Shown one piece after another: positions 1 through 64,000 of a stretch of 64,000 bases of DNA. The stretch's first letter is position 1. Each line of letters begins with the position of its first letter. This DNA comes from a virus: positions 1-64,000 of IMG/VR virus record IMGVR_UViG_3300008120_009632, one strand, 5' to 3'. The translations under genes and the position numbers were made by a program. The notes under the pieces are model-generated. The model saw only the letters and a list, made by a program, of their open reading frames with translations, was not told the origin of the DNA and did not search any database.

Positions 1-258
1 TTATTGTGTAGATATGATTCTAATTCTGGTTTCTATGAACCAGTATCTAAGCAATCTTTTATAGTATTTGGTAAAATTACGGCTAATAATAATGCAGTAA
101 TATCATTAACATATGTACAAGGATCAAGAAAACCAGAGAATGCTCCACGAATTCCTGTATTATTTGACAATACCAGATTTAACTTTACTATATCGGTAGG
201 AAATACAGGAATGTTTATGTTCGAAAATGGAAAATGGATTATTATAGCTAGGAATTAA
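1..258 (+). CDS. C-terminal fragment of an unknown protein, cut by the window edge
   Basis: The reading frame is open from the first base to a TAA at 256-258, so this is the end of a gene that begins outside the window. The first possible start inside it is a TTG at position 4, but nothing marks that as a real start. The visible ~85 residues look like a beta-rich domain (alternating hydrophobic stretches such as FIVFGKITANN and FNFTISVGNTGMF) and have no motif I recognise. It lies directly before two other plus-strand genes, the second of which is a giant probable virion protein, so a structural role is plausible by context only. Confidence 0.6.
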   Translation, partial: LLCRYDSNSGFYEPVSKQSFIVFGKITANNNAVISLTYVQGSRKPENAPRIPVLFDNTRFNFTISVGNTGMFMFENGKWIIIARN

Positions 259-261
259 TTG

Positions 262-960
262 ATGGCTAAAAATTGTATTTTTTATGATAAATCTTTTTTA
301 GATGATATGTGTGCATATAGATATGACAGTACAGAGGATCATATTGTATACGAAGACGACCATGCAAGCAGCTCAGTTTATATAAAGAATACTATAGACT
401 TGATCACACAAAAGATATATAAAGGAGACAATAATGTATGGTATCCTGTTTTTATTACAAGTGATACTAGTCAAATTAACGATATGTCTTTGTACAAGGG
501 CACCACTACTCTGAGCAATAATGTTGGACTACAGAGTGCAATAGAGATTTTTAATCCTAAATTTAATCATTGGGAGATTGATCAAGTTACTGGTGACGCA
601 TATATGTCTACTGACTGGATATTAACTTCTGATCTTTGTCCTTTTTATCCAGAATATGGTTTAATGTTTTGGTTCAAATACGACCCTATACTCGATCAGC
701 CTTTAGCTATAGATAACATTCCTATAGGAAGTTCGGCATATATAACTTTAGGCCCAGAATCTATTAAGATTAATGATATAGAAGTAGTAATGAAAGATAA
801 AATACTAATTAAACAAGATCTAAATACTTTTTTGATCTCAGATATCGATGCAATAAAACAAAACCAAAATGAATTTTTACCATCTAATGAATATAGACAT
901 ATTACTAGATACATACACATACTTCAAATCTCCACAAATGAGAAACGAAGCATATTTTAG
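262..960 (+). CDS. hypothetical protein, likely virion-associated
   Basis: A 232-aa protein starting at ATG 262; a TTG one codon upstream is a weaker alternative. It begins one base after the TTG that follows the previous stop, so the two genes are effectively contiguous. The sequence is acidic and aromatic-rich (N-terminus with FYDKSFLDDMCAYRYD, later DWILTSDLCPFYPEYGLMFWF) without signal peptide or membrane segment. I do not recognise the family. Its 3' end overlaps the start of the 2077-aa gene by about 23 bp, which suggests translational coupling and a shared role in the particle. Confidence 0.65.
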   Translation: MAKNCIFYDKSFLDDMCAYRYDSTEDHIVYEDDHASSSVYIKNTIDLITQKIYKGDNNVWYPVFITSDTSQINDMSLYKGTTTLSNNVGLQSAIEIFNPKFNHWEIDQVTGDAYMSTDWILTSDLCPFYPEYGLMFWFKYDPILDQPLAIDNIPIGSSAYITLGPESIKINDIEVVMKDKILIKQDLNTFLISDIDAIKQNQNEFLPSNEYRHITRYIHILQISTNEKRSIF

Positions 961-3900
961 CGGCTCATCTTCATCATCTTATATATCTCCAGCGTTATCT
1001 CATATATATAGAGAAGTTTATGATACTTTATCGGCAGGATTAAATACTAGAAAAATTACAAATATAGAAGGGAATTTAATACCAGAACCCAATTTCAAAC
1101 CCAATCAGTCGAAACACTTTAAAAGACTATGTCACGTTTTATCTACTCACCCATTAGTGGATAGAACAACAGTATCTTTATTGCGCACACCATATATTAC
1201 ATCTTTAATTAAACAATATATAGATACATTACCTAGATCTATTAATGAAGAAATTAGATCTTTAAAAAATATCTTAAATTTAGTAAGTAAACAGTTTATT
1301 GACCTGTCTAATAGTCGTCATACTAACACACAAGATACATATTCTCATGGTTTAGTAACAACAAAGAAAGATCTATTTAATAAATTAATATCAAAGTATG
1401 GATCCAAACTTGTAATAGATCCAGAAAGCAATATAAAAATTAAATATAAAAATGGACTAAAAAATGGTCCACATGTTAAAATTAATCAAGAAATAACTAG
1501 CAAATGTTCTAAAGTATTAGAAAATCAAAGCGTTTATAATAATATAAAAATTTCTGCAGGATCTTTTAATATCAAAACACAATTTAGTAATAATGAAACT
1601 AAATTAATTTTAGAAAATACTCAGAAAAAAAATGAAAAAATTATAATCCCATTATGGGATATAGAAAAAACTAAATTTAAAAATATTAGAATTCCAGTAA
1701 CAGCTGGTCCAGATATTCGAATAGATTTTGGAAAACAACAAATAGACACTTTGAAAGAGATAGAATACTTTTTTACAGGCTCAGCTATAGACTATAATGG
1801 AAAATATGATACTACTATCATAGGATCAGAAGAACCAGATATCTTATGGAAAAAAATATCAGGCCCTGACTGCATAAGATTTGGTAAGGTCGGACAACCA
1901 TCGATGAGATATGAAACATCGATTGATGCGTCCCCAACAGTTTACATCAAATCTCCAGGAAGATATGTGTTAGAAGTTAGGGTTAGAACATCATTTGGTA
2001 TTATATATGATACTGTGACTATTCATGCTATTGGAGAAATAAAAGGTAAGGATGATCAAAATAAAGATATTGTGATCAAAACATATAGTCTGAAAGAAAG
2101 ACTAAGACCAGCCTCTGTTCAATACATACAGGCAAAAAATAATTTATCAATTATGGTCCCCAATATCAGAGAGTGCTATATTGGCAAACAAGGTGTTTTT
2201 TGGCCATCATATACAGACTGTTCAGTAAAAGTACCACAAGGATTAGCCAATCCCGACGCGCCTCCTGGACCAGGAAATAGTTTACCTCCAGTAGTTTTGC
2301 CTCTTGGAAATAATTATCATAAATTTGCTATGCCTATGACATATGTAAATAATCCAAAATATTCTTATAGAAAAAATATACAGAATGGCCCGGTAGATTT
2401 TGATATTAATTATCAATCTCATAATACAAAGATAGAATTAAATCGAATTATATTAACTAACTTATCTTCTCATGAAACATCAGCGTCTAAAGAGTATGAT
2501 TTAACAAATAGAGTAGGGAGAGACTTGTCTGTTTATGATCCCGACTCTAATGGCTGTGAATCTATATATGAAGGAGTTTTAGATAATAGAGGATTTATTT
2601 TAGATGGAGGATCAGAAAATGCTAGTTTTTCTTTTATAGATCCTTCAAACAATAATCAAATAGTAACAGTTAATGGATTAGATAGCCTACAAACAAAAAG
2701 ATTTGCAACAAAAACATACGGAGGATTTTCTAAAGCACAAGTTGATAAATTAGGAATTAAAATACCATTTCATCCATCTGTAAATAATTATCTAACTCCT
2801 ATTAGAACAACAGGTAATTTTTTAAGTGCTCCTAAAAGTGAAACCGATGGAAAAATTACTCAATTATGTCATGATACGGAGCTTCCGGTTAATTGTTCTG
2901 TAGAATTTACTAAAGGATGTTTTCATCCGTTTCATGGATGGACAGATCGCTCCAGCACGAATTTATCTTCTGTAGTTAATTTTGACCCATACAACAGAGC
3001 GGTACAAGTTTTTAAAGGTCCAGGATTTTATGATCTAAATAATAGTTTTGAAGATGGAAAACCTAAAATATACAAGAGTTCAATAACTTTAAGTGTTCAT
3101 CCAGAAGCCTATGATCCTGTGGACGAAGAGGCTAAAAATCCAGAAATTATAGACAAAAAAGAGATCACTGACCACATAGATAACTACGGATATAGAAGCA
3201 TTGGAGGTATTGTAGATCTTAAGATGTTAAACTATAATGATGAATTTGCTGTTGATTTTCCTATTGTTGATGATGCTCCAGTATCATCTGAAAATTATTG
3301 CTTAGATGCTACTCTGGAAGAATACAATTATGGTTCATCTTATGTATTTACTAGACCAGGAGCATTTATACCATTTAAGGATAGAAAAACCGAAAAAAGA
3401 TTGAGATGGAAAAGATATGGAGGAACAAATATATCAAATATAGAAGTTAAACTTAATTTTCTCAATTATGTTAATCCTAAAAATTTAGTAGTTTGGTTGG
3501 AAATAGATACTTGCGCCTTTGTCGCGGAAAGCCTGAATCCTCCAGCACCAGATGATGGTGGCGTAGCTCCACCCCCCAAAGATCCTTGGTTTAAAGGCTC
3601 GTATTACGATACATATCAAAATTTTTCATTACTATCTGGAGATACAAAAAAATATTTATCTTCATTATGGAATATGAACGACAATATCCCTTTGAGTAAT
3701 TCTGAAAAATTAATAGACTTTTCTGGTAGTCCTAAGGTTCCTAGAAACTCTACATATAGGATATATTTATTGAATCAGGACCACATAGCAAACTATGAGT
3801 ATAATGCTAGTCTTAAATTTTCGGATCTTTTAGATTTGATTAATAACCCACATAGTAATAATAATAATGCAGATACGTATAATTCCAATTTATCAACATT

Positions 3901-6900
3901 ATATATAGATAATAATATTTCAAATAAAATCAATAATACGATAGATTTGGCCCCAACATTATCAGCAGCAGGATATGATGATAATCAGGTGGCTTCATAT
4001 AAGAAAATTATTACAGAAAATAAATTATTAAATAATAGTCATAGATTTCAAAAAATTTCCAGTATGCCCATATTCTCTCAGAGTAAATCTGCAAAAAGGA
4101 AAGCGGGTAATTCTTCTGAAACTACATTTAAATTATGTATTGCGGTTATGGACGAAAGCGATCCTTTTGAGCCATATGATAGAATCTTAGCAACCCAAGA
4201 ACTAATAGGATATAATACATGTACCACTAGAAATAGATCAAACCTAGTAGAAAATAGTCTCTGTAATTGGGAATTAATAATACATAGAATTGATGAAAGT
4301 AATGGATTTATTCCTGGCGATTCTTTAGGTAATATTAAATACGAAGATAATAATCCAAATATTCCTGGATATAGTTTTATCGCAGATCTAACAGATATGC
4401 TGCATCTACTACCTCCGGCAGTGATCAATGCTCCTAATTCATATACTATAGATGGAAGACTTTGCAGATATTCGAAAGAAAGTTTAAACGTCCCAAAATT
4501 TTCTCAACCCCTTCCATTTGTAATATTTCCTCTGATCTTGATGTTGCCTACTAGCATTTTAGGGGCATTGGCAGCTATGCCGGGCATAGAAATGGCAATG
4601 AACGAACAAACTAGACAAATAGCTAATTATTTACATTCTTTGAGAAAAGATAGACAGCGAGACATCTTTAATAGGGCATGGTATGTCGCAAATTATGATA
4701 AATATCCTATGGGATCGTCTGACAAGATATTAATCAGCGCATCAAAAGATAATGAATTATTTTATAAAACAGAAGCATCTATATTTAGGTATAGCAATTC
4801 TATTGTAATGCAAAAGCACGACTATAAGTTTTACAAATTACACTATAATAGTTATTTAAGACACTTATCTATATTTAAAATTAATTTAATTGACGATAAT
4901 AATTTTATTAAAACTATTTACAATAATTATCTTAGATCTGCAGATAAAGATTATGTAGGACCATCTGATATATATCAAGACAAAATAGACAATACTAATA
5001 GAAAGAATATTCGAATTTCAAATTATGCGTTAGGTATAGATGCTTTTAAGGATTTATTTTATAGCGATTTATATGTTAAACATAATAATATTTTTGATTT
5101 GTCTAAAAACCCAGATGGGTTTGATAAACTTCTTGAGGAAAAAAGGCTATATGCTATTGATGGATTACGAGCATATTATTTTTTTGAGAACAATAAGACT
5201 ATAGTAGAACTGGCCCCTAAAGAAACAAAGGACATAAATAACGAAAAGATAAAAGAATTAAAGGACAGACTTGCTCAATTACAAGAAGCTAAAAAAACAG
5301 ACTATGAGCAGTACGATGAAGATGAGGTCAAAAACATAGAGAATGAAATTTTCTTGATGTCCTATAACATTATTCCTAATACTATTCAAAACATAGGATA
5401 TATATTTAATAATGTAACATATAAAACAATTATTATTCTACAAAATAAACCTCAGGGAAATATTATATCAATAGATCCAGCTAATAGTAACAGAATTATT
5501 ATGTTGGATAACGATAAAATAACTATCAGTGAGAATGAAACTGTACCATTAGATATATGGTCATTTAATGATTATAATTCACATAGTATTGATACGGCAG
5601 AAAATATTAAAGAATCAGCTTGGGGAGTTAGTAATTATGGATATGGTTCAAATTTAACTACCAGATACATGTTATCCCAGCCGGACATTAATAGTAAAAT
5701 AATACCTTTAATCGATAGAATACATTATGCTAAAAATTCTACTGTAGACTATAACTCGTTTGCTTCACAATTAACTCTTAGTAAGAATACAATACCGGCT
5801 AGTGGTACCACTAAAGGAAATGCCTTTGTTTATACCTTAGATAATATGAATGGTGACCGTAAGAGATATGGTAATGTCTATAGTGATGATAGTCTAAAAA
5901 AATATGTACAACCTGTCATATCCGGCATTAATTACTCTGTTTATGAAAATCAATCCAACTATGGCTATATGACAGAAATTGATGTCTCATTTAATTATGA
6001 CACTCAATCATATGATAAGGGTACTATATCTTTTAATAAAGATATTAATCCTATAGAGATTATGAAGCTTGATAAAGATAGTAAGATTTCAGATCTTATA
6101 GATCGAGATATTCAATTAAACGGTATTATTAAAACTAAATTAGATGAGTTAAAAAATTTATCTAAAATATATAGCTCAGGTACGACAGAACAATTTCCAG
6201 TATCTGAAAAAGAAACAGCAACGAATCAGTTACAAATGCTTTATATAGAAAAGGGTGGTATCCAATACTATCTCAATAAACTAGCATCATCTGGTAATAT
6301 CAGTACCATACCTCATATATCTGTAACGTTAACAAAAAATGACGATGGTTCACTCATTATTACTGAAAAGAAAAATGATAATTTTTATTGGATTAATATA
6401 GATCCTGAACAAGGATGTTCTATAGATAAAGATAGAACTCCCAAAATACTGAAAACGGTTAAATATACATGTTTACAATATGATGATATAATTAGTTCAA
6501 ATGCCAGCAGCATATGCCCAGACGCTACTGCCACAAATATTATAGATGGCGCAGACGAGTCTTTCCGTAATATCGGAATAGACCACATCTATGAACTATC
6601 TGATAAATTAATAGAAGAGACAAAACTTAAATATCCTAATTTAAAATGGCCAGAAGATAATACAATTAATCATGTTGTAGAAAGAACTTTCTTTTTAAAT
6701 TTTCATGGATCAGAAAGGGCTCAAGGCATTACTGCTATCTATAGTTACATATGCCCATTAGGACCAGCGGTCCCAGAGGTAGAACCAGATGGGAATATCA
6801 CAAATAAAGTTTATAATATATTTAACCTAGATAAAACAACAAAATTATATGTTGACTTTAAGAGAATACCACGATTATTAAGAAATAAAGATCCCCAATT

Positions 6901-7171
6901 TGACATGTATGAACCAAATGACTTTGGAGAATTAAGCAAAAGCATATATCCTGCCCCAGGAGGTCCAATAGATGGATCATTTAGAGTTTGGAAATGTATC
7001 GATGCAAAAACTGGAGAATATGTGGTTCCTTATAACCCTTATTATATATGGTTAAATGAGATGTTATTTAGGACTTATTTTGGTAGTGTTGATGGTATCG
7101 AATACCAAGGCAGAGAAACTGTTCAATCTAAAGATGAAGGATACTGGATACCATATGATTTTAGTTACTGA
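938..7171 (+). CDS. giant (~2077 aa) probable virion structural protein
   Basis: This is the largest gene in the window. I chose the ATG at 938 because an in-frame ATG at 869 would force a 92-bp overlap with the upstream gene. Around residues 255-365 there is a PKD/Ig-like module (LWKKISGPD, then PGRYVLEVRVRTSFG). Two proline-rich linkers lie near residues 439-455 and 868-884. A strongly hydrophobic stretch is near 1188-1220 (FVIFPLILMLPTSILGALAA), and a charged predicted coiled coil near 1428-1472. The rest is Asn/Ser/Tyr-rich and beta-like. The length, modular layout and lack of enzymatic motifs fit a tail, baseplate or fibre-type virion protein. The exact role is unknown, and the internal hydrophobic segment is unusual for such a protein. 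Confidence 0.7.
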   Translation: MRNEAYFSGSSSSSYISPALSHIYREVYDTLSAGLNTRKITNIEGNLIPEPNFKPNQSKHFKRLCHVLSTHPLVDRTTVSLLRTPYITSLIKQYIDTLPRSINEEIRSLKNILNLVSKQFIDLSNSRHTNTQDTYSHGLVTTKKDLFNKLISKYGSKLVIDPESNIKIKYKNGLKNGPHVKINQEITSKCSKVLENQSVYNNIKISAGSFNIKTQFSNNETKLILENTQKKNEKIIIPLWDIEKTKFKNIRIPVTAGPDIRIDFGKQQIDTLKEIEYFFTGSAIDYNGKYDTTIIGSEEPDILWKKISGPDCIRFGKVGQPSMRYETSIDASPTVYIKSPGRYVLEVRVRTSFGIIYDTVTIHAIGEIKGKDDQNKDIVIKTYSLKERLRPASVQYIQAKNNLSIMVPNIRECYIGKQGVFWPSYTDCSVKVPQGLANPDAPPGPGNSLPPVVLPLGNNYHKFAMPMTYVNNPKYSYRKNIQNGPVDFDINYQSHNTKIELNRIILTNLSSHETSASKEYDLTNRVGRDLSVYDPDSNGCESIYEGVLDNRGFILDGGSENASFSFIDPSNNNQIVTVNGLDSLQTKRFATKTYGGFSKAQVDKLGIKIPFHPSVNNYLTPIRTTGNFLSAPKSETDGKITQLCHDTELPVNCSVEFTKGCFHPFHGWTDRSSTNLSSVVNFDPYNRAVQVFKGPGFYDLNNSFEDGKPKIYKSSITLSVHPEAYDPVDEEAKNPEIIDKKEITDHIDNYGYRSIGGIVDLKMLNYNDEFAVDFPIVDDAPVSSENYCLDATLEEYNYGSSYVFTRPGAFIPFKDRKTEKRLRWKRYGGTNISNIEVKLNFLNYVNPKNLVVWLEIDTCAFVAESLNPPAPDDGGVAPPPKDPWFKGSYYDTYQNFSLLSGDTKKYLSSLWNMNDNIPLSNSEKLIDFSGSPKVPRNSTYRIYLLNQDHIANYEYNASLKFSDLLDLINNPHSNNNNADTYNSNLSTLYIDNNISNKINNTIDLAPTLSAAGYDDNQVASYKKIITENKLLNNSHRFQKISSMPIFSQSKSAKRKAGNSSETTFKLCIAVMDESDPFEPYDRILATQELIGYNTCTTRNRSNLVENSLCNWELIIHRIDESNGFIPGDSLGNIKYEDNNPNIPGYSFIADLTDMLHLLPPAVINAPNSYTIDGRLCRYSKESLNVPKFSQPLPFVIFPLILMLPTSILGALAAMPGIEMAMNEQTRQIANYLHSLRKDRQRDIFNRAWYVANYDKYPMGSSDKILISASKDNELFYKTEASIFRYSNSIVMQKHDYKFYKLHYNSYLRHLSIFKINLIDDNNFIKTIYNNYLRSADKDYVGPSDIYQDKIDNTNRKNIRISNYALGIDAFKDLFYSDLYVKHNNIFDLSKNPDGFDKLLEEKRLYAIDGLRAYYFFENNKTIVELAPKETKDINNEKIKELKDRLAQLQEAKKTDYEQYDEDEVKNIENEIFLMSYNIIPNTIQNIGYIFNNVTYKTIIILQNKPQGNIISIDPANSNRIIMLDNDKITISENETVPLDIWSFNDYNSHSIDTAENIKESAWGVSNYGYGSNLTTRYMLSQPDINSKIIPLIDRIHYAKNSTVDYNSFASQLTLSKNTIPASGTTKGNAFVYTLDNMNGDRKRYGNVYSDDSLKKYVQPVISGINYSVYENQSNYGYMTEIDVSFNYDTQSYDKGTISFNKDINPIEIMKLDKDSKISDLIDRDIQLNGIIKTKLDELKNLSKIYSSGTTEQFPVSEKETATNQLQMLYIEKGGIQYYLNKLASSGNISTIPHISVTLTKNDDGSLIITEKKNDNFYWINIDPEQGCSIDKDRTPKILKTVKYTCLQYDDIISSNASSICPDATATNIIDGADESFRNIGIDHIYELSDKLIEETKLKYPNLKWPEDNTINHVVERTFFLNFHGSERAQGITAIYSYICPLGPAVPEVEPDGNITNKVYNIFNLDKTTKLYVDFKRIPRLLRNKDPQFDMYEPNDFGELSKSIYPAPGGPIDGSFRVWKCIDAKTGEYVVPYNPYYIWLNEMLFRTYFGSVDGIEYQGRETVQSKDEGYWIPYDFSY

Positions 7172-7508
7172 TCTAAATGATATATTTTGTAATTTTGTCA
7201 AAGTAGAAGGAATTTATGAATGTTCCAAATGCGGCAATAAGGTATCTTTTGATGATACTGATGATCCGCCATTGTTTCCTTGTAGGAGTCCACTAAAAAA
7301 AGAAACTAGCAAAGTCCCATCTTCTATTCAGTCTATGATCCCAAATAGTTCTTTAGAAACCATAGAACGCAGATATAGTATATGCTTATCTTGTGAATTT
7401 TTACAAAATAGCACTTGTGCAAAATGTGGCTGTAATATTACCAGAGATAGGAACTATATGAACAAGCTCGCTAGTGAAAGCGAGTCTTGTCCAATAGCAA
7501 AATGGTAA
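7155..7508 (+). CDS. small zinc-finger protein with paired Cys motifs
   Basis: The ATG at 7155 gives 117 aa and a 17-bp overlap with the giant gene; an in-frame start at 7056 would add about 116 bp of overlap and is unlikely. Two metal-binding regions are visible. One is an N-terminal ribbon (YECSKCGNKV, with a later Cys in FPCRSP). The other is a C-terminal cluster (YSICLSCEFL, then CAKCGCNI, ending SCPIAKW). The second pattern is typical of small phage proteins thought to bind zinc. The function is unknown. It is the last plus-strand gene, and its stop codon abuts the stop of the convergent minus-strand gene with no intergenic space. Confidence 0.7.
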   Translation: MILVTDLNDIFCNFVKVEGIYECSKCGNKVSFDDTDDPPLFPCRSPLKKETSKVPSSIQSMIPNSSLETIERRYSICLSCEFLQNSTCAKCGCNITRDRNYMNKLASESESCPIAKW

Positions 7509-7829
7509 TCAGTCTTTCTTTTGATACTTATGCCAACCCTTATTAGGTAGCCAGTTACCATCATCATCTTTTCTTTTGGGAAATAGTGTGCCGCCCTTTT
7601 TGTGCTGCCCAAAGGTTAATAGAGCACCACAGTCAGCACATCTGATTTCATAATAATCATTACCGTCAACATTTCTTACCACGAACCTCAGATTAGTGCT
7701 TCCGCACATTCCACATTTTTCTTCACTAAAAATTTCCTGAATCAAAGCAAGATCTTTAAAAAGCTCTTTTTGTCCAGCAGATTCTAATTCAAAGGTTAAT
7801 TTATCACTAGCCTTATAAAATACTTTCAT
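7509..7829 (-). CDS. zinc-ribbon protein next to the annealing protein
   Basis: A 106-aa protein with a clear four-cysteine ribbon: CGMCGS and, about 25 residues later, CADCGA. A basic Gly/Lys-rich tail follows (FGQHKKGGTLFPKRKDD). It starts 3 bases after the stop of the annealing-protein gene and is the final gene of the long minus-strand block. Small zinc ribbons next to ERF/RAD52-like proteins recur in phages, which suggests a DNA recombination accessory role, but nothing in the sequence proves this. Confidence 0.65.
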   Translation of the reverse strand: MKVFYKASDKLTFELESAGQKELFKDLALIQEIFSEEKCGMCGSTNLRFVVRNVDGNDYYEIRCADCGALLTFGQHKKGGTLFPKRKDDDGNWLPNKGWHKYQKKD

Positions 7830-7832
7830 AAA

Positions 7833-8558
7833 TTATTTCCATTCATTATTATAGCCTATAATATCTTCTGGTATTTCACCAACGCTTTGCTGATATTTAG
7901 ATAAGAGTCTAATTATATCAACAGCATCTTGATGAGCAAGATCATAGACATTTTTAACTTCCATTGACTGTTGCTTCAACAATTTGCTTATGTTTATATT
8001 AAGTCTTTGAGCAATAACGTCAATAAAATTTATCTGATTATTGGTAACTTTATTTACAGAATTAGCATCAGGATGATCTTCTGCTTCTTCTGTTAATTCT
8101 TCGGCAGCAACAACTTTTCTTAATTTTAACGCTCTTCTGAGAGCCCTTCCTTCAGCCCTTGTTTCTGCAACAGCTACTGGGTGATTTCTATAAATCTTAT
8201 CGCAATTCCCCCAATAAACATCTGCTGCTCCCGTGGTTGATCTCATTAATAGTTCTGGAGCAAGACTACTATCATTTAAAATATATGTTAGCTTATGTGT
8301 AACAGTTGCCCTTTTTTCGTTCTCTGGCGAAGGAGACTGGATCACATCTGTATCAGATCCAACAACTGTGCATTTTAAAGCAATTTCAAAAATCCTTCTT
8401 AAACCATCGGTTGTTGGATTGCCCTTAATTTTTTCATCTTCCGATAACAAACTCAGAACATAGTCGGTCCATTCTAAGTCGTTGTGCGATGGTATCTTAA
8501 CCGTTTCCTGGGCCTCTGGCTTGACTTCTGCGACGTCTTTTTTAAGTTTGCTCATCAT
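7833..8558 (-). CDS. ERF/RAD52-like single-strand annealing protein
   Basis: A 241-aa protein. The recognition rests on the core RATVTHKLTYIL and on AVAETRAEGRALRRALKL. The second motif is the 'AE(T/A)RAxGRAL' signature shared by ERF- and RAD52-type phage annealing proteins. Such proteins coat single-stranded DNA and anneal complementary strands during recombination. The C-terminal ~70 residues form a separate helical region (NQINFIDVIAQRLNINISKLLKQQ), probably for partner binding. The gene starts ATGATG 3 bases after the stop of the upstream nuclease gene and is followed immediately by the zinc-ribbon gene. A RecA-like gene exists elsewhere in the window, so the phage appears to carry both strategies. 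Confidence 0.65.
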   Translation of the reverse strand: MMSKLKKDVAEVKPEAQETVKIPSHNDLEWTDYVLSLLSEDEKIKGNPTTDGLRRIFEIALKCTVVGSDTDVIQSPSPENEKRATVTHKLTYILNDSSLAPELLMRSTTGAADVYWGNCDKIYRNHPVAVAETRAEGRALRRALKLRKVVAAEELTEEAEDHPDANSVNKVTNNQINFIDVIAQRLNINISKLLKQQSMEVKNVYDLAHQDAVDIIRLLSKYQQSVGEIPEDIIGYNNEWK

Positions 8559-8561
8559 TTC

Positions 8562-9368
8562 TCATGTGTCCTGTATATTAAAAGTATTTGTGCCTGATCC
8601 TGTACTAGACTTAATTTCGGTCAATATATCTATTAGTTGACTATAGATAAAATTAGCTCGACTTTTTGAAAAATCCTTGGTTTGTTTTATTCTTACCAAT
8701 TTCCATCCTTTACCAATAATCAATCCTTCTTTTTTATTGTCGTATGAGATATTTCTTTTTAGAGCTTCATCACCCCAAACTGGTTTGAAATGAGAAGGTC
8801 CGTCTATCTCTATGGCTGTATCAATACTAGGAACAAAAAGGTCGATCTGCAACTTAGTATTTAGTAAGGTTTGTTCTTTATGGAATTCTACCCTATATCC
8901 ATCATTGATCAGATTGACAAGAATATACTTCTCCAGTTTTGATCCTACCTTGCTAGTCTCTCTAACAGCATTATTTGCTAATCTGAGCATTTGCTGTTTT
9001 TCGTCCTGAGATAAATTTTCCCAATTCTGTTTTGCCTTTTTTCTTCTATCATCAATTTCAGATTCTGTTAGATTATCCCACGAATCCATAACAGCTTTAC
9101 CTATTTTATTTTTTGTATCCTCAGACCTTGTGGTGCCTTTTGTGGGATGTTTATGCTTACCTGTGATCAAAGCATTTTTTTGAGCCTCTGATTTATCTCT
9201 TATTTTAATTTTTAACGATACAGCATCTCGTCTAATTTTATTAGCATATGTACCGTATTCACTTGCTATGTCTGCAAAACTCATTTTCTTTTCAACGTAC
9301 ATTTCTTGTAGTATTTTATACTTCTGATTATCATCTAAATTAGAGTATAAGTTTGTTGACTGTTTCAT
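8562..9368 (-). CDS. Vsr/DUF559-type endonuclease with NUMOD3-like motif (homing-type candidate)
   Basis: The start is placed at ATG 9368, preceded by GGAGG at a 9-nt spacing; a TTG two codons upstream is less likely. The N-terminal part resembles a DNA-recognition helix-turn-helix (KKMSFADIASEYGTYANKIRR). The middle has a NUMOD3-like segment (TRSEDTKNKIGKAVMDSW). The C-terminal ~100 residues have the restriction-like fold signature LQIDLFVPSIDTAIEIDG followed by PSHF and GWKLVRIK. This architecture, recognition motifs plus a Vsr-like nuclease, is known in EDxHD-type homing endonucleases. No intron or intein was seen next to it. It may be a free-standing mobile nuclease inserted between the glycan locus and the annealing-protein gene. 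Confidence 0.65.
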   Translation of the reverse strand: MKQSTNLYSNLDDNQKYKILQEMYVEKKMSFADIASEYGTYANKIRRDAVSLKIKIRDKSEAQKNALITGKHKHPTKGTTRSEDTKNKIGKAVMDSWDNLTESEIDDRRKKAKQNWENLSQDEKQQMLRLANNAVRETSKVGSKLEKYILVNLINDGYRVEFHKEQTLLNTKLQIDLFVPSIDTAIEIDGPSHFKPVWGDEALKRNISYDNKKEGLIIGKGWKLVRIKQTKDFSKSRANFIYSQLIDILTEIKSSTGSGTNTFNIQDT

Positions 9369-9804
9369 AATCAAATGCCTCCGAGATACCTACCGAATTG
9401 GACCATACTATATTGTACATATCATGAATATACTTATTAGCAGATATAATACTCAAATTAGTTTTACTAAATAATTCCTTCCATTGAGCATAATAAGACT
9501 GATTATTAGACCATGGAATATTTTGAGCATAATAGTATATTTTGTTTATTAAAGGAAACGAGCCTGAGAGTTGCAAACAATGTAAATCAAAAACTATTAA
9601 ATCGCCATCAAAAAACTTAGCCTGATTGATATGCACTAATGGAATATGTTGAGTATTAATTCTTTCAGAATAACTATTAAATATGCATACTTGCTGTCTG
9701 GGTCTTGATCTTATGAAGCCAGATACTGTATTACATATTATATTAGAATGTTGATTATTATCTAGTACAGGGATTAGAAAACCGAGATCTTTGTTTTGTT
9801 TCAT
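9340..9804 (-). CDS. hypothetical protein of the glycan locus
   Basis: A 154-aa protein with no motif I can name. It is rich in Asn, Ile and aromatic residues and has alternating beta/alpha-like stretches (DGDLIVFDLHCLQLSG, TNLSIISANKYIHDMYN), which would fit part of a Rossmann-type glycosyltransferase. It overlaps the upstream gene by 4 bases and the downstream nuclease start by about 29 bases. It is the last gene of the glycan operon. A degenerate or accessory glycosyltransferase is the best guess, but a weak one. Confidence 0.5.
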   Translation of the reverse strand: MKQNKDLGFLIPVLDNNQHSNIICNTVSGFIRSRPRQQVCIFNSYSERINTQHIPLVHINQAKFFDGDLIVFDLHCLQLSGSFPLINKIYYYAQNIPWSNNQSYYAQWKELFSKTNLSIISANKYIHDMYNIVWSNSVGISEAFDYETVNKLIL

Positions 9805-10511
9805 GTTAAGATTTTTCCTAAATACTCATTATATGTTATATAATTTGTAAAATCGTAATTTTTTGTTATATTTTTATCTAGATCATTTATATCCAGTATA
9901 TCACACCCGCATAATCCAGCCTCTAATGCATAATAATCATTATCGCAGGCAAAGAAACGAGATTCTTGTAAAACTTCTGCTCTTGTTGTTTCAGATAAAA
10001 ATCCTATATTTTGATCATTCTTAATATTGGCATTATTAAACATTAATATACTCGTATCATTAGGATATAATTTATTTTTTACTCCTTCTGGTATATCGGC
10101 TTGTTTTTCCAGAAATACAATAATATGTTCTTTCTTACCAATATTCTTATTACTCTTGTAAAGATTAGGATTTACAATATTCTTTGGAAATTTAATACCA
10201 TTACCAGTATAATTATCTTCGTCTATGATATGATAGCACTTTGGCATAATACTCATTAAATATTCATTATATATATCATGATAAATATAAATTTTAATAT
10301 CTGGATTATCAGAATGATCATTAATAAAGGATACTATCTCATCATTAATAGATGATGATGAAAATATAAAAGCAGATAATTTTAGATTATAATATAGCTT
10401 ATACAGATTATTATTTACAGTATCAAAATAAAACTTAATTTCAGGGATATTAATATAATGTAAATTATTAATTAATTTATTATACGTGTTTTGAACAAAT
10501 ATATTTTTCAT
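9801..10511 (-). CDS. putative glycosyltransferase-like protein
   Basis: A 236-aa Asn/Ile/Tyr-rich protein. The C-terminal part contains FLSETTRAEVLQESRFFACD followed shortly by YALEAGLCGCDIL. This resembles the nucleotide-sugar binding end of GT-B glycosyltransferases, where a Glu lies before a short 'AxxCG' stretch. The N-terminal half lacks a clear substrate domain, so it is shorter than usual family members. It overlaps both neighbours, consistent with one translationally coupled operon. The specificity is unknown. Confidence 0.45.
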   Translation of the reverse strand: MKNIFVQNTYNKLINNLHYINIPEIKFYFDTVNNNLYKLYYNLKLSAFIFSSSSINDEIVSFINDHSDNPDIKIYIYHDIYNEYLMSIMPKCYHIIDEDNYTGNGIKFPKNIVNPNLYKSNKNIGKKEHIIVFLEKQADIPEGVKNKLYPNDTSILMFNNANIKNDQNIGFLSETTRAEVLQESRFFACDNDYYALEAGLCGCDILDINDLDKNITKNYDFTNYITYNEYLGKILT

Positions 10512-11190
10512 AATATTTTTTCGCTTTCGATAAGTCTTTGATTGTATTAATTTTAATAGCTGATGTTTTGTGTATCTCTTTAATTTTTAACGGGTGTACG
10601 CTCTCAGATAGAATGTTTAATCCTTCAAACAAGAATAATTTAGATATATCTTTTACTTTTGAGTACTCCAATAATGTATGTATAGCATTATTGTCAATAA
10701 AAGCACATTCTATCCATTTGTGAGGTAAATCATAAAAGAGATAATTTGTATGAGAACCAGAAACATTACACCCAATTCCAAAATCTAATTTTTTAGGAGA
10801 ATTTATAATAAAAATTTCTGTATTATTTTCTAGATAAATTTTTTCTGAAATTAGTACTCCGTTATTTATTACCAAAGCATGATCCAATTTGTGTCTATCT
10901 AAACATAAAAGTAAAGAATCCATCTGATTATGCTTTATATAGTTTTTATTATAGATATATTTTATATCTTTATATTTTTGTGTTTTTTTAACAATCTTGT
11001 CATGATCAAAACCAGTACATATGTATATCTCTATTGGGTTATAAAATCTTTTTAGGTACTGTATCTGATAGTCTATAATGGTTACTGATCCAGATATTGG
11101 TAAAAGAGCTTTGGACCCTATGGACTTCATTCCTTTGGTTATTTCCGATGCTAAAATTATAGCAGATAGAGGGGCTTTATTTTTGATCAT
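10480..11190 (-). CDS. sugar nucleotidyltransferase-like protein
   Basis: A 236-aa protein opening with LSAIILASEITKGMKSIGSK, then ALLPISG and TIIDYQI. This matches the layout of the nucleotidyltransferase family that makes NDP- or CDP-activated sugars or alcohols: N-terminal nucleotide-binding loop, conserved Lys, then an 'idyqi' helix. The usual GxGxR is replaced by SEITKGMKS, so activity is uncertain. The later segment DHALVINNGVLIS sits where the family's metal-binding Asp region lies. Such an enzyme could supply the activated substrate for the surrounding glycosyltransferases. It overlaps both neighbouring genes. Confidence 0.55.
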   Translation of the reverse strand: MIKNKAPLSAIILASEITKGMKSIGSKALLPISGSVTIIDYQIQYLKRFYNPIEIYICTGFDHDKIVKKTQKYKDIKYIYNKNYIKHNQMDSLLLCLDRHKLDHALVINNGVLISEKIYLENNTEIFIINSPKKLDFGIGCNVSGSHTNYLFYDLPHKWIECAFIDNNAIHTLLEYSKVKDISKLFLFEGLNILSESVHPLKIKEIHKTSAIKINTIKDLSKAKKYYEKYICSKHV

Positions 11191-11929
11191 ATGTAGATAG
11201 TGAGAAGTCTGTTATAGTGGAGAGAGCTGTTAGGATATCCCTATGTATTAGAGTAATAATAGACTTATACAATGATATTGGGAGGCATAGTCCATCAAAC
11301 ACAGCAGTTTTAAAGCCAAAAATATTATTTTGTTGAATATTTCTAACAAAAAATATATGATTGATTCTATTATTGGTTGTGCTGAAACAAGAAACATTAA
11401 GGTCCCAAAAATACAACATAGACGAGTTGCTGGTTTGTATGTTGGTTTCTGCTGCTACATTTGCTGCCTCATTAAAGGATACATCATTCAAAAAGGCATG
11501 CAGTTTCCATTTTATGCTTTTATTTATATTATTGTGTAAAGCTTTAAAAATAACAGTATTGTTGGTATGATTAATATCTATAAGTATTGATACAAGTTTT
11601 GGTGGAATATCTAAAGAGTTAATATCATTGGCTATAGTAATAAAATCTCCTACATCAGATAAATGTCTGGCGTCTATTATAAGATAATACGAGATATGTG
11701 CCTGCTGAATAATTTTGTTTTTTACATATTCTTTGTCTAGATTATGATCTATTCGTGTTTTTTCAGCAAATGCATATTTACATCTATAGTTTTCTATATA
11801 ATAGAACCCATCTTTAGTACTTATAGGCTTTAAGTCTTTGATATGATACGGAATATCAAATTCGCAAGAATGTTCTAGATCTTTATTCTCTTTTACGAAT
11901 ATGCATCCCTTACAGTGAGTATTAGCCAT
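11177..11929 (-). CDS. hypothetical glycan-locus protein with N-terminal Cys motif
   Basis: A 250-aa protein. The first ~50 residues carry a possible metal site (HCKGCIF, a Cys in HSCEF, and later YRCKYAF). The remainder alternates beta and alpha segments (ISYYLIIDARHLSDVGDFI, LVSILIDINHTNN) in a way that could be a GT-A-like nucleotide-sugar fold, but no DxD motif stands out. It overlaps the upstream gene by 8 bases and the downstream one by 14. A role in the same glycan pathway is inferred from position only. Confidence 0.5.
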   Translation of the reverse strand: MANTHCKGCIFVKENKDLEHSCEFDIPYHIKDLKPISTKDGFYYIENYRCKYAFAEKTRIDHNLDKEYVKNKIIQQAHISYYLIIDARHLSDVGDFITIANDINSLDIPPKLVSILIDINHTNNTVIFKALHNNINKSIKWKLHAFLNDVSFNEAANVAAETNIQTSNSSMLYFWDLNVSCFSTTNNRINHIFFVRNIQQNNIFGFKTAVFDGLCLPISLYKSIITLIHRDILTALSTITDFSLSTYDQK

Positions 11930-12350
11930 TGGTGATAGGATTCTTGATTATCGTAATGTTTGTTATTAATTGATCTTTTTTAATATCAGCCAATATAATA
12001 TCTTTTTTATTTGATGAGAACTCTACAAAATCAGATAGTGATACGCAATTGTTAATATTTTTCATTAATCCCAAATAATCTGTACTTTGAATCTGATTAT
12101 TGGTATATAAGGCAGCTATTCTGCGTGTGTCATATAGGGAGATTATCAGTTGTCCGTTGGGTTTTAATTTATCTATCAAAATTTCTATGATAGTCCAAAA
12201 TTTTCCATGATCAAAGAAACTACCAATAGAACAATTAATAGTATCACAAGAAAAACTATAAATAGATGATATCTGATCTATAATAACATTTTCAAATCCT
12301 ATTAAATTAGCATTCATATTTTGAAGAATGACATTTATATTTTTACTCAT
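11922..12350 (-). CDS. short methyltransferase-like protein, lacking the SAM loop
   Basis: A 142-aa protein. The segment IIEILIDKLKPNGQLIISLYD is the strand-helix-strand region that follows the SAM-binding core in class I methyltransferases, where 'LkPgG.lii' is typical. The preceding part is too short to hold the usual glycine-rich SAM loop, so this is either a truncated enzyme or a pseudo-methyltransferase partner. It overlaps both neighbours by a few bases. A sugar-modifying role is plausible from context. Confidence 0.4.
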   Translation of the reverse strand: MSKNINVILQNMNANLIGFENVIIDQISSIYSFSCDTINCSIGSFFDHGKFWTIIEILIDKLKPNGQLIISLYDTRRIAALYTNNQIQSTDYLGLMKNINNCVSLSDFVEFSSNKKDIILADIKKDQLITNITIIKNPITNG

Positions 12351-13204
12351 AGTAAAACGGCCTTTGCTGAATAATTTGTTATTGCATTACTGATATTTTT
12401 AACAAAAGACGCATAATCATATTTATTTTTTATGTAGTCTTTCATTGTATGGGTATCTATATGTGGTATTGATAATACTTCTTTGACTATTCCAATTAAT
12501 TGCTGATAGTCAGATATATGATATATGTAATCGTCTTGATACGATTTTTTGGTTGTTATACCATAGCATCCAACGGATACCCCACACAATACATTGTAAT
12601 ATGATCCTAGATCAACACATATTCTATATCTAGATATAATGTTCATTATGTCTGTATAGGATTTATTATTATCTATAGTAAGCATATCGGTATTAGGATA
12701 AGATTGTTTTAGATTATCATATATCAATTGGGTTTGTTTATTATTGTTAATAGTTAATATAATAATATCTTTATCTTTGGTGGTCTCTATGTCGATATTC
12801 TTAATGCCATAATTGATTGGAATTATATTGGAATTCATCCATGATTCGTGATTCATCCCAAAATAAAAAGATGGAAACTTATTCAAAGATGATTTTAACA
12901 AAAATAAGTCTTCTTTTTTAAGCGATGGTGGTGGGCCATCATGGAAAAATAATATTTTGTTCGAAAATAGATTATTATATACTCCAATATTTTGTGCAAA
13001 ATCAAGCGGATCGTTTATAATGCACAGCCCATAAGATAATGCCACATTCAAAAACACCTGATTATTGATGATATTAATATTAGGAATATCCTCAATAACT
13101 TTATCGAATAATGTTCCAGTATATGTATAAAGAACATTAATAGGATAGTTTTGTCTAGCTAATATATTATGAAATATATTATGTATCTGATAATTTATGG
13201 ACAT
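12347..13204 (-). CDS. putative GT-B glycosyltransferase
   Basis: A 285-aa protein of alternating strands and helices. Visible landmarks are NKILFFHDGPPPSLKK (acceptor-side loop), KDIIILTINNNKQTQLIYDNL (start of a second Rossmann domain) and RYRICVDLGSYYNVLCGVSVGCYGI. The last is the region where GT-B enzymes bind the nucleotide sugar and where a small-residue loop (CGVSVGC) follows. The usual E-x7-E is not clear. It overlaps both neighbouring glycan genes. The donor and acceptor are unknown. Confidence 0.45.
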   Translation of the reverse strand: MSINYQIHNIFHNILARQNYPINVLYTYTGTLFDKVIEDIPNINIINNQVFLNVALSYGLCIINDPLDFAQNIGVYNNLFSNKILFFHDGPPPSLKKEDLFLLKSSLNKFPSFYFGMNHESWMNSNIIPINYGIKNIDIETTKDKDIIILTINNNKQTQLIYDNLKQSYPNTDMLTIDNNKSYTDIMNIISRYRICVDLGSYYNVLCGVSVGCYGITTKKSYQDDYIYHISDYQQLIGIVKEVLSIPHIDTHTMKDYIKNKYDYASFVKNISNAITNYSAKAVLL

Positions 13205-14196
13205 AAAATTTGATCTATGGTTTCAGTAGTATTACTATGAATGGTTTTGTTTTGCACAGCACGAATCATCGATTCTGACACAGATGTGACATTTGTGTTT
13301 AGTGTTAGTTCACCAAAAAAATAACTATCACCATATCCTGGAACAATATCATAGACCATGTTCGTATTGGATTCATCTATAATAGAATTGTCATATTTTT
13401 CTGCAATACTTTTATGTATATTTGATTCTATTCCAGAATTGTGTAGAGAAATATAGATATCACAACTGTTATGTATGGATAGTACCTCATCATCTGATAA
13501 CATTTTAACTATAATTTTATGAGCATAATTATTAGTTAAGATGTTTAATTCTTTTTTAAGATCATCAATAAATTTTTGTAGTTCTTGTTTAACGCTATCA
13601 GAATTATCTGTAATAAACAGAATTAATGATATGTCTGACTCTGAACTAAATGCTACATAAAAACTAGTAATAATCAGTTTTATCATTCTTTTATTATGGC
13701 TGAATGATCCAATAAAATAGAATTTTTTATTTTGATTATGTATATCTAAGTTGATTTTATTAGTGCTGTCATTTTTAGTATCATAATTAAATAACTTGAC
13801 ATTACTTATATTATAGGATTGAGTCAGAATAGCTTGAGTCACTTTATCGTCTATAAGAATTTGGTCAAATCCAGACAAGGTACTGTTGTATTGGTACTTA
13901 TTAATGGTTTTATTTATGATTGGTATGGCTATATTTTTATTTGTTATATTCAAATTTTTATATGTGGCTAGCAGATACGGGGTAGAATGTTGAATGATAA
14001 TATCATAATATCCTTCTATATCTTGCTTTTCTAGATCTAATAAGCTATCATTTATTTTATAATCATTATTATTCTGGATATAAATATGTCTAATCGTCAA
14101 ATCATTATTTTTTGATAATGAAGAAACGATATTTCTTGATGCATGACCTATGGATAGCTCATTTCTATACGGTCCTATATATAGTATTTTCATCAT
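13195..14196 (-). CDS. putative glycosyltransferase (GT4-like)
   Basis: A 333-aa protein that begins MKILYIGPYRNELSIGHASR, the classic N-terminal loop of GT-B enzymes. The second domain begins near KKFYFIGSFSHNKRMIKLI, where a glycosyltransferase normally binds donor phosphate with Arg/Lys residues, and continues to HNSCDIYISLHNSGIES. The C-terminus is divergent. The start ATGATG overlaps the TGA of the upstream glycosyltransferase, so the two are translationally coupled. It probably adds a sugar to a phage or host glycan. Confidence 0.55.
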   Translation of the reverse strand: MMKILYIGPYRNELSIGHASRNIVSSLSKNNDLTIRHIYIQNNNDYKINDSLLDLEKQDIEGYYDIIIQHSTPYLLATYKNLNITNKNIAIPIINKTINKYQYNSTLSGFDQILIDDKVTQAILTQSYNISNVKLFNYDTKNDSTNKINLDIHNQNKKFYFIGSFSHNKRMIKLIITSFYVAFSSESDISLILFITDNSDSVKQELQKFIDDLKKELNILTNNYAHKIIVKMLSDDEVLSIHNSCDIYISLHNSGIESNIHKSIAEKYDNSIIDESNTNMVYDIVPGYGDSYFFGELTLNTNVTSVSESMIRAVQNKTIHSNTTETIDQILCP

Positions 14197-15857
14197 GTAT
14201 TACTTTTTATATTTGAGTATTCGATAAAATCTTCATTAAATAACATTTTAGACGATCTGGCATACTCTGCTTGATTATGATTATCTATAAGTATTTGTAG
14301 GTGCTTGTATGTCTGGCTTATATCTGTTCCAGAAAAATTCATACCATTCTGAACAAAGCCGTAGTCTGCATCCTTTAAAATATCCAAACATAAAGATGTT
14401 CCAAAAAATGAAGGATCTCCAAGATTATTTGAGCATACAGAATACACAGACATAAAATTATCCTTTGGTGGATTCTGCATATTTTGTTGAATTGACTGCA
14501 AATATTTTGGAGGATCGTCCCAATTTCTCTTAGCGGTAAATAGCATTTCTGAATCTAAAAATGTTTCCCATATTTTACTAATATTATCCCAATTATAATG
14601 TTTTTCTGTTAATTTTCTTGTTTCTTTTCTTTTTTCTTCTTGTCTGCTTTTGGTTTGCCTCATAAACTTGAGAATGAATTTCACCAGATCATTATTATCT
14701 GGATAAACTCTAATAGCTTTTGTTTCTAATTCTTTAAAATATGATTTAATCTTAACTGGATGAGCATTTAATTTATGTACAACGTCTTCCATTGCGCTAT
14801 AATTTACTGTTGCTATGGGGACACCACAAGCACCAGCCTCTACTTGAGGCATACCGAATCCTTCACAAATAGCATATTGAACATAAATATCTAGCATATT
14901 ATATATATCAGATAATGTTTCATTTGAAACACCATTTGTTACAGAAGTAAATCTACTTGTTGATTCAAGACAATTTTTACAAACCTTACACGGATGAGTA
15001 TATACTTCTGAGTGTGTTGACTGACATTTAGAGCAATGATAAGAAAAATAAACCTTATTTAAGAGTCTATTTTGTCTTAAAAGTTCTGGTATATCCCATC
15101 CGGCATCAGGATAGCTTGTATGTAAATATAAATATGTCTTATTAGCTAAAGGACTATTATCATTTTCTAATTCGTTTAATAGTTGTCTAAAAGCTACTAA
15201 CAATTCCGGTATTAATTTTCTTTTTTGATTCCTCATCACCGAACCAATAACAAAACTATCTTGTGGTAAGCCATATTTTGCTTTAATTAATTCCCTGTTG
15301 GGTTTCATGCAAAATGTTTCCAGATCAACACCAGGAGATGCTGTTCCAACATAATTGATCTTATTGTTGCTTTGTTGTTGGAGAATTTGCGCTCCCCAAT
15401 CAGAATAAGTAAACACAGCATCGGCATGTAAAAATGTGTCTATCCATGATTCTTGTTGTGGTGCAGAGTCAACTGTGGGCATCAGAACCCAATTAAAAAA
15501 TGGTCTTAGAGGCGACTGAGACTGATAATGGTTCATCCAATAATCTCTGATATCAATGACAACATTTGGACGGAAATCTAGCAATACTTTATCAAATCTC
15601 CATCTTCCAAATTGATTATCTGATCGCGAAGAGTATTCTTGTGCTCTTGGGTCATTGTCTCTTACTGCATTGGCATAATATTTCCAGTGTATATTCCTAT
15701 CTCTTGGATCATTAACCATTCCGTATGAGGCAAATTCTGCTATTTCATACTTATTTGTTTTATGTAATCTTGTTAAAAGTTCTCTAGTATAATTACCAAA
15801 ACCAGAGTTAATAAAGCTGGCCTCAGAACACATTAATACTTTTAATTTTTGTTTCAT
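14193..15857 (-). CDS. GT4 family glycosyltransferase with a zinc-binding insert
   Basis: A 554-aa protein and the best-preserved glycosyltransferase here. The N-terminus has the acceptor-side loop (CSEASFINSGFGNYTRELL). The donor domain starts near SFVIGSVMRNQKRKLIPEL and contains ICEGFGMPQVEAGACGVPIA, the E-x7-E nucleotide-sugar site of family 4. Between them is a four-cysteine insert (CSKC and, after about 10 residues, CKVCKNC), likely zinc-binding. It is the first gene of the operon, right after the ssb terminator, with no promoter I can identify in the 77-bp gap. A ~130-residue C-terminal extension lies beyond the GT4 core. Confidence 0.75.
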   Translation of the reverse strand: MKQKLKVLMCSEASFINSGFGNYTRELLTRLHKTNKYEIAEFASYGMVNDPRDRNIHWKYYANAVRDNDPRAQEYSSRSDNQFGRWRFDKVLLDFRPNVVIDIRDYWMNHYQSQSPLRPFFNWVLMPTVDSAPQQESWIDTFLHADAVFTYSDWGAQILQQQSNNKINYVGTASPGVDLETFCMKPNRELIKAKYGLPQDSFVIGSVMRNQKRKLIPELLVAFRQLLNELENDNSPLANKTYLYLHTSYPDAGWDIPELLRQNRLLNKVYFSYHCSKCQSTHSEVYTHPCKVCKNCLESTSRFTSVTNGVSNETLSDIYNMLDIYVQYAICEGFGMPQVEAGACGVPIATVNYSAMEDVVHKLNAHPVKIKSYFKELETKAIRVYPDNNDLVKFILKFMRQTKSRQEEKRKETRKLTEKHYNWDNISKIWETFLDSEMLFTAKRNWDDPPKYLQSIQQNMQNPPKDNFMSVYSVCSNNLGDPSFFGTSLCLDILKDADYGFVQNGMNFSGTDISQTYKHLQILIDNHNQAEYARSSKMLFNEDFIEYSNIKSNT

Positions 15858-15879
15858 GTTTGATAAGATGTAAAATAAA

Positions 15880-15897
15880 AGGGGTCTTGCAACCCCT
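15880..15897 (-). terminator. intrinsic terminator after ssb
   Basis: Perfect 6-bp stem AGGGGT/ACCCCT (15880-15885 with 15892-15897) and a 6-nt loop. On the minus strand it is followed by TTTATTTTAC. It lies 38 bases past the ssb stop codon and just before the glycosyltransferase operon, so ssb can be an independent transcript. Confidence 0.75.
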
Positions 15898-15934
15898 ATT
15901 ATTTTTTTACATTCAGTCCTATTTAATTAGATTA

Positions 15935-16300
15935 TTAAAATGCAACAGCTTCCTCAGATTGGTTATTCTTTGATAACTTGGTGATCTTGGAAAAGTTATT
16001 TACTCGTACCTTTAGAGTACTATGCTTTACTCCATCCTTTTCCCACGAATCATTTCTCAAAGAGCCTTCAATCAAAACTAAATCACCCTTCTTAAATGAA
16101 GCGGCAATTACATCAGCACCACTATCCCAAGCTTCGCAATTAATAAAAGATGTAATCTTATCCTTCTCCCCATTAGCCTTTGTGTATTCCCTAGAAGTAG
16201 CAACCGTAAAATTCACAACAGAAGTTTGCTTACCTCCAGCAGAAACTGTCCTTAACTCTGGATCCCTAGCAAGATTACCCTTTAACAAAGTGATATTCAT
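15935..16300 (-). CDS. ssb: single-stranded DNA-binding protein
   Basis: A 121-aa OB-fold protein of the bacterial SSB family. It opens MNITLLKGNLARDPELRTV and includes VVNFTVATSREY, FINCEAWDSGADVIAASFKKGDLVLIEG and the final strand LKVRVNNFSKI. The C-terminus is short and acidic-hydrophobic (QSEEAVAF), like the partner-binding tail of bacterial SSB. The start is ATG 16300, preceded by GAGGAG at about 7 nt; an upstream in-frame TTG overlaps that site and is rejected. It has its own consensus promoter and terminator, in contrast to its neighbours. It should coat single strands made by the phage replisome. Confidence 0.93.
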   Translation of the reverse strand: MNITLLKGNLARDPELRTVSAGGKQTSVVNFTVATSREYTKANGEKDKITSFINCEAWDSGADVIAASFKKGDLVLIEGSLRNDSWEKDGVKHSTLKVRVNNFSKITKLSKNNQSEEAVAF

Positions 16301-16345
16301 ATCAAATCTCCTCAAAAATAAAGTACAAATTCAACTCACACAGCT

Positions 16346-16374
16346 ATTATAGCCCGGTCGGACAAGAATGTCAA
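16346..16374 (-). promoter_or_regulatory. consensus sigma-70 promoter for ssb
   Basis: On the minus strand TTGACA (16374-16369) is followed by exactly 17 bases (16368-16352) and TATAAT (16351-16346). Both hexamers match the bacterial housekeeping consensus perfectly. The -35 box overlaps the TGA stop of the upstream dnaE C-half, and the spacer is unusually GC-rich for this genome. The ssb start codon lies 46 bases downstream of the -10 box. Confidence 0.85.
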
Positions 16375-17987
16375 GACCTGGGAACAAAACATTTATCTAC
16401 GACTAGCCCATCCTTGGTCTTGCTTTTATTTCCCACAAAAATCAAAATATTGTTTTCGAATAAATGATGCTTATATTTTGCATATGTTTCTGGAAAAAAG
16501 ATAACAGAATCTAATGAGCCTGTTTGATCTTCTATTGAAACAAAAGACATCTCCTGTCCAGATAATTTACCCTTTTTAGTTTTTATGACATTAATATTTG
16601 TGATTTCACCAGCAATGACAATATTAGAAGTACTATCATTATTTTTAAATGCTCTACAATCTACATTAGTCATATCTATATCATAACTATCTAACTTAGA
16701 ACAAGATATCGCAGTTCCAAGCAACGAAGCCTCTGTGTCTGCTAGCCATTCTATTTTATCTATTAAAGAATATGGTGGTTTATTAATACTCTGTAATAAT
16801 CCTTGTATTATTTGTTTTCTCTTTAGATTAACCTTGGGATGGCTTAGTAAATAACTTAATATATCTTTTACAGACGTTGTGTTTTTGGTCACTATAATAG
16901 CATATTCTATCTCTTTTTTGGTTAGAGAGCTAATAATATCAAGCTCAAATAACATTTCTGTTCTATTCTTAGATAAATAATCAATAGCTCCACTAGAAAT
17001 CAGAGCTTTAGCTGCTATAGAGTTGATATTGAGCAACAGCTTTATTAAAAGGTCTATCCATCCTAGCTTATACAAATCTATATTTACGCAAATATCTAGG
17101 ATTTTAGCGAATACAGAGTCTCCGACACCTTTTATGTCTGTTAAACCAAAATAAATTTTATTATCAAAGATTCCGAAGTTAGGATTCTTTAATCTTAAAT
17201 CTGGTAAGCAAACAGAAATATCCATTTCGCTTGCGTTCTTAATTAATTCTTTTATTTCCTGTTGAGGATCTATTTTGTCTTTGGCAAATTTTAAATAGGA
17301 TACAAAAAATGCCTCAGGAAAATGAGCTTTTGCATAAGCAGATAAATATGCGTTCATTGCATACGATATGCCGTGAGACTTATTAAAGGAATATCTTTGA
17401 CTTTTTTCGATCCAGCCGAAAATTTCTTCTGCTTCTTGTATATTTACAATTCCTAGTTTTTTTGCTCCATCTAAAAACTTTTGTTTAACCTTGGCCATTT
17501 CTTCTGGTTTTTTCTTACCAATGGCTTTTCTTAACGAATCAGCTTCTTGCAAATCGAATCCAGCTAAGTCTTTAGCTATTGACATAGCTTGTTCTTGATA
17601 AATCATTTCTCCATATGTTGTACTTAAAGATCTTTCAAGAGATTCATGAAAATAATTTATGGATTCTAATCCATTCTTTTTATCTATATAATGATTTGTT
17701 ACGCTTTTGCCGTCTCTGATAGCCTCTAGACATCCTGGTCTTAAGATACTAATAAGACCCGATAATTGTTCTATATTTTCTGGTTTTAATTTTTTTGCCA
17801 TCATTTGTCCAAGTCTGGACTCTAACTGAAAGCAACCTTTAGTATTACCAGAAGAAATAAGCTCCCATGTTTTGGAACATGATAGATTAATAGACTCTAT
17901 TTTTGGAGAAAAAACAAGCTTATGTTTATTTCCAGATGATCCTATTATATCGAAACAACATCCACAATCAAATGACCATTTAGGCAT
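16371..17987 (-). CDS. dnaE: DNA polymerase III alpha subunit, C-terminal part (split gene)
   Basis: A 538-aa protein holding the fingers and downstream parts of bacterial DnaE. Landmarks are KGCFQLESR, SILRPG, TYGEMIYQEQAM, LRKAIGKKKPEEM, RYSFNKSHGISYA, the HhH-like region around IKGVG and ISSGAIDYL, and a C-terminal OB fold (IVIAGEITNINVIKTKKG onward). It ends shortly after the OB fold, without the tau-binding domain. The first ~30 residues (with FDCGCCFDII) have no counterpart at this place in standard DnaE. All three catalytic aspartates are in the other half (18856-20688), so the two must assemble. No intein remnants are visible. The start overlaps the exonuclease stop by 8 bases (ATGCCTAA). 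Confidence 0.88.
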   Translation of the reverse strand: MPKWSFDCGCCFDIIGSSGNKHKLVFSPKIESINLSCSKTWELISSGNTKGCFQLESRLGQMMAKKLKPENIEQLSGLISILRPGCLEAIRDGKSVTNHYIDKKNGLESINYFHESLERSLSTTYGEMIYQEQAMSIAKDLAGFDLQEADSLRKAIGKKKPEEMAKVKQKFLDGAKKLGIVNIQEAEEIFGWIEKSQRYSFNKSHGISYAMNAYLSAYAKAHFPEAFFVSYLKFAKDKIDPQQEIKELIKNASEMDISVCLPDLRLKNPNFGIFDNKIYFGLTDIKGVGDSVFAKILDICVNIDLYKLGWIDLLIKLLLNINSIAAKALISSGAIDYLSKNRTEMLFELDIISSLTKKEIEYAIIVTKNTTSVKDILSYLLSHPKVNLKRKQIIQGLLQSINKPPYSLIDKIEWLADTEASLLGTAISCSKLDSYDIDMTNVDCRAFKNNDSTSNIVIAGEITNINVIKTKKGKLSGQEMSFVSIEDQTGSLDSVIFFPETYAKYKHHLFENNILIFVGNKSKTKDGLVVDKCFVPRS

Positions 17988-18681
17988 TTATAAAAGATCC
18001 TTTAAATTTTACCTTATTAGATAAATTTCTATGTAGTTTTAAAAATCTAATCATAATTTCTGCTGTATCTTTAACATCTTTTAGAGCATCATGAGCATTT
18101 TCTTTATCTATACCAAGATAATCTCTTAAGTTATCTAATGTATAGTTTTTTAATTCATTATTATACTCAAACCAATAAAATAGTAAATTCATAACATCTA
18201 TCACATCTCTTGGATAAAATAGAGAAGATCTACCTTCTTTATTTAGATTATCATACTTTTTACTTAATCTCTCAATGATTCTCAAATCAAATCTATTAAT
18301 ATTGAACCCTGCCGCGATTGGTGCAGAAAAGCAGGACTTTTTATTTCCATTTGATCTGGTATGATACATTTCCAAATAAGAAACAAACATCTTCCATCCG
18401 GCTTCTTGAGGTTGATGTTTCTTCCATGAATCAAGAATAGCCGCCTTAGAACATCCTCTTACTTTAGAGTGAAAGTCTAACACATCGCTATCTTCATAAG
18501 CATAGCCGGTATTGTCCTGTAAAAGTTCTGGTTTAAGATTTATATTAAACTCTGAGTCTTTAACTATCTCTAGTTTTATTGGATCTATAATAATCGCAGC
18601 AATTTGTACTGGACTGCATACATCCGGATTGACTCCATCTGTCTCCATGTCGAAAACACATATTTTTTGAAAATTAGGCAT
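17980..18681 (-). CDS. DnaQ-like DEDDh 3'-5' exonuclease
   Basis: A 233-aa exonuclease. Motif I is FDMETDG (Asp11, Glu13), motif II includes FNINRFDLRIIER, and motif III is AHDALKDVKD, with the H-x4-D spacing of the DEDDh subclass. It probably provides proofreading for the split polymerase encoded on both sides. It begins inside the last codons of the 59-aa gene and ends inside the start of the dnaE C-half. Both junctions read ATGCCTAA, so the gene is flanked by the same short sequence. The Leu/Tyr-rich C-terminal half matches the family length. Confidence 0.85.
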   Translation of the reverse strand: MPNFQKICVFDMETDGVNPDVCSPVQIAAIIIDPIKLEIVKDSEFNINLKPELLQDNTGYAYEDSDVLDFHSKVRGCSKAAILDSWKKHQPQEAGWKMFVSYLEMYHTRSNGNKKSCFSAPIAAGFNINRFDLRIIERLSKKYDNLNKEGRSSLFYPRDVIDVMNLLFYWFEYNNELKNYTLDNLRDYLGIDKENAHDALKDVKDTAEIMIRFLKLHRNLSNKVKFKGSFINA

Positions 18682-18853
18682 TAATTGTCACCGTTGTGGA
18701 TGCTTGAACGAATGTTTTGGTTGATGGATTGTTAGCGTCCTGAGCGTTGATAGATCTGCAACAACTAACTCTAACTTCTTGAATCTTGATATAAGATACT
18801 CCATTTAATTCGAATCTATCTCCGACAGCTAATTCTGAAAATACTTTATTCAT
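18674..18853 (-). CDS. 59-aa conserved-looking small protein between the dnaE halves
   Basis: An ATG at 18853 opens a 59-codon frame ending TAA at 18676-18674. It is preceded by AAGGAG at a good distance, inside the end of the dnaE N-half. The protein begins MNKVFSELAVGDRFELNG, continues VSYIKIQEVRVSCC, and ends with NAQDANNP and TTVTINA. This 'L.VGdrF..nG..Y.Ki' pattern is seen in small phage proteins of unknown function. Its stop overlaps the exonuclease start (ATGCCTAA). The tight spacing on both sides and the strong ribosome binding site make it a real gene. Confidence 0.7.
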   Translation of the reverse strand: MNKVFSELAVGDRFELNGVSYIKIQEVRVSCCRSINAQDANNPSTKTFVQASTTVTINA

Positions 18854-18855
18854 AA

Positions 18856-20688
18856 TTAAACTCCTTCTACTGATAATATTTGGGAAATATTCATAATTTT
18901 ATCTAACATTGCTATTCCAAGAATATCAAATTTGATTACACCTAAAGATTCAAGATCTTGCATTTCCATACCAGCTATTAACTGTTTATTTTTATTATCA
19001 TAAACCATTGGGCATATTTCAGATAACTTTTCTTGAGATATCACAACACCAGCAGCGTGTTTTGATTGGTTAGATTTTGTTCCTTCTAAACGAATCGCTT
19101 GTTCAAATCTTTTAGCGAGAGGACCGGACAGCGTCCCGTCATCTAGTAAATAACACCATTCCTTGAGTTTGTCAACATTATTTTCTAAAGCCCATCGTAT
19201 AATAGATGCTTCTCCCGTTTCCTCTTTCATTTCCTGCAATTCATCTGCTATCTTGGCTTCGTCAGGGATGTATTTGGTTATTTTATTCATTTCATCAAAA
19301 GAAATATTTCCGTATACTCTTAAGACCTCTTTTAATGCTCCTCTTCCTTTCATAGTATTAAAAGTGATCATTTGAGATACTTTATCATGACCATATTTAT
19401 CTTTGATGTATGCAACAACGTCCTCTCTTTTATTGATAGGAACGTCAACGTCTATATCTGGCATGGATACCCTATCCTCTGTATTTCGTCCAGCATTATA
19501 GAATCTCTCAAATATAAGATCATTTTTTATCGGATCTATACTGGTTATGCCTATCAAATATGAAACAAGACACCCTGCCGCACTACCTCTTCCAGGCCCA
19601 GGAAGCCAACCATTAGAGGCCACGTAGTTAACTATATCCTGCACTATTAAAAAGTAGCTAGACAGACCAGCACCCTGTAAAACAGATAGTTCGTATTTGA
19701 TCCTATTGACATACTCTTCTTGTTTATCTTGTTCTATAATATTTGCAATCTTTTCTTTCCAGCCATTTCTACATAATTGTCTCAGATATTCATCCGGATT
19801 ATCATCGTTCGGACACTTAAACAAAGGCAACATTGGTTTATTTGTAATGTCATAATCTTCACACATAGATGCTAATTCTATGGTTTGTTCTAATTCGTCT
19901 TGATTATGTATTTGTGTCATTTCTTCAAATGAAGGAATATGATATTTGTCGGATTTAAAGAAACAAGACATTGGAGTCTCTTCATCAGAAATTAGTTTTC
20001 TGTTAATGTCTGTTAACGTTGTCTTTAAATTATTACACAAGAGAATTCTTTGATCAACAGCATCATCAGACTCACAATAATGAGCATCAGGAGTTGCTAT
20101 TATTTTAGTATTGGTTATTTTAGCCAATCTTCTAATTTCTTGAGTAAGTTCTATCTGGTCCTTATTTTGTTCTTGATCGATTAGTTGTGCTTCAAGAAAA
20201 AAATTATTTTCTCCAAATCCAGCTTTGAGTTTTTGAATAAGATTAATAGTTGCGTTGGAGTCATTATTCTTTATACTATTTGCTACTAACGATCCAAGAT
20301 GACCAGCAAAGCCAATAATATTACCATCTAAATACGGCAATAGAGTATCTATATCTATTCTTGGTTTGTGATAAAAAATATCAGGACTATTAGACTTTGA
20401 AATAATTTTTATTAAAGATTTCCATCCATGATAGTTTTTAGCCAAAACTATAAAATGACTTAATTTAGAATTTTCTGGAGTTTTGACTGTACAATCATTA
20501 TTGGATATATACAATTCACATCCTAATATTGGTTTTATACCATTCTTCTTCATGGAAGAATAAAATTGTACAGCACCAGATATTGTTCCGTGATCTGTGA
20601 TTGCACAAACTTTAGATCCAATTTTTTGGCATCTTTTAGCTATTTGTTCTGGTTTACTGAGTCCATCCAAAAGTGAATAATGAGTCAC
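18856..20688 (-). CDS. dnaE: DNA polymerase III alpha subunit, N-terminal part (PHP and catalytic palm)
   Basis: A 610-aa frame with the PHP domain (THYSLLDGLSKPEQIA, CAITDHGTISGAV, ILGCELYIS, TPDAHYCES) and the polymerase palm. The palm carries two catalytic aspartates in MPDIDVDVP and the third in IKFDILG, just before the end. The frame here begins at GTG 20688, directly after an in-frame TAA. The missing PHP start (YIPLHVHS) is encoded immediately upstream in the same frame behind a strong ribosome binding site (see 20689-20736). Taken as annotated, the protein lacks the first HxH metal motif. It overlaps nothing downstream: its stop is 2 bases from the 59-aa gene. Confidence 0.85.
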   Translation of the reverse strand: MTHYSLLDGLSKPEQIAKRCQKIGSKVCAITDHGTISGAVQFYSSMKKNGIKPILGCELYISNNDCTVKTPENSKLSHFIVLAKNYHGWKSLIKIISKSNSPDIFYHKPRIDIDTLLPYLDGNIIGFAGHLGSLVANSIKNNDSNATINLIQKLKAGFGENNFFLEAQLIDQEQNKDQIELTQEIRRLAKITNTKIIATPDAHYCESDDAVDQRILLCNNLKTTLTDINRKLISDEETPMSCFFKSDKYHIPSFEEMTQIHNQDELEQTIELASMCEDYDITNKPMLPLFKCPNDDNPDEYLRQLCRNGWKEKIANIIEQDKQEEYVNRIKYELSVLQGAGLSSYFLIVQDIVNYVASNGWLPGPGRGSAAGCLVSYLIGITSIDPIKNDLIFERFYNAGRNTEDRVSMPDIDVDVPINKREDVVAYIKDKYGHDKVSQMITFNTMKGRGALKEVLRVYGNISFDEMNKITKYIPDEAKIADELQEMKEETGEASIIRWALENNVDKLKEWCYLLDDGTLSGPLAKRFEQAIRLEGTKSNQSKHAAGVVISQEKLSEICPMVYDNKNKQLIAGMEMQDLESLGVIKFDILGIAMLDKIMNISQILSVEGV

Positions 20689-20690
20689 TT
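20671..20690 (-). other. stem-loop at the in-frame stop in dnaE
   Basis: In the mRNA sense, AAGTGA (20690-20685) pairs with TCACTT (20676-20671) across an 8-nt loop. The left arm begins on the last two bases of the in-frame TAA. A hairpin placed directly at a stop codon is a feature of some recoding sites, but a 6-bp AT-rich stem is weak evidence by itself. Confidence 0.35.
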
Positions 20691-20736
20691 AGGAATGGAC
20701 GTGTAAAGGGATATATTCCTTAATCACGTCCATCAT
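20689..20736 (-). other. upstream 15-codon segment of dnaE ending in in-frame TAA
   Basis: AAGGAG precedes ATGATG at 20736-20731, and the frame encodes MMDVIKEYIPLHVHS before a TAA at 20691-20689. YIPLHVHS is the expected opening of a DnaE PHP domain, whose next residues (HYSLLDG) follow four codons later in the same frame. So this is the genuine 5' end of dnaE, separated from the rest by a 9-nt excess that includes a stop codon. It may be a pseudogene-type lesion, a recoding site or a sequence error. Confidence 0.75.
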
Positions 20737-21741
20737 TTATTCTCCTTCTATGCTTCCTGGAGCTTTATATTTTCCAAACGAATGATTTGGATGTTTATAT
20801 GATTGTACCACAGAATCAATCCCATGCAACTCTAAATCATGTTTGATTTGTTCGCATTTGGTCATAAATTCGCCCTGCTTGCACGTTTGATTATCTCTGT
20901 ATTCTAGTATTGGTAAAATGCTAGAATCAGAAAAGTTAGTTTTTCCAAAATGGCACAATTTATTACACATCCAACTTTTATGCAATTTTGGCTTTTTAAC
21001 CGACTTGATAATCTCAAATTTTTGTCTTAACATATCTTCTGTTTTTTGAAGATCACTCTTATCAAAACATATAGAGAATGGACCACCATCATTAATGAAA
21101 TAGATGGAAAATATAATATGATCTATATGAGGATATAATTGGCTAATAGCATAATGGTATATTCTCAATTGTGGATCATTTTCTAATTTTTCTTGAGTCT
21201 TTTCTTGTCCTGTAGCCCAATCTAATCTTCTTCCAGTTTTCCAATCGATTATTTCAATAGTATTATCATTAACAAGAGTTATTAAGTCGATTGTTCCTTT
21301 TAGCGCCAGATTACCCGTTAAGACCCCGTCTGGTGTTTTAAAAGAGTATTCAGACCACGCTTTATTTATAGTAAAGTCGAAGTGTTGCTCCGGCTCAAGA
21401 ATTTTCCTATTTCTGGGATCAAACATACCATTATTGAATTTGATTGCCTTGTACACCCATTCTGTACAGTCTTTTTTGTCTTTAGGGCTCCATTTATGGT
21501 GTTTGGCAGATACCGAATAATGATTATAGACTACATCTATGATTTTTTCTAGATCATAATTGTTGATATCTATTAAGCCCGCTATATCATCATTGATGTT
21601 TGATTGGTTATCTTGTTCGGCTTTTTTAATAACAGCTAAAATTTCAAGAACTTTATGTACTATTGTTCCTTTATCAGCCTTTTGTCCAGACGGTCCTCGC
21701 CAACCAAGCACATATTCGATAAAATACTGCTGCTCACACAT
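20737..21741 (-). CDS. RecB/Cas4-like PD-(D/E)XK nuclease
   Basis: A 334-aa nuclease. Landmarks are GTIVHKVLEILA (the His motif), LKGTIDLITL with EIIDWKTGR (the catalytic D...D-x-K core) and QLRIYHYAI (the QxxxY-type motif). Cysteines near the end (MCNKLCHFG, TCKQGEFMTKC) could bind an Fe-S cluster or zinc as in Cas4/AddB relatives. It probably processes DNA ends in phage recombination or replication. The first ATG is 21741, but codons upstream (TYFRSSSFNAHS) look like the family's conserved N-terminus, implying a non-ATG start near 21786-21780. It is followed directly by dnaE. Confidence 0.8.
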   Translation of the reverse strand: MCEQQYFIEYVLGWRGPSGQKADKGTIVHKVLEILAVIKKAEQDNQSNINDDIAGLIDINNYDLEKIIDVVYNHYSVSAKHHKWSPKDKKDCTEWVYKAIKFNNGMFDPRNRKILEPEQHFDFTINKAWSEYSFKTPDGVLTGNLALKGTIDLITLVNDNTIEIIDWKTGRRLDWATGQEKTQEKLENDPQLRIYHYAISQLYPHIDHIIFSIYFINDGGPFSICFDKSDLQKTEDMLRQKFEIIKSVKKPKLHKSWMCNKLCHFGKTNFSDSSILPILEYRDNQTCKQGEFMTKCEQIKHDLELHGIDSVVQSYKHPNHSFGKYKAPGSIEGE

Positions 21742-21779
21742 TGAATGAGCATTAAAGCTTGATGATCTAAAATATGTTA

Positions 21780-22421
21780 TTATAATGATAGTGCTCCTTT
21801 GTTCTTAAGAAAATCCAATAACAGCTTATTTTGTTCTTCTATAGAAATTTTGCTATTATTAATAATAAGATCAAAACTTTTTTGGTTGTATACGTTTTCG
21901 TCAAAAGCTATTTCGCTGGCATGATCAGAGTTAAATGGATTCCTAGTAAGTTTAATTACAATACCATTGTTATTTGATACTATATCTTTTTCATTGGGAA
22001 ATCTACAATCCGCTATAATAGCATAATCTGGATTTTCTGTTCTGATTTTATTTATAGTTGAAACAGCCCATATATCATTTTTTATATTTCTAAAAATCTC
22101 TGTACCAATAAATTGCATCACTTGTCTAGCGGTCATTCTTCCGCTCTCGTCATGATCTTTACTAAAAGTCCATGATATATTATATCCCGGAATATTTTTC
22201 CATTCTATTTGGGTTAGAGAATTCTTATGATTATCGTCCCCGTAGCATTGTTCATATGTTAAACCAAGCATATTAATACATATATCTTGCTTTAGAGAAT
22301 CTGCAAAATTATAGACTTTACATGATCCCAGATTATTAGAGACTATCACATCTTGCAGGAATGATGAGCAAGTTGTTTTACCTGATTGTTTTCTTCCTGC
22401 GAATGCTATTATTTTTGTCAT
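21780..22421 (-). CDS. deoxynucleoside monophosphate kinase
   Basis: A 213-aa P-loop kinase with Walker A GRKQSGKTT near residue 9, a substrate-side Arg/Asp stretch SGRMTARQVMQFIG, and the conserved IADCRFPNE with KLTRNPF in the later half. These match phage dNMP kinases of the T4 gp1 type, which phosphorylate dNMPs toward dNTPs. It works with the ribonucleotide reductase, dUTPase and dCMP deaminase encoded at 30.9-34.5 kb. Its start overlaps the primase stop by 4 bases. Its end carries the AAGGAG that probably serves the nuclease gene downstream. Confidence 0.8.
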   Translation of the reverse strand: MTKIIAFAGRKQSGKTTCSSFLQDVIVSNNLGSCKVYNFADSLKQDICINMLGLTYEQCYGDDNHKNSLTQIEWKNIPGYNISWTFSKDHDESGRMTARQVMQFIGTEIFRNIKNDIWAVSTINKIRTENPDYAIIADCRFPNEKDIVSNNNGIVIKLTRNPFNSDHASEIAFDENVYNQKSFDLIINNSKISIEEQNKLLLDFLKNKGALSL

Positions 22422-23578
22422 AGAGATAATTTTTCTAGTTCGGGTAATATTTCTTGTTTAATTTCATCAACACTCATTGAGGCTATATCTTCTTTTTTAA
22501 TTACTATATTATGAATGTTATATATTTTGTGACATTTTTTTATCATAGCTTCTGTTGCTTTTTTGCCAGCATCATCATTATCCATAATAAGAACTAGAGT
22601 TAAGGCGCCAGAAATATCTAATAGCATTTTTTGTTTATCAGATAGGGAGCAACCAAAAATAGCTACAGAATTATGTATACCTGATTCTTCTAATCTCCAT
22701 ACATTACCTGGGCTTTCTACAATAATAGCACAGCCAGTTTTTTTAATGAAGTCTTTTGCAAACCAATAATTGTATAAATACTCTTGTGTTTTAAAGTCTT
22801 TATTGTGTCTCCACTTTGACATCAACCAAGAATATTCATTATCTGGACAGGATGCGGCACCATCATGAAAATATGAACATTTATTACATTTTTCATGTAT
22901 ACTGCGTCCTGTGCAACCAACCATGTATTTGTAATCGACATCATATACTGGCACAACAGCACGACTAGTCATCTCTTTATTTTCTGTTACGCAGTCGCCA
23001 ACATCATATTTATTCAGTATGTTTTCAGAAAATCCTCTATCAATAAAATATTTTGATGGTATAACTAACGATTTTCTAATTTGTTGTTTGGTTACCCTAG
23101 ATTGATTATTATTTTGCTTGGTATTAATATAATTGATAGTATTTACAAAGCTGCTTTTTTCTATCGTTTTTTTATCAATTTTAATATCTGATAAATTTTG
23201 CTTTATAAAACTTTGTGCAAATGCTAAGGCTTCGTCGAAGGAGCATACAGGATCTCCATTCTTAACCCAATTATGATTATTATGGGATATAACTCCTCTA
23301 ATAAAACCTATAATCGAAGACTTAAATATTTCCTCACAATTATGAGTACGACATTTCCAATTGCCTCTATAGGTCTCTCCTTCTGGATATAGATTAAGTG
23401 CTGAAGAATTGTCTCCTCCATGTATGGGACAACTCATGGTTATCATTTTGGACAACCTTTTGTATTCTATTCCAAAATAATCTAATAAAGATTCTATATT
23501 ATCGCATAGTTTATCTGATAATAGTTTTAATTTATGTTGATTATACGAAACTGATTTCTTCGTCATTATTGTCTTCAT
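22418..23578 (-). CDS. dnaG: DnaG-type DNA primase
   Basis: A 386-aa primase. The N-terminal zinc site is CPIH (Cys50, His53) with Cys76 and Cys81 in KCRTHNCEE. The TOPRIM catalytic part has CAIIVESPGNVWRLEESG (Glu) and LVLIMDNDDAGKKA (Asp-x-Asp). A second cysteine group (KCNKCSYFHDGAASC) lies in the middle and may bind another metal. It makes RNA primers for lagging-strand synthesis with DnaB, whose gene it overlaps by 38 bases. It is shorter than cellular DnaG because it lacks the C-terminal helicase-binding domain. A second in-frame ATG four codons in is also possible as start. Confidence 0.87.
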   Translation of the reverse strand: MKTIMTKKSVSYNQHKLKLLSDKLCDNIESLLDYFGIEYKRLSKMITMSCPIHGGDNSSALNLYPEGETYRGNWKCRTHNCEEIFKSSIIGFIRGVISHNNHNWVKNGDPVCSFDEALAFAQSFIKQNLSDIKIDKKTIEKSSFVNTINYINTKQNNNQSRVTKQQIRKSLVIPSKYFIDRGFSENILNKYDVGDCVTENKEMTSRAVVPVYDVDYKYMVGCTGRSIHEKCNKCSYFHDGAASCPDNEYSWLMSKWRHNKDFKTQEYLYNYWFAKDFIKKTGCAIIVESPGNVWRLEESGIHNSVAIFGCSLSDKQKMLLDISGALTLVLIMDNDDAGKKATEAMIKKCHKIYNIHNIVIKKEDIASMSVDEIKQEILPELEKLSL

Positions 23579-24998
23579 TTACTATAAATCCATCTTTTTC
23601 ATGTTTAACACCGTTAGATATCTCTAGTTTTGTTTGTCCTTCTGTAATCTTTGCACACCACCCCTTAAGATTAAAATTAATATAATCATTATCGTCTAAA
23701 CAACCACCATGTCTAGATATTAGTGGAACCAGTTTTCTGTTTCCGCTTTTTCCAGAGTCCTCTGCCATTTCCTCGTCAGACTTTCTTTTAAAAATAGAGA
23801 AATTGCTACATAGCCAGATAATCCTATCTGATCCAGACGCTGTGTCGGTGCTCTCTTTAGAGATCCCGTCTCTGTTTAATTGTATGAAACTCAAAATTGG
23901 TATTTGGTACTTAACAGCAAAATTATGCAGTGCTGTCATCATGAATCCTAGAATTTGGTATTCTTTTAGGTCCTGACTAATCCCAGCACTATCCATAAGT
24001 TTTAAATAATCATATATAATAACGCAATCCTTGGCTGTTCCATCTGCATTTAATCCAACATCTTTACATAACCATCTTCTCATTATGCTCAGCTGTTCGT
24101 CGAATGGTTTGCCAGCAATAGACTTATAGTATAGTTTGGTATTCTTTAATGATTCTGTTGCCTCATTGATCTTTTTATTTGTTACTGGAATGGATGCAAA
24201 TTTACCTGTTTCAATACTATTAATTTCTGTCTCTGTCATCATAGCTAATATTCTATGAATATGATCATTCGTGCTCATTTCTGTATCCATATTCAATACA
24301 GGAATGCCCAGTTTATTAGCTATATAAAATCCTATATTGTCAGCCAATAATGTTTTACCAACCTTTGGTCTTGCCGCAATAACATTAACTGTTCCTTTTC
24401 TGAATCCTCCGCCGATAGCATGGTCATATATTGGGAAACCTGTTGATATGCCAAGCTGATCTACAGGATTGCTTTTTAAATAATCAATATAGGTATCTAT
24501 TCCATCTCCAATAGATTTTGGTTCATTATCATTTGATAAATGAGAACCAAAGTCTAATAATGTATCTTCAGCAATAGATAATATAGATGATATTGGTTCT
24601 GAGCCAGTAACATCTAATAATTTTTCTTGTGCCGTTTCTAGCTCCTTATGTAAAGATCTTGCTATTTCAAGCTTCTTTATTTTAGTTGCGAATTGATTGA
24701 TGTTCTCTATACTTGCCGGAAAATCCAAAATAGCCTTTAAATGCTGAGCTTCTTCTTTTTTGCTCAGAATATGCGACATACCCAAATCTTGGGATGCAGA
24801 GTATATAGAGGCTATATCGAGAGTAGTAACTTGTCCATTGGCAAATATATTTTTGATACAACTATAAATTAGTTGATTACTATCTATAGTAAAACATGAT
24901 TCGCTTATGATATCATTAATCTCATAATATGCTTTTTCCCCATATTGCATTATGCAGCTAAGCACCGCTCTTTCCGCTGACGGATCACACAAAACCAT
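23541..24998 (-). CDS. dnaB: DnaB-type replicative helicase
   Basis: A 485-aa helicase. The N-terminal domain begins MVLCDPSAERAVLSCIM. The RecA-like motor has the Walker A ARPKVGKTLLADN, PVLNMDTEMS, the RRWLCKD region, Walker B DCVIIYDYLKLM and SFIQLNRD. I place the start at ATG 24998, which overlaps the upstream stop as TAATG and has AGGAG 8 bases before it; the longer frame to 25019 would add seven codons across that ribosome binding site. It unwinds the fork and should bind the adjacent primase. The C-terminus is short and acidic (EDNNDEEISFV). Confidence 0.9.
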   Translation of the reverse strand: MVLCDPSAERAVLSCIMQYGEKAYYEINDIISESCFTIDSNQLIYSCIKNIFANGQVTTLDIASIYSASQDLGMSHILSKKEEAQHLKAILDFPASIENINQFATKIKKLEIARSLHKELETAQEKLLDVTGSEPISSILSIAEDTLLDFGSHLSNDNEPKSIGDGIDTYIDYLKSNPVDQLGISTGFPIYDHAIGGGFRKGTVNVIAARPKVGKTLLADNIGFYIANKLGIPVLNMDTEMSTNDHIHRILAMMTETEINSIETGKFASIPVTNKKINEATESLKNTKLYYKSIAGKPFDEQLSIMRRWLCKDVGLNADGTAKDCVIIYDYLKLMDSAGISQDLKEYQILGFMMTALHNFAVKYQIPILSFIQLNRDGISKESTDTASGSDRIIWLCSNFSIFKRKSDEEMAEDSGKSGNRKLVPLISRHGGCLDDNDYINFNLKGWCAKITEGQTKLEISNGVKHEKDGFIVNEDNNDEEISFV

Positions 24999-25399
24999 TA
25001 TCCTGGCTCCTTTGAACATCTGTTACATTTATATCTATTCGGTGCATCATTCATTAATGCTGGATTAATACTTTCTTCTCTTCCGCATACCCTGCATTTT
25101 ACATCGACAGGAGAAAACTCTCGCGACCTGATTGTTGGTGGATACTTTGATAATAATTTATCAATTTCGAGATCTTCTTTATGTAAATTTTTTTCCATCA
25201 TCAGGTCAAACTTATTTGCAGATCCAGACCTTTTTGTACGACCGCTTTGTTTTGATACAGAGACGTCTGCCTGCTGTATCTTACCCCTTTTACGTTTGGG
25301 CTTCTCTATTACTTCTGGAACAGATTCATCTTGGTCAGATGACAGCCCCTTCTGTAAAATTGCTATTAATTGTTTGATATCATTATTATCAAGAGGCAT
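24998..25399 (-). CDS. zinc-ribbon protein upstream of dnaB
   Basis: A 133-aa protein. The first half is basic and low-complexity (KPKRKRGKIQQADVSVSK, then QSGRTKRSGSANK), suggesting a disordered nucleic-acid-binding region. The C-terminal part has a four-cysteine ribbon: CRVCGREES and, about 20 residues later, CNRCSKEPG. Its last base is shared with the dnaB start (TAATG). A replication or recombination accessory role is suggested by context only. Confidence 0.6.
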   Translation of the reverse strand: MPLDNNDIKQLIAILQKGLSSDQDESVPEVIEKPKRKRGKIQQADVSVSKQSGRTKRSGSANKFDLMMEKNLHKEDLEIDKLLSKYPPTIRSREFSPVDVKCRVCGREESINPALMNDAPNRYKCNRCSKEPG

Positions 25400-25880
25400 G
25401 TTTCACCTTGGTTCTTTGTATAGAAAGAAGTATATCTGATAAATTTTTAATATTATTGGCCAAATAACTTAGTCTATCCATGCGTTGTTGTGCATATTTT
25501 TTAATCTTATATAGATTAGAGGCCCTATCATTGTGTTTGATGGCCTGTAATGATTTCTCTAAGTATCCATAACCTTTATAATTATTTATTTCGTCAGCTA
25601 TGGTCTCTTTGATACTTTCTTCTGCCCAATTAAATCTGGCTATTTCCCTGTTCAAACTACGTTGTAAATAGAATCCGAATTGAGATAATCTATAAGATAT
25701 TTGAGCACAATCTTCTGGATTTAATTTTTCTATCTCATCTCTAGACATACTAAGATAATGGTTTATTTCTGCCTCAGGAACAGAACATCCAGATGAATAT
25801 TCTGGTAGAGATAATGTTTTCTCATAATCGTCTAGAATTTTATCCCAATGCTGTATTTCTTCTTGTGTTGTTTTACTCAT
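25389..25880 (-). CDS. hypothetical helical protein of the replication block
   Basis: A 163-aa, mostly helical protein with no motif I recognise. Charged heptad-like stretches (DKILDDYEKTLSL, EIARFNWAEESIKETIADEI, KKYAQQRMDRLSYLANN) suggest coiled-coil or helical-bundle packing. It sits between the Vsr-like nuclease and the zinc-ribbon gene, overlapping both by about 10 bases. The gene order from recA to dnaB suggests a recombination or helicase-loading partner, but the function is unknown. Confidence 0.6.
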   Translation of the reverse strand: MSKTTQEEIQHWDKILDDYEKTLSLPEYSSGCSVPEAEINHYLSMSRDEIEKLNPEDCAQISYRLSQFGFYLQRSLNREIARFNWAEESIKETIADEINNYKGYGYLEKSLQAIKHNDRASNLYKIKKYAQQRMDRLSYLANNIKNLSDILLSIQRTKVKHAS

Positions 25881-26280
25881 ATTTTAGCTTTTCTTTCCAT
25901 TCTGATTCAGATTCGTGACATGCCAATACTATTTGTCTGATATTATTCTTTTCGCACCATTCTGTTTTTTCTTTGTCTCTTTTCTGAGATTTTAAAAAAC
26001 TAAGAATATTATTATGATAAAATGGAACAAACTTAAAATGCTGTTCACCATGAACTTCTATGCATAATTTAGGTAACGGTAAATAAAAATCTAAATATAG
26101 TGTTTCTGATTTCCTTAAGGGTATTGAAACTTCTTCCAAAATTTGTAGAGTTGGAAAAGTATCAGTAATGAGCTTTCTTGCCATCAGATGGAAAGAAGAC
26201 TTATTGGTAAGTTTACCCTTCGCTATATGACCTGTCAAGTGCCAAGTATGGATATTTCCATCCAAGTCTACGATTTTCAT
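25873..26280 (-). CDS. Vsr/DUF559-like nuclease coupled to recA
   Basis: A 135-aa protein with the compact restriction-like core ETLYLDFYLPLPKLCIEVHG, then EQHF, and later KRDKEKTEWCEKNNIRQIVL. This matches very-short-patch-repair and DUF559 nucleases (first Asp, then ExxG, then a distal Glu/Lys region). The start (ATG 26280) overlaps the recA stop by 4 bases, so the two are made together. It lacks the DNA-recognition domains of the nuclease at 8562-9368. A role in recombination or branched-DNA processing is plausible. Confidence 0.65.
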   Translation of the reverse strand: MKIVDLDGNIHTWHLTGHIAKGKLTNKSSFHLMARKLITDTFPTLQILEEVSIPLRKSETLYLDFYLPLPKLCIEVHGEQHFKFVPFYHNNILSFLKSQKRDKEKTEWCEKNNIRQIVLACHESESEWKEKLKYE

Positions 26281-27290
26281 TTGATTCCCAAAACACTCTT
26301 AACATCTTGTTCTATCTTTTTATACGCTTCATTATTTTCTAATAGGAATGCCCTTACTTTTTCCGTTCCTTGAAACTTTGGCTTATCTTCTAAATTAGTG
26401 ATAGTATACCATGCACCACCCTTATTAATAATACCAACATCTGAAGCGAGATTAACAAGTTCTGTATATTTATCTATCCCCTGACCATATCTAATATAAC
26501 TTGTTGTAGTTGCACCAGGAGGGCCAAGAGCAGAGCATACCACTTGCCATTCTATCTCTTGGCCTATTTGTGTATTATCGGTACCAATAATCCATGGCTT
26601 GAATGTTTTTGCTCGTAATTTTATATCCGTTTGATATGCAATAGCTTGTCCGCTCTTTTCTTTAAACTCTGCACCATATCCTGTTGGATTGCCCATTAAG
26701 TGAGTAATACCAATAACTATGTTTTTATTGACAGGTATAACATTTGCAACCTTGCGACAAAATTTTGCTAATAATTTAGCCCCATCAGCTCTTTGCATTT
26801 TATCCATATCGCTTGTAATTTCGGCTTCTGTGCATAATGCTGAATAAGAATCAATAATTAGAATACATCCAGGTATTTCATTAATAATTCTTTCTGCTAT
26901 TTGTAAATACTCTTCAGCATGTAGTATTTTTCCTTGTTGACTACCTATGATATGAAATTTAGTTAGATCTAATCCTGGTATACCTTCTAAATCTCTTTTC
27001 TTAAGTCTACCCTCAATGTTAAGGTAGTACACTTGCCTACCATCTTTAAAAGATCCATAAGCATATTCTTTCTTTTGTGCGGTAGCTGCAAAATCTAATG
27101 ACGTTGTTGTTTTACCGCATTTTGGTTGTCCTGTTAGAACAACGAAACTTCCTTCTGGAATACCTCCATTTAAGGCAATGTCTAAAGATGGTCCTACGGG
27201 AATAGTAAGAACTTTTTTATCTACTAGTGCGTTACCACTTAAGATAATTTCGTCACCAAAATTCTTAATCACATCCTCTTTAAGTGTCAT
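26277..27290 (-). CDS. recA: RecA/UvsX-like recombinase
   Basis: A 337-aa strand-exchange protein. It has Walker A GQPKCGKTTTS, Walker B GCILIIDSYSAL, the nearby IVIGITHLMGNPTGYG (RecA L1/L2 region, with a longer loop) and a basic segment IKLRAKTFKPW. The N-terminus (IILSGNALVDKKVLTIPVG) and C-terminal helix fit the family length. Replacement of the usual E-S-S in Walker A by K-C is common in phage members. It is the first of a coupled run with the nuclease and helical protein downstream, and acts with SSB and the annealing protein. Confidence 0.88.
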   Translation of the reverse strand: MTLKEDVIKNFGDEIILSGNALVDKKVLTIPVGPSLDIALNGGIPEGSFVVLTGQPKCGKTTTSLDFAATAQKKEYAYGSFKDGRQVYYLNIEGRLKKRDLEGIPGLDLTKFHIIGSQQGKILHAEEYLQIAERIINEIPGCILIIDSYSALCTEAEITSDMDKMQRADGAKLLAKFCRKVANVIPVNKNIVIGITHLMGNPTGYGAEFKEKSGQAIAYQTDIKLRAKTFKPWIIGTDNTQIGQEIEWQVVCSALGPPGATTTSYIRYGQGIDKYTELVNLASDVGIINKGGAWYTITNLEDKPKFQGTEKVRAFLLENNEAYKKIEQDVKSVLGIK

Positions 27291-27727
27291 TCTAATTCCT
27301 CTAATCTTGAGATAATACTATTCGTTTGTTGCTTGGGCCTAAGAGTCAACTTATCTTTTCTATCAAATTTTTGTGTTAATACAGTATTTTGAGCGTTGAT
27401 CTCATTTTGCATTTTTTCTATTATAGCAGGAAGGTGTGGCGCTCGCAATGAGTATATTTTTTCTGCGTCCTTGTGCCTAAGTGCTGCTATGATAGCTTTT
27501 ACATCATACTTTTCTATTAGTTTATTAGCTGATGCTATTTGATTTCTGTAATATGCAGACCATGATTTCGTAGTCCAAAATCTATAATGTAAATCTAATT
27601 TATCTTTTTTAGCTTTATTTTCACATATTAATTCTGTTATATATTGTGCTGCTGATACCAATTTTCCATTCGAATATTTTGAAGTATATTTATCCATTAC
27701 TCTTCGGTCTAAAGATAGAATTTTCAT
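27287..27727 (-). CDS. hypothetical protein upstream of recA
   Basis: A 146-aa basic protein, mostly helical, with no recognisable motif. Segments such as SKYSNGKLVSAAQYITELI and LHYRFWTTKSWSAYYRNQIASA suggest a globular core, followed by a Gln/Asn-rich C-terminal tail with coiled-coil tendency. It overlaps recA by 4 bases and the upstream helix-turn-helix gene by 38. The family is unknown to me. A role in replication is only positional. Confidence 0.6.
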   Translation of the reverse strand: MKILSLDRRVMDKYTSKYSNGKLVSAAQYITELICENKAKKDKLDLHYRFWTTKSWSAYYRNQIASANKLIEKYDVKAIIAALRHKDAEKIYSLRAPHLPAIIEKMQNEINAQNTVLTQKFDRKDKLTLRPKQQTNSIISRLEELE

Positions 27728-28025
27728 TGTTATTCACTGTTTGTGTTTTATGTCTTGCTGCGTCATGTTGTTCAGAAGCCTCTTTGGTCATAATTGCTAC
27801 GTTTTTTGTTCTCTTACCAGAGGTTTCTGTTATCATACTTGATTGTTTTACCGGGCTTTGTTTTTCTTCTATGGCATTGCTTTTGTCTGATGAACCATAT
27901 TTTTCCAATGTCTTTATAACTTGTTCTATATTAAGATCAAGCTCTGCTGCTATTCTTTCTTGTGTGGTTCCTTGATTAGCCAACCATCTTATAGCATATA
28001 TCTGTGTTTTATTTAGTTTTGACAT
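27690..28025 (-). CDS. small helix-turn-helix protein
   Basis: A 111-aa protein. The first ~45 residues form a helix-turn-helix of the sigma-region-4/resolvase kind (LNKTQIYAIRWLANQGTTQE, then RIAAELDLNIEQVIKTLEKYG). The rest is polar and likely disordered (KQSPVKQSSMITETSGKRTK). It could be a DNA-binding regulator or a loading factor. It starts one base within the upstream stop and overlaps the next gene by 38 bases in another frame. Confidence 0.6.
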   Translation of the reverse strand: MSKLNKTQIYAIRWLANQGTTQERIAAELDLNIEQVIKTLEKYGSSDKSNAIEEKQSPVKQSSMITETSGKRTKNVAIMTKEASEQHDAARHKTQTVNNNENSIFRPKSNG

Positions 28026-28414
28026 TATATATCCTCTCTTTCAGCGTTTAAGATCCATGAACCATTACCGGTTTTAAGAAACATTAGATAAAAATCAAAT
28101 GCTTTTTTATTAACTTCTTTGAATAATGTTGTCTCTTTACCAATAGAATGTAATAGTTTAATATTTTTAGTTTCTGGCAAATCTAATGTTGGATTAAATA
28201 ATTTTTTAGTATCATCTATTCGTATTAGATATTTTGGCATACCATTAGGTTTGTATTTAATCTTTGCTAATACTTTATTATCTTCTGTATTACATCTTGG
28301 ATTATTTTCTTTATCAATAAAGTCTTTATCTGCTAACAAACAGAAAAACCTATCTTTATTGGTTTCTAAATTATTAGATGAATTTTGTTGAAAAATAAAA
28401 TTATTTTCTTTCAT
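28025..28414 (-). CDS. hypothetical protein, paralogue of 29093-29506
   Basis: A 129-aa protein. It shares a full-length pattern with the product of 29093-29506: an N-terminal FFCLLADKDFIDKENNPR against a matching FYTINGLESFIDDNGDPR, then a 'KvlAKi.' core, a TKKLFNPTLD-like strand and the C-terminal FLKTGNGSWILNAERE against FLKTKSKKFLVSAQRE. The two genes flank two others on the same strand, so an old duplication is likely. The function is unknown. It overlaps both neighbours by 1-4 bases. Confidence 0.65.
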   Translation of the reverse strand: MKENNFIFQQNSSNNLETNKDRFFCLLADKDFIDKENNPRCNTEDNKVLAKIKYKPNGMPKYLIRIDDTKKLFNPTLDLPETKNIKLLHSIGKETTLFKEVNKKAFDFYLMFLKTGNGSWILNAEREDI

Positions 28415-28740
28415 TTTGAACTTTCTTGTATTCCATTTATTAAACAGGTTTCAATATGATCAAAAAATGTTTTCATAAATATTTCGTAATCTTTATCTAT
28501 TGGTACAGGGATGTGGTAATTTTTGGAACACACCTCTCTTGTTCCTGTTAATTCTCCTTTTTCATTTTCCATTAATACTGTTGCATTTACAGAAAATACT
28601 ATTTCATGAGGACATGCTATTAGCTTTTGATTTTCATCAGTCTCATATTCACTTTTAATCTCTAGAATATTTTTAAGTTCTTCTATACTAAGATCTTGTA
28701 ATTCTTTTAGTTTTTCATTCATTAAATTTTGATCTAGCAT
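28411..28740 (-). CDS. hypothetical acidic protein
   Basis: A 109-aa protein with an acidic helical N-terminus (LKELQDLSIEELKNILEI) and a C-terminal part with single Cys and His residues (LIACPHEIVFSVNATV, TREVCSKNYHIPV), which may form a metal site. I do not recognise the family. It overlaps the downstream paralogue gene by 4 bases and follows the FmdB-like gene by 4. Confidence 0.6.
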   Translation of the reverse strand: MLDQNLMNEKLKELQDLSIEELKNILEIKSEYETDENQKLIACPHEIVFSVNATVLMENEKGELTGTREVCSKNYHIPVPIDKDYEIFMKTFFDHIETCLINGIQESSK

Positions 28741-28744
28741 AATA

Positions 28745-29089
28745 TTATGTCCATTTTACCTTGTTTTGTTTTTTAAGTCTTGTCATTCCTTTTGGGAGTG
28801 GCTTATCGCTAACTTCTTCTTTATACGAATTATGTTTTATATAAAGAGCATTTTTTTCATCATCAGACATTCTATCTCTATTTCTATTTGCGAGATCTCC
28901 AATAGTTTTTAATTCTGTATCAGATTTTTTAACGGACGAATTGAGAGTGAGCATGTCTATGCTGTAGTCGCGATCTGTAGTATTCTTATTGCATTGTGGA
29001 CACTGTGGATGTTCAGTATAATCCTTAATATACAAAAATAATTCAAATCCACAATTACAATTATTGCACAAATAAGAATATGTCGGCAT
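28745..29089 (-). CDS. FmdB-like zinc-ribbon protein
   Basis: A 114-aa protein that opens MPTYSYLCNNCNCGFELF and continues with CPQCNKNTT, the four-cysteine ribbon of the FmdB family of putative regulatory proteins. The region after residue 50 is polar and charged. Such proteins are common in phages and probably bind zinc, but no precise role is established. It lies between the two paralogous small genes and has 3-4-base gaps on either side. Confidence 0.75.
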   Translation of the reverse strand: MPTYSYLCNNCNCGFELFLYIKDYTEHPQCPQCNKNTTDRDYSIDMLTLNSSVKKSDTELKTIGDLANRNRDRMSDDEKNALYIKHNSYKEEVSDKPLPKGMTRLKKQNKVKWT

Positions 29090-29092
29090 AAT

Positions 29093-29506
29093 TTATATTT
29101 CTCGTTGAGCCGAGACTAAAAATTTTTTACTTTTTGTTTTCAGAAAAGAAACATATTGGTTAAATATGCTATGAGTAACTTCAGTAAAGATTTGCTCGTT
29201 CTTGCAAACTTTATTGATATATGACTGATTCTTTGTTGTAATAGATAATAGCGATGACTCTTCTATTGGATTATAGAGATTATTATTGGAATCTGTTAAT
29301 ATATAATATCTATACTGAAGTAATTTATTGTGAATATCTTTTGATGAATAACTTTTAATAGCTTTAGCATATATCTTATCAGACTCTGCTGTTGTTCTAG
29401 GATCTCCATTATCGTCTATAAAAGATTCTAAGCCATTGATAGTATAAAACTTATCTTCTGTGGTATCTCTGGTACTAATTTTATAATCAGATGCATTTAC
29501 TCTCAT
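29093..29506 (-). CDS. hypothetical protein, paralogue of 28025-28414
   Basis: A 137-aa protein with no named domain, but clearly related along its length to the 129-aa product of 28025-28414. Shared features are ESFIDDNGDPRTTAESDKIY near the start, a central YRYYILTDSNNNLYNPI strand pair and the end FLKTKSKKFLVSAQRE. It overlaps the HNH nuclease gene by 20 bases upstream. Duplicates kept in one operon suggest a complex of both or a dosage effect; nothing more can be inferred. Confidence 0.65.
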   Translation of the reverse strand: MRVNASDYKISTRDTTEDKFYTINGLESFIDDNGDPRTTAESDKIYAKAIKSYSSKDIHNKLLQYRYYILTDSNNNLYNPIEESSLLSITTKNQSYINKVCKNEQIFTEVTHSIFNQYVSFLKTKSKKFLVSAQREI

Positions 29507-30089
29507 TATTAATATAACCTTCTATAAATGGAGCCCATTCAGGAAAACTACCATCTATAGTAAAAAAGTCACGATACCACGGCAAGTAGACGGAGCAATA
29601 TTTTGGTATAATTGGCTGATTAAGAAGTTTCATATTGGCTTCTTTTGGTGTTCTATTCCCTTTTTTATTATTGCATTCCCAACAACAGGTTACGATATTA
29701 ATCCAATTTGTGCATTTATGTTTATTGTTTCTGTCAAATCTACTTTTTGGAACAACATGATCATATGTCAACTGTGCAATAGGTAATTTTTTGGCACAGT
29801 ATTGGCATGTATAATTATCTCTTATGAATAAATTTTTACGAGAAAAATTAATGGTTCTATGGTAGAGATTAAAAAAGTTTCGGATTTTTGCTACGGCAGG
29901 AACTGGGTATCTTTTCCCACAACTGCCTTGTATAAATTCATCATCATAATAAGATATTATTTCAATAGCATATTTATGTTCTAAAGTATATTTCATAGAC
30001 CATATAATGGCTTTTTTCCAAGATATTATATGTATCGGTGTGTAGTCAGCATTTAATAAAAGGCACTGTTTATGATTTATTTCTTTCAT
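29487..30089 (-). CDS. HNH endonuclease
   Basis: A 200-aa protein. It begins with the 'vLNAdYtPihiiSWkkAi' segment that marks a family of stand-alone HNH proteins. The core is YTCQYCAKKLPIAQLTYDHV, then PKSRF, and WINIVTCCWECNNKKGNRTP: paired CxxC zinc ligands plus the His-Asn-His nuclease residues. It may nick or cut DNA in replication, recombination or as a mobile nuclease. No intron is adjacent. It overlaps phoH by 20 bases and the next gene by 20. Confidence 0.8.
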   Translation of the reverse strand: MKEINHKQCLLLNADYTPIHIISWKKAIIWSMKYTLEHKYAIEIISYYDDEFIQGSCGKRYPVPAVAKIRNFFNLYHRTINFSRKNLFIRDNYTCQYCAKKLPIAQLTYDHVVPKSRFDRNNKHKCTNWINIVTCCWECNNKKGNRTPKEANMKLLNQPIIPKYCSVYLPWYRDFFTIDGSFPEWAPFIEGYINNESKCI

Positions 30090-30798
30090 AAGTATCTAAT
30101 CTTGATAAAATATCTGATATAATTGCATTTCTAACAATATCAGATGATTCTAATTTACAATATCCTATTCCAGGTACTCCTTCAAGGGCTTCTATCATAG
30201 TAATGAAGCCACCCTGCAAATGCCTGCTGAGATCAGACTGTCCTATGTCTCCTGTGAGCACCATTTTACTTTGCTGGCCTGTTCTTGTCAATAACATCTT
30301 TAATTGTTCGTATGACGCATTTTGACACTCGTCGGCTACGATGAAACAATGATGAAAATTTCTTCCTCTCATTAATCCTAGTGGAACAACTTCTATTTTA
30401 TTATTTAGTTTGAAGGATGCATATTGGGCTGGAGTAATAAAATGATGAATTTCATCAATGATTGGTAACAGATACGGATGGAGTTTTTCTTCTGCCGATC
30501 CTGGAAGATATCCTAATTTTTCTCCAGCTTCTATCACTGGTCTTGTTATTATGATTTTATTAACTTTATTTTCTAATAGTGATTCTATTGCCATACCAAT
30601 AGCAATATGTGTTTTTCCACTACCAGCTAATCCTTGACAAAATGTAATAGTATTATCTACTATGGATTTAGTATAGTTTTTTTGATTTTCAGTTCTAGGT
30701 TTTAATTTATTTCTATAAGACAATCCGGTAGGTTGAATATTGTTTGTTGCGTCGATTACTTTTTGTTTGTTCTTACCAGTTTTATTATTTTTTTTCAA
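30070..30798 (-). CDS. phoH: PhoH-like P-loop ATPase
   Basis: A 242-aa ATPase with Walker A GLAGSGKTHIAIG, then IIITRPVIEAGEKLGYLPG, Walker B CFIVADECQNA and LTGDIGQSD. These are the diagnostic motifs of PhoH, a family very common in large environmental phages whose cellular role is linked to RNA metabolism or phosphate stress. The N-terminal 30 residues are basic and likely disordered. A GGTGTATTAT motif lies 43 bases upstream, so phoH may head its own transcript with the HNH gene and the run of small genes behind it. Confidence 0.88.
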   Translation of the reverse strand: MKKNNKTGKNKQKVIDATNNIQPTGLSYRNKLKPRTENQKNYTKSIVDNTITFCQGLAGSGKTHIAIGMAIESLLENKVNKIIITRPVIEAGEKLGYLPGSAEEKLHPYLLPIIDEIHHFITPAQYASFKLNNKIEVVPLGLMRGRNFHHCFIVADECQNASYEQLKMLLTRTGQQSKMVLTGDIGQSDLSRHLQGGFITMIEALEGVPGIGYCKLESSDIVRNAIISDILSRLDTYERNKS

Positions 30799-30840
30799 TT
30801 GAGCCTCTCTTTACAGAAAGATGTAAGCAATAATATGTAA

Positions 30841-30852
30841 TATAATACACCT
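30841..30852 (-). promoter_or_regulatory. candidate phage promoter motif before phoH
   Basis: AGGTGTATTATA on the minus strand in the 66-bp gap between the dUTPase stop and phoH, about 43 bases from the phoH start. It matches the GGTGTAT(A/T)AT motif repeated at other gaps in this window. No good -35 box is visible. Confidence 0.35.
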
Positions 30853-30864
30853 TACTATAAAATA

Positions 30865-31290
30865 TTATTTAGTTCCAGATGACCCAAATCCTTTCTCAGA
30901 TCTTTCAGAATCACTCAGGTTATCACTCCAACCAAATGATTCTTTATGATATGTTTCTATAATTAGTTGAGCAATTTTATCACCAACATTGATTTCATAG
31001 GAATTATCCTTGTCTGTATTATATACAATAACACCGATAGTACCTCTGTATCCTTCATCTATAACGCCAGCCAAAATATCAAGACCATGTTTAAATGCTA
31101 GACCAGATCTTGGTGCAATGCGACCGTATACATTTTCTGGTAATTCTATAGTAATACCCGTACTGATTAAAGCTCTAGTTAATGGTTCAATGATTTTATG
31201 CTCAACAGAATATAAATCTGCACCAGCATCATTATTATTTACTCTGGTAGGAAGTTTAGCTTCTGGATGTACACTTTTCACTTTTATCAT
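30865..31290 (-). CDS. dut: dUTPase
   Basis: A 141-aa trimeric-type dUTPase. All five motifs can be seen: NDAGADLYS, RIAPRSGLAFKHG, GVIDEGYRGTIGV, GDKIAQLII and the C-terminal SEKGFGSSGT. It converts dUTP to dUMP, keeping uracil out of phage DNA and feeding thymidylate synthesis. It starts exactly where the ribonucleotide reductase large-subunit gene stops, so the two are coupled in one nucleotide-metabolism operon with the dCMP deaminase. Confidence 0.93.
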   Translation of the reverse strand: MIKVKSVHPEAKLPTRVNNNDAGADLYSVEHKIIEPLTRALISTGITIELPENVYGRIAPRSGLAFKHGLDILAGVIDEGYRGTIGVIVYNTDKDNSYEINVGDKIAQLIIETYHKESFGWSDNLSDSERSEKGFGSSGTK

Positions 31291-32940
31291 TTATGCCTCG
31301 CATGATGAACAGGTTAAAATACTACGTACTAATTCTTGAGCAGGATTGGATGACCTTTGATAATAAAATGTTTTCACTCCATTCTCCCATCCGTATATTA
31401 ATAGCTCACTCACTTCTTTGGCCTGACAGTTTGGCGGAATCATTAGGTTTAAGGAAATAGCTTGATCGATATATTTTTGTCTTTGAATATTTTGAATAAC
31501 AATCTCTTTCTGAGAAATCTCACCAAAAGTTTTAAAAATATCCTTTTCTTCCTGTGATAAAAAATCTAAATGTTGTACAGATCCTCCTCTGATCAAAATA
31601 TCTTTCCAGATATGCTCTTTATCTTGATCTTTATCTTTTAATAATTTTTTTAGATATGGATTTTTATATGTAAAATTACCCTTAGCTAATTTTTTAACAA
31701 AATAATTTGAATTAAGCGGCTCAATAGATGGGCTAACCTGACCAAGAATAAAAGAACTTGAAGTAGTTGGTGCAACAGCTAATGTTGTTACATTTCGTCT
31801 ACCATATCCCTTTAATAAAGGAGGTTCTCCTAAAAGTTTTGCTAATTCAACAGTTGCATTATCTGCTTTTGATCTTATAATTTTCCAAATTTCTGTATTC
31901 AATAATTTAGCCTGCATAGATTCGAAACCAATCATTTTAGACTGCAATAAAGAATGCCATCCTAGAACACCCATACCCAAAGCTCTTTGGTTCATGGCGA
32001 AATTTCTAGCAGCCTCCATAAATCTTAAATTTTTTGTCTTACGAATAAATTCTTCATTAACAGAGTCTAAGAAATATATTAATGTCTCTATAGCATCTGT
32101 ATCTTTGATCTCATCCCAATGAAGTAGGTTCAGAGAAGACAAAACGCAAACAAATGAATTTTGCTCATCAGTAAACAAGGTTATCTCTGAGCATAGATTG
32201 CTATTTTTAATCTTTAATTTTTGATCTATGTATGGTTGTGGGGCATGATTATTAACATTATCTATAAATACAAGATAAGGATATCCTGTCTCAAATCTTT
32301 TTTGAATAATTTTAGCCCAAATTTTTCTCTTGTCTTTATCTCCGTTAACCATGTCTTTCATCCAATCATCAGTGATTGTGACACCAATACTCATATTTTG
32401 AATATTATGTCCTTCTGATCTGATTTGTAAGAATTCGTTAACATCTGGATGTTCTATTGGTAAATAAGCAGCAAATGATCCTCTACGTGCTGACCCTTGA
32501 GATACAACTTCGGCAACTTTATCAAAAAGTTCCATAAAATGTACAGGACCACTGGATTCTCCACCAACACTAATCTTGGCTCCTCTTGCTCTTAGATCGC
32601 CAAAGAATCCTGATGTTCCTCCGCCCAACTTACTCATCATTCCAACTTCTGCTACTTTATCTAATATTCCATCCATAGTATCAGGAATATAGGAACTAAA
32701 ACATGAAACAGGAAGTCCCCTATTGTTACCGTAGTTCGTCCACACAGGCGTTGATAAGGAATAAAATCCCCTACTCATATAATCTTCAAACTTATCTGCA
32801 AATCCAGGAATATGTAAAATACTCTCTGCATTTTCAGCAATCTGTCTGATTCTTTCTTCTGGAGTAATACCTTCTTTTAGATAACCTCTCTCAAGGAAAA
32901 TTCTGCTATGAGAATTTAACCAGTAATATTTCTTATTCAT
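31291..32940 (-). CDS. nrdA: ribonucleotide reductase, class I large (alpha) subunit
   Basis: A 549-aa protein, shorter than cellular NrdA because it lacks the N-terminal ATP-cone domain. Landmarks are LPVSCFSSYIPD (first redox Cys), NSNLCSEITLF (radical Cys and Glu), FVCVLSSLNL (second redox Cys), the SPSIEPLNSNYF region, and the C-terminal tail SCSSCEA... in the form LTCSSCEA, which relays electrons from thioredoxin or glutaredoxin. It reduces ribonucleotides to deoxyribonucleotides together with the beta subunit encoded 14 bases upstream. Without the ATP cone, allosteric shut-off by dATP is probably absent. Confidence 0.92.
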   Translation of the reverse strand: MNKKYYWLNSHSRIFLERGYLKEGITPEERIRQIAENAESILHIPGFADKFEDYMSRGFYSLSTPVWTNYGNNRGLPVSCFSSYIPDTMDGILDKVAEVGMMSKLGGGTSGFFGDLRARGAKISVGGESSGPVHFMELFDKVAEVVSQGSARRGSFAAYLPIEHPDVNEFLQIRSEGHNIQNMSIGVTITDDWMKDMVNGDKDKRKIWAKIIQKRFETGYPYLVFIDNVNNHAPQPYIDQKLKIKNSNLCSEITLFTDEQNSFVCVLSSLNLLHWDEIKDTDAIETLIYFLDSVNEEFIRKTKNLRFMEAARNFAMNQRALGMGVLGWHSLLQSKMIGFESMQAKLLNTEIWKIIRSKADNATVELAKLLGEPPLLKGYGRRNVTTLAVAPTTSSSFILGQVSPSIEPLNSNYFVKKLAKGNFTYKNPYLKKLLKDKDQDKEHIWKDILIRGGSVQHLDFLSQEEKDIFKTFGEISQKEIVIQNIQRQKYIDQAISLNLMIPPNCQAKEVSELLIYGWENGVKTFYYQRSSNPAQELVRSILTCSSCEA

Positions 32941-32954
32941 ATTCCTTATATGTC

Positions 32955-33929
32955 CTAATTAAATAAATCTTCTTCTGTAAAACTTTGTGTGCTTTTTGCG
33001 TATTCTACTGGTCTGCTATGGAAAAAATCTGTCATATTATTTCCTAGTACCTGTTCATCAAACCACGATGTTTTCCCTATAACTTCTTCATCGATATCAA
33101 ATACGGGATCAAATCCTATTTTAATTAATGATTCGTTCATTCTGTTTTTAATGAATTCTTTTAAGAGCGGTGAATTTAACTTATCATGATCATACCCATT
33201 TACAATCCACTCTATTATTTGGCATTCATATTTGATCGCTTCTGATGCTTCTGATATTATCTTGTCTTTTAGCTCATCATCAAACAATTCTGGATACTCT
33301 TCTTGGATAGCATTGATAATCTTTATGCCTATCATAGCGTGTAGATTTTCTTCTCTGGATGTATATTCTACTTGTTTGTTTGTATCCTTAAGAAGGTTTT
33401 TATATCTACCAAACCAACTTATTGTATAAAACTGAGAAAATAAAGCGATATTTTCAACAAACAATGTAAATAGTATTAAAGAGTAAATGAATTGTTTTTT
33501 ATTATTTTCATGGAATTTATGCAAATGTTTTCTGAGATAGTTTACTCGTCCTTTGATGATATCCAATTTTAGAATCTCATCAAAACTATCATCGATACCT
33601 AATACTTCTAGTAATCTTTCATAAGCATCTCCATGAATGACCTCTACATTGGCCATCACATATCCCATATCATTAATCGATGGATGAGGAAGATTATCTC
33701 CTAGTTTAGCCCAAAATTTCTTTACTGATATCTCTAATTGACCTATTGTAGATAAAGCTCTTATAACAATCTGTTTTTCTTGGTCTGTTAAATTAACAAG
33801 AAAATCTTGAACATCACTTTGGAAATTAAATTCTCTATGAGTCCAAAATCCGTTGTGCATTGCCTCTATAAAATCTTGTGTCCAAGGATAATGATCTGGT
33901 TTTCTGGTAATTTGTTCATCAAATATCAT
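32955..33929 (-). CDS. nrdB: ribonucleotide reductase, class I small (beta) subunit
   Basis: A 324-aa ferritin-fold protein. The metal and radical site is visible as VEVIHGDAYERLLE (Glu, His three later, Tyr four after that, matching the E-x2-H-x3-Y pattern) and SREENLHAMIGIK (the second E-x2-H). It forms the tyrosyl radical cofactor needed by NrdA and is encoded 14 bases upstream of it. The C-terminus (TQSFTEEDLF) is the acidic tail that docks to the alpha subunit. Confidence 0.92.
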   Translation of the reverse strand: MIFDEQITRKPDHYPWTQDFIEAMHNGFWTHREFNFQSDVQDFLVNLTDQEKQIVIRALSTIGQLEISVKKFWAKLGDNLPHPSINDMGYVMANVEVIHGDAYERLLEVLGIDDSFDEILKLDIIKGRVNYLRKHLHKFHENNKKQFIYSLILFTLFVENIALFSQFYTISWFGRYKNLLKDTNKQVEYTSREENLHAMIGIKIINAIQEEYPELFDDELKDKIISEASEAIKYECQIIEWIVNGYDHDKLNSPLLKEFIKNRMNESLIKIGFDPVFDIDEEVIGKTSWFDEQVLGNNMTDFFHSRPVEYAKSTQSFTEEDLFN

Positions 33930-33996
33930 ACACTTATTCCTTTGTCGAGTATTTTTACGCAGAATGACGTAGACTGTTGTAAAATTTTAGGTGATA

Positions 33997-34464
33997 TCAT
34001 AATACACCGCAAAGATTCTTAATCCACGAAAGATCAGGTTTTACTATCAGTATTTCTATTCCGCTCATTTTTACAAAGTCATCAAATCTTTTTTTTGCTT
34101 CACTATCAAATAATTTTGTCCCATGATCATCTGTCATAAAAACTTTTGTCACTCCTTCTTGCCACAATGCCATAATACAATCATTGCAGCATTGACCAGT
34201 AACATATGCAACACCATTATCTGGCCTAACAACACAATTGGATAAAGCGTTTCTTTCGGCATGAATCATCCATGGATATTTTTCTGGCCTGGTTTTTGGT
34301 AATTGTTGATCATCCAATCCTCTGGCAAAGCCATTATATCCGGCACCCAAAATTCTATTATTTACGTCCGTGATAATACAACCGTGTTTTGTATGAATAT
34401 CGTGACTACGTTGAGATACAACTTTAGCCATGCCCAGAAAATAGTTTGTCCACGATGGTCTCAT
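33997..34464 (-). CDS. dCMP deaminase
   Basis: A 155-aa zinc-dependent deaminase. I place the start at ATG 34464, which gives the usual family opening MRPSWTNYFLGMA; an upstream in-frame TTG at 34491 would add nine codons. Active-site motifs are MIHAERNALSNC (His and catalytic Glu) and TGQCCNDCIMAL (the two zinc Cys). A further Cys/His near HDIHTKHGCIITD fits the second metal or effector region. It converts dCMP to dUMP for thymidylate synthesis, linked to the adjacent nrdB, nrdA and dut genes. Confidence 0.88.
   Translation of the reverse strand: MRPSWTNYFLGMAKVVSQRSHDIHTKHGCIITDVNNRILGAGYNGFARGLDDQQLPKTRPEKYPWMIHAERNALSNCVVRPDNGVAYVTGQCCNDCIMALWQEGVTKVFMTDDHGTKLFDSEAKKRFDDFVKMSGIEILIVKPDLSWIKNLCGVL
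33999..34010 (-). promoter_or_regulatory. candidate promoter motif before nrdB, inside the end of the deaminase gene
   Basis: GCGGTGTATTAT on the minus strand, overlapping the last codons and stop of the dCMP deaminase gene and lying about 70 bases before the nrdB start. It fits the repeated motif, but its coding overlap and longer distance make it the weakest example. Confidence 0.22.
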
Positions 34465-34507
34465 GAAGATATGATACTCGATGCTGATCAAAAGTCAACA
34501 GTGTTTT

Positions 34508-35983
34508 TTATATCGTGTCGAGTATGATTTTGGGCGCTGAGAATTCTGAAATTATATAATCAATATTTTGTGTTGTTTTATTTGGTGTTTTATTGAGATT
34601 TAAATTTTTTAGTTTTCTAGAAATAGTATTGAGATCATTGTTATGATCGTATAAAATAATAAAATTTTCTAGTTTTTCTTTTGGATGTTCATAGTGGATA
34701 TTTTTATCTAATACTATGATTTTTTTATTCATATACAGATTCTCTAATACAACAAAGGGACAAGGGTCGGATATACTTGTTAAGAAAAAATAGTCCAGAA
34801 TATTGAAATACTTGTACGGATTTTCTGTTGTTGAGACAATAAATAAATTCTTGATATTCTTGTATTTTTCTTCTACCTTCTTAGGATCTGCCCCAATCCA
34901 TAAAAATTGTACATAAGGGTGCTTAGAGCATAGATTAGCAAAGAGATCGAAATTTTTCCTTTTACATACGGTTCCACACATACCTATAATGACTTTATTC
35001 TTGTCTAATCTATTTTTTCCATTAACACTAATAATAGGCTGGTCTATATTCTCATGTTTTAAAAGATCTATCTTGGATTGTTCTTCTGTTGGTAAGAATG
35101 GTGGAGAAACGTGGATATTTGTAAACCCTTTAGATATAAACTCATTTTTAATTTTTTCTGTTACCACATAAATTGGTTGATTTTTTAATAAGTTATTATA
35201 TTTATCATTAGTAAAAATGCTAAAACCATTATATGTTTCATGAAAGTATAATGTTGTATATTTTAATTCTTCTATAAATTTAGACACATATAACAAATAA
35301 ATATTTAATGAATTAGAATATATTTTAGATGGATTACTTTTACTAATAATTTGTTTTAATAGGTGCATATTGTTTAGATGATACGCTTGATTGTCAACAT
35401 TTAAACAATTAGTTGGAAGAATATCAACAAATAATACCTTTAAATTTTGTTTAATTAAATGATGATATATATTTACTAGAGCTTTTGGTGCCCCGGTTAA
35501 CGACGACGCATGATTAATTAATAATATATCTGCTTTTTGTATTTTTGCTATACTTTTACTGGAAGTTTCTAATATATCATTATATTTATAATCTGTTAAA
35601 TATTCTCTTTTCTCTTGTATTCCGTGTCGTAAAAAATGTAACGTGGCGTCCTCATCGGTAAAATAAGATAAATCCACATTTAATATTTTATATATTTTTG
35701 GATCAAATTGATAATTTTGTAAAATATTTTCATATTCTTTTAAAGAAAATGTTTTGTCCACTAGTTTTTCTTTATAATTTCTATATTCGCTTTTACCATA
35801 TAATACATAATGAATTTTAGCTTCTAATTCTGTGCTAAATTCATAAACATGTACAAGATCAGCACTATTTTTGAGATATGCTTTCCAATCAAAATCATCA
35901 GGAATTAGACACGGATGATCTGTTAAGAGTTTTTGAAAAATAGGATTGTGTATTAAATCTTTAATTGATTGAATTTTTTGCAT
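34508..35983 (-). CDS. glycosyltransferase with N-terminal repeat domain
   Basis: A 491-aa protein. The first ~130 residues contain two copies of a short repeat (DDFDWKAYLKNSADL with AKIHYVLYGKSEYR, then YQFDPKIYKILNVDLSYF with ATLHFLRHGIQEKREY). This module is found beside glycosyltransferases. The remainder is GT-B-like: LLINHASSLTGAPKALVNIY, then KVIIGMCGTVCKRKNFDLF, and SDPCPFVVLENLYMNKKIIV, the donor-binding Glu region. It probably extends a rhamnan- or capsule-like glycan with the RgpF-like protein encoded just upstream, with which it overlaps by 23 bases. Confidence 0.7.
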   Translation of the reverse strand: MQKIQSIKDLIHNPIFQKLLTDHPCLIPDDFDWKAYLKNSADLVHVYEFSTELEAKIHYVLYGKSEYRNYKEKLVDKTFSLKEYENILQNYQFDPKIYKILNVDLSYFTDEDATLHFLRHGIQEKREYLTDYKYNDILETSSKSIAKIQKADILLINHASSLTGAPKALVNIYHHLIKQNLKVLFVDILPTNCLNVDNQAYHLNNMHLLKQIISKSNPSKIYSNSLNIYLLYVSKFIEELKYTTLYFHETYNGFSIFTNDKYNNLLKNQPIYVVTEKIKNEFISKGFTNIHVSPPFLPTEEQSKIDLLKHENIDQPIISVNGKNRLDKNKVIIGMCGTVCKRKNFDLFANLCSKHPYVQFLWIGADPKKVEEKYKNIKNLFIVSTTENPYKYFNILDYFFLTSISDPCPFVVLENLYMNKKIIVLDKNIHYEHPKEKLENFIILYDHNNDLNTISRKLKNLNLNKTPNKTTQNIDYIISEFSAPKIILDTI

Positions 35984-36941
35984 TTTTATCTTTAACTATT
36001 GTATGTTTATCTATAATAATATAATTTTGATATATAATAGTTGGCATATGAAGCCATTCTATTAGCATAGTATCTTTATTTTTGTCTATAATATTACCAT
36101 AGGCATTTAGATCTTCTGTCAAATAACAGTGATTATCATAAGTGATGATTAAAGAATAATATTGCTCATTCGGAGCTTGGTCATTCAAAATTTTAATAAC
36201 ATCGTGCTGAGGGAAATTAAATGTTTTATAATTTGCTTTTATAATATAGCCAAATATTCTTTCTAAAGAATGAGCGTATGTTCCGCTTGCGGTATCATCT
36301 ACTTTACCTTTTTCTTGTTGTAGATAAAAATTTAATTTTTCACATATTTTTGGAGTAAAATATTTTTTATAGATTGATGTTTTTGACCAAAACATATTAC
36401 CAGCTGGAAATGATGAATTTGCCACATAGTCATAATCTATATTCATCATATTGACAATATTTTTTATAATATCAGTATTTCTGATTTCTCTATTGTCTAA
36501 TAACAGATTTTGATTACATATCATACCAACAGTCGGATCTAATAATTGTACTATATTATTATCAAATATTTGTTTTGATCCTATGAGATCATGAACCAAA
36601 ACAGATCTCCACTGGATATTGTTCTTGACGCCCCACGATGATTTCTTAGAGTGTATTTTAATAAATGTGGGTTCAGACACTGTCTGTATTTGATTTAAAA
36701 ATGGCGCAACGTCACAGCCATAATTATTTTGATAATATAATTTGTGATCCAAAGTTTTGATATCTTTTTCTATTTGTGGATAATCAGAAATTGTACTATC
36801 ACACAAACCTAAATATAAAACAATATTATCAGATAATGGTTTTAACAGATTATAGAATTCTGGCCATAGATCAATATGATACAACCAAAGAATAACTGCT
36901 ACTTTATCTTGCTGTTGAATTGAGTTTGTTATACAGGACAA
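35961..36941 (-). CDS. RgpF-like rhamnan synthesis family protein
   Basis: A 326-aa protein. YYQNNYGCDVAPFLNQI, then FIKIHSKKSSWGVKNNIQWR, SVLVHDLIGS and FPAGNMFWSKTSIYKKYF are the recognisable pattern of the RgpF / rhamnan-synthesis F family, which takes part in making cell-wall rhamnose polysaccharides. The frame begins with TTG at 36941 and overlaps the membrane-protein gene by 38 bases. No ATG occurs in the first ~20 codons, so the start is uncertain. Phage copies may modify virion glycans or host surface sugars. Confidence 0.7.
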   Translation of the reverse strand: MSCITNSIQQQDKVAVILWLYHIDLWPEFYNLLKPLSDNIVLYLGLCDSTISDYPQIEKDIKTLDHKLYYQNNYGCDVAPFLNQIQTVSEPTFIKIHSKKSSWGVKNNIQWRSVLVHDLIGSKQIFDNNIVQLLDPTVGMICNQNLLLDNREIRNTDIIKNIVNMMNIDYDYVANSSFPAGNMFWSKTSIYKKYFTPKICEKLNFYLQQEKGKVDDTASGTYAHSLERIFGYIIKANYKTFNFPQHDVIKILNDQAPNEQYYSLIITYDNHCYLTEDLNAYGNIIDKNKDTMLIEWLHMPTIIYQNYIIIDKHTIVKDKNAKNSIN

Positions 36942-37158
36942 GGGTTAGAATTCCTCCGGCTACCCCCATAAATATACCAGCAGGGCTAAGACTACTATAC
37001 TCGCCCAGCATATATAATACGGCTCCACCCATATATGAGCCAGCTACTCCTAGTGCTACAGTTTTTACAAAACCAAAATTTTCTTCTCCTGGCACTATTG
37101 ATTTGGCTATACTGCCGACAAATAAACCATATACACACCAAACTAATAAATTAAACAT
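36904..37158 (-). CDS. GlsB/YeaQ/YmgE-type small membrane protein
   Basis: An 84-aa protein with three hydrophobic segments: the N-terminal LLVWCVYGLFVGSIAKSIV, a glycine-rich middle (TVALGVAGSYMGGAVLYML) and a C-terminal PAGIFMGVAGGILTLVLYN. The first segment ending in a Lys-Pro-containing loop and the Gly-rich rest match the stress-response / transglycosylase-associated membrane protein family. In a phage it could act in lysis or envelope stress, but this is not shown. It overlaps both neighbours. Confidence 0.7.
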   Translation of the reverse strand: MFNLLVWCVYGLFVGSIAKSIVPGEENFGFVKTVALGVAGSYMGGAVLYMLGEYSSLSPAGIFMGVAGGILTLVLYNKLNSTAR

Positions 37159-37552
37159 TGGATGCCTCCAGTAGTGTTAATGCTTCGCCATCCGTGATAG
37201 TTTCTCCTTTATCTAGCAGAACTTCAGTTAATTTTATAGCATATTTATGATAGTCTTCTTTTGAGAGCTGTTGACGCATAATACGTTTGATTCTTAATCT
37301 GGTAAACCAGCCTCGTTTGAGACTGTAGGATCGTATTTCTGCACCATAAAGACCACCGACTTCTTTGGATGTCATATTTAAAGTTTTATTTTTATTACAT
37401 TCTTGTAAAACTCTAATTACAGTTAATATTATACTAATTACCATTAAGATAGCAATTATGCTTCCAAAATTCTGATCTTCTGGAATATTAGCTTTTTTAA
37501 GAACATCTTTAGCTATATTTTCTAATTGTTTATTATTTTTAGATTTAGCCAT
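37151..37552 (-). CDS. single-pass membrane protein, unknown
   Basis: A 133-aa protein: a basic polar N-terminus, one transmembrane helix (GSIIAILMVISIILTVIRVL) near residues 30-49, and a basic cytoplasmic-looking domain with SLKRGWFTRLRIKRIMRQQ. The C-terminal helix ends GEALTLLEASNV. No motif identifies a function. It overlaps the next gene by 8 bases and belongs to the run of small membrane proteins between the glycan genes and the adhesin block, which could hold lysis functions. Confidence 0.6.
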   Translation of the reverse strand: MAKSKNNKQLENIAKDVLKKANIPEDQNFGSIIAILMVISIILTVIRVLQECNKNKTLNMTSKEVGGLYGAEIRSYSLKRGWFTRLRIKRIMRQQLSKEDYHKYAIKLTEVLLDKGETITDGEALTLLEASNV

Positions 37553-37553
37553 A

Positions 37554-37886
37554 TTATTGCCTCACATTTATTGGCTTACAGGAACCCGTAGTGCAATTCT
37601 GCTCCAAAACAACAGGAGGATGAACAACAACTTTAGATGGTTGTTTGGTGTCTGGCTCGCAGTACCCACAGTCTACTTTCTTAATTCCGTCACCGCTTAT
37701 ATACCATCCTTTACCTTTGCATACTGGGCAATCTTTTCTTTTATATTTATTGGTGGTTTCTGAGTGTTGAGCTTTTATAATTGATCCTGCTAAAACTACT
37801 GATGCTTTTGTAGAACCATTATATTCATAGCTCATAGGCAAAGCTACTACAGATAGTAATAATATAGTATTAAGTATTTTGATCAT
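37554..37886 (-). CDS. secreted or periplasmic protein with DnaJ-like zinc motif
   Basis: A 110-aa protein with a signal peptide (KILNTILLLSVVALPMSY) and then CPVCKGKGWYI and, about 15 residues on, CGYCEP. This pairs two CxxC halves as in the DnaJ zinc region (CPxCxGxG). The Pro/Val-rich tail has two further cysteines (NCTTGSCKP) and could be disulfide-bonded outside the cytoplasm. It starts inside the end of the 55-aa gene. The function is unknown. Export plus CxxC pairs suggests a metal- or thiol-linked envelope role. Confidence 0.6.
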   Translation of the reverse strand: MIKILNTILLLSVVALPMSYEYNGSTKASVVLAGSIIKAQHSETTNKYKRKDCPVCKGKGWYISGDGIKKVDCGYCEPDTKQPSKVVVHPPVVLEQNCTTGSCKPINVRQ

Positions 37887-38037
37887 TGTTTCTCCATGGT
37901 AATATTTTTTTACGTTTTGGTTTTGGTATTTCTATATCATCTATGGATTTAGGAGCAAAAATTTTTAATATACCCAGTATAAAATTAGTAATAATGCTAA
38001 TTAATCTATTTAATGCTATTTGATCTAATAGTCTCAT
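37870..38037 (-). CDS. 55-aa single-pass membrane protein
   Basis: ATG 38037 overlaps the upstream TAA (TAATG) and the frame ends with TAA at 37872-37870, sharing 17 bases with the next gene. The peptide MRLLDQIALNRLISIITNFI followed by LGILKIF is hydrophobic, and the C-terminal half is basic (IPKPKRKKILPWRNND). This is a membrane anchor with a positively charged tail, a common form for small phage lysis or inner-membrane proteins. It is supported by tight packing on both sides rather than by family recognition. Confidence 0.55.
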   Translation of the reverse strand: MRLLDQIALNRLISIITNFILGILKIFAPKSIDDIEIPKPKRKKILPWRNNDQNT

Positions 38038-38768
38038 TATGGAATATCTACTCCTCTAATATAAAAATTATTTCCTCGTTTTAAAACTCGCGCTTTATTA
38101 TTGGTCATTCCAACAAAAACATTTGTTGTGTATGAAGATGTTCCGGTACCGCAAGTATCTGACATATCTAATGTAGAGATTATTCCTGAATCACCATGGG
38201 TACTTACTGTCCAAACGTCACCAGTTCCCGCTCCATCACTAATAGGAGGTTCCGATGCACTACCACCAAAAGTATAGTATTCATCAGTACCACCTACTGG
38301 ATAAATTCTCCATTGATTATAAGTTTGTACTATTCTAAATAAATTATTACTATTAACAAAACTATGCCCATAATCATCTGTAGCATAGGTATATGTTCCG
38401 TTTATGTCGCTAGTACCTCCTTCCGTCCCTGCCCCTGTAATAATAATTTTATTAAAAACATAGGATCCATTTACTTGCGTACTCCAATTATATGCATATG
38501 TTTTTATGGCTGGTGCAATTCCATTTACGGCCGACCAGCTATCGTAACTAATAGGTAAAGATGGATTCACGGATGTTAGTAGAGTATATAATACTAAACT
38601 ATTTTGATTATTAATAAGTTGCCAAGTGGTACCACTATTTGTTAAATAAATAGCTCCTATTGTCCCAAATATATCATTTGGTTTTGTAAAAGTAGTATCA
38701 AAATTATCTCCATCATAAATACCATTAAATGTGGATGAACCACCACAAGCAACATAAATTCTTGTCAT
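38037..38768 (-). CDS. probable virion or adhesin protein with internal repeats
   Basis: A 243-aa Gly/Asn/Thr/Tyr-rich protein. Two related segments can be seen: RIYVACGGSSTFNGIYDG with AIYLTNSGTTWQLIN, and IIITGAGTEGGTSDINGTY with LFRIVQTYNQWRIYPVGG. Each ends in an aromatic strand, a pattern of small beta-modules. There is no signal peptide, in keeping with a particle component. Its start overlaps the papain-like protease stop by 4 bases. Carbohydrate or receptor binding is a guess. Confidence 0.55.
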   Translation of the reverse strand: MTRIYVACGGSSTFNGIYDGDNFDTTFTKPNDIFGTIGAIYLTNSGTTWQLINNQNSLVLYTLLTSVNPSLPISYDSWSAVNGIAPAIKTYAYNWSTQVNGSYVFNKIIITGAGTEGGTSDINGTYTYATDDYGHSFVNSNNLFRIVQTYNQWRIYPVGGTDEYYTFGGSASEPPISDGAGTGDVWTVSTHGDSGIISTLDMSDTCGTGTSSYTTNVFVGMTNNKARVLKRGNNFYIRGVDIP

Positions 38769-39691
38769 AAATAATCCTCAAAACCATAAGAAGGAAGTTT
38801 TTGTACAGGAAATCCGTCAAAGTTACTAAAAGCATATGAGCCATTTGCTGCTAACATTCCAGCGGCTACTTCGGCACGGATTAAAAATGATCCATCAGGA
38901 ATAGGACCCCATTCTGGATGACCTCCATCATTCCATTTGCCCCAACTATTTTGAACTAAGAATAATGGTTCACTGCCAGTATCATCACAGGCTATCCAAG
39001 CCATACAATGGGCCCAGTTACCACTAACATTAGCTATGCCTTTTTTATCTCTTTTATTGCTAAAGCCATAATTAGAGCATACTGCTAATCCATATCCATT
39101 AGCAAGAGCATCTCGTGCTTCTTCTATAGTAGTAACTAAACTTACTGTTTTTATTTGATGGTCATTAGCTATATCTATAACTTTATCTGGTAGTCCTCTT
39201 GCTCCCCAGCCAGCTCCAAGATTACCATTATATTTGCTAAAATCTGCTACTCCGTTATAGTTTTTTCTTAGTACTATTCCACCATTTTTATTTACAAATT
39301 CTGCTGCTCTGGCACAACTCATGCCTTGGCCACCATGACCTCTTGCTCCATAAATAGCCTCTGTTGCTCCTCTTGCTACCCAAGATTCTTTTTCTCTATT
39401 TATATCTATCTCAACAGCTCTACTAACATCACAAGCATTTCTTGTGCCATGACTTACACAATCTCCAGTAGTTTGTCTCTCTTCGTAAGCTTTTTTATCA
39501 AACTTTAATACGCTTTTATATGGCGTACTTAATTTTCCTTTACCACTATTACTAATCCTTTTGCTAGCATCTCCAAATAACGGATATTTACTATTTTCCA
39601 TTAAATGATCAAAAACATGCTGTTCCCATAAACAGCCACTAAAACCTTTTCTATAATTAGTATATAATTCTTCTGGCGTAAATCTAGCCAT
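38765..39691 (-). CDS. papain-like (C1-type) cysteine protease
   Basis: A 308-aa protein with the catalytic triad arrangement of the papain fold: RQTTGDCVSHGTRNA (Gln72 or nearby for the oxyanion hole, Cys78), WAHCMAWIACDD (His near 228) and LVQNSWGKWND (Asn near 248). It has no signal peptide. It is encoded next to the virion-type gene 38037-38768 and small membrane proteins, so it may process a structural protein or act in lysis. The N-terminal 60 residues precede the fold and may be a propeptide. Confidence 0.72.
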   Translation of the reverse strand: MARFTPEELYTNYRKGFSGCLWEQHVFDHLMENSKYPLFGDASKRISNSGKGKLSTPYKSVLKFDKKAYEERQTTGDCVSHGTRNACDVSRAVEIDINREKESWVARGATEAIYGARGHGGQGMSCARAAEFVNKNGGIVLRKNYNGVADFSKYNGNLGAGWGARGLPDKVIDIANDHQIKTVSLVTTIEEARDALANGYGLAVCSNYGFSNKRDKKGIANVSGNWAHCMAWIACDDTGSEPLFLVQNSWGKWNDGGHPEWGPIPDGSFLIRAEVAAGMLAANGSYAFSNFDGFPVQKLPSYGFEDYL

Positions 39692-40182
39692 TATTTAGCT
39701 CCTTGATCGTATGCCCATGCTAAATACCTAAAAGCTTTTACTGCTTCTGCTCGTAGTTCAGCACTTAATGGTACAGAATCATCACCTATGACTGAGACAA
39801 TAACATCTTTGCTCTCCTTAGCAAGATTTTGGTATTTATCTTTTATATCCAACTTAAGCATAAGACCAGATAAACTATTAGCCTGTTTAATCTCTTCTGT
39901 ATTTCTAATAACTTCATTTTCTTGATCCAAAGCTATCAAATCAGCAATATCTGCATAAAGATCTCTTAATCTTATAGCATCAGTTTTATTTCCATTTTTT
40001 ACAACAGCTATAACATCGTCACATTCTTTTTTGATAGTATCATCTGTGGGAGCTTCAAGATTTAATACTACTCGATTAGTATTATTTTTTGATGGGATAA
40101 GATTAGATAAATTTGGTTTTAATAATCCTATAACAACTAAAATTCCAGCAATAATTAATAAAATACTATTTTTGTCTTTCAT
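39691..40182 (-). CDS. membrane-anchored protein, unknown
   Basis: A 163-aa protein with an N-terminal transmembrane anchor (SILLIIAGILVVIGLL) and a helical, charged domain of about 120 residues beginning near LEAPTDDTIKKECDD. The stop codon shares its last base with the start of the protease gene. The function is unknown. As with the neighbouring genes, a single anchor plus an exposed domain would fit a spanin or an inner-membrane lysis factor, without proof. Confidence 0.55.
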   Translation of the reverse strand: MKDKNSILLIIAGILVVIGLLKPNLSNLIPSKNNTNRVVLNLEAPTDDTIKKECDDVIAVVKNGNKTDAIRLRDLYADIADLIALDQENEVIRNTEEIKQANSLSGLMLKLDIKDKYQNLAKESKDVIVSVIGDDSVPLSAELRAEAVKAFRYLAWAYDQGAK

Positions 40183-40544
40183 AGAACATTTCCTTTATCT
40201 GGTGAACAAGCATTTGGGGACAAGTGTGGAAACATTTCATCTGCTACTTTAACAGCTTCTGAGCATCCACTTTTAACAGCCAAGTCTCTGGTTTGTTTCC
40301 AGCTTGCTACTAATTGAAAAAATACATCCTCAGACGATTTGGGTTTGGATACAACAACTGGAGTTTTAACATCCACTGGGAGAGAGAATTGATCTTTATT
40401 AAAGAGTTTTAGCAAAGCGGACTGAACCGGACTTAATTGATCTTTGAACAAGACCCATAGAATTAATCCAACACCAGCATAAAGAGCCAAATCCATGGCA
40501 CCGAGTCCTTTAGAAAATTCTTCAAAACTTTGTGTAACGTTCAT
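40179..40544 (-). CDS. single-pass membrane protein, unknown
   Basis: A 121-aa protein with one transmembrane helix near residues 17-33 (MDLALYAGVGLILWVLF), then a charged region and a C-terminal helix with cysteines (KSGCSEAVKVADEMFPH). It overlaps the downstream gene by 4 bases. It is one of five consecutive small membrane or membrane-adjacent proteins. No family is recognised. Confidence 0.55.
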   Translation of the reverse strand: MNVTQSFEEFSKGLGAMDLALYAGVGLILWVLFKDQLSPVQSALLKLFNKDQFSLPVDVKTPVVVSKPKSSEDVFFQLVASWKQTRDLAVKSGCSEAVKVADEMFPHLSPNACSPDKGNVL

Positions 40545-40561
40545 ATATTTTTCCTTTTTAT

Positions 40562-41056
40562 TTATGGCACTTCATTGACTGTTACTGCTGACAAATAATC
40601 TTTTGATGGGAATATTCCAATCTCTCTGAATGTTGCAACCATTGCATCTATACTGGAACTAACCAAAATCATCAAAAAACTTTTTGTGTACTTATGTATA
40701 ATAGATTCTGCAACAGATGGAACAAGGGGAATATCTATCGCTATAAAGACAGCATCATAAAATTGTGATAATAGTGACATTGCTATTTCTTTTTTATCTT
40801 TTCCTGCTAAACTTTTGCTTTTATTTTCTATACTTTGTACTATTTTAGCTACTGCTAGTTGCAAAATTTTCCATGCTTGTGCAATAGCAACAGATTTAAC
40901 TTCGCCTAGGATTTTTTGATTTTCTTGAATTAGGTTTTCTAGATCTACTTTTAGATTTTCTGCTTGGTACTGGAACTGGTTCATTTGATTGAGTATTTTC
41001 TGTTGTTGTTGGACTAGTAGAAGAATAGAATGTCTTTTTGATCTCTTTCCTACCAT
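40562..41056 (-). CDS. hypothetical protein with coiled coil, overlapping the holin-like gene
   Basis: A 164-aa protein: a basic, Gln-rich N-terminal stretch with coiled-coil tendency (QYQAENLKVDLENLIQENQK), an amphipathic helical middle (QAWKILQLAVAKIVQSI) and a C-terminal hydrophobic region (SFLMILVSSSIDAMVATF). The first ~54 codons lie over the 3' end of the gene at 40896-41249 in another frame. A later ATG at 40984 would reduce this overlap. The function is unknown; a membrane-associated assembly or lysis role is possible. Confidence 0.5.
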   Translation of the reverse strand: MVGKRSKRHSILLLVQQQQKILNQMNQFQYQAENLKVDLENLIQENQKILGEVKSVAIAQAWKILQLAVAKIVQSIENKSKSLAGKDKKEIAMSLLSQFYDAVFIAIDIPLVPSVAESIIHKYTKSFLMILVSSSIDAMVATFREIGIFPSKDYLSAVTVNEVP

Positions 41057-41249
41057 TTAAATATTTAACTAATATGGCTAATTGACCACCTATTAGTATA
41101 ATACTTTCTACACCATGACTAACATCTCGTATCAAATCTTCTTTTTGTTGAGAATCTTCGCCAAATAACCCTATTAAATATAGTCCACTAAATATGAAAC
41201 TGACTAATGTAAACCAAAATTCACTAGTTTTATAACCTGGTTTGATCAT
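40896..41249 (-). CDS. holin-like small membrane protein
   Basis: A 117-aa protein. Two hydrophobic segments are visible (SEFWFTLVSFIFSGLYLIGL and VESIILIGGQLAILVKYL) around a short charged loop, which is the layout of small holins. The C-terminal 50 residues are low-complexity and strongly basic (VPSRKSKSRSRKPNSRKSKN). It starts after a GGGGA box 10 bases upstream, and its last 160 bases are read in a second frame by the downstream gene. Holin function is inferred from layout and the nearby membrane proteins. Confidence 0.5.
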   Translation of the reverse strand: MIKPGYKTSEFWFTLVSFIFSGLYLIGLFGEDSQQKEDLIRDVSHGVESIILIGGQLAILVKYLNGRKEIKKTFYSSTSPTTTENTQSNEPVPVPSRKSKSRSRKPNSRKSKNPRRS

Positions 41250-41271
41250 ATTATATTTCCCCTAAAATATA

Positions 41272-42342
41272 TTAATATTCTAATAGCATACAATCTCCGG
41301 GATTTGCTGCCCAATCAGAGCATCCAACAGTATAACCAATTACAGAACCATTATTCACATGTCTTTGTCCAATAAGACCTCTGTTTACAAAACTTATTCC
41401 TCTTAACTTACCCACCATTTCATTTGAATCTTGGTATTTATATACCATCGGTATTTTAACATATCTTCCAGATGGAGTTCTGAGTGAAGAAGAACCATTG
41501 CTTTGATTGGGTGTCATAACTAAATTTGAATATTTTATAGTACTTGTTCCAGGAGCAAATAATCCACAATGAGCATTAGAACTGCTTGATGCATGACCAT
41601 GAATAAATCCTCTAGCGGCATTATTATAAAATGCACTACCAACAGCGGTACCATTAAAATGATCTATACCCCATATACCATAAGTATTCCAAGGAACGCC
41701 ATAAGCTGTAGAATGACCGCTAGTAATCATTCCATAAAGATTACCATCAGTTTCAGCATCAGAAGAGTGAGAACTTTCTGGATCCCATAAAGCTCCAGCA
41801 ATACCTCCATTACTATATGATGCTGCAGTACTAACTCCTGTAGATATAAAGAAGACCGCTACTGACTCTTTACTTTCATATAAATGTATATTTCCAGTAA
41901 AAGTAGTTAATCCAGAATTTGCTGCTGCTCTGGATCCTAAAATTTTCCAATATCCAAAAGTTGAGCCACTAGTAAAAGGATTAGAATTATTCCAACTAGA
42001 AAAAGCACCAGCATTTTTAGTAATATTCATCATTAATGTATTAGTAGTATAAGTATCAGGACTAGCCATCGTAGGAGAAGGAGATGGTGTGGTGCTACTT
42101 CCAGCAATTAATATTTTTGCTGATCCTGCATTAGGTGTAACATGTAATGCTTCTGTTGTTCCAGCATTTTGATATCTGTCCCATGTTCCTGCTGAACCTG
42201 TGCCATTAGAACGCGATGATCCGTCTTGGTATGTGGAAGATGTTGCTAGTGTGTATATAGCATTCATTATAGTGTCTACAGTACCATTACTACTAATAGA
42301 TGCTACTCCAACATATCTCCATTCAACCGGCATTAATGACAT
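41272..42342 (-). CDS. probable virion protein (tail or adhesin type)
   Basis: A 356-aa protein rich in Ser, Thr, Gly and Asn. Its sequence has a repeated beta character (GNLYGMITSGHSTAYGVPWN, AFYNNAARGFIHGHASS), and the C-terminus has two cysteines near YTVGCSDWAANPGDCMLLEY. There are no motifs for an enzyme and no signal peptide. It lies at the 3' end of the structural block. I infer a particle surface component; the exact identity is unknown. Confidence 0.55.
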   Translation of the reverse strand: MSLMPVEWRYVGVASISSNGTVDTIMNAIYTLATSSTYQDGSSRSNGTGSAGTWDRYQNAGTTEALHVTPNAGSAKILIAGSSTTPSPSPTMASPDTYTTNTLMMNITKNAGAFSSWNNSNPFTSGSTFGYWKILGSRAAANSGLTTFTGNIHLYESKESVAVFFISTGVSTAASYSNGGIAGALWDPESSHSSDAETDGNLYGMITSGHSTAYGVPWNTYGIWGIDHFNGTAVGSAFYNNAARGFIHGHASSSSNAHCGLFAPGTSTIKYSNLVMTPNQSNGSSSLRTPSGRYVKIPMVYKYQDSNEMVGKLRGISFVNRGLIGQRHVNNGSVIGYTVGCSDWAANPGDCMLLEY

Positions 42343-42351
42343 GTTTTACTC

Positions 42352-42531
42352 CTAATTAATGGTAGCTTCATACGAAATAAATTGTTCATAATTAATAGAT
42401 CCAACATATACATCTAAAATATCAGAAGAATAATATTCTGGAGTAAATCCACTTGGAAAAATACTCTGATCATATATTAGAATATTTCCTAGATATATTT
42501 TAGATATATTATTATTTAATATTATTGGCAT
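42352..42531 (-). CDS. small virion-type protein with ISKIYLGN motif
   Basis: I place the start at ATG 42531 rather than at the TTG at 42543, giving 59 aa. The N-terminus MPIILNNNISKIYLGNILIY is nearly the same as the segment NNISKIFLGNNIVY of the 206-aa protein at 43905-44525. This short strand-turn motif ('kIYlG...vY') is common at the start of phage tail and adhesin proteins. Here the rest is too short for a full adhesin, so it may be a truncated copy. A candidate promoter motif lies about 37 bases upstream. Confidence 0.55.
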   Translation of the reverse strand: MPIILNNNISKIYLGNILIYDQSIFPSGFTPEYYSSDILDVYVGSINYEQFISYEATIN

Positions 42532-42567
42532 AAATGTAATCAATATATGTATATTAATGTATTATAT

Positions 42568-42578
42568 ATTATACACCA
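42568..42578 (-). promoter_or_regulatory. candidate phage promoter motif
   Basis: TGGTGTATAAT on the minus strand in the 55-bp gap after the methyltransferase fusion gene, about 37 bases upstream of the ATG at 42531. It matches the repeated GGTGTATAAT motif. Confidence 0.4.
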
Positions 42579-42586
42579 AAAATTGA

Positions 42587-43831
42587 TTATATTTCTAGCA
42601 GTCCTGGAAATCTAGGATTTTGATCTTTGATAGATATTAAATCTGCGAACACAACAGGAATATTATTTATTCTCCACCAGCTTGAAGGATAATCTGTTTC
42701 TAGTCTGGAAATTTGGAACTTCACAGTATCATTTCTTATATATCGGGCCTGTTGTTGTTTAGTATAATACCAAAAACTATTTTGATTCCAAAAAGAAACG
42801 TGTGTAGGATCTTGAAATGCTCCTCTACCATCTGTTGATGGAACTTGTATAAAGACCCATCCTCCATGAACTAAAACTCTATGTATTTCTTTCATAGTTT
42901 TAAATGGATCTCGTAAATGTTCTATCACATGACTAGCATTAACAACATAACAGGAATTATCTGGCATTGGTATTTCATCATTTAAATCACAAATAATATC
43001 TGATCCTTCTTGATCAATTGATATGTATCCTTTTCTACCATCTATGCCTCCGCCTATATCTATCATTTTTAGATTCTTTAGTTCAGCATCTCTTTCTGCA
43101 AGGCTTTGAATCCATTTATTTCTAAGTTGTACTGTTCCTGTTTGTATTTCTTTATTTCTTTCTAACCATGTATTTTCTCCATGTATCCTGTAAATGTATA
43201 ATGGTTCTGGTATATGATAAAATTTAGTAATTAAATATGTTCTAATTATTAATTCTTGATCATCTAATATAGATAAGTTATCATTATGGCCGCCAACTTT
43301 ATGGTAAATTTCTTTTCTCCATGATCTAACATGATCTGGCGCGAACCATATTAATGATACTGAATGACTACTTGGTTCAAATGATTGAGGAACCCATAAG
43401 CTTTTTCCATTATAGGATATTTTTTGGTGTTTCCATCCGTATGCTGTGTTATATGGTTTAAAGTTCTCGTTAAGTTTAGCATTATCAGAATAAACAAATC
43501 CAACATCAGGATGATTCTCGTATGCTTGTTTTAGTTTTTCTAAGCATTGAGGTAATAGTATATCATCATGATCAACTTCTACCAAAATATCTCCAGAACC
43601 TAAATTAAATGCTTTATTTTTATGGTATCCTACATTAGTATTATTAGAATAGTCACAATATATTTTAACTCTATTATCTGGTGTTAAAAAATTAAAATGA
43701 TCATGCGTTGCAGATCCATTGATATATATAATCCATTCCCAATTTTGATAGGTTTGTTTAGTAATAGATTGATATAATTCTTGTATATATGAAGTATTTT
43801 TATGTGTGGGAGTTATAATAGAAAATTTCAT
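42587..43831 (-). CDS. GT2 glycosyltransferase fused to a class I methyltransferase
   Basis: A 414-aa two-domain protein. Residues 1-240 form a GT2 glycosyltransferase: FSIITPTHKNTSYIQELYQS, the metal-binding DHDD in ILVEVDHDDILLP and GGHNDNLSILDDQELIIR. Residues 255-400 are a SAM methyltransferase: MIDIGGG, then SHVIEHLRDPF, TMKEIHRVLVHGGWVFIQ and VPSTDGRG. It may add and then methylate a sugar on a virion protein or cap a growing chain. It lies among structural genes, away from the two other glycan blocks. The fusion of the two functions in one gene is noteworthy. Confidence 0.8.
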   Translation of the reverse strand: MKFSIITPTHKNTSYIQELYQSITKQTYQNWEWIIYINGSATHDHFNFLTPDNRVKIYCDYSNNTNVGYHKNKAFNLGSGDILVEVDHDDILLPQCLEKLKQAYENHPDVGFVYSDNAKLNENFKPYNTAYGWKHQKISYNGKSLWVPQSFEPSSHSVSLIWFAPDHVRSWRKEIYHKVGGHNDNLSILDDQELIIRTYLITKFYHIPEPLYIYRIHGENTWLERNKEIQTGTVQLRNKWIQSLAERDAELKNLKMIDIGGGIDGRKGYISIDQEGSDIICDLNDEIPMPDNSCYVVNASHVIEHLRDPFKTMKEIHRVLVHGGWVFIQVPSTDGRGAFQDPTHVSFWNQNSFWYYTKQQQARYIRNDTVKFQISRLETDYPSSWWRINNIPVVFADLISIKDQNPRFPGLLEI

Positions 43832-43904
43832 AATATGTCCATGAGAATAACTATTGCATATCTAATATAATAGTTACAGATCCAAAATAGTCCAGATAAT
43901 CTAT

Positions 43905-44525
43905 TTAAATTGTGTTTTGATCAACAAAGCCAAAGCAAAGAGTACAATAATACTCTGGAACTGTATAATTAAAAGTTACTGTGCTTGCTGTACCGTCTAT
44001 TCTAATAATATTAAATCCTTCTTCTCCAGTAAATTGATAATATTGAGTACCATTTACTCCGCTCTGATATGTTGTATCCATACTCCAAATTGGAGTAAAT
44101 GGCACTGATACTATAACAGGAACAGGTAGTCCAGGTTGGCCAACACTAGCAAATGCGACCAAAGCATCTGTAACAGATTCGCTAAAAACTGCTGTGAATA
44201 TTCCTGCTTGACTATTTAATATTTGAGTTCCACTAATTGGAATACCATATTGTTCTGGAAAAGTAGATGCTCCATACATACCATCATGAGTATTCATACC
44301 TCCGCCGTCTTGAGTAATTGACACCGTAATATCATTCTGGCCAATTCCAGATGCTGAAGTTGCTGTGACAGAATTAATTGTCATCCATTGAAAACCAGAA
44401 CTACCAAAAGAGGTTGTTGAATATACTATATTATTTCCTAAAAATATTTTAGAAATATTATTGCTTCCTAATTTAGCAGAGTTAATGTTGAAACTATTTA
44501 AGTATAGATCGCTATCTATTGGCAT
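43905..44525 (-). CDS. virion-type protein, tail or adhesin family
   Basis: A 206-aa protein. It starts MPIDSDLYLNSFNINSAKLG, then NNISKIFLGNNIVYSTTSFG, the phage structural 'kIflG..iVY' element also present in 42352-42531. A region of about 150 residues follows, Thr/Ser/Gly-rich with hydrophobic strands (AGIFTAVFSESVTDALVAFA), and the end is EYYCTLCFGF. It is probably a globular beta-domain tail or fibre protein. It begins 9 bases after the collagen-like gene ends. Its binding partner is unknown. Confidence 0.55.
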   Translation of the reverse strand: MPIDSDLYLNSFNINSAKLGSNNISKIFLGNNIVYSTTSFGSSGFQWMTINSVTATSASGIGQNDITVSITQDGGGMNTHDGMYGASTFPEQYGIPISGTQILNSQAGIFTAVFSESVTDALVAFASVGQPGLPVPVIVSVPFTPIWSMDTTYQSGVNGTQYYQFTGEEGFNIIRIDGTASTVTFNYTVPEYYCTLCFGFVDQNTI

Positions 44526-44534
44526 AAAGATTTC

Positions 44535-45818
44535 TTAATCATTGATTATATATAATGTATTTGGGTCGGGACTACTTATACTATCATAATTAGTTTGACT
44601 AAGTTGAACAATATTAGTAATAGTAGAGGCTCCTGTTATGCCAGTTATATCACTAACAACCAAGTTATTAGGAAGTATTGCCTGTTCGCCTTGGTAACCC
44701 TGACTACCTTGTTCGCCTTGGTAGCCCTGATCACCTTGGTAACCCTGACTACCTTGTTCGCCTTGGTAGCCCTGATCACCTTGGTAACCCTGACTACCTT
44801 GGTCTCCTTGATATCCTTGATCGCCCTGATAGCCTTGATCTCCTTGGTAACCTTGTTCTCCTTGGTAGCCTTGATCACCTTGATAACCTTGGTAACCCTG
44901 ATTTCCGTCATTACCTTGGTAACCCTGATCTCCTTGAAAACCTTGATCACCTTGGAATCCCTGAGTTCCTCCATTACCATCAGCACCTTGAGCACCTTGA
45001 TCACCTTGGTAGCCTTGATCGCCTTGATCGCCTTGAAAACCTTGATTGCCATCTGGGCCTTGAGACCCTTGTGGGCCTTCTAATCCTTGATTTCCGTCCG
45101 GACCTTGGTTTCCGTCCGGACCTTGGAATCCTTGATTACCATCTTGCCCCGGAAGGCCTTGATTGCCATCTGGTCCTTGGTTTCCAGAATCTCCTTGAGA
45201 TCCTTGGAATCCAATATCTCCTTGGTTACCTTGATATCCTTGTTCCCCCTGATAACCTTGATAACCTTGATCTCCTTGAAAACCTTGATCGCCCTGATAG
45301 CCTTGGTAACCCTGGTCGCCTTGTGGACCTTGATTACCAGAAAATCCTGCCTCTCCTTGATAACCTTGATCACCTTGATATCCCTGATAGCCTTGATCTC
45401 CTTGGTATCCTTGTTCACCTTGATAGCCTTGTTCGCCTTGATAACCTTGATCTCCTTGAAAACCTTGAGCACCATCATTACCTTGAAATCCTTGATCCCC
45501 TTGATTTCCTTGATTACCCTGTTCACCTTGGTAGCCTTGTTCACCTTGGGATCCTTGATCACCCTTGCTAAGAACTAATGTCCAATTTCCAGGATATGCT
45601 ACTGGATTATAACCAGCAGCACCAATATAAGCTGTCATAACATACAATGATCCGTTATATGTAATTGCCTGACCTTCTGAGTAAGTCACGCCGTCATTAT
45701 ATGCTCCTAAATAATTAAATGCTTGAGATCCTTGAGGACCAGCATCTCCTTGTGGACCTTGATCTCCTTGACTACCTTGCGGACCAGAATCTCCTTGAGA
45801 TCCCTGATCTCCTTGCAC
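44535..45818 (-). CDS. collagen-like fibre, C-terminal part (after the frameshift)
   Basis: A 427-aa frame from a GTG at 45818 made of Gly-X-Gln triplets (GYQGDQGYQGEQ and variants). It carries a non-collagen insert near residues 35-85 (ITYNGSLYVMTAYIG, then WTLVLSKG), which resembles a chitin-binding CBM5/12 module. The end is SQTNYDSISSPDPNTLYIIN, a typical last strand of phage collar or fibre proteins. The same frame is continuous with the ORF at 45707-46420 if one copy of a 107-bp duplication is removed, so this is not an independent gene. It is likely a trimeric, rod-like surface fibre. Confidence 0.7.
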   Translation of the reverse strand: MQGDQGSQGDSGPQGSQGDQGPQGDAGPQGSQAFNYLGAYNDGVTYSEGQAITYNGSLYVMTAYIGAAGYNPVAYPGNWTLVLSKGDQGSQGEQGYQGEQGNQGNQGDQGFQGNDGAQGFQGDQGYQGEQGYQGEQGYQGDQGYQGYQGDQGYQGEAGFSGNQGPQGDQGYQGYQGDQGFQGDQGYQGYQGEQGYQGNQGDIGFQGSQGDSGNQGPDGNQGLPGQDGNQGFQGPDGNQGPDGNQGLEGPQGSQGPDGNQGFQGDQGDQGYQGDQGAQGADGNGGTQGFQGDQGFQGDQGYQGNDGNQGYQGYQGDQGYQGEQGYQGDQGYQGDQGYQGDQGSQGYQGDQGYQGEQGSQGYQGDQGYQGEQGSQGYQGEQAILPNNLVVSDITGITGASTITNIVQLSQTNYDSISSPDPNTLYIIND

Positions 45819-46420
45819 TCCTTGATCTCCCTGAGATCCCTGATCTCCTTGACTTCCCTGACTACCTTGAGATCCTTGGTCTCCTTGGTTTCCTTGATTC
45901 CTTGAGATCCCTGATCTCCTTGCACTCCTTGATCTCCCTGAGATCCCTGATCTCCTTGACTTCCCTGACTACCTTGAGATCCTTGGTCTCCTTGGTTTCC
46001 TTGATGGCCTTGTTCTCCTTGGAGTCCTTGATTACCATCTGGCCCTTGGTTACCGTCTGGCCCTTGATTACCGTCTGGCCCTTGATTACCGTCTGGACCT
46101 TGATTACCGTCTGGACTACCTTGAAAACCTTGCGGACCAGTATCTCCTTGATCTCCTTTGGACCCCTGACTACCTTGAGAGCCTTGAACCCCTTGATATC
46201 CTTGAGGGCCTTGAACTCCTTGAAAGCCTTGGTTACCTTGGGTTCCTAAACTTCCTTGATATCCTTGTGGGCCTTGAGCACCAGAACCTGAGGACAATAA
46301 TGAATTGACGGTTATATATTCAGTAATAGCAGACCCACTAGGGTCACTCATTATGACTAATAAATCGTTGCCGTTTATGTTTTCATTTTCTGGTAATTCA
46401 TTAATTCTAATAATAGGCAT
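45707..46420 (-). CDS. collagen-like fibre, N-terminal part (before the frameshift)
   Basis: A 237-aa frame that opens MPIIRINELPENENINGNDL, then LLVIMSDPSG, an attachment-type N-terminus as found in phage structural proteins. It continues as Gly-X-Gln collagen triplets, including DGNQGPDGNQGPDGNQ. Near codon 175 the triplet pattern is lost and the frame runs in a shifted, Lys/Glu-rich register (KETKETKDLKVVREVKEI) to a stop. The shift lies at a perfect 107-bp tandem duplication (45792-46005). Without one copy, 44535-46420 is one 592-codon fibre. Confidence 0.75.
   Translation of the reverse strand: MPIIRINELPENENINGNDLLVIMSDPSGSAITEYITVNSLLSSGSGAQGPQGYQGSLGTQGNQGFQGVQGPQGYQGVQGSQGSQGSKGDQGDTGPQGFQGSPDGNQGPDGNQGPDGNQGPDGNQGPDGNQGLQGEQGHQGNQGDQGSQGSQGSQGDQGSQGDQGVQGDQGSQGIKETKETKDLKVVREVKEIRDLREIKECKEIRDLKEILVRKVVKEIKVHKEMLVLKDLKHLII
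45792..46005. repeat. perfect 107-bp tandem duplication in the collagen-like gene
   Basis: Copies at 45792-45898 and 45899-46005 are identical along 107 bases and abut exactly. Because 107 is not a multiple of 3, the second copy shifts the frame. The distance 44535-46420 less 107 equals 1779, which is 593 codons. The duplication most likely arose within the short TCCTTG-rich repeats around it, or it may be an assembly artefact of repetitive DNA. Confidence 0.85.
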
Positions 46421-46425
46421 TTATA

Positions 46426-46662
46426 TTAAACTCCTAATACGTTGCCATTAATACTTCCGCCACCGCCACCGCCACCATAGTAGTAACTAGGATCATCAAA
46501 TCTAGTTTCATATTTGGTTTCAATACTTGCAATATTAGGAGTATTGTTTACGTATGTATTTAAAAAATCTTTATTTGTTGATCCTGTAACTTTTGTACTA
46601 ATTATAATTGAACCATTTTTAATTGGATTGTTTTCTATACTCTTAACTATATCTATAGCCAT
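46426..46662 (-). CDS. small protein with poly-glycine tract
   Basis: A 78-aa protein. It begins MAIDIVKSIENNPIKNGS and runs to SYYYGGGGGGGSINGNVLGV, with seven consecutive glycines near the C-terminus, a flexible spacer. There is no recognisable fold. It lies directly before the collagen-like gene (5-base gap) and has its own AAGGAG ribosome binding site, with a candidate promoter motif about 32 bases upstream. A virion linker or tip role is possible. The glycine tract is encoded by repeated CCGCCA-type codons on the plus strand and could vary in length. Confidence 0.6.
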   Translation of the reverse strand: MAIDIVKSIENNPIKNGSIIISTKVTGSTNKDFLNTYVNNTPNIASIETKYETRFDDPSYYYGGGGGGGSINGNVLGV

Positions 46663-46691
46663 AATTAAACTCCTTATTATAGTATATAATT

Positions 46692-46704
46692 AATTTATAC
46701 ACCA
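46692..46704 (-). promoter_or_regulatory. candidate phage promoter motif
   Basis: TGGTGTATAAATT on the minus strand in the 70-bp gap after the protease gene; the TATAAA part lies about 32 bases upstream of the ATG at 46662. It is nearly identical to the motif before 55713-57368. Confidence 0.42.
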
Positions 46705-46732
46705 TATGATATATTATATATTAGCCAATTAA

Positions 46733-48112
46733 CTAGAGGCTATCAATATGAGAATAACTATTATTTTTAGTACATCCAGCCTGATAATATGTAATTCCAT
46801 TAATAATTACAGTATCTTGTGCTGATCTAGGATCATCAAAATCACAAACTGCTATTCTGGAAAGAACAGCATTAGTAGGAGGTGTTCCGGTTGTACTAGT
46901 ATACGGATTACCACAAGGACTACCAGTATTAAAAGTATAACTATTATCCCATGCTCTAATATTCATTTGATCAGCAATTTCATCTATTCTACAGAATAGA
47001 GCAAAATTTGTTCCAGCAGCAAATACCAATCCTACAATTTTTAACACACCTCCTATATCTGCTATTACAGCAGATCCAGAATCTCCAGGTACTATCGGAT
47101 AATCTCCTCCATCTTCATATATAAAATATACAATATTATTAAATGTAATAACATGACTATTCATAGAAACAGAGCTGGACGCTCCGACTAGATAAGGGAT
47201 AAGCCTACAAGATACTGTTTCTTCCCATCCTTTTGGTCCAGTGGTTCTACCTGTAGAATATAATCTATTATTATCTGATAATAAATTATCTATTTCTAAT
47301 GTTGTAGCGAATGGTAGTTTTGAAGTCATTTGTGGTAAAGTTGAGGGCTTATGTATAGCAAATGATTGATTAGTGACTATATTATTATCTAAAAATAACA
47401 CAGCACAATCAACAGTATTTCCCAATGTTTTTCTAAATGAAGAATACCTTTTGATTCTTGGGCCAGAAAGGAATAGGCCACCGGTACTAGTATCGTTACA
47501 GAGAGATCCTGGCGCTCCACTTATTGATGGGATTGGCGGCCAAGCTCTTTCTTCATATATATTATATGGATCATTTGTCTCTTGATTTTTTATTCTATCA
47601 GAAGCTAGAAATGGATTATTGCAAACAACGTGAGCATTTGTTATTCCAATAATATTATTATCTACATTATCTATAGCTAAAAAACCCAATGTTCCAACAG
47701 TAAATGACCATTGTGTTTGTCCCCCAACTACGGAAGATGTTGCTCCGGTTGGGAATTGATATATTTCTTGTCCTCCTTTAATAGGATATAAAAATGCGGG
47801 ATTTCCACGAAGTCTATTTATTTCGCTATCTAATGGTGATCTGCTATAACATTCTATACCTGATGGCAAAGTTGATTGCTCGATAACATCTGTAGTATAA
47901 GAGTTACCTCCAATATTTACAGAAGACGGTAGAATTTCATCAGGATTTAATTCTGATAATGGTTTTTTCTTATAAACACTAAAGACTATACCTATTTCAT
48001 TTGTTCTTTGATTATTAACAAATTTATATCCTAATCCAACAGAGTGTACATTTTCTGGAGTATCATTATACAAATCTGGTATTTGAGATTTTAACGCTTC
48101 TGTTAAATTCAT
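46733..48112 (-). CDS. trypsin-like serine protease
   Basis: A 459-aa protein with a chymotrypsin-fold triad: IIGITNAHVV (His161), TVDCAVLFLD (Asp235) and PIVPGDSGSAVI (Ser345). The N-terminal ~90 residues (VGLGYKFVNNQRTNEIGIVF) and the C-terminal ~90 are extra domains, with a cysteine-containing tail (CDFDDPR, QAGCTKNN). It has no signal peptide. It lies among adhesin genes, so a particle-borne or maturation protease is likely; virion processing versus host surface degradation cannot be separated. SD AGGAG precedes the start. Confidence 0.78.
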   Translation of the reverse strand: MNLTEALKSQIPDLYNDTPENVHSVGLGYKFVNNQRTNEIGIVFSVYKKKPLSELNPDEILPSSVNIGGNSYTTDVIEQSTLPSGIECYSRSPLDSEINRLRGNPAFLYPIKGGQEIYQFPTGATSSVVGGQTQWSFTVGTLGFLAIDNVDNNIIGITNAHVVCNNPFLASDRIKNQETNDPYNIYEERAWPPIPSISGAPGSLCNDTSTGGLFLSGPRIKRYSSFRKTLGNTVDCAVLFLDNNIVTNQSFAIHKPSTLPQMTSKLPFATTLEIDNLLSDNNRLYSTGRTTGPKGWEETVSCRLIPYLVGASSSVSMNSHVITFNNIVYFIYEDGGDYPIVPGDSGSAVIADIGGVLKIVGLVFAAGTNFALFCRIDEIADQMNIRAWDNSYTFNTGSPCGNPYTSTTGTPPTNAVLSRIAVCDFDDPRSAQDTVIINGITYYQAGCTKNNSYSHIDSL

Positions 48113-48122
48113 AATGTTTCTC

Positions 48123-50477
48123 CTAGTTGTAGTCTGTCCATGCTATAAACATGGTTTTTAGGGTTTCTGGCAATGTAGGGGTTGGTGTTGGTGTTAGAGT
48201 TGCGGTAGGGGTAGGTGTTGAAGAAGATCCTGGTGATTTTGTTGGTGTTGGTGTCAATGTGGCTGTTGGGGTTTGTGTTACTGTTACTGTTGGAGTTGGC
48301 GTTTGGGCTCCAAATAATAATTCACACGAGGCTTTGTAGAGATATTCTGATCCATTACTACCTGATCTTCCACTTGCAGAAAGATAAACCATATCTCCAC
48401 TGCTAGATATTGCAACACCAGTCATATATCTGATTACCGGTTCATTTTGATCTGATAATTGAACCCAAGAATCGCCACCATCTTTGCTAACGATATAAGA
48501 ATAAGTTCCATATCTTATTCCAACTATAGTATTTAAATTATTAGAACATGTTAAATTTCCAGCAAACCCATCTATATATTGTATATTTGTCCAAGTTAAT
48601 CCTCCATCAAGACTTCTCCATATTCCGTTAGCAACATCTGGTCTACCATAACCAGTTCCATTTTCTCTTACAGATACTATCATTTTTGTGCCATCAGAAG
48701 ACACACATCCGCCACTTAAATTAACTACAGGATTTGGTCCTAGAACATATGGTGTCCATGAAAATCCACCATTAGTACTGATGAAAACATGGCCAGCTGA
48801 GAAACTATTTCCAACAGCTAATAGTTTTGAACCATCGCTAGAGCAAGCAATGGAGCTTATTGCAAAAGATACGTCCGACGTTATACTATAAGAAGTCCAA
48901 TTTAGACCATAATCTGTTGTTTTTAAGATGTTTCTATAATTTCTTTCTACCACATATATAGTGCTTCCATCGTCTGATGAGCATATACTAGAAGCTTCTA
49001 TATCAAATCTGGTTGGCGAAGCAACAGAAAATTGGGTTGCTTGATCCCAAGATGCTCCACTATTACTTGATATCCATATATTATCGCTATCATGTATTAC
49101 TCCAATCTGTCCATTTTTAGAGATAAAACATGATATTAAAGAAGATGGCGCTAATATTTTTGTCCATGTTGTTCCTCCGTTAGAACTAATATGAACTCCT
49201 ATCGCGTTGGCATCAGCTGAACTTGAGTTTGCAACTGCAATTAATTTTTGTCCATCAGCAGAACAGGATATGTCTGTCCAATACCCAGCAGTATTTATTA
49301 TTTTTTGAAAATAGTTACAAGCATTGATTATTGGTGAACTTACTGTTGGGGTTGGAGTCGGAGTTGAGGTGGCTGTTGGTGTCGGAGTATTTGTTGCTAT
49401 CGGACACATTAGTAATAAATTATCTCTATTATCATCATTTGGATTATTATAGATAATATTTGAAATTATATATTCACCAGCTATAGGAGTAGTAAAAGGA
49501 TTTAATATATCAGGAGTATTAGACCATACTGCTCCTGAAGTTAATCCAGAAATAGATCCACCAAAAGCAACTTGTTGCCATCCTTCAAAACAAGATGTAT
49601 CTGGGTTAAAAAAAGCAACAGTAGGTGTTGGCGTAGGAGTACATGTAGATGTGGCACTAGGAGTTGGGTTTGCTGCTGATGTTGCTGTTGGGGTTTGTGT
49701 TACCGTTGCTGTTGGAGTTGGTGTTACCGTTGCTGTTGGAGTTGGTGTTACTTGTGGACAATTACTATCAGCAGTTACGAATCCAGAAATGATTTGATCT
49801 TTAACATAGCCTGATACTAGACCATTTTCTTTCACTTTCCATTGTCCAAAAAGACTATCTGAATAAAATGAATCTATCATTTCTAAATTCATTTTCCATA
49901 ACTGATCAATATTATCATAATATATATATGTGTTTAAATTAATATCTAACCAAATATAATAACCAATATATACAAAAGTAAAATCTCGTAATCCACCACT
50001 TGTATATGGAATAGAACAACCGTATATTCTAAATGGATATGGAGTGTCATTATTACATTCTTCAATATCTTGATGACGTGTTTTATTTACTATATTAGTA
50101 TCTATAGATTTACTATATTGATTTTTATTCATAGAATAAACTATAGATAATTTTTGTTTACATAATCTGTAAAGAGATGTTTGCGGCCATCCGTTGCTAA
50201 AGTCACCAGTTTCTAAATTAAATTGATTTGTTCTTATAGCTTCTGCTATTTTATTTATATATATAGATCTAGCTTCATTAATTCCATTCTCTTTAAAATT
50301 AAATTTTTTGTTTTGATTTAGTACTGGATCAAACTCTATTTTTTCTTCTCCATATTCTGAATATTTTTCATTATATGTTTTTTGATATTGTTTAGATAAT
50401 ATTGGTTTATCATTGATACCTGTATTTAATATTACTCCTGAAATCTCTGTAGTTTTAGGATTAAAAATATGTGACAT
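48123..50477 (-). CDS. BNR/Asp-box propeller protein with Pro-Thr linkers
   Basis: A 784-aa protein. The N-terminal ~240 residues are a globular domain of unknown type. Two Pro-Thr-rich linkers follow (residues about 245-290 and 360-380). Then comes a beta-propeller of BNR or Asp-box repeats, seen as ISSNGGTTWTKIL, ISSNSGASWDQAT, KTTDYGLNWTSYS, ISTNGGFSWTPYV, RSLDGGLTWTNIQ and VSKDGGDSWVQLS. Sialidases and sortilin-type binding proteins share such repeats. The end is another Pro-Thr region (TPTPTATLTPTPTPTLP). It is probably a surface or adhesin protein binding glycans. No sialidase catalytic residues were identified. Confidence 0.7.
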   Translation of the reverse strand: MSHIFNPKTTEISGVILNTGINDKPILSKQYQKTYNEKYSEYGEEKIEFDPVLNQNKKFNFKENGINEARSIYINKIAEAIRTNQFNLETGDFSNGWPQTSLYRLCKQKLSIVYSMNKNQYSKSIDTNIVNKTRHQDIEECNNDTPYPFRIYGCSIPYTSGGLRDFTFVYIGYYIWLDINLNTYIYYDNIDQLWKMNLEMIDSFYSDSLFGQWKVKENGLVSGYVKDQIISGFVTADSNCPQVTPTPTATVTPTPTATVTQTPTATSAANPTPSATSTCTPTPTPTVAFFNPDTSCFEGWQQVAFGGSISGLTSGAVWSNTPDILNPFTTPIAGEYIISNIIYNNPNDDNRDNLLLMCPIATNTPTPTATSTPTPTPTVSSPIINACNYFQKIINTAGYWTDISCSADGQKLIAVANSSSADANAIGVHISSNGGTTWTKILAPSSLISCFISKNGQIGVIHDSDNIWISSNSGASWDQATQFSVASPTRFDIEASSICSSDDGSTIYVVERNYRNILKTTDYGLNWTSYSITSDVSFAISSIACSSDGSKLLAVGNSFSAGHVFISTNGGFSWTPYVLGPNPVVNLSGGCVSSDGTKMIVSVRENGTGYGRPDVANGIWRSLDGGLTWTNIQYIDGFAGNLTCSNNLNTIVGIRYGTYSYIVSKDGGDSWVQLSDQNEPVIRYMTGVAISSSGDMVYLSASGRSGSNGSEYLYKASCELLFGAQTPTPTVTVTQTPTATLTPTPTKSPGSSSTPTPTATLTPTPTPTLPETLKTMFIAWTDYN

Positions 50478-50501
50478 TATAATAACCTTTATTTTATATT
50501 A

Positions 50502-53441
50502 TTAAGTATTTAAAATAATACCATGACCAGTACTTGTTGCGGTTACCCATCCAGGGAGACTATTACTCTGAGTAGCATAAGTCCAATAATTAGCTGTTGT
50601 GTTATTAGAGTTAGTTCCAGCATAATATGCCGCTTTATACCATTCATTTTCATCAGGAATAAAGTAAAGAGCACAATTTGACCTGAGCCAGCCACTAACG
50701 CTGCTATCAAACGAGGATCCATTATTATCAAATTGATAAACTCCACTTTGTTGATATTTCCATCCATTCTGTTTATTATTATGCAACCAATTGATATATC
50801 TACAAGCCATTTTTCTATTAATAAATCTCACAGGCTTGTATAACATATTTGTTTGTTCTGTAAAAACATATGGATTTGCTATAGTGCCGCTACCTGATCT
50901 ATTTATACCACCATAGCATCCACTCATGTATGGATGATATACCCATTCTACAACAGTTGGAGAAGTATTACTTTGTCCATCTATTCCTGTGGTCGCAGTA
51001 CTATTTAAAAATTGAGTGTATTCTGAATTATTTACTGGATAAATACCAATTTGGTATGAATAATTAACAGAACCATATCCTGTGTCAGGATCACTATTAT
51101 TTCCTGTTGGTGGAGAACCTATATCAGTTATTGGTATCATTCCACTAAAATTATATGGATTAGTATATGACCCTACTCTAAATCCAATATAATCATCATA
51201 TTGATTATTGGTGTCAGTGTCAAATGAGAATCTTGCATATTTTCCAATAATAGTACTATTAAACGAACCTCCTCTATAAATATATCCACTACTTTGACTT
51301 ATAGAATTTGTAATATAACATACTTCTAAAATATTTCCATCTTGGTCATAAGTTCCATAAGAACTTGGACCACCATTCGTTCCTACTCTAGTAACGCTAG
51401 CAAATCTTCTTAACTCTGGAGGTTTGCCAGGACAATCAGAACTACAATATCCCCAAATAGACCTATTGTTATAGTTTGCATAATTTTGATAAGCATTATC
51501 ACAACTTTCTGCACACCTAACAGCGACATAGTTTGATACACTATAAGGAATATCTATTCTAGATAGTGTTACTTTAGCAATAGCATTACTATTATTATTT
51601 AATGCTAATAAAGAAGTGATTCTATTAGGACTACCGCTAGCTCCACCAAATGATACTCTACCACTATTAGGCATAAATATTACATCTTCAGTGCTTGAAG
51701 ACAGAGTAAAGGAATATATTTTTCCAGGTTGAGGGTCTGTTACATTCATTACTAATGGGACATATTGATCACATAGTCCACCGCTAATGTTAATAATATT
51801 TTGAGATAGTGGTGACTGAAATGCTATTCCAGCTTTATCTAATTGAGAAATAGTTGGCAATAAATTTTGATCTAAAGATATTCTTAAAGAATCATTACAA
51901 CCAGGACAATAATCAGTAGATATGTCTAAATTTAAAGTATTATAAATATCTATATCTTTATAGATTCTAAGCTCATCTTGTTCTAGATGGTTATAGTCTA
52001 AATTAGTATTAAATATAATTGTTCCATATATATCATTTGGTTTAAATTTTAAAATAGCATTAAGATAATAGTTGTCAGATGATGCAATAAAGGAACCGGA
52101 GAGTGGTTCTATTCTACTAGGCCAATTTGATCCTTCTGAAGAAAATCCATAAAAATATTTTTGTCCAATATTTAGATTTGATATCTTAGCTTTTATTGGA
52201 AAAATATAATTACCAGATGATGCATTTTCTAGATTCTCTAATTGAACTGATGGACAGTAATTCTGTGATAAAGCATAGTTATATTTATTATATGAATTAG
52301 CATCAATAGAATTTTCTATAAGATATTTCATATCTTTTTTATTTATAAAACTATTGATAATATCATTACCAGTAATGATCAATGGAATAGTTTGTTCTAC
52401 TGATGCTTGATATTCTGAAGATATGACATTTCCAGTTAAATCACATATTACGGCTGTTGGATCTTCATCACTTTTATTACCATATTTCCAATACTTGTTA
52501 TTTAATACATCATAATATGCAGCTTTATACCATTCGTTCTCGCTTGGTAAGAAATATTTTGCTGTATCTTGTCTGTAGCATCCAGATACAGTTATGGGAT
52601 TAGTATATAATGAAGCTATATCATACGATCCTGATGTGATACTTAGAATATCCGACTGTTGGTCATTTGTAAGCCAATTGCAATATTGTGCTGCCATTAT
52701 CCATTTAATAAATGTAACTGGTTTATTACCAAAATTATTTTTTACAGAATATAGGAATCCTACATCATTGCAACTGTTAAAGGCGATGCCTCCAACTGGC
52801 GACTCATTCATTCTTTCATCGTATATCTGATATTTTTTTGATCCGGATGGGTCTATTATATTTAAATAATTACAATATTCTGTATTAGTAACTAATTGAT
52901 CTTGTATATTATATAAATAATTAACCTGACCTAATTTAGAATCTAAACCATATTCACAATTATCTGGAGTATTTCCAGTATCTGATATAGTTGTATATAT
53001 ACTATTTGAATTTAATGGTTTTGCTGTATTAGATGATTCATTATTAGCAACTCTAAATCCTATGCATCCATAATCTAGCATTGAAAAAATATCAAAATGC
53101 TTACTGTGCTCTTTGCTTAAATTAGCTGGATCTGTATCAGCAAAACATCCACCTCTTAATATTTTTAGATTATTGTTTTTTTGAGATAATCCAGATTTAA
53201 ATAATGATGACGTGGATGGTGGCAATTCAGAGAATGGGCAAGAATCAGTCCATTGATATAGTTGTCCAGCCATATCATATATTGAGTATGCTGATGAATC
53301 TCCATTAGATCCTGTAACCGTAACATTACCATTGATAGAATTATTCCAGTTGGCTAATTTTTTATAATTAGCAGTAGTAGTACTAGAATTTTTAGGTTCT
53401 ATATTAATTACTAATTCTATATTAGAGTATATATTATTCAT
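50502..53441 (-). CDS. protein with two circularly permuted FGE/SUMF1-fold domains and Ig-like modules
   Basis: A 979-aa protein. Domain one, C-half first: YSIYDMAGQLYQWTDSC, LRGGCFADTDP, GFRVANN; then its N-half VNYLYNIQDQLVTNTEYCNY, PVTFIKWIMAAQYCNWL, ENEWYKAAYY. The centre holds Ig-like modules (YFYGFSSEGSNWPSRIEPLS). Domain two again has the C-half (YGTYDQDGNILEVCY, YRGGSFNS, GFRVGSYT) before the N-half (VNYSYQIGIYPVNNSEY, ENEWYKAAYYAG, ANYWTYATQ). FGE/SUMF1 folds bind or modify proteins, and are also used as variable C-lectin-like binding domains. Likely a virion adhesin; no signs of enzymatic role beyond the fold. Confidence 0.7.
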   Translation of the reverse strand: MNNIYSNIELVINIEPKNSSTTTANYKKLANWNNSINGNVTVTGSNGDSSAYSIYDMAGQLYQWTDSCPFSELPPSTSSLFKSGLSQKNNNLKILRGGCFADTDPANLSKEHSKHFDIFSMLDYGCIGFRVANNESSNTAKPLNSNSIYTTISDTGNTPDNCEYGLDSKLGQVNYLYNIQDQLVTNTEYCNYLNIIDPSGSKKYQIYDERMNESPVGGIAFNSCNDVGFLYSVKNNFGNKPVTFIKWIMAAQYCNWLTNDQQSDILSITSGSYDIASLYTNPITVSGCYRQDTAKYFLPSENEWYKAAYYDVLNNKYWKYGNKSDEDPTAVICDLTGNVISSEYQASVEQTIPLIITGNDIINSFINKKDMKYLIENSIDANSYNKYNYALSQNYCPSVQLENLENASSGNYIFPIKAKISNLNIGQKYFYGFSSEGSNWPSRIEPLSGSFIASSDNYYLNAILKFKPNDIYGTIIFNTNLDYNHLEQDELRIYKDIDIYNTLNLDISTDYCPGCNDSLRISLDQNLLPTISQLDKAGIAFQSPLSQNIINISGGLCDQYVPLVMNVTDPQPGKIYSFTLSSSTEDVIFMPNSGRVSFGGASGSPNRITSLLALNNNSNAIAKVTLSRIDIPYSVSNYVAVRCAESCDNAYQNYANYNNRSIWGYCSSDCPGKPPELRRFASVTRVGTNGGPSSYGTYDQDGNILEVCYITNSISQSSGYIYRGGSFNSTIIGKYARFSFDTDTNNQYDDYIGFRVGSYTNPYNFSGMIPITDIGSPPTGNNSDPDTGYGSVNYSYQIGIYPVNNSEYTQFLNSTATTGIDGQSNTSPTVVEWVYHPYMSGCYGGINRSGSGTIANPYVFTEQTNMLYKPVRFINRKMACRYINWLHNNKQNGWKYQQSGVYQFDNNGSSFDSSVSGWLRSNCALYFIPDENEWYKAAYYAGTNSNNTTANYWTYATQSNSLPGWVTATSTGHGIILNT

Positions 53442-53444
53442 AGT

Positions 53445-55700
53445 TTATGCCGGGGTTGATGATGGAGTTGGCGTTAATGTTGGTGTTGGCGTTGCTTTTA
53501 ATAAATTAGCATTCTGTCCTCGGACAGCATCCGCACAAAATTCAAAGATGCTAGATATCGTAGTATTATTATGAGACATAATAGTTCCAGATAACGGATA
53601 TATAGAGCATGCTTGGTTTGCATCTTTAAGTCTATAATAGTATGTAACATTATACTTATCCAGATCAGGCAATCCAGACAGAGATATATCTATTTGTTTG
53701 ATTAGACTACCGCTACCGGATACTGGAATAGTATGAGTATCAGTATTGATATCTATAGATAATGGCTCACTATAAATTAAATTAGAACTATTTGAAACAT
53801 AGATATTTAAACAATCTTTAGATGTATTAATAGATTTTATACAATTATCATTGTATTCAGAATATTCAAATATAATATCTTCTAATAATGCTTCCAGCTC
53901 TTTCTGTTTAATAGTATCTGATGAGTATTGTTTGATATCTTTCTTAGTTACATTTATTGCAGTAGTGTAAGCTACATGACTATTATCTGTTACTAAATTT
54001 TTAATATCACTACCATCTAAAGATAAAGACTTAATTTTTTGGATCAGATATTGAGATAAATACGGTGTTTTTGATTTATGTATTAATGGTAATTTTAGAG
54101 GTAATTTTGCATCCGCATTTGTTATAAAGTAATATGATTTTCCGGGATCTAATGATGTTAATGTAGATTTATTATTAGGTATAGTATGATTACCACTAGA
54201 AGTCGTATTAAAAAATATAGTATTATTTGAAGTAGAATAGATAGTTGAAATATTATTTATGAAGTTATTCCAATCTTTAACAATTTCATTATTATGACTA
54301 AGTCCAGTAGGGGCGGACAACAATGATAAATTTCCCATAGCATATGCAGGATATTCTTTAATACTATATATTTTATCCAAAATTTCTGGATCACATACTG
54401 GTTCTTTTGATGGTGTTATAGAGATTGTCGGTGTAACTGTTGGAGTCCTTGTCGGAGTCTTTGTTATTGTAGGAGTAACCGTTGGAGTTCTAGTTGGTGT
54501 TTTTGTTGGTGTTGCTGTTTGTGTTCTGGTTAGTGTTATTGTTGGGGTTATTGTAACAGTGGGAGTAGGGGTTTTTGTCGGGGTTTTTGTTGGAGTTTGA
54601 GAGATTGTTGGTGTTATTGTTATAGTATTAGTGATTGTTGGAGTTACCGTTGGAGTAGTACTAATAGTAGGAGTCAAACTATTAGTTGGAGTAACCGTTT
54701 GTGTTGGTGTTGGAGTTTGACTAGCCCCAATACTTTGAGTTGGTGTGGGAGTTGGAGTTGTGGTAGAGGTTACAGATACTGTTGGAGTTGGAGTTGGTGT
54801 TGGATCTTGATTTGTGACACCACCATCTCCTATACTGCTATCAAAAGGGACACAACCAGTAGACCCAACCGGACAAGGTACGGTATCTGTTTGAGTGGCA
54901 TAAGTCCAATATTTTGGTACAGAACTATCATAAAAAGCTGCTTTATACCATTCATTAATTGTTGGTATTGCATAGATGGCATCTATATTTCTAGTAAAAA
55001 TAGAATTATTAATTATAGTATATGCACCAGAATTAATATCACTAGCAGATCCATTGTGTAGCCAATTACACATTCTAGCAGCACTAATAAAGGATACATA
55101 ATTAACTGGTTTATTTTGAAAATTTGTTTTTGTAACATACTTCGATCCTGACGGATTAGTTGTAACAAAATTTATTCCACCTCTTGGATTATTATTTCCA
55201 TTTAATAATTTAGACATCAAATTAGAATATAGTCCATAAGTATTTAATCCATTGGGATCGACAGCATTTAGAAAGGCCGCATATTGACTATTCGTAACAG
55301 GTTCGATCATTATCCTATAGTTATAAGCTACGGATCCATATCCTGTTCTACTGTCATTACTATTGTTGATATCAGGAATATCTACACAAGAAAGAAAACT
55401 ATTTAATACTGTAAAACTAACAAGTCGAAAACCAATATTATTTGATAATGTTGAATAATTAATAGTATTTTTACCATAACACGATAATGAATCACTATTT
55501 GTATTCCATGATCCTCCAAAAATATCAGAATATATTAAACTATCAATATCATTTAAGGATTCTAGCCATTCCCATACATTACCAGACTGATCTAATGTTC
55601 CATATGAGCTTGGCATACCATTAGTACCAACGGATGTAACATTACCATTAACTCCGTTCCATACTGCTTCACTATTATAGTTAGCGCTATTATAGGACAT
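53445..55700 (-). CDS. protein with a permuted FGE/SUMF1-fold domain, long Pro-Thr linker and Ig-like modules
   Basis: A 751-aa protein. It begins with the C-half of an FGE fold ([31 protein letters not shown]) followed by its N-half ([61 protein letters not shown]). Residues ~292-425 are a Pro-Thr-rich linker ([16 protein letters not shown]). The last 300 residues hold Ig-like modules ([32 protein letters not shown]) and a final Pro-Thr tail. It is the first of three adhesin-type genes that share these modules. A particle surface role is likely. Confidence 0.7.
54420..54820. repeat. Pro-Thr coding repeat (low-complexity linker DNA)
   Basis: The DNA is a near-continuous GTTGGAGT-like repeat (GGAGTTGGT, GTTGGTGTT and variants) that encodes Pro-Thr on the minus strand. 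Similar but shorter tracts lie at about 48170-48300, 49340-49400 and 49620-49760 in the neighbouring gene. Such shared tracts could act as recombination points between the three adhesin genes. Confidence 0.7.
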
Positions 55701-55712
55701 AAAATTTCCCTA

Positions 55713-57368
55713 CTATGTTGGTAATGTTGGTATTTTGTTTGGACATCTTAATATGATATTATCAACTGCATAAATATTAGTAGTTGGATCGGAGACTACT
55801 AACCTTACAGTGGTTCCAGGTCTATTATTAAGGTTGTAAACTGCTCCTATTTTACCTACGCCATTTCCAAAGGATATAGTGCCAGATAGTGGTGTTATAG
55901 ATACTAAACTATTACTATTATAAAATCTATAGTTATATTGTTTACCACAACAAGCTCCACTAACAGTAGCCATAAGAATTTGATCTTTATTACAGCATAG
56001 AGTATCTGATAAGTTAATCTCAGATCCTGGTCTATTATTTTCTGTTAATCCTCCTGATGGATAGATATTATCAGTATTATCAAATTTAATATATAGACTG
56101 TCAATACAATCTTCATTTCGAGATTCTATATTCCCTTGAATAACAATAGATTCTCTATAAATATTATTTGAAGATTCATTAACAGATAAAGTTAGAATCG
56201 TATAAATATTTTGATCAATAAATTTTTCAGTATAAAAAGGTTCTAAATTATATTGTAGATTAGGCCAAGAGTCAAACGGATTGTAGACTGTTGACATAGA
56301 AAAATTTGTTTCTATTACACCTGTCCCATATATCATTTGTGATTCATTATCTTCATACATGCTTTTTGGTCTGATAGTTTGTGATTTAGGTAAAATCTTG
56401 CACGGCCAATTGCTCCCAGCAGAAAAAAATCCGTATGTATAGGTTTTTGAAGGATCTAATCCAGAATAGTTTATATATATTGGCATAGTTCCGCTGCAAT
56501 ATACTCCACTAACCGATGCAAAACTACCTAGAATATTAGATAATTTAAAAATTGGAGTTTTTCTTGTTGTATTAGGTAAACATTCATTACACTTAATATT
56601 TATTTGATCATTAAATAATAGATTCATATCTTCTGAATATAAGGATATATTCAATACCGTAAAAATATTTTTATAGTAAAAATTACTATTTGTATCTATA
56701 TTTGAATCATACGGAATACTATTAAGATAGTTATCTCCACTTGGATAATAACTAAATAAAGATTTTATAATACCACTAGTAAACCCAGAAGGATTGGTGG
56801 TATTTGATCCTTGTAGATATCCGGATAAAGAAGATAATTTTGCTGGCCAATTAGAATATACTGGTATTATTTCATAAAAATATGTTTTAGATGGATATAT
56901 ATTATCTATTTGTAAATTGATATCATATGTATATTCATTACTAAGTTCTATATTTTGATATGATTTATCTATAGTATTTGGTTTTCCATAACATGAATAC
57001 GATAGATTGCACTCATGATCATGACGATGACAATCATGATTATTTAAAAATTCTTCTGAATCAATATTTTTAGGAATAGTCAAAGGCAAATTTTCTTCTG
57101 ATATTAATACTATATAATATGTTTTATTTGGATCTAGACTACTTAATGTACTACCTCTATCTGGCTCTCTCTGCGTAGTTGATGGTATAATCTTAGTAAA
57201 AAAAACAGGAATTGTTCCATCAAATTTAGTTTGACCATAAACATATAGTATGCTATTAATAAACTTATTATATTCTGATTTACCTTTAGAATCCTGTGGA
57301 CTATTAAATAAATCAAATGATGTCTCGCCATCATATTTAAATATTGCAGTTTTAGAATATATGATCAT
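55713..57368 (-). CDS. multi-Ig-like virion protein
   Basis: A 551-aa protein with at least three repeated modules: LDPNKTYYIVLISEENLPL, TYFYEIIPVYSNWPAKLSSL and TYTYGFFSAGSNWPCKILP, and a last one QYNYRFYNSNSLVSITPLSG. Each module has the 'LDP.KtY.Y' beginning and an 'NWP..(i/l).PlSG' end and is seen also in the two FGE-containing proteins. The C-terminus ends PTLPT. A candidate promoter motif lies about 43 bases upstream of the start. This is probably a fibre or surface scaffold made of beta-sandwich domains. Confidence 0.65.
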   Translation of the reverse strand: MIIYSKTAIFKYDGETSFDLFNSPQDSKGKSEYNKFINSILYVYGQTKFDGTIPVFFTKIIPSTTQREPDRGSTLSSLDPNKTYYIVLISEENLPLTIPKNIDSEEFLNNHDCHRHDHECNLSYSCYGKPNTIDKSYQNIELSNEYTYDINLQIDNIYPSKTYFYEIIPVYSNWPAKLSSLSGYLQGSNTTNPSGFTSGIIKSLFSYYPSGDNYLNSIPYDSNIDTNSNFYYKNIFTVLNISLYSEDMNLLFNDQINIKCNECLPNTTRKTPIFKLSNILGSFASVSGVYCSGTMPIYINYSGLDPSKTYTYGFFSAGSNWPCKILPKSQTIRPKSMYEDNESQMIYGTGVIETNFSMSTVYNPFDSWPNLQYNLEPFYTEKFIDQNIYTILTLSVNESSNNIYRESIVIQGNIESRNEDCIDSLYIKFDNTDNIYPSGGLTENNRPGSEINLSDTLCCNKDQILMATVSGACCGKQYNYRFYNSNSLVSITPLSGTISFGNGVGKIGAVYNLNNRPGTTVRLVVSDPTTNIYAVDNIILRCPNKIPTLPT

Positions 57369-57410
57369 AATACGGCTAATATCCCACTAGAGAGTTATTC
57401 CTGATATTGA

Positions 57411-57421
57411 TTTATACACCA
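57411..57421 (-). promoter_or_regulatory. candidate phage promoter motif
   Basis: TGGTGTATAAA on the minus strand, with the stop codon TAA of the 122-aa gene inside it. It lies about 43 bases before the start of the multi-Ig gene and matches the motif at 46692-46704 through TGGTGTATAAAT. Confidence 0.4.
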
Positions 57422-57780
57422 GTAACACTATCTATGTAATTAGCGCAAGCTATTCCAGAATAATGCTCACCGGGAATTAAATTATCAATATTGATATTAA
57501 CAGAATATTTATTATTTTGTTGTATTCCAAAATCAATTATACAATTATTTGAACAGGAGCACCTTTCATTAGCGTATAAGAAATACGTTTCAGTTTTATC
57601 TGTTCTAGTATTAGTTAATTGTATTTCTACAATAACAGCATCTGATCCCGATGGCTTAATAATATCAAAAGCTAAATTCTGACGTCCTGTCCCAAAACAT
57701 CTTTCATCTTTATGAGAGTTTTGCCCTGGACAAAAAAATAAGAATTCATTTGGCTCTACTAATAAGCAGTCTTTAGTCAT
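57412..57780 (-). CDS. hypothetical protein, probable virion component
   Basis: A 122-aa protein with six cysteines (FFCPGQNSH, ERCFGTGR, ERCSCSNNC, GIACANY). A beta-rich middle (LAFDIIKPSGSDAVIVEIQL) and the 'NLIPGEHYSGIACANY' end resemble one Ig-like module of the following multi-Ig protein, so it may be a single-module relative. The stop overlaps the candidate promoter. The function is unknown. Confidence 0.55.
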   Translation of the reverse strand: MTKDCLLVEPNEFLFFCPGQNSHKDERCFGTGRQNLAFDIIKPSGSDAVIVEIQLTNTRTDKTETYFLYANERCSCSNNCIIDFGIQQNNKYSVNINIDNLIPGEHYSGIACANYIDSVTGV

Positions 57781-57782
57781 TG

Positions 57783-58103
57783 TTATTTATTTTCTATCTT
57801 TTCTTCCAGAGCTTCTAGTGTCTTTCCCAATGTTGCTAACTGTACTTTAAGATCATTCATAACATCGCTATTTCTTTGTAAAGCATTAGCAAATGCTGCT
57901 TGTGTTTCTTTATTAATAGCTAGCCTTTCCATAATAAATTGCTTATCTTGTAAATAAGGAGAGTCATTTTTAACCATTTCTGAAATTTCTTCTCTGGATA
58001 CAATTTTTCTCCCTATTCCAACCCAAAATCCTATCAGAGTAACTATTATACCTAAACTAACAGTTGCGAGTGATTGCCAGAAATGGGTAATTGGTTCAGA
58101 CAT
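57783..58103 (-). CDS. membrane-anchored coiled-coil protein
   Basis: I chose ATG 58103 over 58118 because GGAG lies 9 bases before the former and overlaps the latter's own start. The 106-aa protein has a short N-terminus, one transmembrane helix (LATVSLGIIVTLIGFWVGI) and a long charged helix with coiled-coil character (MNDLKVQLATLGKTLEALEE). This is the shape of a spanin or tape-linked inner-membrane protein. It ends 2 bases before the 122-aa gene. A terminator for the gene upstream and a candidate promoter precede it. Confidence 0.6.
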   Translation of the reverse strand: MSEPITHFWQSLATVSLGIIVTLIGFWVGIGRKIVSREEISEMVKNDSPYLQDKQFIMERLAINKETQAAFANALQRNSDVMNDLKVQLATLGKTLEALEEKIENK

Positions 58104-58116
58104 ATTATGGTTCTCC

Positions 58117-58149
58117 ATAAAAAAATAAGCCAGATCTCTCTGGCTTATT
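58117..58149 (-). terminator. intrinsic terminator after 58177-58707
   Basis: A perfect 10-bp inverted repeat AATAAGCCAG/CTGGCTTATT (58124-58133 and 58140-58149) with a 6-nt loop, followed on the minus strand by a run of seven T (complement of 58119-58125). It is the strongest terminator in the window. It ends almost at the start of the downstream gene. Confidence 0.82.
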
Positions 58150-58156
58150 ATACACT
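58147..58156 (-). promoter_or_regulatory. candidate phage promoter motif overlapping the terminator
   Basis: AGTGTATAAT on the minus strand, about 45 bases before the ATG at 58103. It reads into the first stem of the terminator. A promoter close to a terminator would let the downstream gene be made independently. The core matches TGTATAAT, but the preceding GG is AG here. Confidence 0.32.
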
Positions 58157-58176
58157 ATAAATATAGTTATATTTGA

Positions 58177-58707
58177 TTATCTCTTAGAGTCATATGATCT
58201 GGAAGATGGGATTGAGCCGACTAAATATACCATCTTACCAGTATTAGACCTATTAGCATTCGCTGCCGTATCGATATACTGAGTAGATGATCTGGCTTTA
58301 TGAAAGGTATCTGTTACTGTAGATGGCTCAACGACGAACTGACCAGTATATAGATTATAGTCGCCGTCTCTAAACGAAGTCGATTGTTTACGAGTAATTA
58401 TACTTTCAATTTTATGAATTCCAACTATTAATCCTGGAACAGCTGCTCCACTTAATAGTGTAGTATCTGGTAATCCACCTAGTTTTGTTGACACTCTTTT
58501 AGCTACTGGATCTCTGCTATTGTGAGCAAAATCCCCACCAACAAGAGCTGGATCAGTATCTGTGCCATCAATAACAATAGAGCCTAAAGCTACTGCTTCT
58601 AGTCCCTGTCCTATTGAGCCTAAAACAGATGAATTACCTAGGTTAATACCTGTACCAGAATTATTATCAATATTAGAATTATCATCTTGGGCATTATGTA
58701 GTGACAT
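58177..58707 (-). CDS. hypothetical protein, likely virion-associated
   Basis: A 176-aa Ser/Asn/Gly/Thr-rich protein. The N-terminal 40 residues are low-complexity (DDNSNIDNNSGTGINLGNSS). A globular part follows, with the motif GGLPDTTLLSGAAVPGLIVG and a polar C-terminus ending in SIPSSRSYDSKR. No enzymatic motif is seen. GGAG lies 8 bases before the start. It is bounded by a strong terminator at its 3' side, so it is transcribed with the genes upstream or alone. A structural or decorating role is a guess. Confidence 0.55.
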   Translation of the reverse strand: MSLHNAQDDNSNIDNNSGTGINLGNSSVLGSIGQGLEAVALGSIVIDGTDTDPALVGGDFAHNSRDPVAKRVSTKLGGLPDTTLLSGAAVPGLIVGIHKIESIITRKQSTSFRDGDYNLYTGQFVVEPSTVTDTFHKARSSTQYIDTAANANRSNTGKMVYLVGSIPSSRSYDSKR

Positions 58708-58764
58708 GGGTTTTCTCCATTGGAAGAATTACATCAATAGATATTACCCCAAAATCTTTATTTT

Positions 58765-59445
58765 TTATTTTTTTAGATTAATATGCTCTATAAACATATG
58801 CAAACTGTTAATATTAAATAGTCTTATACCATATAATTCAGCCATTTTTATTACACTATTAGCGTGTTTTTCATTATAGATATTTCCCGTGCTAATAGTA
58901 TTAATTCTACTTTTACTCATTAAAAAATTACAAGCGATTAAATTATCATTAATATCATCAATCATAGTGCCAGAAGAAGGTAAGACTGTATGGATTCCAT
59001 AGTCCATCAGTATTTGACAAACTTTGGCTAAGACATCATGATTATATATACGATATTCCAATATATATCTAAGTTGGATATTAAACTCATTACATGTTTC
59101 TAAATTAGATTTGATATCATCTCTAAATTTATCATATTTTCTATTGGTAATAATTTTTGTAGGAATAAATAAATCTATAGTTTTAATAAGATTATTGTAT
59201 GTTTTGCACAGATTGGACACTGCAAATGATCGTGTTTTCAGGTCGGCAACGCCCGTAGGGAAATCTATTGGGCATGAGATATTGATATTTTTTTCTTTGA
59301 TATCAGGTAGAGATCTGATAGTACTTAAAGTATATGGTAATACAGAAATATTCGTTATACCGTGTTTAATAGCGTCTGTTATGTTTTTAGCTGTCTCGAT
59401 TTCATTAATAGAATAATCTAGACAAGCATATTCTGTATAAATCAT
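58765..59445 (-). CDS. DeoC-like TIM-barrel aldolase
   Basis: A 226-aa protein. It shows alternating strands and helices with ITNISVLPYTLST, ISCPIDFPTGVADLKTRSFA, the Lys-containing LRYILEYRIYNHDVLAKVCQ and VLPSSGTMIDDINDN. The pattern resembles class I deoxyribose-phosphate aldolases, where 'v..FP.G' precedes a later Schiff-base Lys, but the Lys itself could not be placed reliably. Reaction on deoxyribose phosphate or another sugar is therefore uncertain. It overlaps the ClpP-like gene by 4 bases, so the two are co-translated. Confidence 0.55.
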   Translation of the reverse strand: MIYTEYACLDYSINEIETAKNITDAIKHGITNISVLPYTLSTIRSLPDIKEKNINISCPIDFPTGVADLKTRSFAVSNLCKTYNNLIKTIDLFIPTKIITNRKYDKFRDDIKSNLETCNEFNIQLRYILEYRIYNHDVLAKVCQILMDYGIHTVLPSSGTMIDDINDNLIACNFLMSKSRINTISTGNIYNEKHANSVIKMAELYGIRLFNINSLHMFIEHINLKK

Positions 59446-60119
59446 AATTTTTTAGCATAATGTTTTATATAGTCTATATTTGGAAATTGTTTCGAACCCA
59501 AAATACCATCTGCAAAACCATAATCTACTGCTTCTGGAGCTGTTAATATCCAATCACATTTATTAGCAATTTGAGATATTATATGTTTTCTTGCGATCAT
59601 TTTTTTCCATTTTTTTTCTTTTGCTATCTTACTTGATATACACCTATCTGTGAAGATATCTATCATCTTATCACACTCTTGTTCATTCCAGTGAATAGAA
59701 CTGGCTGCTGCTTTACTATGCTCTTCATTAATACTAAATGACCCATAATGGATCAATACGTTTGTATTTGGCATCAAAATTCTTAAATCTGCAGATTGTA
59801 ATAAAACACTACTAGAGGATTCAGCTTTGGCATAAGCAAGTATTATTATATTACATGTACATGATTGTATCGCATCGTACATACCTAAGCAGTCTTGCCA
59901 TTCTCCGCCTGGTAAATGCATATGAACCAATATGGGATCCATAGATATCATATTTAGATATCTTAAATTTTTTTCAAATACAATCGCACTTCTATAGTCT
60001 ACTCCTCCTTCGATTTCGCCATCAGATATATAAGAGTGTAGATAGATTTCTCTATTATTGATATCTATGTTATAGTTATGAACATAGTCTATGTCTTGTG
60101 TTTCTTTATTTATCTTCAT
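59442..60119 (-). CDS. ClpP-like serine protease
   Basis: A 225-aa protein with the crotonase-like fold of ClpP. MDPILVHMHLPGGEWQDCLG is the strand and glycine motif. IIILAYAKAESSSSVLLQSA contains the position of the catalytic Ser, although the usual 'GxAaS' box is altered to AES-SSS. VLIHYGSF has the catalytic His. A later Asp in TAPEAVDYGFADGI completes the common set. It may be a prohead or maturation protease, or a host protein regulator. It overlaps its neighbours by 4 and 14 bases. Confidence 0.65.
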   Translation of the reverse strand: MKINKETQDIDYVHNYNIDINNREIYLHSYISDGEIEGGVDYRSAIVFEKNLRYLNMISMDPILVHMHLPGGEWQDCLGMYDAIQSCTCNIIILAYAKAESSSSVLLQSADLRILMPNTNVLIHYGSFSINEEHSKAAASSIHWNEQECDKMIDIFTDRCISSKIAKEKKWKKMIARKHIISQIANKCDWILTAPEAVDYGFADGILGSKQFPNIDYIKHYAKKL

Positions 60120-60555
60120 TATTATCTGCTATTTCGTAAACGGTATCTTGAATATTTTTTTTGACATCAGAGTCATAAAAGGCTTTGCCTATTGCGACTC
60201 TAAATCTATATCTAGTAAAAATATCTAAACATTCTACTCCATTGATTTGCTCTATAGTTTCTGCTATTTTTCTTGTAATATCAAAATTAGTATGACCGAT
60301 CCAGAAATTAAAAAGTTTACCACTAGCTGTATTTTCATTAACAGGTATAATACCCATTGGAGTTGCAATAACTTTTATTTGTTTTTTACCAAACTGATTG
60401 AATGCATTATTTAATTCATTGAGATCTTCTTCTTGATTGTCTTCATCGTCATAAAAATTACTATACGGCTCTTCGTCTATATCGTTATCATCTTTTTCTC
60501 CAAATGGATCTCTCCATTTTTCCCACATGATAATTTTTGTTTCGTTGTTACTCAT
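60106..60555 (-). CDS. hypothetical acidic protein
   Basis: A 149-aa protein with a long acidic, probably disordered N-terminal stretch (EKDDNDIDEEPYSNFYDDED) and a compact C-terminal domain of about 80 residues (KVIATPMGIIPVNENTA, FWIGHTNFDITRKIAETIEQ). The pairing of the 'tpmGiipv' and 'fwighTNFdIt' elements recurs in phage proteins of unknown role. It overlaps the ClpP-like gene by 14 bases. The function is unknown; a host-takeover or virion-chaperone role cannot be judged from sequence. Confidence 0.6.
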   Translation of the reverse strand: MSNNETKIIMWEKWRDPFGEKDDNDIDEEPYSNFYDDEDNQEEDLNELNNAFNQFGKKQIKVIATPMGIIPVNENTASGKLFNFWIGHTNFDITRKIAETIEQINGVECLDIFTRYRFRVAIGKAFYDSDVKKNIQDTVYEIADNNEDK

Positions 60556-60586
60556 TTTATTATCGCAAAAGAATAGATTAAATCTA

Positions 60587-60982
60587 TTATATCTTAAATA
60601 CTTGAGATGGTTTGACTACAGGTTGATTATATTGTACATAATTTTTTTTATTTTTTTTGTATTGCTCATATAATAATCCCCAAAATGAAATAATATTATC
60701 TATAAATAGATACTGCTGATTATTATTTTGGTCTATTTTAGATTGCAAAATAGTGACTATATTATTCTTATGAAGGCCTTGATTAATTGACAATAAAAAT
60801 TCAGCATATCTTTCGGCCACGACAGCTATATTGTCTGGAGTAGCTTTCGACATATCTGGAAGATCTACATTAATATCAACAGAATAATTATCTAATATAG
60901 AAAAATTAATTGATCCAATAATCCCATGTTGTTGTGGTTTATTACGCCACGTTAGTAATTTTTCTAAGTAACGGATGATCAT
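60587..60982 (-). CDS. hypothetical protein
   Basis: A 131-aa protein with a mixed strand-helix pattern (GIIGSINFSILDNYSVDINV, NIAVVAERYAEFLLSINQG) and a basic C-terminus (YKKNKKNYVQYNQ). I do not recognise it. The start ATG 60982 overlaps the upstream gene by 41 bases in a different frame. Its location in the right-hand block, close to the sigma factor, does not reveal a role. Confidence 0.55.
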   Translation of the reverse strand: MIIRYLEKLLTWRNKPQQHGIIGSINFSILDNYSVDINVDLPDMSKATPDNIAVVAERYAEFLLSINQGLHKNNIVTILQSKIDQNNNQQYLFIDNIISFWGLLYEQYKKNKKNYVQYNQPVVKPSQVFKI

Positions 60983-61292
60983 TAACTAAGTCCTCTGTAT
61001 AAAGTTTATAACAATTTTTCAATTCTATATTATAGGGTATCCAACAAAAGTATGATAATATTACATTCTTATTCTCTATCCTCGGTTCAAGATGAATAAA
61101 TTTAATATAATCAGATGATATAGATATATAATTTTCTATTAGTTTAGATAGAATAAAATTGAGACTATTTGTGTCTTCTTTTATCTCATCTGATAAAACA
61201 ATAAACTTCTCTGAATGTTTAGATAGTGTTTGATACTTTTGTGTATCTCTATCAAGAACGATACAATACAGTTCAACTATACATTTGGTCAT
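60942..61292 (-). CDS. hypothetical protein
   Basis: A 116-aa protein with several strands and aromatic residues (IVELYCIVLDRDTQKYQ, NVILSYFCWIPYNIEL). No motif is certain. It overlaps the sigma-factor gene by 20 bases and the downstream gene by 41, so its expression is coupled to both. A small globular accessory protein is the most that can be said. Confidence 0.55.
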   Translation of the reverse strand: MTKCIVELYCIVLDRDTQKYQTLSKHSEKFIVLSDEIKEDTNSLNFILSKLIENYISISSDYIKFIHLEPRIENKNVILSYFCWIPYNIELKNCYKLYTEDLVNDHPLLRKITNVA

Positions 61293-61878
61293 ATGTTTTG
61301 ATAGTCTCTATTGCTCTTTTTATACTTTGTCTAACTGCTTCACGAGACACTCCAAAATGTTTACCAATTTTTGATAGTGTTAGATTATCAAAATAATACA
61401 TCATAATTTGTTGTTTTTGTTTTTCTGAGATATTTGCATTATCAAGTAGTTGTGTGATATTTTTTGAAACTTCTTGTTGTTCTTCTTTTTCTATAATTTT
61501 TTCTAGTGGATCTTTTTCAGAAGATGACGCTAACAGATCATAAGCATTAACGTGTTCTTCTATTGAGCTTAAATTATTATCTAAACTTAAAGATTTTTTA
61601 TTTTTATTCTTATATTTATGAGTAACATATGTTTTAATTGCCCATATGGCGCATTGGTTTCTGTAAGAGTAAAGTGTCTTTTTCAAGCCAGTTTTTCCTG
61701 ATCTTTCTGGATCAAATCTCCAATCGGCATACATAATAGCAGTAGCAACATCTGAGACTGCTTCTTCGTTTGCAAGCATTTCCTTTGCTAGTCCATTATA
61801 AAATCTTGGAGCAAATTTTGATATGGTCTTTTTTGCTAAAGATACATATATAGACAAAGTATCAAATTCAGTATTCAT
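61273..61878 (-). CDS. phage RNA polymerase sigma factor
   Basis: A 201-aa sigma-70-family protein. Region 2-like residues lie near VATAIMYADWRFDPERSGKT, then LKKTLYSYRNQCAIWAIKTY. Region 4 has the helix-turn-helix LTLSKIGKHFGVSREAVRQS near the C-terminus. Large phages use such factors to direct host RNA polymerase to late or middle genes. The recurring GGTGTATAAT motif in this window is a candidate binding site. The gene is preceded by AAAGGA four bases from the ATG and by short tandem AAGATTT repeats. No region 1 is present, as is usual for phage factors. Confidence 0.75.
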   Translation of the reverse strand: MNTEFDTLSIYVSLAKKTISKFAPRFYNGLAKEMLANEEAVSDVATAIMYADWRFDPERSGKTGLKKTLYSYRNQCAIWAIKTYVTHKYKNKNKKSLSLDNNLSSIEEHVNAYDLLASSSEKDPLEKIIEKEEQQEVSKNITQLLDNANISEKQKQQIMMYYFDNLTLSKIGKHFGVSREAVRQSIKRAIETIKTYDQMYS

Positions 61879-61922
61879 TGGTGTCCTTTCGTGTCCTTAA
61901 ATCTTAAATCTTAAACTATAAA

Positions 61923-62420
61923 TTACTTATCTTTTTTAGTCAGCTTTTTCCACTGTTCGGGATTTGGTCTATCTTTATCTCCGGGTTTGGCTGGCTTATA
62001 TTTTTTACCCATTTTTTCTTTTTTCTTTCTGATATTTTCCCATAAGCCCGGAAGGTTTTTAGCAGCCTCTGCTCCTTCTGTATCGGTTTCACTTTCTCCG
62101 AACATGAGGAAATTGTGGATGGTGATCATATAATCTTCCGTTACCGCGATTTTACCCTGTAACCAGCTCTCTGTCAAGCCTTCTTTGACAGACGGATTTT
62201 CTAGTGCATCTACTATGGCTTGTGCATGTTTAGCAATTGACATTATTGATCCTAAACTCATTTGATAAAAATCATACTTATATTCCATCAATTCCATCTC
62301 TGGAGTTTCAACTTCCATTTCTTCTACTTTTGTAAAATCTCCGTCTTCACCTTTAGCTTGTTGATTTTTTTGTACTAAGGTCTCATTGACAGCATTTAGT
62401 ATATCATGTAAACGGTCCAT
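61923..62420 (-). CDS. hypothetical phage protein, likely structural
   Basis: I place the start at ATG 62420, which has GGAGG 8-9 bases upstream; the longer frame to a TTG at 62438 runs over that site. The 165-aa protein has an acidic N-terminal half (KVEEMEVETPEMELMEYKYD), a central helix set with SIMSIAKHAQAIVDALENPS and SWLQGKIAVTEDYMITIHNF, and a basic, Pro/Lys-rich tail (KKYKPAKPGDKDRP). The 'WlqgKIavaeDYm' pattern is common in phage proteins encoded near structural genes. Function unknown. Confidence 0.6.
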   Translation of the reverse strand: MDRLHDILNAVNETLVQKNQQAKGEDGDFTKVEEMEVETPEMELMEYKYDFYQMSLGSIMSIAKHAQAIVDALENPSVKEGLTESWLQGKIAVTEDYMITIHNFLMFGESETDTEGAEAAKNLPGLWENIRKKKEKMGKKYKPAKPGDKDRPNPEQWKKLTKKDK

Positions 62421-62421
62421 A

Positions 62422-63078
62422 TTATTTACCTCCAGCAAGTTTTGTATATAGTATTGTAGCTAATTTATTTCCAGCAATAACATCCGACTTATAGTGAACA
62501 CCCTGAATCATTCTTGCCAATCCTGTCATGTTTACTATATTATCTATTTTTTGTGTTATTTTTGGATAATATTTTTTTATCATATTTGCGGCTAAACTAG
62601 TATACACCACATGTCCAGAAGGATATGACGGAGTATGATGAGTTTCACTTTCTAAGATTTCTATATTTAGGCCGTAAAATATTCCCAATTGATATGGTCT
62701 AGGTCTATTATATATAGATTTAATATTTAATAATATTGGTTTTATAATATTATACAATATATCAAATTCTTCTCTTGGAAATTCTATCTTTTGTTTTTCT
62801 AAATAATCGTACAAATATTTATTTGGATCTCTATCAATAGTATATACAAATTCAATATCTTGTTTTGATCTTGATAGCGATAGATTATAAATTTCTAATA
62901 ATTCTTTGTAGGTTTGCGCAGACGAGTTTTCTGGCGGTTTATTTAAAATATTTTTCCATTCAAAATCAATTATATCTGGTATAGGATATTCCTCTAAAAT
63001 ACCATAATATTTTATTTTATCTATATCTATTTTTTGTGATATAGCATTTATTTCAGATAGTATCTTGTTTGATGACAT
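62422..63078 (-). CDS. PAP2-family phosphatase
   Basis: A 218-aa protein with the three signature blocks of PAP2 acid phosphatases: IKSIYNRPRPYQLG (the K-x6-RP block), THHTPSYPSGHVVYTSLA (PSGH, catalytic His) and GLARMIQGVHYKSDVIAG (the R-x5-H-x3-D block). These enzymes remove phosphate from lipids, nucleotides or other esters, and their catalytic site usually faces away from the cytoplasm. Here no signal peptide or membrane helices are clear, so a soluble version is likely. It ends where the ferritin-like gene begins on its upstream side; the next gene's start lies 2 bases on. Confidence 0.75.
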   Translation of the reverse strand: MSSNKILSEINAISQKIDIDKIKYYGILEEYPIPDIIDFEWKNILNKPPENSSAQTYKELLEIYNLSLSRSKQDIEFVYTIDRDPNKYLYDYLEKQKIEFPREEFDILYNIIKPILLNIKSIYNRPRPYQLGIFYGLNIEILESETHHTPSYPSGHVVYTSLAANMIKKYYPKITQKIDNIVNMTGLARMIQGVHYKSDVIAGNKLATILYTKLAGGK

Positions 63079-63617
63079 TATACTTGTAATGTTAAGAAAT
63101 TATCTATTCCCATCTGATCAATAAGCTTTAGATAGCTTTCATATAATTCTATTCCATTTTCACTACCTTGTAGTAGTGGTATCATACTATTGGCTGTTAG
63201 TTCATCTCCAACAGCTCTTGCAGCAGTTATAGTGGCTCGTTCTGTTGCTGCTGCTTCTCTAACGGAAGCTAAATTATATTGGATCATAGCAACCATATCA
63301 TGTCTGGTCCATGTTGGAGGACTAACCACCAGTGGTTGATAATCGACATCAAAAAATTCTAATCTTTTAATATTAATAATAGCATGTCGATGTTCTTCTT
63401 CTGCATCATCTTTTAGTACGGCTGCTAGTTTTTTATATCCCCATCTTTCAAGGTGTACAGCTTGTGCTGATAATGCTGTTGTTTGTTGCCAGTGAATATT
63501 TAATGATTGTTTCAATAATTCTATTACTGGATTAGCAGAATAACCTTCTACTGTTTGTGCTTCTGCTTCCATTTGATCCCCTTGTTCGTTTTTTAATAAT
63601 TCATCTATAGTTTTCAT
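63078..63617 (-). CDS. ferritin-like di-iron domain protein
   Basis: I chose ATG 63617 (preceded by GGTGA) rather than 63629. The protein has four helices with LKQSLNIHWQQTTALSAQAV, HLERWGYKKLAAVLKDDAEE and EHRHAIINIKRLEFF. The E-x2-H, Glu pairs and the middle Arg/Ala-rich helix (SVREAAATERATITAARAVG) are the bacterioferritin-like pattern. It could store iron, protect DNA during infection, or be a virion component. It overlaps the PAP2 gene at one base, so both are expressed together. Confidence 0.7.
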   Translation of the reverse strand: MKTIDELLKNEQGDQMEAEAQTVEGYSANPVIELLKQSLNIHWQQTTALSAQAVHLERWGYKKLAAVLKDDAEEEHRHAIINIKRLEFFDVDYQPLVVSPPTWTRHDMVAMIQYNLASVREAAATERATITAARAVGDELTANSMIPLLQGSENGIELYESYLKLIDQMGIDNFLTLQV

Positions 63618-63622
63618 ATTAT

Positions 63623-64000
63623 TCACCATGCTCTACATGACCAGTATCGAGCTTTCCATTTAGGACCAGGATTATCGCAATTATGTCTTGCTCTAAAGCT
63701 CTTACGTCTTTCCGGAATATTTTTTTTGATTTTCATATTAGGATCACCAAAATTAACTTTGACAACATTACCCTTATCATTTTTAACATATACACTAGAT
63801 TTTTTAGGACCATTAGGAGTTCTAAAAGGTTTGTTTAGCTGAACCTTTCTTCCCTGATACTCTGATCCTTTTCCTATATATATCAATTGTCTTCCATCTT
63901 TAGTGTGAATTCCTCTTCTGTCGTAATAATATAATTCATTTGTCACCGGATCCCTATATTCAAATTTAGAAAAGATAAGGTCAAATTCTTCTATATCTTC
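63623..64000 (-). CDS. phage protein with C-terminal SFRARHNC/RYWSCRAW signature, cut by the window edge
   Basis: The frame is open from the right window edge, so this gene is 5'-partial; a GTG at 63946 is inside it and is not necessarily the start. Visible parts are a GRQLIYIGKGSEYQGRKVQL basic stretch with a strand pattern and the end KSFRARHNCDNPGPKWKARY followed by WSCRAW. This last motif is a known signature of a phage and large-DNA-virus family of unknown function, in which the Cys/His/Trp residues may bind zinc. Its stop overlaps the ferritin-like gene's start region. Confidence 0.65.
   Translation of the reverse strand, partial: EDIEEFDLIFSKFEYRDPVTNELYYYDRRGIHTKDGRQLIYIGKGSEYQGRKVQLNKPFRTPNGPKKSSVYVKNDKGNVVKVNFGDPNMKIKKNIPERRKSFRARHNCDNPGPKWKARYWSCRAW

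What the first reader, a model, noticed from the sequence alone, without database searches (positions are those of the whole stretch)
20671..20736. In-frame TAA inside the first PHP metal motif of DnaE, downstream of a strong ribosome binding site
The minus strand reads AAGGAG, ATGATG, then codons for MMDVIKEYIPLHVHS, TAA, and then VTHYSLLDG in the same frame. YIPLHVHS joined to HYSLLDG is the normal opening of bacterial DnaE. Exactly 9 extra bases, including the stop, separate the two parts, and a 6-bp stem-loop begins on the stop. Either the replicative polymerase is translated by stop readthrough or bypassing, or it starts at the GTG after the stop and has lost its first HxH motif, or the 9 bases are a recent lesion or an assembly error. 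An interrupted essential gene that is otherwise intact is worth explaining.
Basis: partly seen in the sequence, partly recalled or inferred. Interest (0 to 1): 0.78.

Follow-up and report, generated by a model that had tools for sequence, protein, structure and literature searches.

The report
Ribosome-hopping site in phage DNA polymerase
Many uncultured bacteriophages carry a stop codon plus 8-12 extra bases in the middle of the metal-site motif of their DNA polymerase gene, flanked by conserved RNA hairpins, which strongly suggests that ribosomes hop over the gap; only one such phage system (T4 gene 60) has been worked out so far.

Summary
In detail: on the minus strand, ATG GAC GTG ... CAC GTC CAT TCC is followed by TAAGTGACT and then CAT TAT TCA, splitting the first PHP motif of DnaE (LHVHS|HYSLLDG). 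It is neither an error nor a recent lesion. About 50 viral contigs (22 distinct insert sequences) carry an insert at exactly this codon junction. It always starts with a stop (UAA, UAG or UGA) and is 8, 9, 10, 11 or 12 nt long, so there is no frame constraint. A scan that allowed any 1-30 nt insert without a stop found only these contigs. Relatives without an insert read straight through. Interrupted genes share: a 5' hairpin from the start codon to the HVH codons (9/9 pairs in 34/34); a Ser take-off codon UCY; a covarying hairpin that begins at the stop; and a Ser codon (UCN; ACU in 3 of 22) just before coding resumes. Readthrough, one frameshift, or restart downstream cannot explain all lengths. 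Best explanation: programmed translational bypassing, built like T4 gene 60 but with a much shorter gap and a different gene. The insert is scattered over the dnaE tree (one clade rejected), so it was gained, lost or exchanged repeatedly. No experiment yet shows the fused protein.

The parts
20742..20747 (-). AAGGAG ribosome-binding site of dnaE (N part)
   Evidence: sequence; GGAG-like sites also precede the ATG in many relatives
20725..20733 (-). 5' arm of 5' hairpin (SL1), ATGGACGTG, includes the start codon
   Evidence: 9/9 pairs with 20695-20703 in 34/34 sequences; GTG-CAC / ATG-CAT covariation
20695..20703 (-). 3' arm of SL1, CACGTCCAT, encodes H-V-H (first PHP metal motif)
   Evidence: Val codon GTC 12/12 interrupted vs 0/44 uninterrupted; SL1 free energy -18.0 vs -2.8 kcal/mol
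20692..20694 (-). take-off codon TCC (Ser)
   Evidence: UCC or UCU in all interrupted copies
20689..20691 (-). in-frame stop TAA, first codon of the gap
   Evidence: every insert starts with UAA, UAG or UGA although the scan did not ask for it
20683..20691 (-). 9-nt non-coding gap TAAGTGACT (8-12 nt in relatives)
20685..20690 (-). 5' arm of gap hairpin (SL2), AAGTGA
   Evidence: covaries with the Ser-Leu codons downstream: 151/156 cells paired, shuffled mean 130, max 144 of 20000
20671..20676 (-). 3' arm of SL2, TCACTT, encodes Ser-Leu of HYSLLDG
   Evidence: Ser is TCN in 12/12 interrupted, AGY in 22/44 uninterrupted
20683..20685 (-). inferred landing codon ACT (UCN in 19 of 22 distinct inserts)
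20661..20668 (-). GGATGGAC, can pair with GTCCATTC (20693-20700), outer part of an alternative take-off stem-loop
   Evidence: predicted in many of the 34 folds and in the window; alternative to SL1
18856..20682 (-). dnaE N part after resumption (PHP domain and Pol III alpha NTPase/palm)
   Evidence: Pfam PHP and DNA_pol3_alpha; an uninterrupted relative (P0001) matches solved DnaE chains, best 2hpi
16371..17987 (-). dnaE C part (fingers, HhH, OB), separate gene across the clade
17980..18681 (-). DnaQ/RNase_T-like exonuclease gene between the two dnaE parts

Best explanation
Programmed translational bypassing of an 8-12 nt gap. A ribosome starts at ATG(GAC/GGC GTG), makes a peptide of about 13-15 residues ending in Y-x-P-L-H-V-H-S, and stops with peptidyl-tRNA-Ser on the take-off codon UCY while the stop codon is in the A site. 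The stop lies at the base of a short hairpin (SL2) that can form in the A site and keep release factor out. The tRNA lets go, the mRNA slides 8-12 nt, and the anticodon re-pairs with the Ser-like codon (UCN, sometimes ACU) in or beside the hairpin loop. Decoding resumes at CAY, giving an uninterrupted LHVHSHYSLLDG. The start-codon hairpin (SL1) re-forms behind the ribosome and may pull it forward, as the 5' stem-loop is thought to do in T4 gene 60. Shown here: anatomy, conservation, covariation, frame independence, wide distribution. Inferred: the ribosome movement, A-site hairpin, re-pairing and the motor role.
For: (1) Same junction, lengths 8/9/10/11/12 nt in 5/11/8/14/1 of 39 distinct dnaE sequences, so no frame is preferred. 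(2) A scan allowing any 1-30 nt insert returned the same 48 contigs as the scan requiring a stop; all stop-started, all 8-12 nt. (3) All three stops are used; UGA in L169/L170 fits a changed hairpin pair. (4) The codon before resumption is UCN in 19 of 22 distinct inserts and NCN in all, though it would not be decoded. (5) SL2 covariation: p1-L3 pairs TA 8, AT 16, GC 1; p4-S3 TA 17, CG 3, AT 2; no shuffle of 20000 reaches the observed pairing. (6) SL1: 9/9 pairs in 34/34; 39-nt energy -18.0 +/- 1.4 vs -2.8 +/- 1.6 in uninterrupted relatives (Mann-Whitney U = 0). (7) Codon use is remodelled only in interrupted genes (Val GTC 12/12 vs 0/44). (8) Other conserved PHP Asp/Glu/His residues are kept in both groups, so a complete metal site is presumably made. 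(9) No second dnaE copy in eight long contigs. (10) T4 gene 60 has the same list of parts: stop next to take-off codon, take-off stem-loop, 5' stem-loop, matched landing codon (PMC5009743, PMC11194080).
Against: No protein, ribosome profile or reporter shows the fused product. In the window's own copy the landing codon is ACU, one mismatch beyond wobble from UCC. The nascent peptide is too short for a KKYK-like tunnel signal as in gene 60. There is no Shine-Dalgarno-like sequence next to the landing codon. The window's own 9-nt gap taken alone would also allow readthrough. All data are metagenomic contigs; no isolate or host is known. RNA-level removal of the gap is not formally excluded.
Confidence: 0.82

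Rival explanations
1. Stop-codon readthrough (9 and 12 nt) or readthrough plus frameshifting (8, 10, 11 nt), stimulated by the hairpin, gives a DnaE with 3-4 extra residues between S and H.
For: A hairpin next to a stop can stimulate recoding; in the window (9 nt) readthrough alone restores the frame; most inserts are open when read backward from CAY.
Against: Needs -1, 0 and +1 events at one site, depending on the virus; L013 has an in-frame TGA inside its 10-nt insert when read in the downstream frame; extra residues directly after the HxH metal ligands are seen in no uninterrupted relative and not in the solved DnaE aligned.
Confidence: 0.06
2. The 14-codon ORF is a leader peptide; dnaE is restarted after the stop and lacks the first metal motif; the hairpins regulate initiation.
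For: SL1 includes the start codon; the window has an in-frame GTG after the stop; TTG at codon 5 of HYSLL is common.
Against: Most inserts have no ATG/GTG/TTG in the downstream frame; TTG at codon 5 is also the commonest codon in uninterrupted genes (28/44), and some interrupted ones have CTG there; no ribosome-binding site is seen before it; the HVHS coding and the other conserved PHP residues are kept.
Confidence: 0.05
3. The gap is removed from the RNA (a very small intron-like excision and ligation) before translation.
For: Conserved structured RNA around two fixed junctions; independent of length, like splicing.
Against: No intron class known to me has this form; a splicing model does not predict a stop as first codon, nor a Ser-like codon before resumption; SL2's 3' arm lies in coding sequence.
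Confidence: 0.05
4. Assembly error or dead gene.
For: None beyond the broken frame itself.
Against: About 50 contigs, 22 distinct inserts with compensatory changes, intact downstream gene, no second copy.
Confidence: 0.01

Closest known systems
Phage T4 gene 60 translational bypassing (50-nt gap in a topoisomerase subunit)
   Same: Stop directly after the take-off codon, stem-loop at the stop, separate 5' stem-loop upstream, landing codon like the take-off codon, resumption at the next codon (PMC5009743, PMC11194080).
   Different: Gap 8-12 nt instead of 50; Ser UCY instead of Gly GGA; take-off after about 14 residues, so no KKYK signal in the exit tunnel; 5' hairpin contains the start codon; found in dnaE; many natural length variants.
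Mitochondrial bypassing elements (byps) of the yeast Magnusiomyces capitatus
   Same: Short inserts skipped by ribosomes; take-off and landing codons not always perfectly matched (PMC5009743).
   Different: Here one gene, one site, with conserved covarying hairpins and a stop at the start of each gap, in phages.
Synthetic 'stop-hops' and the candidate bypass in Streptomyces phage Hau3 terminase
   Same: Short-distance hop over a stop between matched codons (stop-hop); phage gene (Hau3) (PMC5009743).
   Different: Stop-hops were artificial constructs; the Hau3 case is described there as linked to a UUA codon, not to a stop with hairpins.

Membership tests
Programmed translational bypassing (T4 gene 60 type) | Two ORF parts of one conserved protein separated by a gap not held to a multiple of three | tested here: met
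   8-12 nt gaps inside LHVHS|HYSLLDG
[quoted passage not shown]
   all inserts, found also without asking for a stop
Programmed translational bypassing (T4 gene 60 type) | Landing codon matching the take-off codon, directly before the resume codon | tested here: met
   UCN in 19 of 22 distinct inserts; ACU (partial match) in 3, including the window
Programmed translational bypassing (T4 gene 60 type) | Stem-loop at the take-off site that includes the stop | tested here: met
   SL2 covariation
Programmed translational bypassing (T4 gene 60 type) | Independent 5' stem-loop upstream | tested here: met
   SL1 in 34/34
Programmed translational bypassing (T4 gene 60 type) | KKYK-like nascent peptide signal about 30 residues before take-off | tested here: not met
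   only about 13-15 residues precede take-off; this signal is specific to gene 60, not to bypassing in general
Programmed translational bypassing (T4 gene 60 type) | Shine-Dalgarno-like sequence 6 nt before the landing codon | tested here: not met
   none in the gaps listed; its effect is modest in gene 60 (PMC5009743)
Programmed translational bypassing (T4 gene 60 type) | Demonstrated fusion protein with nothing inserted from the gap | not testable with these tools
   needs proteomics or a reporter
Stop-codon readthrough | Downstream ORF in the same frame as the stop | tested here: not met
   8, 10 and 11 nt inserts are out of frame
Bacterial-type DnaE (Pol III alpha) | PHP plus polymerase domains with conserved motifs | tested here: met
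   Pfam and PDB matches; split into two genes in this clade

The most novel reading that the evidence does not exclude
A new, horizontally exchanged class of minimal translational-bypass element: about 75-85 nt, self-contained (start-codon hairpin, Ser take-off, stop-hairpin, Ser landing), that has repeatedly entered or left the replicative polymerase gene of one large phage clade, perhaps because it destroys a conserved target site for a homing or defence nuclease or because it gates polymerase synthesis.
Probability: 0.45. Interest if true: 0.92.

Novelty: new variant of a known kind. Interest (0 to 1): 0.86.

Why it matters
Efficient bypassing in phages is understood from one case, T4 gene 60. 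Here nature supplies 22 distinct gap sequences of five lengths with close uninterrupted relatives, in an essential enzyme. They tell which parts are kept: hairpin at the stop, start-codon hairpin, Ser codons. They also suggest that bypassing can work with a very short nascent chain. That makes the question 'what is minimally needed for a ribosome to hop' directly testable. It also warns that gene callers will misannotate such polymerases as truncated.

Tried and rejected
Start at the GTG after the stop: rejected, most relatives have no start codon there. Readthrough or a single frameshift: rejected by mixed lengths. Suppressor tRNA or altered code: all three stops occur in inserts and no tRNA gene was found in the window. 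Backup dnaE copy: none in G000 or in eight longer contigs. Search for further interrupted genes by split homology (covers mainly window 12-43 kb and is blind to very short N-terminal pieces) and by a hairpin-plus-stop scan of 6.3 Mb counting both strands: only the dnaE copies stood out; the other hits look like AT-rich chance. Search of GTDB genomes for the element: no match, so no host or prophage link. Near-identical DNA in GenBank phages: none. RNAalifold on the MAFFT alignment shows only SL1, because SL2 has two registers offset by one base; SL2 was therefore counted in register by script, the better of two registers being chosen per sequence. Paper searches for a dnaE bypass found nothing; the library is open-access only, and no bioRxiv preprints are held.

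Full report
Observation. The minus strand at 20747-20661 reads AAGGAG, ATG ATG GAC GTG ATT AAG GAA TAT ATC CCT TTA CAC GTC CAT TCC, TAAGTGACT, CAT TAT TCA CTT TTG GAT GGA C. The two halves are the opening of DnaE, LHVHS and HYSLLDG, split by nine bases that begin with TAA. The downstream ORF is a PHP plus Pol III alpha N-terminal part. Without the upstream half its Pfam PHP match begins at profile position 6; an uninterrupted relative matches from position 2. The solved DnaE aligned has no residues between these halves.

Relatives. A protein search of IMG/VR gave 80 loci with 67-100% identity. Sixty-two of them read through this junction without a break (for example M-K-x-Y-x-P-L-H-x-H-S-H-Y-S). 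Eighteen have an insert at exactly the same junction. A DNA pattern scan raised this to 34 distinct sequences with inserts of 8, 9, 10, 11 or 12 nt. A scan with free codons and TRA stops added L169 and L170, whose insert starts with TGA. A scan that asked for no stop and allowed inserts of 1-30 nt returned exactly the same 48 contigs. So at this site every insert begins with a stop, and the length is 8-12 nt in all three phases. Limits: these scans fix TCN for both Ser codons and YTGGATGGA downstream. The protein search has no such limit and gave the same picture.

RNA anatomy. In all 34 sequences the nine bases from the start codon (ATGGRYRTG) pair with CAYGTCCAT, the H-V-H codons. Where the third codon is GTG the His is CAC (24; one exception, kept by G-U), and where it is ATG the His is CAT (9). 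The 39-nt segment has mean free energy -18.0 +/- 1.4 kcal/mol against -2.8 +/- 1.6 in 41 uninterrupted relatives, without overlap (U = 0). A second hairpin begins on the first or second base of the stop and pairs with the downstream Ser-Leu codons. Of 156 pair cells 151 are standard, and 20000 shuffles of the partner arm reach at most 144. Typical compensations are AAGUGA/UCACUU, UAGAGA/UCUCUA, UAACGA/UCGUUA, UAGCGA/UCGCUA and, with UGA, GAGUG/CACUC. As the gap lengthens to 10-12 nt the stem generally lengthens by one or two pairs and the loop stays at 6-9 nt. GUCCAUUC can also pair with GGAUGGAC downstream, giving a longer take-off stem-loop that competes with the first hairpin.

Take-off and landing. 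The codon before the stop is UCC or UCU. The triplet before the resume codon CAY is UCN in 19 of 22 distinct inserts and ACU in three; ACU occurs only with UCC take-off. This triplet would not be decoded if the gap is skipped, so its likeness to the take-off codon is best explained by re-pairing of peptidyl-tRNA-Ser.

Selection. Codon choice is remodelled only in interrupted genes: Val GTC 12/12 against 0/44, first His CAC 10/12 against 5/44, Ser of HYS never AGY against 22/44. The conserved PHP Asp, Glu and His residues downstream are kept in both groups. There is no second dnaE in eight contigs of 84-238 kb. The gene is therefore in use and its first metal motif is presumably made.

Mechanism. 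A single mechanism that is blind to frame, needs a stop, a hairpin at the stop, an upstream hairpin and like codons on both sides is programmed translational bypassing. In T4 gene 60 the stop follows the take-off GGA, an mRNA stem-loop forms in the A site, a 5' stem-loop refolding behind the ribosome promotes sliding, and landing is on a matched GGA (PMC5009743, PMC11194080). The present element has the same parts in a smaller form. By position, the 3' arm of the start-codon hairpin lies in the E site and exit channel at take-off and would be freed as the ribosome slides, so re-pairing could drive or hold the move (inference). The short nascent chain means that the KKYK tunnel signal of gene 60 cannot operate here.

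Evolution. On a tree of 84 dnaE N parts the insert needs 16 changes, at least 7 forced by well-supported branches, and a single clade is rejected (p about 6e-50). Some distant pairs have identical first 42 nt although the protein just downstream is only 50-63% identical (L127/L060, L109/L134). L072, uninterrupted and close to L056/L060 in the tree, lacks both the start-codon arm and the insert. Horizontal exchange of the 5' end is likely; repeated loss from an ancestral state is also possible, and structural constraint adds to the likeness. Why it is kept is unknown. Protection of a conserved site from a nuclease, as proposed for gene 60 (PMC5009743), or control of polymerase synthesis, are the leading ideas.

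What is not shown. No product, no host, no isolate. For the window alone (9 nt, ACU landing) readthrough would also restore the frame; the case rests on the relatives. The literature search covered open-access papers only and found no report of bypassing in dnaE.

Noticed in passing
window 16371-20682 (minus): dnaE is split into two genes (PHP/palm and fingers/HhH/OB) with a DnaQ-like exonuclease gene between them; the same order is seen in the relatives checked.
   Followed up: partly
window 45700-45920 (minus): A collagen-like (Q-G repeat) gene changes frame inside the repeats near 45898; a base seems to be missing in CAAGGAATCAAGG, and the repeat block just downstream continues in another frame. 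Could be a repeat assembly error or phase variation.
   Followed up: partly
L079 3034-4974: The PDDEXK nuclease gene upstream of dnaE is interrupted by about 930 nt (matches to query residues 1-174 and 169-331), possibly an intron or mobile gene.
   Followed up: no
L056 6821-7736: About 900 nt instead of about 190 nt between the dnaE N part and the exonuclease gene, probably an extra gene.
   Followed up: no
window 29487-30089 and 8562-9374 (minus): An HNH endonuclease (Pfam) and a protein that looks like a homing-type endonuclease but has no Pfam match; candidates for mobile nucleases in this clade.
   Followed up: no
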